From: a virus
Strand: one strand, 5' to 3'
DNA length: 24,233 nucleotides
IMG/VR virus record: IMGVR_UViG_3300028840_003252
Location: 1-24,233 of that record
The notes under the pieces were generated by a model that did no database searches, was not told the DNA's origin, and saw nothing but the letters and a program-made list of their open reading frames with translations. Each line of letters opens with the position of its first letter. Within the stretch, counting starts at the first letter, position 1. A program made the position numbers and the translations under genes. Positions 1-24,233 of the stretch are shown piece after piece.

Positions 1-1862
1 GTGAGGCCAGCTCCTGGCTTTCCGGTTCCTGCTTTCCATCCGTATCTTTCTGTCCCGTTTCCAACATCTACCCCGTCATTAATACCCGATGAGCCTACTT
101 GTAGGGAGAAATCTTCATTTCCCTCATCTGCAAATGTAGCGGCGGTTTCATCAGTTCCGGTTACGCTGCTAAACTCGTCTGTAGCATTTATATCGTACTG
201 AAACTCTCCTTCTTCATTACCTTCCATCTTGTTATACGCCCAATAAGTAGGTGTGTCTGTATCACGCCTACCACAGTTACCAGAAGGGCATTCAAAAATA
301 TTTTGTGCAATCACATTACCCGTACTGGCATCATTCCCCATTACCCGAATGGCGAGCATACCAGCCTCATTACCTGTAGCAATATTATTCTTTATCTCCG
401 AGTTTTTATGGTAGCCACAGAATCGGAAAGCAACTTCATCTCCATCTTCAATGTGGTTTCTCACTCCGTTTGTAACGGTATTGTTATAAATTTTTACATT
501 TTCGTGGTAATCACTACCATCGGGCTTTGATGAAATGCAATGCCCTCTATCCTGTGTCGTGTTTGGAGGGGATAAATTCCAACCATTTATTACATTGCCA
601 TAAGCCTCATTGTAACCACCATCATTGAAGTAAATAGCGCCAGAACCTATGTTTTTAAAGTAATTAAACCTTACAATATTATAAGCCGTTTCTTCTTCTG
701 GATTTCTCAACTCTCCACAACAGAATGTAACTGCTCTATCCATAATCTGTTCGTAAGTTCCCATCAAAGTTCTTTGGTCTGCCCAACCATGATTCTCAAA
801 GTGATTATACTCAACTGTCCAGTGATTTCCCCAAGAAGATACCATACCCCTATCACCAAATGACCCAAGTTGTGCTCCAATGTTTGTCATAGTACAGTTT
901 TTGACGGTGTTATAGTCACTGTCATAGCCCGAAACTCCGTTTCTTGCCCATGAAATTGTTACGTTATCAACAGTATTATTATCTGAGTTATTATCAAGTC
1001 GAATAGCCGCAGCTACCGTGTTCCTGATAGTAAGATTTTGAATGGTATTATAGTTTGAGTCTTCAAGATCAATAGCTGCATAACCATCACCATTATAGTA
1101 TGAGTGATAGCCACTCCCCTCGTATGCAGCATCCCTTCCGCCTGGCCCATCCACATCAATCCCATCTATTGTGATATAATCTTTACCGTCAAGGTGAATA
1201 CCCCTCACTCTTACGCCAACGACACAAGTACCTGGCGCACCGTCGGACGAGTGAATGTACACCATATTCTCATCTTGAGGGAACCATGAATGTTCATCAA
1301 GCATATTATCATCTAAATCTGATACAGAAGGATTTGAATTTGAGGATGCCGGACGATCATAATCACAATCGCAGAATGAATCCCCATACATATGCTTTGG
1401 TAATAGCACCAATGGACTTCCACATGCGACACCCCAAGGATTCATGGTGGTAGTGGAAGCCTTGTATATATCATTATTCGTACCTGGATTATGCACTGTC
1501 CAGGCACTTATTTCTTCACCCATACTAATCTTAGGACTTTCTCCAACTTCATGTGTAATGGTAATCACATTGCCTGATGTTCCCGATGAACCTACCGTCA
1601 AGGTTTCATAGTAGGTTTCATCTTCGCAAAGATATAAAACATCGTTTGGACCTACTTTATTATCATCGGCATCATCGGTATCCCATTGGATAGCATCAAA
1701 ACCATCCCAACAGTTGGCTTCGCTTGTGCCATCCTCTAAACCAGCACCATGACCGTCCCTGCAAACGTAATGAGTCTCGGTGTATGCCGCATATACGAGC
1801 ATTACCGATATAGCGACAGATAGAAGAAGCATTGTTGACGTATATATAAAGTGTTTTTTCAT
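1..1862 (-). CDS. Secreted right-handed beta-helix protein, C-terminus cut by window edge
   Basis: The reading frame is open from an ATG at 1862 to the left edge (about 620 codons, no stop), so the C-terminus lies outside the window. It starts with a clear Sec signal peptide (MKKHF, then a long hydrophobic stretch ending LVYA-AYTE, about residues 1-26). About residues 220-520 hold serial Asn-rich beta-helix turns such as YITIDGIDVDG, YNTIQNLTIRN, NTVDNVTISW, NTVKNCTMTN, VKIYNNTVTN and SEIKNNIATGN, typical of pectate-lyase-like parallel beta-helices (PbH1 repeats). Phage proteins of this fold are often tailspikes or polysaccharide depolymerases, and the place at the end of the tail-fibre block fits that. 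A signal peptide is not expected on a virion spike, so a secreted carbohydrate-binding or degrading protein is equally possible. Its ATG overlaps the preceding stop as ATGA, implying coupled translation. No catalytic residues can be assigned. Confidence 0.85.
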   Translation of the reverse strand, partial: MKKHFIYTSTMLLLSVAISVMLVYAAYTETHYVCRDGHGAGLEDGTSEANCWDGFDAIQWDTDDADDNKVGPNDVLYLCEDETYYETLTVGSSGTSGNVITITHEVGESPKISMGEEISAWTVHNPGTNNDIYKASTTTMNPWGVACGSPLVLLPKHMYGDSFCDCDYDRPASSNSNPSVSDLDDNMLDEHSWFPQDENMVYIHSSDGAPGTCVVGVRVRGIHLDGKDYITIDGIDVDGPGGRDAAYEGSGYHSYYNGDGYAAIDLEDSNYNTIQNLTIRNTVAAAIRLDNNSDNNTVDNVTISWARNGVSGYDSDYNTVKNCTMTNIGAQLGSFGDRGMVSSWGNHWTVEYNHFENHGWADQRTLMGTYEQIMDRAVTFCCGELRNPEEETAYNIVRFNYFKNIGSGAIYFNDGGYNEAYGNVINGWNLSPPNTTQDRGHCISSKPDGSDYHENVKIYNNTVTNGVRNHIEDGDEVAFRFCGYHKNSEIKNNIATGNEAGMLAIRVMGNDASTGNVIAQNIFECPSGNCGRRDTDTPTYWAYNKMEGNEEGEFQYDINATDEFSSVTGTDETAATFADEGNEDFSLQVGSSGINDGVDVGNGTERYGWKAGTGKPGAGL

Positions 1863-2452
1863 GGTGATTTCGTAAACAGAACGTATTTGTACGTCTTACT
1901 TGTCCCCTCATTATCCCACGACGACCCATCAGACGAGTAACTCTGGACTTCCACTGTTCCATTGGCGTCGTGCCAAGTGACGTAGTTACTCCCGTCAGTA
2001 GTGTCGGAATATAAGGAAACATGGTAGTAATTATTTAATGTTAAGCCACTTGACGGAGTGCTAAAAGTAAAGGCTGTTTCGACCTCACTCCCTCCAATAC
2101 CGTTACACTCAACGGCATCAGATGTGCCAAGTGCCGCACCTGTAGGCTTCGCAGGACTGCCCCCGTCATCAGCAAAAATAGCAATTTTGTACTCATGTGA
2201 ACTTGACCCCGTGAAATGGATGAAGGCATTAACCTGACAAACGCCTTCACTATTTGGACCTGTGTATTGAAACCGACTGGCCCTGTATTTATTATCGGCT
2301 GCTCTGGCAACAGCGGCGGGGGATGAAGATGCTCCTTCCTCTGATTGTTGTTCATCGCAAGTAGCGACAGAAGGGACTTTCATTACAATGTCTGCACTGG
2401 TAACAGAAGCAAAACATACAAGTAGTATAACAAATAAAAATCGTCTTATCAT
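1859..2452 (-). CDS. Secreted beta-sandwich protein of unknown function
   Basis: The product has 197 residues and a standard signal peptide (MIRRFLFVILLVCFASVTSA, cleavage likely before DIVMK). The mature part is a single beta-rich domain: a basic-aromatic start (YRASRFQYTG), a central IAIFADDGGSPA turn, then YYHVSLYSDTTDGSNYV and a closing YKYVLF strand. This layout resembles the jelly-roll or carbohydrate-binding-like domains found in many secreted bacterial proteins, but I cannot name a family with certainty. The gene is coupled on both sides: its ATG overlaps the upstream TGA by four bases, and its own TGA overlaps the start of the beta-helix gene in the same way. It belongs to a run of four exported products at the tail-fibre end of the operon. 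A virion-surface or cell-surface adhesin role is an inference from position only. Confidence 0.8.
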   Translation of the reverse strand: MIRRFLFVILLVCFASVTSADIVMKVPSVATCDEQQSEEGASSSPAAVARAADNKYRASRFQYTGPNSEGVCQVNAFIHFTGSSSHEYKIAIFADDGGSPAKPTGAALGTSDAVECNGIGGSEVETAFTFSTPSSGLTLNNYYHVSLYSDTTDGSNYVTWHDANGTVEVQSYSSDGSSWDNEGTSKTYKYVLFTKSP

Positions 2453-3663
2453 ATCGCTGGCTCCTGAAATCCGAGAATCAAAATTAATCCTTTAGGATCG
2501 GTAGTAGGCGTTACCGCATCAATATCTACCCGAATAACATCGTTTTCAGCCACATCATCGTTGTTTGTGTCGATTACCGCTGCCGTGGCCGCCGTGTCTG
2601 AACCAGTCTCATCTTCATCTATGGTTAATTTCGTGGAAAGCATATCAGCGGTTTGGGTTAAGTTATAAATTTGGATATCTGATGTATCCGTCCCGGTTCC
2701 GGTTCCAGCGGTAATACATTCAGCATGAACATCCACAAGGTTCATCCCTGCTACTTTTTTGTCTATTTGAAAGTATGCTGCGCCATCACCTGTAGCCCAA
2801 TCTGTTGTATATTCAACAACAATAATCTGCCGTGGTTCATAAGCCTTGATTATAGAAGCTGGAAATATCCACTTATCCAAATCTTCATCATATTTGGCAA
2901 TCGTAGTCTTTGAACCGCCCTTATTGGCATAAATATAAACATCATTATTTTCTGAACCGTCTGCTCCGTCAACATATTGAGCACCAATGCTCACTGAATA
3001 TTTATCTGAACCAGGGTTATTTATATCGTTTAAAATAACTTCAGGATTTTCAGTCGGAACTGAATACTTTGTCTTGTTTGCGAGATCGAAAGCAAAAACT
3101 GTACTCAACTCGTATATATCTTGATTGGTCGTATGCGTGGCAGCCGTTGAACCTAAAACACCCCTGACAACCGTGATTGTCGTTCCATCGTCAATAGAAC
3201 TCACTGACATGAACTCACTTTCAATTAAAATTACTTCATTGGCAGTAAGTAGGCTGGAATCGTCAACGGTTATCGCAGTTTCAGAAGCGTCTAATTCTTC
3301 ATCAGTTTGTGCTGTGGTATCGGTTTTATATTTCAAGGCATAACGAGCGTCCGATGAATCGTAACCGACCCATATAGTTTGAGAAGTATTGACAAATGTG
3401 CCATCGTCGTCTTGAAATGTTTGAACTTCACTCCATATTTGGGCTGCGTCTGTGTGTGGTATCTCAGCAACTAATTGCACTGTAGTACCGGAGGCCTCAA
3501 AATCATCTGCCTCAAGGTCAACCATAGAGTGTTTGATTACATCTGCACCAAACGCCGCCGCTATGGTGTCGGCATCGGAAAGGGTGAGTGATTTTGGTTG
3601 TGGACAAAACCCAAGCGCTATAAGAGCTGAAATTAAAACTATTATAGGAATAAATCTCTTCAT
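2449..3663 (-). CDS. Secreted phage tail-locus protein of unknown function
   Basis: The product has 404 residues. The N-terminus is signal-peptide-like (MKRFIPIIVLISALIALGF followed by CPQPKS). The Cys could suggest a lipoprotein, but Phe directly before it is not a normal lipobox residue. Residues near 125-190 carry the repeat-like motif ITVDDSSLLTANEVILIESE, then VRGVLGSTAATHTTNQDIYE. This VDD-(x)n-I-(x)n-E / RGV-GSTAA-H pattern is one I know from phage tail and fibre proteins. The C-terminal third (from about residue 275, RQIIVVEYTTDW) is a Thr/Asp-rich beta domain ending LILILGFQEPAI. The start ATG has a strong AGGGGG ribosome site. The stop overlaps the next ATG as ATGA. It is probably a structural or surface protein; no enzyme motif is visible. 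Confidence 0.8.
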   Translation of the reverse strand: MKRFIPIIVLISALIALGFCPQPKSLTLSDADTIAAAFGADVIKHSMVDLEADDFEASGTTVQLVAEIPHTDAAQIWSEVQTFQDDDGTFVNTSQTIWVGYDSSDARYALKYKTDTTAQTDEELDASETAITVDDSSLLTANEVILIESEFMSVSSIDDGTTITVVRGVLGSTAATHTTNQDIYELSTVFAFDLANKTKYSVPTENPEVILNDINNPGSDKYSVSIGAQYVDGADGSENNDVYIYANKGGSKTTIAKYDEDLDKWIFPASIIKAYEPRQIIVVEYTTDWATGDGAAYFQIDKKVAGMNLVDVHAECITAGTGTGTDTSDIQIYNLTQTADMLSTKLTIDEDETGSDTAATAAVIDTNNDDVAENDVIRVDIDAVTPTTDPKGLILILGFQEPAI

Positions 3664-3672
3664 AACAACCCC

Positions 3673-4158
3673 CTATTCACCCTCGATCCAGCAAAGAATT
3701 CCCAATGTCACTTGATCGCCGCTATCTCCAATGTCATTGAGAGTGAGCTTTAGCTGTTCCAATATTGGCGGATACTGATTATAGTCCTCGCTGAGATCGT
3801 TTCCCGGCGTGTCAGCATCTTTGGAAAAGGCATCGTTATCGTAAACATCCACCAAGGAGTTTGACCAGGTTACGTCAATCGTGGTATTTGGGATAACCCC
3901 GCCGGTCCCTGGGATTACATCCATAATCATCATTGTTGCACCCTGCATCTCATATTTAAGCTGTGGATCGAGGGTTGACAGTGCAAGCAAATCCGTAGCT
4001 GACAAAGCACTACCGTCTGACGTACAAACCACTTTCCAGTAAAGATAATGCGGCGTTCTCGCAACCCTGCTGACAGTGAGCGTCCATGAGGCCCATGAAT
4101 AGCATGCACAAAGCAAAAGAATAAACATCGTTAAAATTGCAATTTTAATACGTTTCAT
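3673..4158 (-). CDS. Small secreted protein of unknown function
   Basis: The product has 161 residues, with a basic start (MKRIKIAIL), a hydrophobic core and a cleavage region LLLCACYSWAS-W. Either signal peptidase I after WAS or lipoprotein processing at one of the Cys residues is conceivable. The mature part is short and beta-rich (SWTLTVSRVARTPHYLYWKV), with a Gly-rich middle (DVIPGTGGVIPNTTIDVTW) and a C-terminus VTLGILCWIEGE. I do not recognise a family. It follows the 79-aa gene by one base and has a GGGAG ribosome site about 8 bases ahead of the ATG. It is the first of the four consecutive signal-peptide genes after the tail fibre. Confidence 0.8.
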   Translation of the reverse strand: MKRIKIAILTMFILLLCACYSWASWTLTVSRVARTPHYLYWKVVCTSDGSALSATDLLALSTLDPQLKYEMQGATMMIMDVIPGTGGVIPNTTIDVTWSNSLVDVYDNDAFSKDADTPGNDLSEDYNQYPPILEQLKLTLNDIGDSGDQVTLGILCWIEGE

Positions 4159-4159
4159 T

Positions 4160-4399
4160 TTAAACTCCCTTGGTTCTTTGGTTGCGTGTTGGCAATGCTA
4201 CACTTTTAATAGCCTCTATCTTTTCGGCTTTGGCCAGTTTTTCTGGATTCAGATTTGTTTGTTCTATAATGACAGCATCCAGCCGTTTGCGGATCTTATT
4301 ATCAATGCAATGCTGAAGCCACTCCTGAACCTTACCGATACCTAAATACGATTCGAGAATTTCGTTTTCTCTTTTTGTAATAGTTATAGTTATGTTCAT
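4160..4399 (-). CDS. Small phage protein next to tail fibre
   Basis: I chose the ATG at 4399 (79 aa, MNITITITKRENEIL) because GGGAGAG lies six bases before it. A TTG seven codons upstream has no such site and would overlap the fibre gene. The product is a short mixed helix/strand protein: an N-terminal strand, then LGIGKVQEWLQHCIDNKIRK, then a charged helix EKLAKAEKIEAIKSVALPTR. Similar small proteins occur beside tail-fibre genes in podovirus-like phages as I recall them, always without assigned function. It might be a fibre chaperone or a replication-independent accessory protein; nothing in the sequence decides between them. Confidence 0.75.
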   Translation of the reverse strand: MNITITITKRENEILESYLGIGKVQEWLQHCIDNKIRKRLDAVIIEQTNLNPEKLAKAEKIEAIKSVALPTRNQRTKGV

Positions 4400-4413
4400 C
4401 TGTCTCTCCCTTT

Positions 4414-5538
4414 TTAACAAATCAGTGCGCCTGAAAAGTATGTATTTGTATCTATGTCCGTTTGAGCAGTTCCGCCGGACTGATACACTTCAACTTTAGC
4501 CGTATCCGTGGCATCCATATCGGCCACAACAGCAATGGCCATGGAAAAATTTCCAACATCAGCAGAAAACTTAGTTGGATCGAGATAGGCTAAATAGCTT
4601 CTATTGCTGGTGTTAATACAAATGTAATAATAAGTCGCGGCTGAATCGAGATTTTTAAGCCGCATAGAAACACTCAAAAGATATTTACCATCCACAGGAG
4701 CGGTAAATATATTTGATGCAAAGTTACTCCCAACGTCAAAAACTTCCGTTCCAAACACCACTTCAACAGCACTATCTTTTGCAAAATTTTGCTGTTCCGC
4801 CGCCGGATAAGCCAGAAAACTTGGCTGGCCGGTATTTACCATTTCGCCATCGTCGGTAACGGTAATAGTGGAACATTTTTGCACTTTTCTTGCGCCGCCA
4901 TCTCCCCGGACAAGGGTATTGTCTGTGATAACCGCATCGGCCTCAATAAAGTTTGTCAAACCCAAAGTGGCTAACATGGCAGCCGCATCAGTATCATCGA
5001 GCAGGGTTTCGGCAAATGAACTTATCACGCCAGCATAGGCAGATAGATCAAAGACGTTTTCAAGCCCATCCAAACTTACATTCCAGCCAAGTACGCCCCC
5101 TGCAGAAGGAAGCGGAAGGGTCGGATCAATGCTCGAAGATATAGAATCAGGAAATGCCAACACTCTTGATAGAGAACCTTTAAGATCCTGAATCGCCATT
5201 GTTAATTTATCAAGTGAATTCTCAAAGGTTTCATAAAGAGTGGCCATGCCTTCAATGAAATTCGATGCCTGGGTGTGTGGGATGGCTCTTAAAATCGTGA
5301 GAGTATATCCAGAAGCATAGGTTTCCACGGTTGTCACGGTGCCGCCGTCTGAGTAATCGTCATTAGTGGCGGAAACAGAGTAATCGGTTGTTTCTGTCAA
5401 TGTCGTATCGTTATCGTCTGAATCCGTGAGGATAATCGTCAAATCCGAAGTTTCATTGATTGGAAACGTAAAGTCGAATTCTGTTAAAGAACCGTTGCAA
5501 TTATGTTGAACTCTTCCTGTTGAGGCTGAGATTGTCAT
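4414..5538 (-). CDS. Tail fibre with T7-type N-terminus and C1q-like C-terminus
   Basis: The product has 374 residues. Residues 1-130 match the podovirus fibre attachment domain: FDFTFPINETSDLTI, the YSVSATNDDYSDGGTVTTV strand pair, the TILRAIPHTQ segment, and a coiled helix FENSLDKLTMAIQDLKG that packs on the tail nozzle. Residues 175-235 are the usual fibre linker (FAETLLDDTDAAAMLATLGL, then DNTLVRGDGGARKVQ). From about residue 238 the chain looks like a C1q/TNF-type jelly-roll (YPAAEQQNFAKD, then FTAPVDGKYLLSVSMRL, then YFSGALIC), a common trimeric receptor-binding tip. It should bind the host surface. The ribosome site AAGGAAG is well placed. There is no signal peptide, unlike the four genes after it. 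Confidence 0.9.
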   Translation of the reverse strand: MTISASTGRVQHNCNGSLTEFDFTFPINETSDLTIILTDSDDNDTTLTETTDYSVSATNDDYSDGGTVTTVETYASGYTLTILRAIPHTQASNFIEGMATLYETFENSLDKLTMAIQDLKGSLSRVLAFPDSISSSIDPTLPLPSAGGVLGWNVSLDGLENVFDLSAYAGVISSFAETLLDDTDAAAMLATLGLTNFIEADAVITDNTLVRGDGGARKVQKCSTITVTDDGEMVNTGQPSFLAYPAAEQQNFAKDSAVEVVFGTEVFDVGSNFASNIFTAPVDGKYLLSVSMRLKNLDSAATYYYICINTSNRSYLAYLDPTKFSADVGNFSMAIAVVADMDATDTAKVEVYQSGGTAQTDIDTNTYFSGALIC

Positions 5539-5550
5539 TGTTTCTTCCTT

Positions 5551-8500
5551 TTAATTCATTGATCTTAAAAGATGTTCCTGACTAATTAACTCTCGATATT
5601 GTGAATATTTTTGTAGCCACTTTATTTTTGCGAGTTCTTTAGCTTCTAAGAACTTATTGCGTATCATCATTTCTTTTTGGTCTGGATTTGCTTCTTTATA
5701 AACACTGTCACGCTGAACCATTTCATTTAATGAGTTTTTAAGATTCTTTCCTGTAGAATCCAGACTGATTTCGTTCATCCATACGATAAAATCATCATAT
5801 TGATGAGGTGTGAGTTCTATTTTAATACCCTCAAAGGACTGTGTTCTTCCGGGTTTTCTGATATGGATGTGATGATTTAACAACTCATCATCAATGGGAG
5901 AGCCTTTCTCTTTGGCTACATAAACCGGACTGATTGCGCTATATACTATTTCTGCAAAACTTCTATCCTCACTAATAGCCGTTGAAATCGGTTCTCCCCA
6001 GAGATTACGCCGCCTTGGAAGATCATCAGACAAACCTATAATTCTTGATTTTACAGCATCCATGATAGAATACACAGCTTCAAGCTCAGGATTTACCGTT
6101 CTTTCAATTTGCGCCGCTCCGGTTGGAACTAAAGATTTTGCAAAATTCTGAAGGTATTTATTTCCGTATCTATCCGGATCTTCCATGGCATTTACAGCTT
6201 CAGAAATACCTCTTAACCATGTCTTAGAAGTCACATTTTTAGAGATAGACGCAATAATCGCTGTTGCCATCTTTTCAACTTCGGGTTGCAATTCTTCCCC
6301 GGCAAATCCGGCAATTTGCGTAAAATCAGCGGCTAACCCAAACAGCATTCCCAAAGGTTCGAGACGATTATACGCATAAAACTTATCACCAATTTTAATT
6401 GAGTATGGTTGATTCTTTCGCCTCCATGTCGAATAATCCGCACCTGACGGACCTCCACCCGTGATTTTACCCATTGCCGCAAAAGTACCCGCAACAGCCA
6501 TTGCCATAGAGCCTAAAGACATACGAGCTAAAGCTAAATCCCTTCTTGCCCCACCTGCAGAAATATCCGAACGAACATTTTTCATCAGCGGAGCTAAAGG
6601 TGATCGTTCAAATCCGAACTTTAAAATATTGGTTGGAGTTCTTATAAACGGCACAAGAATTTTTAAAGCAGGGTTTTTACTCTTTGATATATCCCTTAAA
6701 ATTCTACTTTCTAAGGGTTTGGTAAATGTCTGATACCGTGATGCATCAACAGCCGCTAAATGAACGTCAGGCGCATGAATTTCGGGATCATTTAAAATGT
6801 CCTGCATTCTCTTTGCAGCCTCATCTCCTTCAAGCCCCTCTTCCAAAACTGTTCTAAACGCTCTGGCTCTTAATTCCATGCGGTAGCCAATGCTTTTAAA
6901 AAGGTCATCCTCGGCCATAAGAAAGCGCCCTGGCAGTCTTATTCCTTCTCCTAATAGATCAGCCGCCTTTGCCGCCATTCCGCCCTCTATGAAGGCATTA
7001 GGGGTTATTTTATTGATTGATGGAAGCTGTCTGATATTCTCAGCGCTTATAGACTTATACCTTGCAGACTCTAATTTACTTAAAACATCTTCGGCCTCAC
7101 CGGTTTTAACGACACGGGCAAAAGATTTTAAGCCGTCCTTAAACCCTTCAACAAGCCCATAAGCTAAATGAGCGGTTTCTCTTTCTGATATTGCCTGGCT
7201 CCCAAATATACGGCCTATCTCAGCCGCTACAAATCTTTCAGGGATTTGCCAAAGGGCGTTTAGGGTGTTTGAAAGCATGTTAACAGCGTGAGTCTGAGGT
7301 CCAGACAATAAACCGTTAATCCATGCCTCAAGGAACATATCCGTTGTTGTTGCTCTCTGAACCTGTTTGACAAAAGTACTGATTTGTTCCGGTGATTCAA
7401 AAGAAGATAAAGCCTCTGCCATTTTTTCGGTTGACGCTCCACCCGGCAATTCTTCCAAAAAGTCTTTTATCTGATTAACCCTTATCTCAGAACTTTTAGA
7501 CTTAATATTAAACGATTGTAACGCACGCCCGGCCTCGGCGGTCATACCGGATACTTGCGCTTGTATTGCATAATGAAGGTTTAAAGCCTTTCGGAACTCA
7601 AATTTGTCTAAATCTGTAGCCTCTAAGGTATTTACTTTTTTAGCTAAATTAGCCAAATTCTCAGATGATGACACTAATATGCGTCTTGCAGCTACAGCTT
7701 CTTCGGCGTTAAATGCTTGACCTTTACGGCGTTTCAAAAGCTGTTGCGGAGTCATGCCTATAAGATTTGAAACCCTCTCGGTTTCTTTATTGGTTCTGAC
7801 ACCACGCCGGGCTTCGCCTATCTCTGTAGAAAAAGTCTTAGCGGTTTTACGAATTATTGAGTCAATATCATCGGTTGTATCAATACGTTCCATATTGATA
7901 TTGACAGCGTATTTATCTGTTTTATAGGGTTTCCCGGGTTGATCGAACTTTTCAACAGCTGTACCCAAATCCTGTTCACTTTTAGGAACACCGGAGCCCA
8001 ATACTTTTTTAGCTTCGCTTACAGAAACCTCTCCCTGTAAATCATTAATAACCTTTTGTCCAATTTCATCCGGTTCTCCCGAATCTAAGACCTTTCGGAC
8101 TTTTTTAACCCCCTCTTCAATAGCTTCAGTAGTAGCGTCCTTTCCGAGCATCTTGACAACACGCTTTTCAATCGCCCTCTCAATGGTTACACCAGAAACC
8201 ATTCCCGTTAAAACATTAAACGGCAAAGCCAACCCCGGAACCTTCTCGCCTATCTTTTCAGTTGCCATGCCGACAGGAACATCAGACACCGCACCTATCA
8301 CACCGGATGTTATTGCTCGGCCTAAAGATGGCAACAGTTTCATCCCAGAGCTTATAGCTATTTTTCCAGCCCCACCAAATCCACCGGCAAAGGCTGAAAC
8401 AGGGTCAATCCATGGTTCCTCAAGAGGTTTGTCCTTTTCCTTAATATTTTCAATATTCTTGACATTTTCAGAAGTTTTGGTATTGTTTGTATGTCTTTTC

Positions 8501-8664
8501 AATGCATTAACAGCAGGAGAATTATATTCATGGGCGATTTGTCTCCCAAGGAGGTACTGGCCGCTAAAATCATCTTTTACGCCAGTAAATACCTCGTCAA
8601 GCTGCTGATCTTTCTTTGTGGATGCTTGCTTGTTAATTGGTTTTTCTGGCTGATAGACTTTCAT
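5551..8664 (-). CDS. Large internal virion / DNA ejection protein
   Basis: The product has 1037 residues and is the largest in the window. It sits last in the internal-virion block, the place taken by T7 gp16 and by the large ejection proteins of epsilon15/BPP-1-like phages. The N-terminus is Lys-rich and disordered-looking. It is followed by Gly/Ala-rich hydrophobic stretches (AFAGGFGGAGKIAISSGMK, SGVIGAVSDVPVGMA) that could insert in membranes. A central GPQTHAVNMLSNTLNALWQ motif is one I associate with this class of phage proteins. Another hydrophobic patch (ARMSLGSMAMAVAGTFAAMG) lies near residue 715. No lysozyme or transglycosylase motif is evident, unlike T7 gp16. It is likely packed in the capsid and ejected to form a channel across the envelope. 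The ribosome site is GGTGGG just before the ATG. Confidence 0.85.
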   Translation of the reverse strand: MKVYQPEKPINKQASTKKDQQLDEVFTGVKDDFSGQYLLGRQIAHEYNSPAVNALKRHTNNTKTSENVKNIENIKEKDKPLEEPWIDPVSAFAGGFGGAGKIAISSGMKLLPSLGRAITSGVIGAVSDVPVGMATEKIGEKVPGLALPFNVLTGMVSGVTIERAIEKRVVKMLGKDATTEAIEEGVKKVRKVLDSGEPDEIGQKVINDLQGEVSVSEAKKVLGSGVPKSEQDLGTAVEKFDQPGKPYKTDKYAVNINMERIDTTDDIDSIIRKTAKTFSTEIGEARRGVRTNKETERVSNLIGMTPQQLLKRRKGQAFNAEEAVAARRILVSSSENLANLAKKVNTLEATDLDKFEFRKALNLHYAIQAQVSGMTAEAGRALQSFNIKSKSSEIRVNQIKDFLEELPGGASTEKMAEALSSFESPEQISTFVKQVQRATTTDMFLEAWINGLLSGPQTHAVNMLSNTLNALWQIPERFVAAEIGRIFGSQAISERETAHLAYGLVEGFKDGLKSFARVVKTGEAEDVLSKLESARYKSISAENIRQLPSINKITPNAFIEGGMAAKAADLLGEGIRLPGRFLMAEDDLFKSIGYRMELRARAFRTVLEEGLEGDEAAKRMQDILNDPEIHAPDVHLAAVDASRYQTFTKPLESRILRDISKSKNPALKILVPFIRTPTNILKFGFERSPLAPLMKNVRSDISAGGARRDLALARMSLGSMAMAVAGTFAAMGKITGGGPSGADYSTWRRKNQPYSIKIGDKFYAYNRLEPLGMLFGLAADFTQIAGFAGEELQPEVEKMATAIIASISKNVTSKTWLRGISEAVNAMEDPDRYGNKYLQNFAKSLVPTGAAQIERTVNPELEAVYSIMDAVKSRIIGLSDDLPRRRNLWGEPISTAISEDRSFAEIVYSAISPVYVAKEKGSPIDDELLNHHIHIRKPGRTQSFEGIKIELTPHQYDDFIVWMNEISLDSTGKNLKNSLNEMVQRDSVYKEANPDQKEMMIRNKFLEAKELAKIKWLQKYSQYRELISQEHLLRSMN

Positions 8665-8678
8665 ATCCCACCGTTTTT

Positions 8679-10220
8679 CTAATCTTTAACTATTTGCTTT
8701 TTAAGTTCATTTAGACCATCGTTCGACCCTGATGCCCTGTTTTCATCGTTTATTAAGCCTTTAAGGTCATTAATAGTCTCAATCTGTCTTGAATATTCAT
8801 CAGGACTCATAATTCCCAATTCATATGCTGTCACTGTAACTTCTTCAGCTTCATTTAAGGCCGTGACATCATTCTTATCGCCATCAAGATAAGTGGGTTT
8901 AGGAAGTCCATTCCGAGTTCGCCTTAAATGAGATGTATAATCCTCAATGGTTTCAAGAGATGCCTCTATCGGATCTTTACCCGCTGCGATTTTATAGAGC
9001 ATGTCAATAGTGGCTTGAGAGTGTTTTAAATTCTTATCCGGACTCCACCGATCAAGCTGTGAGGGAGCAAGGGCTTCATTTAAAATCTTCACGGCTAAAG
9101 AGCTTCGTTCTTTTGACAAAGCTTTCATCATTGCAGCATAGGTTTTGCCCGATATTTGTTTTTGTTTTAATGCGGTCTTTAGCTCCTTTTTAACGTCAAT
9201 ACCAAAAGCAATTGATTCCGAAAAATCACCAACAACAAGCGGATTGTCTTCAACTTCTTCTTTCTTCTCAATAGTGTTTGTCAGGGATATTTTTTCAGAT
9301 CCACTTAAAAGATTTGATTTTGAAACAATTTCAAACGCATCGTCATATTTTCCTTTTAAAATTAAATCCGCAACTTTTAATTCTTCTTCATCGTGAGCTT
9401 CTTTCTCGGCCTCTTTAAACCGCTTCTCTTCTTCATTTTTTCTGATTCGCTCCTGTGTTTCATTCTGTTTCTGTTGCGCCAGTGCTTTTTCGATTTTTTG
9501 CTGTTTAATCTTTGGTGATAATTCAAATTCTCCACCCTTTAAGTCTTTTTCAGCTTTTTTGGGATCTATCTCGATAAGTTTATCGGCTCTTACAGACTCG
9601 GCAGAATCATTAAAATTCTGAATATAACCTTCGGCATTCTTGAGAGTCATAACGTGATTTGCAACAAGAGACATGGTTTTTATTTCCAAATCCTTTTTTA
9701 TGATTTCTAATTTTGCTGGATCAGACTCATTTGAATAATCGTCTAATAATTGATTATACGAAATCTGATATTCTCCTATGGCTCTTTCCGTTACGACTTG
9801 CCTTTTTTTATCTCGAATCACGTTTCTAAGCGTTGATGAATGTTGCGTAAACATTCTCTCAAACGCAAGGCCAAGAGATTGATCGTCTCCTATTTTTTCC
9901 GCATAATCCTCTCTTAATTCCTCTAATTGCTTATCGAGATCCGTTTCAAAATTTTCGTAATCAATCCTTTCAAAATAACTCTCGGATATCTTATCTATAT
10001 CACCCCTGAATTCCCGCTCGATTTCAAGAGACTTTAATGCCCTTACAGCTTTTTCCTCGGCCTCCTGAACCTCTGTGATATCTTCCGCACCATAACGGCC
10101 AAACTTGGCAACAGCACTTGCAGATTCAGCCGCCGCCCTTGCCGGTCCACTGGCAACACCCAAAGGCATCTCAGGTGATTGAATAACCTTCTCTGATGTG
10201 AATCTCGGAATTTTAGGCAT
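8679..10220 (-). CDS. Internal virion protein, T7 gp15 position
   Basis: The product has 513 residues and is mostly helical. The N-terminus (MPKIPRFTSEKVIQSP, then GPARAAAESASAVAKFG) is typical of the medium-size internal virion protein in podovirus operons. Long charged coiled-coil stretches follow, including about residues 50-150 and a very Lys/Glu-rich run near 250-290 (KRFKEAEKEAHDEEELKVAD). It sits between the gp14-like protein and the large ejection protein, the gene order of T7 gp14-gp15-gp16. It is probably part of the core or ejectosome that conducts DNA through the cell envelope. Its ATG overlaps the previous stop as TAATG. Sequence similarity to T7 gp15 cannot be claimed from reading; the call rests on order, size and composition. 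Confidence 0.8.
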   Translation of the reverse strand: MPKIPRFTSEKVIQSPEMPLGVASGPARAAAESASAVAKFGRYGAEDITEVQEAEEKAVRALKSLEIEREFRGDIDKISESYFERIDYENFETDLDKQLEELREDYAEKIGDDQSLGLAFERMFTQHSSTLRNVIRDKKRQVVTERAIGEYQISYNQLLDDYSNESDPAKLEIIKKDLEIKTMSLVANHVMTLKNAEGYIQNFNDSAESVRADKLIEIDPKKAEKDLKGGEFELSPKIKQQKIEKALAQQKQNETQERIRKNEEEKRFKEAEKEAHDEEELKVADLILKGKYDDAFEIVSKSNLLSGSEKISLTNTIEKKEEVEDNPLVVGDFSESIAFGIDVKKELKTALKQKQISGKTYAAMMKALSKERSSLAVKILNEALAPSQLDRWSPDKNLKHSQATIDMLYKIAAGKDPIEASLETIEDYTSHLRRTRNGLPKPTYLDGDKNDVTALNEAEEVTVTAYELGIMSPDEYSRQIETINDLKGLINDENRASGSNDGLNELKKQIVKD

Positions 10221-10684
10221 TATCTTATTCTTATACTTCCAGGTAACTGTTTGGTTTTATAAAATGAATATGCCGACAGTCCCGTACTTCCTAATCCCGT
10301 TAAAAGTGTACTCCTTGATTGATATTTTGCGGTTTTTTTAGCCTGTCTTCCTTGGAATCTATACAAATCGGCTGTTTCCTGCGCCCCGGTTCGAATATTT
10401 AAAGCCTCTTTTTCACCTTCTGCGGCCGTATCCGCAAGAACCGTCAATGGACTTCCGGAAGACAGATCAACACCGGCCTTTGCATACAAAGCCCTTTGAG
10501 TTCCAAGAAGTTGCTTTAATTTTTTCCTTGCTATTTCCTCTTCTTGAATTCCCTTTCTTTCGGCTAATCGAGCATTATATTCAGCAGCCGCAGCCTCGGC
10601 CTCTCCAGCTTGTCTCTGCTGCATTGCCGATTGAATCGTGCCAAAAGCCTGAACAGCTAATAATACATAAGGAAGCGCACTCAT
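10220..10684 (-). CDS. Internal virion protein, gp14-like
   Basis: The product has 154 residues with a pattern I recognise from the small internal core protein of podoviruses. It has a hydrophobic N-terminus (ALPYVLLAVQAFGTIQSAM), a helix rich in Ala and Gln (EAEAAAAEYNARLAERKG), then KQLLGTQRALYAKAGVDLSS-GSPLTVLADTAAEGEKEAL. The GVDLSSGSP...LADTAA motif is the hallmark. The C-terminus is Gly/Ser-rich (LLTGLGSTGLSAYSFY). It is likely ejected with the DNA and forms the outer-membrane part of the ejection channel in the T7 model. Start and stop are both coupled to neighbours by one-base TAATG overlaps, which suggests stoichiometric expression of the three internal proteins. Confidence 0.85.
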   Translation of the reverse strand: MSALPYVLLAVQAFGTIQSAMQQRQAGEAEAAAAEYNARLAERKGIQEEEIARKKLKQLLGTQRALYAKAGVDLSSGSPLTVLADTAAEGEKEALNIRTGAQETADLYRFQGRQAKKTAKYQSRSTLLTGLGSTGLSAYSFYKTKQLPGSIRIR

Positions 10685-11130
10685 TATGTCCTCGCATACA
10701 TTAGGAAGTCCTCACCATTTGGACCATATTTTTTCAAAAGCCCTTCGGGTTTAAATCCAAGGCGTTCAATAAATTTCTTGCCGTCTTCGTAATCCGCTAC
10801 GACAACAGTTTGCAACCTTCTCAAATTATTGGTCTTGACAATAAGATCAAGGTGTTCTTTCACGGCTTTAAATACTGTCTTTTTGTACTTTTTGATTTCC
10901 GAAGATACCAACATCCAGCATTCACCCCTGTTGTATCCAAAGAGTATCACACCGCCACAGCCTATAATCTTATCATCAACAAACAGAGAGTAGGACGGTC
11001 CCGCAGTTTCCCATTCTTTTGTCCAGCTCTCCCAATCCTTTAATTTAGAAAGTTGCAGATCAAAGTCTTTTACGTTTTTGTCTAAAACCTGATAGGCGTG
11101 ATCTGCTTTATAAGGAACGATCTTAACCAC
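10684..11130 (-). CDS. GNAT-fold phage protein in internal-virion block
   Basis: I chose the GTG at 11130 (148 aa): GGAGG lies nine bases upstream and it overlaps the nozzle stop by eight bases. A start nine codons further upstream has no comparable site. The chain follows the GNAT acetyltransferase layout: strand IIGCGGVILFGY, helix KTVFKAVKEHLDLIVKTNNL, strand RRLQTVVVADY, helix GKKFIERLGFKPEGLLKKYG, end strand DFLMYART. The glycine-rich acetyl-CoA loop normally found after the fourth strand is replaced by SSEIKKYKK, so activity is doubtful. GNAT-like proteins at this position, between the tail nozzle and the internal proteins, are common in podoviruses and may be structural (T7 gp13 position). 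A functional acetyltransferase acting on host or virion proteins remains possible. Confidence 0.8.
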   Translation of the reverse strand: MVKIVPYKADHAYQVLDKNVKDFDLQLSKLKDWESWTKEWETAGPSYSLFVDDKIIGCGGVILFGYNRGECWMLVSSEIKKYKKTVFKAVKEHLDLIVKTNNLRRLQTVVVADYEDGKKFIERLGFKPEGLLKKYGPNGEDFLMYART

Positions 11131-13375
11131 TGATCTCGACCTCCGCCACAAGAGCAAGAACGGTCATTGGAAGTGGAACATCCTGAACAATTGAAACTTC
11201 CGCATCCTCACCCCAATCACCATAAAACTCTAAACTCTTAGAACCGGTAAAAAGTTCTGGATCCTCTCCGATGCCAAATGGAATTGGTTTCAAGTTGTCT
11301 GTGTCGTAACCGACTTTTGCACTACAGGTTTCATAAAAATCGAGCAGGATCTCTCCTATTTTTTTCTTTTTACCCCTGGTAGATCCAGATCCAGAATCCA
11401 CATGAATTTTAGAAGGTTCGATAATAGAAGTGAAATTTAATCCAATATGAATTAAGTTTCCGTAATATGTTAAACTGACTTCGCCGGAATCCACCGTAAC
11501 ATCTGGATGAACGGCACCGTCCATTAAAACGGACACCGACTCACCTTCAAGATGATCGAGCCCTGTCACATCCTTTTTGACTTTCTGAGCGGTTCCGCCT
11601 GATGTGTAGGTTCCCCAGCCAGATGAATTTATCCCAGACAACTCAAGAGTGTTTGCCGCTTTATTTGCAACGGTATAAGCCGAATCAAGACCCTGATTAA
11701 CTTCTGTCATACCCTCAACATCTTTTATTCTGATTTTATCCCCGTTTTCAAATGAATGGCCGGTGATTGTCACCACTGCAGGATCGGCATTTGTAATGCC
11801 TTCTATATCTTCGGCATCGCCCCCATCCCATGTCAGACCGGAATGAACGAAAAAACAATCTTTGATCTGGGAGAAAAACTCCATGGGTTTAAAATATTCA
11901 ACATATCTTTTCGTTGAACCGCCTATGGTTCTGTTTACAATAACCCAAATCTGATCTTCTTCGTTTTCATCGCTTATCACAGCAACGGACTCAAAACTTC
12001 CATCCGTAACGATTCTGAACCATGCATATATTTCCTCCTGAACCTCATATGTCATGCCTATAAGCTGACCATCGGCACGAACAGCCCATAAGATAGGAAG
12101 GGGCTCGCTTTGAATATCCATATCCACAATACCGGATGTGGCAAGCGTGGCACCCATGGCAATATGCTTTGAAACCCTTGTCATATCTGGAGCGATATAT
12201 TTGTCTGTTTCAAAAGAATATACAATTTGCTTTACACTTCTTCCGCTTCGCGTTACCCAAAGCAACGCATCCGCAACCTTTTGAGGTTCAATATTTTTAA
12301 CGCCAGCACTTATTTGTTTTTTACAAACCACATTTGTTTGTGTAATAGGGTCTTCGGCGCTTGAAGCGCCCATTTTAAAAATACCACCGACAGTTCCAAT
12401 CATTAAATAGTCTTGTCCAAAAAGCCACCGGGTTCTATCAACACGGTTTGAAGCAATGGTATATTCTATTCCTGCACTATCATCGTCAGTATCAATAGCA
12501 AAATTGTCATAATCACTAACATGGCTAAGATGAATGGTTTGTGGATTGTTATTTGTTCCAGCAGCAGCTAATCTTTGTTCAAAAAATGTGCCGCATGAAG
12601 GATTTTCGTCATTAAGGCCAAAAAGACATTCTTGCGCCGTACCGCCAGAAACATAAGCATTATAGCCAGTTGAATCTTCATCTACCAACTCGAATGTTCC
12701 ACCAGCACCAGTTACAACATTGTCAACCTTGAAATAACGATTATTAACTTCCGTCATTCCAACAACGCCCTTTATATAAACCGTACAGTCCCATTGAGCG
12801 CAAAATATTCCACCGGCAACACATTCGCAAAACGTTGCTGGAATGTTAGCACAAGTTACCACCGCAGGGTCGGCTTTGGTAATGCCAGTGATTACCATTG
12901 CATCACTGATTCCAGCCACAAAATCATCAAGCGTCCAATTCGTATGGCTTGTACGGGTTAAAGTTTTCGGCGGATACTCTGGATGAAATATATAAAGAAT
13001 GTCTGCGCTCTGGGTAAACTTTAATTCAAAAAGATGCTCTTCGGCATAGGTCGTTGTAATTTCAACGGGATTTCCAGCATCAAGCACCTGGCCCTCATCC
13101 TTATACACACGAATATAATTTTCTCCGAATTCCAGAATATACGCTTGGATAGTGGAGAAGTGAAACGGAACCAATTTTGAAGCCTTGGAAGACGTTTTTG
13201 TTTCCACCACAAAATAATTTCCGGGCATTCGCATGGCTCCGCCCTCAACAAGAGGAATCATGTTTTCAAGCGTACGGCATCCTGAATGATACTTTGTGAT
13301 ATCGCTTCGTGCAGATATCTTCGGGCTTAATTCACCCCCGTTAAAGGAGTTTATGAGCGGATTAGCCTGTGCCAT
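11123..13375 (-). CDS. Tail nozzle / tail tubular protein B-like
   Basis: The start is the ATG at 13375 (750 aa, MAQANPLINSFNGGELSPK), whose A is shared with the TAA of the preceding gene (TAATG). The N-terminus NSFNGGELSPKISARSDITKY...GCRTLENMIPLVEGGAMRMPG is a strong signature of the nozzle proteins of BPP-1/T7-like podoviruses. Two inserted domains of the type often annotated as E1 FCCH-like occur at about residues 162-251 and 524-598. Both carry ADPAVVT, GMTEVN and SGGTAQ. The first copy has a short Cys-rich stretch (CECVAGGIFCAQWDC) absent from the second. WAVRADGQLIGMTYEVQEEI near residue 430 is the conserved propeller-like segment. The protein forms the distal tail tube, to which the fibre and adaptor attach. 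Confidence 0.9.
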   Translation of the reverse strand: MAQANPLINSFNGGELSPKISARSDITKYHSGCRTLENMIPLVEGGAMRMPGNYFVVETKTSSKASKLVPFHFSTIQAYILEFGENYIRVYKDEGQVLDAGNPVEITTTYAEEHLFELKFTQSADILYIFHPEYPPKTLTRTSHTNWTLDDFVAGISDAMVITGITKADPAVVTCANIPATFCECVAGGIFCAQWDCTVYIKGVVGMTEVNNRYFKVDNVVTGAGGTFELVDEDSTGYNAYVSGGTAQECLFGLNDENPSCGTFFEQRLAAAGTNNNPQTIHLSHVSDYDNFAIDTDDDSAGIEYTIASNRVDRTRWLFGQDYLMIGTVGGIFKMGASSAEDPITQTNVVCKKQISAGVKNIEPQKVADALLWVTRSGRSVKQIVYSFETDKYIAPDMTRVSKHIAMGATLATSGIVDMDIQSEPLPILWAVRADGQLIGMTYEVQEEIYAWFRIVTDGSFESVAVISDENEEDQIWVIVNRTIGGSTKRYVEYFKPMEFFSQIKDCFFVHSGLTWDGGDAEDIEGITNADPAVVTITGHSFENGDKIRIKDVEGMTEVNQGLDSAYTVANKAANTLELSGINSSGWGTYTSGGTAQKVKKDVTGLDHLEGESVSVLMDGAVHPDVTVDSGEVSLTYYGNLIHIGLNFTSIIEPSKIHVDSGSGSTRGKKKKIGEILLDFYETCSAKVGYDTDNLKPIPFGIGEDPELFTGSKSLEFYGDWGEDAEVSIVQDVPLPMTVLALVAEVEISG

Positions 13376-14037
13376 TATCTCCCTGCATCCTCCCAATCAG
13401 AATTGCCGGTTTCATTCTCAAGATATTCACCTTTTCGATCATGCGCCTCTGCCCAATCTAAAGCTTTTTCATATCGAAGCATCATGGTATCGTAAATTCC
13501 TTTGCCTTTAGAAAGCGGCATGGTTAATTCAGCGGCCAATCTGAACGCAAGGGCATTGATAAATGATGCTGAAAACTTATTCACATCAACCACCCTTCTT
13601 ATATAGATGATATACAGGTCGGCAGATGAATTGTCGTAATCGGTTGCCAGAACCATCGTGCCATCAGAAAGCGTTTCAATGCTGTAGGAATATCTTGTAC
13701 CCTCAATTTCAAACTGTCCGAAAACATAAGAAGTATGATAAGACCCTGAAGGATATACGCATGGATCGTCTTCTTTGTTTTCAGCAAGCTTTAAAAAGTC
13801 AGAAGGAAGAGTGTAGGCGTAATCATAGCCGAATGCAGGGGAAGAAGGATTTTGAACAAGGGCTTTCCTGGTTCGCGCGAATGACCAATTTCCAGCTTCA
13901 AGAACTTCGTCCCTGATATAATCCCAGACATTGTTTGCCGCAATAGCTTGGGCGGAATCCTCGCCAGCATCTACGATTCTTAAAGCGCCGATCCGCCCAA
14001 GCGCCATATTGATGACACCCGTTTTGTCATAGGCCAT
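13375..14037 (-). CDS. Tail tubular protein A-like head-to-tail adaptor
   Basis: The product has 220 residues. Its start MAYDKTGVINMALGRIGALRI, followed by EAGNWSFARTRKAL, is the classical signature of the tail tubular A / gatekeeper family (T7 gp11 type). YDYAYTLPSDFLKLAE and the C-terminal helix FINALAFRLAAELTMPLSKG also fit, and the length (about 200 aa) is normal. It forms the ring between the portal and the nozzle protein encoded directly downstream, to which it is translationally coupled. The gene follows the zinc-finger-like gene with a three-base gap. Confidence 0.93.
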   Translation of the reverse strand: MAYDKTGVINMALGRIGALRIVDAGEDSAQAIAANNVWDYIRDEVLEAGNWSFARTRKALVQNPSSPAFGYDYAYTLPSDFLKLAENKEDDPCVYPSGSYHTSYVFGQFEIEGTRYSYSIETLSDGTMVLATDYDNSSADLYIIYIRRVVDVNKFSASFINALAFRLAAELTMPLSKGKGIYDTMMLRYEKALDWAEAHDRKGEYLENETGNSDWEDAGR

Positions 14038-14040
14038 TTT

Positions 14041-14370
14041 TTAACCCTCGGTTTCGGATTTCTCAACCTTTCCGGCTGCCAAGGCTGCCTCGCAATGGCC
14101 CAAATGGAGAGAAATGTTTTTTACTTCTTTGTCGCAATATTTACATTTAACCATTTTAGCCGGCTTCGGCTCGACAACACCGGGTATCTTTCTCGTAGTC
14201 TGGATCAGCTTTCCTTTTTTATCCTTGGTTTTGTGATACACTTCGGTTCCCGGGGGAAAATCAAAATACAAAGCAATCGGCTCCATGGGATCGATATCGT
14301 CTGTATCCCCGGGATAATACCTTCTGCCTCTTTTTGTGCACCAACAACGCCTTTTACAAGTAACAACCAT
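14041..14370 (-). CDS. Small zinc-finger-like phage protein
   Basis: The product has 109 residues and a strong GGAGG site before the ATG. The N-terminal half carries three Cys (C5, C9, C11) in a basic context and RRYYPGDTDDID, a pattern seen in small head-tail-region phage proteins. The C-terminal half has CKYCDKEVKNISLHLGHC at 76-93, a C-x2-C ... H-x2-HC arrangement able to bind one zinc ion. It lies between the cement protein and the tail adaptor, where head-completion or accessory proteins are encoded. I do not recognise a named family. DNA-binding, or a structural role at the head-tail joint, is an inference. Confidence 0.75.
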   Translation of the reverse strand: MVVTCKRRCWCTKRGRRYYPGDTDDIDPMEPIALYFDFPPGTEVYHKTKDKKGKLIQTTRKIPGVVEPKPAKMVKCKYCDKEVKNISLHLGHCEAALAAGKVEKSETEG

Positions 14371-14392
14371 TTTTTCCTCCGTAATTCATGGG

Positions 14393-14410
14393 GGGGGCTT
14401 TTCAGCCCCC
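14393..14410 (-). other. Strong GNRA hairpin after cement-protein gene
   Basis: On the coding strand the sequence GGGGGCTGAAAAGCCCCC forms a seven-pair stem closed by a GAAA tetraloop. It starts shortly after the stop of the cement-protein gene and ends about 20 bases before the ATG of the next gene. No U-run follows, so it is not a standard intrinsic terminator. A 3'-end stabiliser or RNase barrier protecting the capsid/cement mRNA is the likeliest reading. Confidence 0.7.
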
Positions 14411-14421
14411 GTTATTTAAGT

Positions 14422-14823
14422 TTAGGCAGCGCCATCCTTATTGGTACCAAACCACATGGTAACTTCGCCCAATGTTGCCGACTCGGATACGATATCAAAC
14501 AATGCTCTTGCATATCGCAAACACGGAATTGAGCCCATTGGCACATAAAAGTGAGCCCCAAGGGTAAGGTTGGCAACCGGAATAAACATGCCGGAATGCT
14601 TGGTTGTTGGCGAGGTCGCGGCACCATGAACGATCCAGAGAATCGCTCCGCTGTCAAGATCCGTGAAGGCTTCTGTGACAACCATGTGGAGGCCAAACTC
14701 TCCACCGGCATTTACATTTGGAGTTGTTTGCTCGAAATCAACTTCATTCTCGCTGTATTCATCGGCAGCATGACCGATATCAGCGTCATCATGAAGTAAA
14801 TATTTATAGTCATACATAGGCAT
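14422..14823 (-). CDS. Capsid cement protein, Bbp16-like
   Basis: The product has 133 residues and is encoded immediately after the major capsid protein, with an AAGGAGG site. The fold reads as a jelly-roll: GGEFGLHMVVTEAFTD, GAILWIVHGAATS, a HSGMFIPVANLTLGAHFYVPM strand pair, and the terminal LGEVTMWFGTNKD. Size, position and strand pattern match the Bbp16-type cement protein that clamps the BPP-1 capsid (epsilon15 has the analogous gp10). It probably decorates and stabilises the expanded head. The assignment rests on my memory of the family pattern; a structure prediction would settle it. Confidence 0.8.
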   Translation of the reverse strand: MPMYDYKYLLHDDADIGHAADEYSENEVDFEQTTPNVNAGGEFGLHMVVTEAFTDLDSGAILWIVHGAATSPTTKHSGMFIPVANLTLGAHFYVPMGSIPCLRYARALFDIVSESATLGEVTMWFGTNKDGAA

Positions 14824-14855
14824 TTTACAGCCCTCCTTTTTGCCTTGTTTAAGGT

Positions 14856-15872
14856 TTAAGTAACTTCGGTTTCTGTTTCATCGAGCATCTCGGCCTTATA
14901 AACCGGAATGCCTCTGAACACCGTAATATTTCCGCCCCATACGTTATCCGGAAGATAACGCACATTGGTTTTGTCCTTGGCCCGAATGTCGAGATACTCT
15001 TTAACACTTGCAGATACCAACATTACCGTACCGGGAGCCGCCCCGCCGCTCGGAAGCCTGTTAATCATCCTGATGGCATTGTCCTCATCAAAGATATTAG
15101 ACGAGCCGGTTACTTCGATATTAGCCAACCTCTGAACGCATCGCTCGTCTTTGACCACAAGGCCCATATACCAAGCGAAATGAGTTCTCAGGACTTCCAT
15201 GTATTTTGGTGTAGCTAAAGTGTTTGTGTTGGCGGTATGCTTTCCGAGATCTTCAATATGAAGACCGCCCGGAAGGTTTTTAGGATAGATCCCGAAAACC
15301 TTATTTTTCCCGAGCTCAAGAATCCATACGCTCGTTGTGTCACCGCCGGAACCGCCTTGATCCAATACGTGAGGCTGCCACGTGGTATCACCGTTTGGAT
15401 AACGATCAATCTCGTTAAACCGTACCGCCAGTCCGTTAAACGCAGCAGGATCAGAAGCCAGAGAACCATAAAGAATAAGATCTTCCATTTTCTGAGTCAA
15501 GCCCTCGACCTTGGCCTGATCTTCGTCCTGCCTCCATGCGTTAGGATCGTTCTGAATTTTCCAAAGCGCATAATCAACCTCGGAATAATCTTCCACCATG
15601 GCGATCGGATCGGTGAACGGTGTTTTATGAGATGCGGAAAGGACAACACCCTCATTGAACCGCCTGGTTCCAGGTGTCGGGATATATGTCCTTCGAGCAT
15701 CGATGTTGGACATTATTTGATTACTTGCGACCATTGGAAGCAACCTTATAAGAGGACACTTCCGCGCAAGAATATTTGCAGCCCATATATACTGAGCCTG
15801 TGCATCTAAGGATGTGTAGGAATTAACCACATCCATAAGAGTGTAATATCCTAAAAGGTCTGTTGAGGCCAT
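14856..15872 (-). CDS. Major capsid protein (epsilon15 / BPP-1 type)
   Basis: I took the ATG at 15872 (338 aa, MASTDLLGYYTLMDVVNSY), with AAAGGAG well placed upstream. The longer frame to 15932 would run through the structured RNA element and lacks a start signal. Sequence hallmarks are ILARKCPLIRLLPMVASNQI, RRTYIPTPGTRRFNEGV, ALWKIQNDPNAWRQDEDQA, MEDLILYGSLASDPAAFNGL, and late GAAPGTVMLVSASVKEYLDI. Length and pattern agree with the roughly 330-residue HK97-fold coat proteins of epsilon15-like phages. Scaffold lies upstream and cement protein downstream, the usual order. The conserved RNA element in front of it suggests special control of this highest-demand product. Confidence 0.92.
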   Translation of the reverse strand: MASTDLLGYYTLMDVVNSYTSLDAQAQYIWAANILARKCPLIRLLPMVASNQIMSNIDARRTYIPTPGTRRFNEGVVLSASHKTPFTDPIAMVEDYSEVDYALWKIQNDPNAWRQDEDQAKVEGLTQKMEDLILYGSLASDPAAFNGLAVRFNEIDRYPNGDTTWQPHVLDQGGSGGDTTSVWILELGKNKVFGIYPKNLPGGLHIEDLGKHTANTNTLATPKYMEVLRTHFAWYMGLVVKDERCVQRLANIEVTGSSNIFDEDNAIRMINRLPSGGAAPGTVMLVSASVKEYLDIRAKDKTNVRYLPDNVWGGNITVFRGIPVYKAEMLDETETEVT

Positions 15873-15891
15873 TTTCTCTCTCCTTTCATAA

Positions 15892-15988
15892 GGGCAACAA
15901 AAAAGGGGCAAACAGATTGAGTGGGTGAGCACTCACCTGCTGCCCCTTAGTTTTTTTGCTGTCCTCTACTGGCCGGTAGAGTTAGCCC
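15892..15988 (-). promoter_or_regulatory. Structured RNA element, copy B, leader of major capsid gene
   Basis: This is a 97-base leader between the scaffold stop and the capsid start. In coding-strand order it has GGGCTAACT, a hairpin CTCTAC-loop-GTAGAG, the block AGGACAGCAA, then AAGGGGCA pairing with TGCCCCTT. That outer stem encloses the hairpin GGTGAGTGCTCACC. A U-run and TTGTTGCCC follow. The same blocks in the same order occur at 19167-19270. The outer stem plus U-run resembles an intrinsic terminator embedded in a larger fold. GGGC and GCCC at the two ends can also pair, as can parts of GGACAGCAA and TTGTTGCCC. It could be a regulated terminator, a processing or stability element, or a riboswitch-like leader; the class is unknown to me. 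Confidence 0.75.
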
Positions 15989-15994
15989 GAATTG

Positions 15995-16714
15995 TTATGG
16001 TTTCGGAGACTTGTCATACATCATTCCGGTTTTGCCTTCTTTTTGTTTCAAAGGCGTGCCGGGCGGAGTGGTATCATCCCCCATGGCCTTACCAATTTCA
16101 AAAAATGCTCTGATAAGGACAGGATGATTTCCCAGTCCGGTTTCATCAAGGAATGCGTCAAACTCAGCCCCCGAAAATTTTTGAAATGCACGTTTTGTGA
16201 TTTCAAGGTTTTCGTCGTAATCAGCCCCCCAATCGGTTTTAAGCTTTTCATCAGCTTCGGTCTTTGAACTTTCCGCTTTTCTATTGATCTCTTCATTCAA
16301 GCCCTGAATAAAACCGTCCCAGGCTTGAGAAATCAAAGTGGCTTGATCTTTTGATAGGTTTGCCTTGTGGAAGGTGTCTCTCGCCCAATTAGTCATAGCC
16401 TCATCGTGCTCGACACCCTCTCCTTTTGGAAATTCGTAATCCTCCGCCTTTTCTGGAACGCCTAAAGCTTTAAAGAATGCTGATTTTTCCTCCGGTGTGG
16501 ATTGCTCAGTCAACTTGGGGATATAATCCTTGGTGATACTTTCCTCAAAGGTTGTAACTTTCCCCTGAAGTTCATTCACCCTCCCATCAAGCTCACTGGC
16601 CTTCCCCACAGTGTCGAGATGTGCTTTTGCAAAATCTCCAATAGTCTCGAATGAGGTAAAAGCTTCGTTCTCTTTCAGGTCGTCCGGTAACTGTGCCATC
16701 CATTCACCCGCCAT
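15995..16714 (-). CDS. Capsid scaffolding protein
   Basis: The product has 239 acidic, helical residues. It starts GEWMAQLPDDLKENEAFTSF, the W-(x)n-LPDDLK pattern common in podovirus scaffolds. A coiled coil follows at about residues 37-62 (ELDGRVNELQGKVTTFEESI). Further pieces are PEEKSAFFKALGVPEKAEDY, DTFHKANLSKDQATLISQAW and NHPVLIRAFFEIGKAMGDD, all familiar from scaffold proteins of this group. The C-terminus is disordered (DTTPPGTPLKQKEG). It directs procapsid assembly and is lost or degraded on maturation. The AAAGGAG site is clear. The gene is followed by the RNA element and then the coat gene. Confidence 0.88.
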   Translation of the reverse strand: MAGEWMAQLPDDLKENEAFTSFETIGDFAKAHLDTVGKASELDGRVNELQGKVTTFEESITKDYIPKLTEQSTPEEKSAFFKALGVPEKAEDYEFPKGEGVEHDEAMTNWARDTFHKANLSKDQATLISQAWDGFIQGLNEEINRKAESSKTEADEKLKTDWGADYDENLEITKRAFQKFSGAEFDAFLDETGLGNHPVLIRAFFEIGKAMGDDTTPPGTPLKQKEGKTGMMYDKSPKP

Positions 16715-16728
16715 AATCTATACTCCTT

Positions 16729-16959
16729 TCACTCTTTTGGTGAGTTTTTATATTCCATCTTGGCATTAGCTATGCGCTGCATAGCCTCTGCTTTGGCCTT
16801 TTGATCTTCAGCTATTTTCTTAGCAACTTCTTGTGCCATCTTAAATCTTTCTGGGTCCGCCTTTATGACTTCTGCCTCTGTAAGAGTGTGTGCATCATTT
16901 TCAGCCATCCACTCTTTTTCTTCCTCTGTTTTATCCGGCATTGCTACTGTGTCTGTCAT
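16729..16959 (-). CDS. Small charged phage protein upstream of scaffold
   Basis: The product has 76 residues, almost entirely helical and Glu/Lys-rich (TEEEKEWMAENDAHTLTEAE, then MAQEVAKKIAEDQKAKAEAM). Its ATG overlaps the stop of the 49-aa gene as ATGA and uses the ribosome site AAGGAAG, in a 20-base context identical to that of the tail-fibre gene. It lies directly before the scaffold gene, so a scaffold cofactor or minor head protein is plausible. No family is recognised. Confidence 0.75.
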   Translation of the reverse strand: MTDTVAMPDKTEEEKEWMAENDAHTLTEAEVIKADPERFKMAQEVAKKIAEDQKAKAEAMQRIANAKMEYKNSPKE

Positions 16960-17105
16960 TGTTTCTTCCTTTTTCTTTTACGCAATTCAGCCCCCTTGAC
17001 CTTTCCCGCATTAATAGAGGCATAAAAAACTTCTTCGCCCTTTTCTTTGCCGAAATGCCTTTTCATTTCAGTAAGTACGGTTTTTCCTTTTTTAGTCAGT
17101 GGCAT
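16956..17105 (-). CDS. Very small basic phage protein (49 aa)
   Basis: This frame reads MPLTKKGKTVLTEMKRHFGK, continues through GEEVFYASINAGKVKGAEL and ends in a strongly basic tail RKRKRKKQ. The pattern MPLTKKGK...MK..(F/Y)G..KG..VFYAS.N.G...G is a very common tiny protein of podoviruses and other phages, found near portal, scaffold and capsid genes and without known function. The start is two bases after the stop of the one-helix membrane protein gene, with GAGAGG ahead. The stop overlaps the next ATG (ATGA). The basic tail suggests contact with DNA or with the acidic scaffold. Confidence 0.85.
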   Translation of the reverse strand: MPLTKKGKTVLTEMKRHFGKEKGEEVFYASINAGKVKGAELRKRKRKKQ

Positions 17106-17107
17106 TT

Positions 17108-17341
17108 TTAATCCCTCTCTATGTGCTCCATATCTCCCGATTTACTTGAGCCTAAAAGCACTTTTTTTAAATCGACCTTGCCATCCTCATATACTTTCAG
17201 CCTATACTCAACTGTAAGCGGAGGATGTTTTTTAATAGATGTCTGGATTTTGTCCGATACTAACGCGAACATTATAAATCCGAACAAAACGCCAAGCATT
17301 CCAACTAAAAACAATGCATTAATCTGCGACTTCTCTGACAC
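17108..17341 (-). CDS. Small one-helix membrane protein
   Basis: The product has 77 residues. It starts at a GTG with GGAGG nine bases upstream and overlaps the O-antigen-polymerase-like gene by 23 bases. A single hydrophobic segment (about residues 9-29, ALFLVGMLGVLFGFIMFALV) is followed by a charged tail of about 48 residues (SDKIQTSIKKHPPLTVEYRL). Tight coupling to the preceding membrane protein suggests a joint role at the inner membrane. It could be a polymerase regulator, a superinfection-exclusion protein or a holin-like protein; none has motif support. One transmembrane segment with a short N-terminus would also fit a pinholin or spanin-like part, but no lysis partner is nearby. Confidence 0.75.
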   Translation of the reverse strand: MSEKSQINALFLVGMLGVLFGFIMFALVSDKIQTSIKKHPPLTVEYRLKVYEDGKVDLKKVLLGSSKSGDMEHIERD

Positions 17342-18422
17342 GAAGCTGTACCTCCAAAATTGCCAGCCATAAAATGATAAGCATTCCGTTTATTGCGTTC
17401 ATTCTAAAAGCTGAATTGGCGATACACACGCCGATTACAGCACCGAGAGATGAAAGCGAAATTATACAATGTCTGGGAATTTTAAAATCTCTGATTGTTA
17501 ATTCTCTCGCTCTTAAAATCACACTTATTAAAAAATTTACAGTTATGAAAATCGAAACAATTCCCATTTCGATATAGTTTTGAATAAAAGTATTGTGTAG
17601 CCTTATAATTCCTTTAAAAATAGGCTTTACTTTTATTACGTCTTGATAAATCTCGGTCCATCTGCCAAGACCGATACCCAAAAGGTAAGTTTTATGATGA
17701 ACTGATAACTTTACAGCCTCGGTCCATATATTTAAGCGCCTACTGATATCCGGGGCATCTATAAAAAGCGTATAAAATATAAGACCTGAAAATATTAATA
17801 CAGGCGGCCAAAATTTATACCCGTTCAGCCCTGCATAGATTATAAACGCAAGACATAGCCCGACAACACCCCCAAAAGACTTGCTTAATATTAATCCGAC
17901 AACAGGGATCAATATAAAAAAAAGCCAGCCTTTCCGAAAAAACGCCGGAGCGCAAAGAGCCATAAGTGCACTTGATTCATTAGGGTTTGCGGTTAAGCCC
18001 GTTGGAAACCTCCATTTCACAATAAAAGCCTCGAAAAACAGGATGTATAAATGAAGCATGGCAACAATACATAAGGCATCAAATATGCGTTCACAGTTCT
18101 GGCATTTTAAAACGATAACAGAATAAAACAGGCAGCCCACTGTTATGTTTATCAACACCAAATGAGATTGCATGGTGTTTAATTTACCGGTATATAAAAA
18201 TGCCGGCAGAGAATGAGAAATTAACGCCAGCAATAAAAACACTGCTACCCATTTGTTCACGTTCTCATATAAAAAGATCGCAAAAACGAGTAGGGATGCA
18301 CAAACAACCATGAACTCAAAAAGAGCCCTCATGTTCTTTGCAGGAAAATGGATAAATGCAATCATTAAAACGATAGAAGCAATTACCCATTGCCATTTAT
18401 TGTTTCGCTGTGTAAACTCCAT
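17319..18422 (-). CDS. O-antigen polymerase / ligase-like membrane protein (Wzy_C type)
   Basis: I chose the ATG at 18422 (367 aa), preceded by GAAGGG. About ten hydrophobic segments span the chain. Family motifs are TGLTANPNESSALMALCAP (about 141-159), LSKSFGGVVGL (179-189, the usual Ser/Thr-Gly-Gly segment), RRLNIWTEAVKL (228-239), GIGLGRW (249-255) and HNTFIQNYIEMGIVS (276-290). The Arg (about 229) and His (276) in the last loop correspond to residues thought important in the WaaL/Wzy superfamily. Such enzymes polymerise or transfer O-antigen units at the periplasmic face of the inner membrane. Phage D3 and epsilon15 use a phage polymerase to change host serotype, so serotype conversion or receptor masking is a reasonable inference. 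It sits unusually between portal and scaffold genes and overlaps both neighbours. Confidence 0.85.
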   Translation of the reverse strand: MEFTQRNNKWQWVIASIVLMIAFIHFPAKNMRALFEFMVVCASLLVFAIFLYENVNKWVAVFLLLALISHSLPAFLYTGKLNTMQSHLVLINITVGCLFYSVIVLKCQNCERIFDALCIVAMLHLYILFFEAFIVKWRFPTGLTANPNESSALMALCAPAFFRKGWLFFILIPVVGLILSKSFGGVVGLCLAFIIYAGLNGYKFWPPVLIFSGLIFYTLFIDAPDISRRLNIWTEAVKLSVHHKTYLLGIGLGRWTEIYQDVIKVKPIFKGIIRLHNTFIQNYIEMGIVSIFITVNFLISVILRARELTIRDFKIPRHCIISLSSLGAVIGVCIANSAFRMNAINGMLIILWLAILEVQLRVREVAD

Positions 18423-19146
18423 CAAAACCCTTCAACTCTAAATTGGCCGTTGCGTGAGTTGTGGCATTAAACACTTCGATGGTATAAAAATGCCCCGCTG
18501 TCATTGCGGCAATTCCTGTGGCATCCAAGGTCAAAGTCAGGACATCGCATTTGACATCAAGGGATGCCTCGGTTGATGTAACTGTGCTCTGGCCTATCTC
18601 AGCGGCATCAAACGCTGTGCCATCGGCATTGTCCCAAAGCATCCAATCCAGTTTTGTGCTTGTACCGTCAGCGGTATTAGACGAAATCAGGGCATAAAAA
18701 ACCAGCGCCGTATCAGCAACATAGTCCGGTGGCAGCCTAAAGGTTTTTTGAATGCCCGCGGTTTCTCCCGAGTTGTCCCAGATAATAGCCGGGATATTAT
18801 CAGCAGTTCCCATCTCCGGCGCTGAAGCATCGTCAATGTCGTCGGCTGAATCAACTACCCAGCCGGCCAAGCCTCCGCCGATACCAGGAAGTGGCCTTGT
18901 CACATTGGCAATTTCACCGGCCCCCACTTTTTCAGCCGGAAGTATGACATCAGTGTTGACGGTCAACGTATTAATGTTTGCGGTATTCCACGGAGCATCC
19001 GAATTACCCAAACATCCGACACTGGGACGATCCGGATTTTCGCATCTGCCTACGGTCCCTCCGCAACCGTACCCAGACGCATAAGCCATGCCAGCAGTCA
19101 TTAAAACGATCAAAATTGCCACTAAAACTTTCTTAAAAATCTTCAT
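18397..19146 (-). CDS. Secreted beta-rich protein upstream of O-antigen gene
   Basis: I used the ATG at 19146 (249 aa) because a classical signal peptide starts there (MKIFKKVLVAILIVLMTAGM then AYA-SG) and a GGAGGAAAGG site precedes it. The longer frame would run through the RNA element. The mature part begins with a Cys/Gly-rich stretch (SGYGCGGTVGRCENPDRPS, then GCLGNSD). It continues as an acidic beta domain (WVVDSADDIDDASAPEMG, FRLPPDYVADTALVFYALIS, LDWMLWDNADGTAF) and ends LELKGFDGVYTAKQ. The beta domain resembles decoration or fibre-type phage domains, but the leader implies export. The stop overlaps the polymerase-like gene by 26 bases, so the two are probably translated together. Function unknown. 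Confidence 0.82.
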   Translation of the reverse strand: MKIFKKVLVAILIVLMTAGMAYASGYGCGGTVGRCENPDRPSVGCLGNSDAPWNTANINTLTVNTDVILPAEKVGAGEIANVTRPLPGIGGGLAGWVVDSADDIDDASAPEMGTADNIPAIIWDNSGETAGIQKTFRLPPDYVADTALVFYALISSNTADGTSTKLDWMLWDNADGTAFDAAEIGQSTVTSTEASLDVKCDVLTLTLDATGIAAMTAGHFYTIEVFNATTHATANLELKGFDGVYTAKQ

Positions 19147-19166
19147 TTTCCTTTCCTCCGGTTTCC

Positions 19167-19270
19167 GGGCAACAAAAAAAGGAGCGAAGTGTAAGCCGAT
19201 AAATCGGGTGTGAGCCTCACACTTGCTCCTTAAATTGCTGTCCTTTGGGGAGCTACCCCTCAGTAAGCCC
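19167..19270 (-). promoter_or_regulatory. Structured RNA element, copy A, leader of secreted-protein / O-antigen cassette
   Basis: This is a 104-base leader. In coding-strand order it has GGGCTTACT, a hairpin GGGG-TAGCT-CCCC, then AAAGGACAGCAA. AAGGAGC pairs with GCTCCTT and is followed by a U-run and TTGTTGCCC. Inside the outer stem lie GTGTGAGGCTCACAC and CCGATTTATCGG. Alternatively AAGTGTGAG can pair with CTTACACTT to extend the outer stem, so two mutually exclusive folds exist. Compared with copy B (15892-15988), the outer stem changes AAGGAGC/GCTCCTT to AAGGGGC/GCCCCTT, a compensated pair. The first hairpin is conserved in shape but not in sequence. Confidence 0.75.
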
Positions 19271-19280
19271 AAGTTTTATT

Positions 19281-19550
19281 TTATTCTAAACCCTTCTTTA
19301 AAAGATCTTCTTCTTCCTGTTCTTTCCCTTTTGAAGACACTCCCGCAAGCGATTGAACAACCTCCAAAAGAGTATCTTCGGCAAAAATACCGCATTTATG
19401 TAAAATTGCTGTTCCCACGTTGTTTTCGGATACCTGGACCTTGTTATCAGGGTCAAGCATACATCCAAAATGACACGTGGTTAAAATATCAGCCAACACC
19501 TCAAGGCCGATGGGAGAATTTAAAAAAACTGTTCGGTATTTATCTTTCAC
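19281..19550 (-). CDS. Small portal-linked phage protein, possibly Bbp19-like
   Basis: The product has 89 residues and starts at a GTG that overlaps the portal stop as GTGA. It reads KYRTVFLNSPIGLEVLADIL at the N-terminus, then ENNVGTAILHKCGI, and a Glu/Lys-rich C-terminus. The Y-R-x-V-F-(x)n-G-x-x-V-L-x-D-(I/L)-L start is the pattern of a small protein encoded after the portal in BPP-1-like phages (Bbp19-type). The match is from memory and moderate. Its role is unknown; association with the portal vertex is inferred from gene order and coupling. Confidence 0.75.
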   Translation of the reverse strand: MKDKYRTVFLNSPIGLEVLADILTTCHFGCMLDPDNKVQVSENNVGTAILHKCGIFAEDTLLEVVQSLAGVSSKGKEQEEEDLLKKGLE

Positions 19551-21262
19551 TCTTCTTTATATCCCATCATTTCACCGAGCGGGCTATCAGGGGAAACCTC
19601 TTTTCCAGCAGCCGGGGCCGATCTTGCGGCTTTTTCCGCGATAGCAATTTCCTCCATTAACTCTTGTTTTTGTTGTCTCAACTGTCTAATCTTTTTAATC
19701 TTATTCGGTGAATTCATGGCCTTCTGTGGAAATCCCCTGGAAATCAGAAGTTCTTTGCCAGCCTCATCAGGATTGATAAGATCAAGAATTTCTGGAAATA
19801 TCTCGGATATCCCGCCAATTGCATCAAGCCCCTGAGTAATACCCTGAGACTTAAAAAGTTTTTTCTGAGCCTGTGCCAGCGGTCCTAAATATTCGGTTTC
19901 GATATCGCCCCCGGCAAGATCAAGTAGAATGTCCGGCGGTCTTGGAATTCTTTTTGCTCTATACTCAATGTGAAACACTTTGTCATGTGCAGGATTTAAG
20001 AACTCTGTTTCAAACTTTCCTATTCTTAATCCTAAGATCGCGGCTTTTTCTCCGCCCATCTCGATAACCTGGGTTGCTGTAAGCTCCACTTTCTGAGCAA
20101 CAGCTTGTGACAGCATAAGAAAGAAGTCCACATGAAAATGATCCTTGATCGCGTCTCGATATCTGTCCTGCATCTCTATCCCATACGGAAGTTGAATACC
20201 GGTAACAAGCGGTTTTGGAGCTCGGTCCATGGTTTTAACCCATGTCCAGCCTTTAGGTCCGATATTGACTTGCCCTCTCAAATCTGAAGTGCCGACCATT
20301 GGAGGCTCAACCATTTTGTGTCCGGCTATTAAATTCGTCCTTCCGGCCTGATTTGCTGTCATTACATCAATAAATGCATCCCAGGCAGGAGATCGACCAT
20401 ACCACTCATCATTATTTTTTCGCCAGCGCCAGGTTAAAAATGCACTGTCATCAAATCCGGATTCAAGTAAAAGTTTATTTCCCGGCTTTAAAACCCAGAT
20501 AGAAGCATAAGGTTTATTTTTCTTGTTCAGTTTTTGAACATCATAATCTTCTCTGGGATAACACGCATGAACAACCTCCATTTCCTGATGCATGTTTTTG
20601 TCGTACTTGTCTTTAAAATTCGTATCTGCCTCTTTCATGGTTTCAAATCCGAATTTTTCTTTTAACTGTTTCAGGGTAAGTTTATAGTCTCGATAATGGG
20701 TGTCCACTTCGCCAAAATAATTCTCAGCAACATAGCACTCTCTGAAATGCGGGACCCTGAAAATAACGCGAGAATTTTTAATGTCCTCTTCAATGTTTAC
20801 GGTAACGGTTCCGACAGTCACGGCATCCCTTACGATCTCGGGGGCTATGTCGTATAAATTAGAGGCCATCAGTGCCGAATACATAGCCTCTTCAGCGTCT
20901 TCAAGCCATGCCTTGATCTCGGGTATGGAATCAACTCTTTTACCGCTCCATTGCCTCATCCCCGAATATCTGGGAAATACCATTCTCTGAGGTAGGGTAT
21001 AGGCAAACCACCTGAAAGACTTTGAAATCGTGTATCCGGTAAAACCATCGGTCAGAAGATTCGCAGCGCCCAGGGCAGTACCATCATATACTTGAGTGCC
21101 CGTTTTTTGGCCTTTCGCCTGAGTACCGTCCTTAACCTTTCTTCTGCCATGATAAATATAAGTCAGAATATCATCAATCATGCCCTCAAACGGACGGCGG
21201 ATTTCCTGAAGCACCTTTAGAGTGTTGTTGATGTCTTTTACTTTGTCTTCGTCTGACCTCAT
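19547..21262 (-). CDS. Portal (head-tail connector) protein
   Basis: The product has 571 residues, the usual size for T7/BPP-1-type connectors. Motifs of the head-tail connector family are FEGMIDDILTYIYHGRR, GTQVYDGTALGAANLLTDGF, FRWFAYTLP, EEAMYSALMASNLYDIAPE, then VRDAVTVGTVTVNIEED. In the middle are FLTWRWRKNNDEWYGRSPAW and the NIGPKGWTWVKTMDRA region, and the C-terminus is Gln/Glu-rich and helical. Twelve copies form the channel through which the terminase packages DNA and to which the tail adaptor binds. It begins three bases after the 71-aa gene and is coupled to the 89-aa gene. Confidence 0.93.
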   Translation of the reverse strand: MRSDEDKVKDINNTLKVLQEIRRPFEGMIDDILTYIYHGRRKVKDGTQAKGQKTGTQVYDGTALGAANLLTDGFTGYTISKSFRWFAYTLPQRMVFPRYSGMRQWSGKRVDSIPEIKAWLEDAEEAMYSALMASNLYDIAPEIVRDAVTVGTVTVNIEEDIKNSRVIFRVPHFRECYVAENYFGEVDTHYRDYKLTLKQLKEKFGFETMKEADTNFKDKYDKNMHQEMEVVHACYPREDYDVQKLNKKNKPYASIWVLKPGNKLLLESGFDDSAFLTWRWRKNNDEWYGRSPAWDAFIDVMTANQAGRTNLIAGHKMVEPPMVGTSDLRGQVNIGPKGWTWVKTMDRAPKPLVTGIQLPYGIEMQDRYRDAIKDHFHVDFFLMLSQAVAQKVELTATQVIEMGGEKAAILGLRIGKFETEFLNPAHDKVFHIEYRAKRIPRPPDILLDLAGGDIETEYLGPLAQAQKKLFKSQGITQGLDAIGGISEIFPEILDLINPDEAGKELLISRGFPQKAMNSPNKIKKIRQLRQQKQELMEEIAIAEKAARSAPAAGKEVSPDSPLGEMMGYKEE

Positions 21263-21265
21263 GGT

Positions 21266-21481
21266 TTAACCCAAAATCGTTTTGTAAACATTCGGGCTTG
21301 TCATAACGCCCCCGGGACCGGTCAAAATCGTGGAAGCCCGACCCCTTCTTTTCCTCAAAGCATCGGCCTCTCTTGCAGCTGCCTCCTTAACCTCTTCCGA
21401 ATCGTCCGTTACAGGTTCCGACTCTGGCATTACTTTTGTCGGGCTTTTCGGTTTTCTAAATAAATTCGTAAAAGCAGACAT
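21266..21481 (-). CDS. Small phage protein between terminase and portal
   Basis: The product has 71 residues and its ATG directly abuts the terminase stop. It has a basic N-terminus (MSAFTNLFRKPKSPTKVMPE), an acidic middle, then RKRRGRASTILTGPGGVMTS and a terminal ILG. The R-R-G-R-A-S-T-I-L-T-G...LG ending is recurrent in tiny proteins encoded between terminase and portal in podovirus-like phages. Function unknown. The conserved C-terminal peptide suggests binding to a partner such as the terminase or portal. Confidence 0.82.
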   Translation of the reverse strand: MSAFTNLFRKPKSPTKVMPESEPVTDDSEEVKEAAAREADALRKRRGRASTILTGPGGVMTSPNVYKTILG

Positions 21482-23011
21482 CTAAGCCTCCATTCCATAT
21501 TTTAAAGGATCGTATGAACCGTCCTCTTCTTTGTTCATACCAAACTTCATAGGGTCATAAGGATTGCCCGGGATAAGAATCTTCTGTTGCATAATTTCTA
21601 TCGGCATTTGTATGGCAATGTCTATACCTGATCTTACATAATATCTTGTGCAATCCATCAAATGATCGTTTTCCTTGACTACCTTGCCGTTTTTATCCCT
21701 GCGATATAACCTGAATTCCTCAAACCATGGAGCGCAAGACCTGAAAACTTTTAATTTTCCGGTTGAAAGAGCGACAAAAACATCAAATATACCAGCCTCC
21801 CTTGCGTTATCAGCAGGAGAAAGCTCTAAACCAAGATCAACGTATTCGTCCATTAGTTTTTCGCCGTCTCTCTGACTTGAAGCCCTCGCCCCTGGATCTG
21901 CAACCCCTGGTATCCATTTCCCCCTTGATTTTATGGCCTGAACATGAACCGGTGGCTCAGACAGGCCTTTTTTATAGACAGAATATATATAAGATGTGCC
22001 GGTATCCCGGTCTGTAGCCCCCCACGCTGCGGCTGTGCAGTTCCAGCCCACATCAAAACCATACGCCCTTGACCAATATGGAGGTATTGGAAAATCATCA
22101 ATCACAATATAATCTTCAAGAAGCGGATATATAGCCCCCGACCCCAACTGAGGTATGCCTTTAGATCTTGCATCCCTTTGGTGCGGAGGCAAACTGGCCC
22201 ATCGTTCCTTCTTTTCTTTTTCCGAAAGATGAGGCGCATCATCCCAAGTCGCTTGAATTACAAATCTCATAACCTGATCATGCGGTCCTGGAAGTTTTCC
22301 ATCGGGCATGAACTTCTTGACAACCTCGGACACCCCCTGCAGAGGGGTAAAAGTCAACATAATCATACCGCCAGTTGTCATAATGCGGATCAGGCATTCA
22401 TTATAAACATCGTCCGGAGGCTCCTCATCCAGCAAGATCACATCCTGCTCAACACCTTCAAATGCCTTCCTGCCCTGCTCGTATGACTTAAAACCTAAGA
22501 CAGAAACCCCACCGGTAACATGCTGGATAAAAACTGTTTCTATGGCATCAGGAATCCCCCCAGCCTTGCGCTTATAATCCAAAATACAATCATGGGGAAT
22601 CAAACCCGTACCAATATCAGAAATCGGTCCCAATAATTTGTGTTGCAGAATATCTCTTGTGGTCTGATTCGTGGTGCCTGAAGCCCAGGCCTTTATTGGA
22701 CCGGTAAATCTATACCCTTCCCACCAATCAGGATAAATGCCCGTTAAATGACAGGTCAGCTCATAACCCCCCATTCCTTCGGTTTTCCCAATCCGATTCG
22801 CAGCCATGGCGCCGCGCTCACGAAATTTCTTACCCGCTCGAAAAAATTCCATGTGTTTCGGATAATTATGCCGCGACAACGGACCTGTCTCTGGATAAAA
22901 AGATTCTATCTTCTTATGCTCATATCGCCGTACGCGCTCTTTTAAACGAATATATAAGAGTTCTTTTTCCCTGCGGCTTAATTTTGACAGGTCTGGCTTT
23001 GCTTCCAGCAT
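21482..23011 (-). CDS. terL: Terminase large subunit
   Basis: The product has 509 residues. ATPase: Walker A AANRIGKT (70-77), Walker B VILLDEEP (191-198) with the catalytic Glu, coupling motif TFTP (220-223). Nuclease (RNase H fold): GFDVGW with D320, VADPGA with D372, and NDHLMDCTRY with D453 as the third acidic residue. It cuts and pumps phage DNA into the procapsid through the portal encoded downstream. The start overlaps the sigma-factor gene by 34 bases. No conventional small terminase gene is seen in the window; it may lie beyond the right edge. Confidence 0.95.
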   Translation of the reverse strand: MLEAKPDLSKLSRREKELLYIRLKERVRRYEHKKIESFYPETGPLSRHNYPKHMEFFRAGKKFRERGAMAANRIGKTEGMGGYELTCHLTGIYPDWWEGYRFTGPIKAWASGTTNQTTRDILQHKLLGPISDIGTGLIPHDCILDYKRKAGGIPDAIETVFIQHVTGGVSVLGFKSYEQGRKAFEGVEQDVILLDEEPPDDVYNECLIRIMTTGGMIMLTFTPLQGVSEVVKKFMPDGKLPGPHDQVMRFVIQATWDDAPHLSEKEKKERWASLPPHQRDARSKGIPQLGSGAIYPLLEDYIVIDDFPIPPYWSRAYGFDVGWNCTAAAWGATDRDTGTSYIYSVYKKGLSEPPVHVQAIKSRGKWIPGVADPGARASSQRDGEKLMDEYVDLGLELSPADNAREAGIFDVFVALSTGKLKVFRSCAPWFEEFRLYRRDKNGKVVKENDHLMDCTRYYVRSGIDIAIQMPIEIMQQKILIPGNPYDPMKFGMNKEEDGSYDPLKYGMEA

Positions 23012-23571
23012 TTTTTAAACGCCTTTCTAACCTTTCTCGATACCGAAAGAATTATCTGAGATACTCGAGTATAAGAAATTCCCTTCATGTCGCCAATCTC
23101 GCGCAAAGTATAACCATCCCAGAAATACAGCTTTAATATCTCAATAGTATCTTCTCGGCATTTTAAAGTGTTTATATGTGCAAAGATTTTTTGAACCAAA
23201 TCCTTATTACAAACCTTGCCTTCAGTGCCATTCACAGAATAGGCCAATGAATTTTCAAAAGAATTAAAGTTTTCGGGGTTCGAAAAATTCACTTTTAATA
23301 AAGCTGCTTTATCAGTACAATTCCTCGGCGTTCCAGAAACCATTCTGAGATGGTCCAGAACACCCCCGCGAATCTTTATTCCAGCAAACGTCCCAATAGT
23401 AGCCCCCATGGATTCATCATAATTATCAATCGCCCTTATCAAAGATTCAACAGCAGCAGATTCACAATCGTTGCGAGTCCAAGAATCGTTTATATTTCTA
23501 TTCGTACATATCTTCCCGGCAATAGACTTCGCAAAAGATGTATAATTCAAAACTGTTTCGTTTCTATTCAT
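22978..23571 (-). CDS. Phage-encoded sigma factor, FliA (sigma-28)-like
   Basis: The product has 197 residues. Region 2 lies at about residues 10-85: CESAAVESLIRAIDNYDESM then TFAGIKIRGGVLDHLR, matching the Y/F-A-x-x-(R/K)-I-R-G-x-(L/V)-L-D-x-L-R hallmark of sigma-28, followed by TPRN like the VPR of FliA. Region 4 lies at about 140-188 with a helix-turn-helix YTLREIGDMKGISYTRVSQI. Region 3 is reduced to a linker, so the protein is shorter than FliA (about 240 aa). It presumably redirects host RNA polymerase to phage promoters, perhaps for the late genes. It lies directly before the terminase gene and overlaps it by 34 bases. The ribosome site is weak (AGG three bases from ATG). Confidence 0.9.
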   Translation of the reverse strand: MNRNETVLNYTSFAKSIAGKICTNRNINDSWTRNDCESAAVESLIRAIDNYDESMGATIGTFAGIKIRGGVLDHLRMVSGTPRNCTDKAALLKVNFSNPENFNSFENSLAYSVNGTEGKVCNKDLVQKIFAHINTLKCREDTIEILKLYFWDGYTLREIGDMKGISYTRVSQIILSVSRKVRKAFKKCWKQSQTCQN

Positions 23572-23907
23572 CTACCTAAAGCTATAATAACTTAAAGTGC
23601 CGGCCAACCTGCTACCAACAACTATCTCACCGCTGCCAAGGTTTGAAACCTCAACATAAAGGCCGGTATTGTTAAATCGCGCAAACTGAAGCACAATTCC
23701 GTTGAGGCCCAAAGCAATCGCATCATACGTCTGAGAAGGAATAACCCTTGCTGTTGCGGTCTTGCTATCATCAGCCTCATTGTAACACGCAACAGTTGGG
23801 TTGTTTGTGCCATCCGACCCTATAATAATATCCATTAAAAAATTAGGCCCGCTATGGATAAGCGTGCTCTCGGTTATCCTTGTTGGAATTACGAATATAT
23901 TGTCCAT
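23572..23907 (-). CDS. Small beta-rich phage protein of unknown function
   Basis: I chose the ATG at 23907 (111 aa, MDNIFVIPTRITESTLIHSG) because AAAGGGG lies six bases upstream. A GTG six codons earlier would place that signal inside the gene. The chain is beta-rich: FLMDIIIGSDGTNNPTVACY, ATARVIPSQTYDAIALGLNG, FARFNNTGLYVEVSNLGSGE, end LAGTLSYYSF. Short proteins with this pattern (IPTR(I/L)T...GLNG...F(A/C)...GLYVE) are, as I recall, associated with phage fibre or decoration genes. The stop abuts the sigma-factor start. It lies 35 bases after the DUF1566 gene and could be an accessory or chaperone for it. Confidence 0.75.
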   Translation of the reverse strand: MDNIFVIPTRITESTLIHSGPNFLMDIIIGSDGTNNPTVACYNEADDSKTATARVIPSQTYDAIALGLNGIVLQFARFNNTGLYVEVSNLGSGEIVVGSRLAGTLSYYSFR

Positions 23908-23942
23908 TTTATACCCCTTTATCACTCAAATGCCCGAATAAC

Positions 23943-24060
23943 CTATCCTCGGACGAACCGCACATAATACTTGCGCGTCTGCTTATTGCGGTGGCTCACG
24001 TACCCACCGTTGAAGTACACGCTGAACGCGTAGGCGCTATTGCACGGACTCGTAGACGCG
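23943..24060 (-). other. Candidate DGR variable region at gene end
   Basis: The last ~35 codons of the DUF1566 gene show alternating fixed and odd residues. At positions where related proteins often have Asn, the codons are AGC, TAC, TTC, AGC, TAC, TAC, AGC, CAC, CGC and CGC. All of these can be reached from AAC by changing only the adenines. Fixed codons (GTG, TTC, AAT AAG, TATGTGCGG, GTCCGAGGA) sit between them. This is the fingerprint of adenine-directed mutagenic retrohoming. No reverse transcriptase, Avd or template repeat is in the window. Confidence 0.5.
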
Positions 24061-24233
24061 GTCCAATGATAGACATTGGGTGTTGACGGAAATGCGGTGG
24101 TGTCGATGGCCGGGTTGCAGTTGCCCAGGTTGATAAGTTTTGTCAATTCAAAATAATTAGGAATCCGCCAGTCCGTGTATCCGCCCAGGGAATTGGTGTT
24201 GGCCTGGTCCAGGGCATCCCAGATCAGGTCGTC
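23943..24233 (-). CDS. DUF1566 / Lcl-type C-terminal domain protein, 5' end outside window
   Basis: The frame is open to the right edge; 96 C-terminal residues are visible. They show the full end of a DUF1566 domain: WDALDQANTNSLGGYTDWRI, PNYFELTKLINLGNCNPAID, then YHWTASTSPCNSAYAFSVYF and KYYVRFVRG. This is a C-type-lectin-like fold used by surface proteins, phage receptor-binding proteins and many targets of diversity-generating retroelements. GC content is about 58% over 24001-24060 and looks clearly higher than in the neighbouring genes. As the first gene of the visible block it could be a tail-tip or fibre protein of the same phage (the map may be circular) or a lysogenic-conversion surface protein. 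Confidence 0.85.
   Translation of the reverse strand, partial: DDLIWDALDQANTNSLGGYTDWRIPNYFELTKLINLGNCNPAIDTTAFPSTPNVYHWTASTSPCNSAYAFSVYFNGGYVSHRNKQTRKYYVRFVRG

Follow-up and report, generated by a model that had tools for sequence, protein, structure and literature searches.

Two copies of an intercistronic element in one phage operon

For phages of uncultured hosts, little is understood of how single virion proteins are dosed inside one long operon. An element of roughly 100 letters makes this question testable. It occurs twice in a viral record of 24,233 nucleotides (IMGVR_UViG_3300028840_003252; the whole stretch is referred to here as the window), as copy A at 19167-19270 and copy B at 15892-15988, both on the minus (coding) strand, to which all coordinates of copies and genes below refer. 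An earlier note on this DNA had described the two as an unrecognised structured RNA leader, and every piece that it named was located. Both copies contain, in order, GGGCTNACT, a hairpin (P2) of unlike sequence in the two copies, AGGACAGCAA, an outer stem, an inner GTGAG/CTCAC hairpin, a U-run and TTGTTGCCC. The compensated difference in the outer stem (AAGGAGC/GCTCCTT versus AAGGGGC/GCCCCTT) was also present. A search of the window with the pattern of the 5' half gave two occurrences, whereas 100 dinucleotide shuffles gave none, and the folding energy of each copy lay about 4.6 standard deviations under that of its own shuffles (z -4.56 and -4.59).

The copies were only partly leaders as proposed. 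They do lie just ahead of the next gene (20 nt for A, 19 nt for B), but they begin 10 and 6 nt past a stop codon and are thus intercistronic, and no sigma-70-like promoter site was seen within either, although the host's own sigma factors may differ. The gene after copy B (14856-15872) encodes the major capsid protein, as the note had stated (phrog_212, E 3.4e-44), and that before it (15995-16714) is scaffold/protease-like (phrog_3742 and phrog_458; "scaffold" is inferred from position). The O-antigen assignment downstream of copy A was less secure. The first gene there (18397-19146, 249 aa) has a signal-peptide-like start, judged by eye, and no family match, and the second has a weak match to Wzy_C O-antigen ligase (E 3.6e-4, 20.8 bits), below the Pfam cut-off of 31.7. 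Upstream of copy A lies the portal (head-tail adaptor) gene (19547-21262; phrog_332, E 1.2e-100), with a small ORF (19281-19550) between the two. Across the region, promoter-like sites numbered 12 against 9.5 in shuffles, and a simple terminator scan gave 6 sites against 5.7. The U-run hairpins of A and B were missing from its list, apparently because the scan tolerates no bulges. A tRNA search found none.

A family of related elements in viral contigs

Comparison of the whole window with Rfam 15 (4227 families, E up to 5) gave no match on A or B, in agreement with the claim that the structure was unrecognised and with no assignment to a plain terminator family with unconserved flanks. With B alone and locus L165 alone (E up to 10), the best scores were 18.7 bits (mir-962, threshold 70) and 18.0 bits (mir-5918, threshold 69). 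No description of the element was found in the open-licence literature, where the matches listed for its motif letters contained only the nine-letter word GGACAGCAA.

Searches beyond the two copies identified nine further members in other viral contigs, giving a family of at least 11 distinct members, together with one divergent relative (L128) in which the U-run is interrupted (UUUCUUUUUG) and the long P3 helix retained. A covariance model (R1) was built from six seed members, including B (81.7 bits), and the five members outside the seed scored as follows: A 54.0, L167 45.1, L181 61.0, L182 82.4 and L200 62.4 bits. Scores of all 11 members ranged from 45.1 to 91.8 bits. The motif GACAGCAA was present in 11/11 members, but most scans demanded all or most of it, so part of the invariance of the conserved pieces reflects the search patterns.

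The first viral scan returned eight members or near-identical copies of the window elements (one end-clipped) among 119 matches listed, and the rest appeared by eye to be mostly coding sequence. In a scan of 974 kb of phage loci by architecture alone, every match was a member or the divergent relative. L031 and L183 (10.2 bits) were rejected as members, and L200 alone was accepted from 22 new loci of a later scan. A second model, R2, scored L185 at 21.6 bits (E 0.0037) and L193 at 14.3 bits among 94 other loci; L185, which has no GGGCUAA part and scores 18.0 bits with R1, was left out as borderline. Antisense matches at the members' own sites were weak (12.6-22.3 bits) and arise because the members contain inverted repeats. 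Against named phages, blastn with copy B gave three short matches (31 bases, E 0.4). In a bacterial genome collection the exact pattern GGACAGCAAN{32,62}TTTTTGTTGCCC occurred in four stretches, none of which proved on inspection to be a member, and R1 gave one weak match in those four genomes (18.1 bits, E 0.58). R1 also found no match in two phyla (398 and 395 genomes), a weak negative given that only ten candidates were scored per genome and no positive control was included.

A shared three-way junction

The members share a predicted three-way junction formed by P1 (GGGC/GCCC), UAA, the variable hairpin P2, GAC, and P3, which has an AGCAA/UUGUU base, a GC hairpin and a run of six or seven U. 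In copy A, the P1 5' strand GGGC (19267-19270) pairs with 19167-19170, P2 spans 19243-19263 with the loop UAGCU (palindromic AGCU), and GACAGCAA (19235-19242) supplies the junction GAC and the P3-base 5' strand AGCAA. The P3 hairpin (19181-19234) is followed by U7 (19174-19180) and by GUUGCCC (19167-19173), which holds the P1 3' strand and most of the P3-base 3' strand. Copy B is laid out alike, with GGGC (15985-15988, partner 15892-15895), P2 (15964-15981; loop CGGCCA, containing GGCC, or CCGG if the closing base is counted), GACAGCAA (15956-15963), P3 (15905-15955), U6 (15899-15904) and GUUGCCC (15892-15898).

Of 219 pair cells, 96.3% were paired and 8 unpaired. Two-sided changes affected 8/20 pairs and 23 cells, against shuffled means of 4.3 and 6.6, counts that were matched by 1/500 and 0/500 shuffles respectively. 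The covariation score was 0.338, compared with 0.150 in shuffles (reached in 0/500), and the highest values in slid controls were 6 pairs, 10 cells and a score of 0.134. Covariation was seen at all six modelled pairs of P2, bearing out the claim that the first hairpin keeps its shape while its sequence differs, and at one pair of P1, whose pair set becomes UGGC/GCCA in L181. Since three of the four P1 pairs and all five P3-base pairs are invariant, pairing there rests on complementarity and this one covarying pair. The junction fold was the predicted minimum in 8/11 members and within 2.3 kcal/mol of it in the other three, and the sense strand folded better than the antisense strand in 11/11. 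Two copies alone do not amount to the direct evidence for selection on structure that had been claimed, but eleven members with pairs changing on both sides support it much better. The note's central idea, a selected RNA structure that had not been recognised, has withstood the tests run, and none of the outcomes that the note had named as refuting it came about. Structure and recurrence are thus computational results; function is what we infer from them.

A small conserved core ringed by variable helices would also suit a self-cleaving ribozyme built on a three-way-junction core. We give this almost no credence, as Rfam, ribozymes included, gave no match, and pairing and the U-run account for most conserved letters. 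A retron, HDV-like or hammerhead RNA was rejected on the same Rfam result and because the features of these RNAs do not fit. The junction letters, UAA 5' and GAC 3' of P2, occur in 10/11 members (copy A has UUA) and resemble, by letters only, the UAA/GAN internal-loop motif reportedly described by Lee, Gutell and Russell in 2006. A T7-like promoter start at GGG was discarded, as L181 and L200 do not keep the AT-rich sequence upstream of it. PF00940 (T7-type RNA polymerase) was found in 0/9 records, and likewise in none of the control genomes.

A terminator-like hairpin with putative decoys

A run of at least six U lies directly against the stem in 11/11 members, with a variable opposite strand, which gives each the layout of an intrinsic terminator (a GC-rich hairpin with abutting U6-7). 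As several scans demanded a T-run, we take as unbiased the count for A, B and the five members found by the 5' half alone, which is 7/7. The folding energy of P3 was significant in the eight members tested (P 0.0005-0.0035), and its predicted length was about 20-29 base pairs with internal loops, including an extra hairpin in five members.

The alternative longer stem that had been noted for copy A is not special to it, being an alternative pairing of the terminator arm found in 10/11 members. In these, the 5' arm X is followed after a spacer of 1-3 nt by a complementary segment Xc (exact arms of 5-7 nt), a putative decoy for the true partner Xc'; L167 has no clean arms. The segments lie at 19216-19222 (X), 19208-19214 (Xc), 19196-19207 (extra hairpin) and 19187-19195 (Xc') in copy A, and at 15932-15937 (X) and 15924-15929 (Xc), followed by Xc', in copy B. 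Shuffle tests of the arms in single members were weak (6 to 139 of 1000). Complementarity of 4 nt between the hairpin centre and the base arm was also seen in 8/11 sequences tested (ten members and L128, omitting L167), compared with 0.8 for shuffled arms and 26/110 mismatched member pairs. When the growing RNA was folded, X:Xc was the predicted minimum over some lengths in 6/11, base-arm pairing appeared in others, and at U7 the terminator hairpin was the minimum in 11/11; this argument is thermodynamic, not kinetic.

The family, its fold, U-run, decoy complementarities, placement and sporadic distribution all come from computation. Among the functions that the earlier note had listed, a regulated terminator is the best fit. 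We propose, tentatively and at somewhat less than an even chance, that the element is a horizontally mobile phage RNA acting in cis. Within late operons it would be an intrinsic terminator (attenuator) with kinetic gating, and the junction would close in the RNA made by read-through. A polymerase leaving the upstream gene would make P2 and then the 5' arm of the GC-rich hairpin, which would pair first with the decoy transcribed right after it. As the true 3' arm emerged the decoy would be displaced, forming the terminator at the U-run. With a slow polymerase this exchange would be completed and transcription terminate, and a fast or modified polymerase would read through. No promoter was seen in the stretch that separates the element from the gene, so a transcript started at any promoter farther upstream must cross the U-run before the next virion gene is reached, and in this way the element may set that gene's level or timing. 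In the read-through RNA, the 3' segment UUGUUGCC(C) could take both GGGC and AGCAA, which would complete the three-way junction as a stable structure ahead of the ribosome-binding site. If gating is real, the element would be a natural protein-free terminator that senses polymerase speed or RNA concentration, and it is in any case compact, portable and sequence-defined, with clear parts.

The element resembles known intrinsic (Rho-independent) terminators and attenuators in its GC-rich hairpin with U6-7 and its competing terminator-arm pairings. It differs in having conserved flanks that come together over the U-run to close a three-way junction, a decoy that sits inside the terminator loop, and an outer sequence common to phages with dissimilar genes. 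A simple attenuator needs no GGGCUAA, GACAGCAA or closing junction, so the terminator reading leaves some conserved parts unexplained, and L128, with its broken U-run and long P3, is no less compatible with a structural role.

Such a role could be intercistronic processing or stability, with P3 cut by RNase III or kept as a barrier. The closed junction would then give the virion-gene message a protected 5' end, and the hairpin would guard the 3' end of the upstream message. P3, by its predicted pairing, reaches the length of an RNase III site (about 20 bp or longer) and remains long in L128, and the element lies shortly before the start of genes whose products are made in many copies, capsid and tail tube among them. 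The intercistronic RNase III sites of T7 are likewise long imperfect hairpins between late genes; the element differs from them in its conserved sequence and in being found in phages whose genes are dissimilar. Because RNase III has no sequence specificity, the conserved GACAGCAA and U6-7 are not accounted for. Nor are the decoy complementarities and palindromic loops explained, and internal loops interrupt P3. We regard processing as possible but doubtful.

Palindromic loops in P2

The P2 loops, taken with one closing base on each side, contained a palindrome of at least 4 nt in 10/11 members (none in L167), compared with 3.2 expected from random loops (P 1.5e-4) and 4.4 from within-loop shuffles (P 2.5e-4). 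Palindromes of at least 6 nt occurred in 5/11, compared with 0.57 (0/20,000 trials) and 0.70 (P 3.5e-4). Covariation extends to the inner letters (UGAUCA, UAGCUA, UAAUUA, UCGCGA). Self-complementary hairpin loops of this kind are what kissing-loop dimers require. Two message copies might then kiss through P2, making read-through or stability depend on concentration. Related members have common loops, however, leaving only about six independent groups by our grouping, and together with the exception of L167 this makes dimerisation as the main function improbable.

A more ambitious, and in our judgement unlikely, reading is that the element represents a new class of RNA device. The terminator 5' arm would be complementary to three segments (its true partner and two built-in decoys), P2 would dimerise through its loops, and after read-through the flanks would switch from GCU:AGC to GGGC:GCCC and AGCAA:UUGUU. 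Phages would trade this self-contained gate on transcription speed or message concentration and place it before virion genes. If gating is real, the element would be a natural protein-free terminator that senses polymerase speed or RNA concentration, and it is in any case compact, portable and sequence-defined, with clear parts.

Placement and probable movement between phages

All 11 members lie between genes and are oriented as their neighbours, 9/11 among recognisable virion genes, and the next start follows about 11-32 nt past the element in 10/11 (that of L168 judged by eye). BLAST found no protein common to the long element-bearing records G001, G002 and G003, though some proteins may be missing from the records and BLAST overlooks distant homologs. 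This makes a host factor likelier than a phage factor, and a ribosomal, transcription or RNA-binding protein of the host might act at the junction UAA/GAC, whose letters are conserved within variable helices, to steer read-through or translation. One such case would be nascent RNA acting on RNA polymerase, like the put RNA of phage HK022, which acts on the zinc-binding domain of the polymerase beta' subunit. PMC9378689 describes put as a cis-acting RNA of about 70 nt with two stem-loops, present in two copies in one phage downstream of early promoters, which needs no dedicated trans-acting protein. The element is likewise a phage RNA of similar size, putatively cis-acting, with two stem-loops, two copies in one phage and apparently no dedicated protein. 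No closing junction or U-run of put's own is described there, whereas the element has a terminator-like hairpin and is found among virion genes, not downstream of early promoters. P1 can form only once the U-run is passed, and we consider a host-factor operator quite unlikely.

A and B are each closer to elements of dissimilar phages than to one another, and relatives with a 72-74% identical capsid have empty sites in place of B. Transfer of the element from phage to phage is thus probable. A MITE-like DNA repeat, small and mobile but without function for the phage, would share this sporadic presence, and the imperfect inverted ends GGGC(U)AAC/GUUGCCC are consistent with one. The gene-oriented, intergenic position in 11/11, the covariation and G-U pairs of RNA type, and the flanks, where no target duplication was seen by eye, make it highly improbable; a classical MITE was rejected on orientation and covariation. 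A packaging signal was rejected because one phage has two copies, separated by 3.3 kb, and the places elsewhere are varied, and none of the findings pointed to a packaging or ligand role.

PeSL cassettes are small regulatory stem-loop units between phage genes, tied to module shuffling, with a sigma-70-like promoter inside the cassette. The element, too, is a stem-loop unit that has probably spread between phages, but A and B have no promoter-like site and the element has a conserved junction and virion-gene placement. PMC4503421 names PeSL as promoter-terminator cassettes of T4-like phages. The manA and wcaG motifs of cyanophages, found by metagenome comparison (PMC2864571), are structured RNAs ahead of phage genes as well, though of other genes, and the element has no Rfam match. 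If the gating that we tentatively favour holds, this would be a terminator that travels from phage to phage separately from the genes under its control.

The element in the window and among other phages

Both copies of the structured RNA element lie on the minus strand of the window where the earlier note had placed them, copy A at 19167-19270 (104 nt) and copy B at 15892-15988 (97 nt). In copy B, the 5' strand of helix P1, GGGC (15988-15985), is followed by UAA (15984-15982), hairpin P2 (15981-15964), GACAGCAA (15963-15956), the terminator-like hairpin P3 (15955-15905), U6 (15904-15899) and GUUGCCC (15898-15892); copy A has the same parts in the same order, with UUA in place of UAA, and U7. 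The pattern GGGCTNACTN{5,30}GGACAGCAA matched the window at A and B only, and matched 0 of 100 shuffles. Virion genes flank the two copies (terminase, portal (head-tail adaptor), a scaffold/protease-like gene, capsid and tail), and two records of about 35 kb with a capsid protein identical to the window's (G003 and G004) carry both copies at unchanged spacing.

Viral contigs were scanned for segments of the conserved sequence, and after inspection and model scoring of the matches nine more distinct elements were accepted: L170 (=L064), L167 (=L073), L165 (=L080), L168 (=L118), L166 (=L120), L169 (=L122), L181, L182 and L200. Counting near-identical copies of A and B as members, member stretches made up 8/119 (among the matches listed) and 7/8 of the stretches returned by the two scans not requiring the 3' part, 7/7, 9/9 and 10/31 where GGCUAA was not required, 7/8 where GACAGCAA was not required, and 6/6 in one further scan. 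The letters later termed conserved were partly demanded by these patterns, GACAGCAA being demanded, whole or nearly, by all scans except one. All five new members from scans not demanding the U-run/GUUGCC carry a U-run 6 or 7 letters long, and all four from scans not demanding the 5' part (L169, L181, L182, L200) have GGCUAA; in L167 the U-run is followed by a one-letter change.

With a covariance model seeded on six members (R1), the five non-seed members scored 45.1-82.4 bits. The comparison with Rfam proposed in the earlier note gave no matching family, and searches of an open-licence library yielded no description of the element. The family is almost certainly real, and its size is a lower bound because drifted forms escape the scans. 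A borderline match at L185 495-585 (18.0 bits with R1, 21.6 with a second covariance model, R2) has GACAGCAA and GGGGCTTTTTTGTTGCC, lacks the GGGCUAA part, and could represent a relic, a reduced form or a chance match. L183 2960-3240 was rejected as a chance pattern match (model score 10.2 bits); by eye it holds tRNA-like sequence and then a terminator ending TTTTTTGTTGCC.

Fold and covariation

A common fold is predicted to be possible in all 11 members: P1 GGGC/GCCC of four pairs, UAA, P2, GAC, and P3 with the base AGCAA/UUGUU and a GC hairpin, the U-run facing variable letters. Imposing P1 and the P3 base left the free energy minimum unchanged in 8/11 and cost 1.3 to 2.3 kcal/mol in three. 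Two-sided changes were seen at 8 of 20 pairs in the 11-row alignment (1/4 in P1, 1/5 in the terminator base, 0/5 in the P3 base and 6/6 in P2). The covariation score was 0.338 against 0.150 (sd 0.022) in shuffles, reached by 0/500, and at most 0.134 in structures slid along as a control, on an alignment that was fitted to the model and hence leans towards it, and whose related rows are not independent. For the first eight members it was 0.232 against 0.143 (1/500 reaching it).

In eight members, P2 and P3 segments folded better than their own dinucleotide shuffles (Fisher P 1.3e-5 and 1.4e-15, respectively), single-member P2 values being mostly weak (0.0005 to 0.60). Folding favoured the sense strand over the antisense in 11/11 members, and G-U made up 38/389 predicted pairs; it is thus probably the coding-strand RNA that acts.

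Counting one closing base at either end, the P2 loop holds a self-complementary stretch in every member except L167. Five are of six letters (UGAUCA in L165 and L200, UAGCUA in L169, UAAUUA in L181, UCGCGA in L166); the others are GAUC (L182), AGCU (A, L170) and GGCC-type (B, L168). Against these 10/11, random loops gave an expectation of 3.2 (P 1.5e-4), with 0.57 of six letters (five reached in 0/20,000 trials), and loops shuffled within themselves 4.4 (P 2.5e-4), with 0.70 of six letters (P 3.5e-4); with loops shared between members, these statistics represent about six independent cases.

Decoy complements and divergent relatives

The terminator 5' arm (X, 5-7 letters) is followed, 1-3 letters on, by an early decoy complement (Xc) and then by its true partner (Xc') in 10/11 members; tested singly, this was equalled by 6 to 139 of 1000 shuffled P3 segments. 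The hairpin centre was complementary to the arm base in 8/11 examined (10 clean members and the divergent L128), against 0.8 with shuffled arms and 26/110 mismatched member pairs. An architecture-only scan without a sequence motif (both strands of 974 kb of phage loci, counting overlaps) returned 14 rows, all members or divergent L128-type, and one row in reversed sequence; L165 and L167, with arms too short or unclean, escaped it.

L128, a relative (capsid identity 72%), gave no match with R1 and 12.9 bits with R2 (E 0.057). The architecture-only scan detected both L128 (6917-7021) and L147 (4833-4876), each with an interrupted U-run and changed junction. The L128 form lies downstream of the portal and a small gene and upstream of the next late gene, and consists of CGGGU/GCCCG, a P2-like hairpin with a GGCC loop, GUUACGG-UG-CCGUAAC and then CACUGUGGC. 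Its broken U-run, and junction letters unlike those of the strict members, suggest that the family is probably wider than the strict sequence, divergent forms being missed by strict patterns.

Gene context and proposed mechanism

In 11/11 members, the closest ORF of 80 codons or more on either side runs in the element's direction; L182 and L200 also have short ORFs (56-62 codons) in reverse orientation that abut or overlap the element. The downstream gene encodes the capsid at copy B, a scaffold-like protein at L165, an SU10-type portal at L170, a tail tube (PF18906) at L200 and a weakly head-protease-like protein at L181, while at L166 and L168 small genes and then a portal follow. Copy A follows a portal and then a small ORF, and precedes a 249-aa gene with a signal-like start. 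In L182 the element has a P22-type portal on one side and, on the other, a 330-aa gene located ahead of the capsid gene. The neighbour genes tested at L167 and L169 matched no family, and a virion context there, from gene order, is only a guess. In 10/11, about 11 to 32 nt separate the element from the next start (placed by eye in L168); in L182 the distance is at least 67 nt.

The U-run is kept while the facing strand varies, which suggests selection for its use as a termination signal. A simple terminator scan did not list A or B among its sites. A promoter scan of the region found no promoter-like site inside either copy; with the short gap to the start codon, this suggests that essential virion genes need read-through from an upstream promoter, and an always-efficient terminator at these positions would be lethal.

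In growing-chain folding, which gives energies of fixed-length chains and not kinetics, a decoy hairpin preceded the terminator among the minima: X:Xc over some lengths in 6/11, and, in other members including B, L170, L166, L181 and L182, the base arm with the centre. The terminator hairpin is the predicted minimum in 11/11 once the U-run is made. GCU:AGC is predicted to close P2 in 10/11 prior to synthesis of GUUGCC, after which both of its strands would switch to the 3' segment. Such an order of pairings is what would be expected of a kinetically gated attenuator, which we propose tentatively as the mechanism. Attenuators are among the systems closest in kind, attenuation by the element being a prediction; put RNA and PeSL cassettes are also close in kind, but the element fails membership of either on the features tested.

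Spread between phages

Copy B is absent from relatives with capsid identity up to 74%, all 21 other capsid junctions examined being empty, with several near-identical ones among them. R1 found nothing in 28/28 related loci (L128 and L147, with the divergent form, among them), 10/10 related records or 9/9 cultured relatives, the last in a search that matched four positive records; junctions adjoining matched genes in the cultured relatives range from overlap to 81 nt. The phages carrying the element differ. In a BLAST comparison of G001, G002 and G005-G008 with the window's phage, the long record G001 had a structural module in common with it (portal 54%, capsid 38%); G002, G006 and G008 did not exceed 24-27%, over stretches of individual proteins, and neither G005 nor G007 gave a match. 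In P2, A is closest to L170 (77%) and B to L168 (94%), against 43% between A and B, which suggests that the two were probably acquired separately, not by duplication.

In several element-bearing phages, a variable block of genes that look non-structural interrupts the late structural genes (window 17108-19146; L165 7712-13257; L168 4627-8073; L200 4374-11252), with the element at its edge in three cases (A, L165, L168). The block in the window has a weak Wzy_C match; those elsewhere hold, by eye from N-terminal residues, secreted- or sugar-transfer-looking proteins, and the members of them that were searched gave no match. In the element-bearing 52 kb phage record G002, one ORF of 3837 codons spans 19704-31217.
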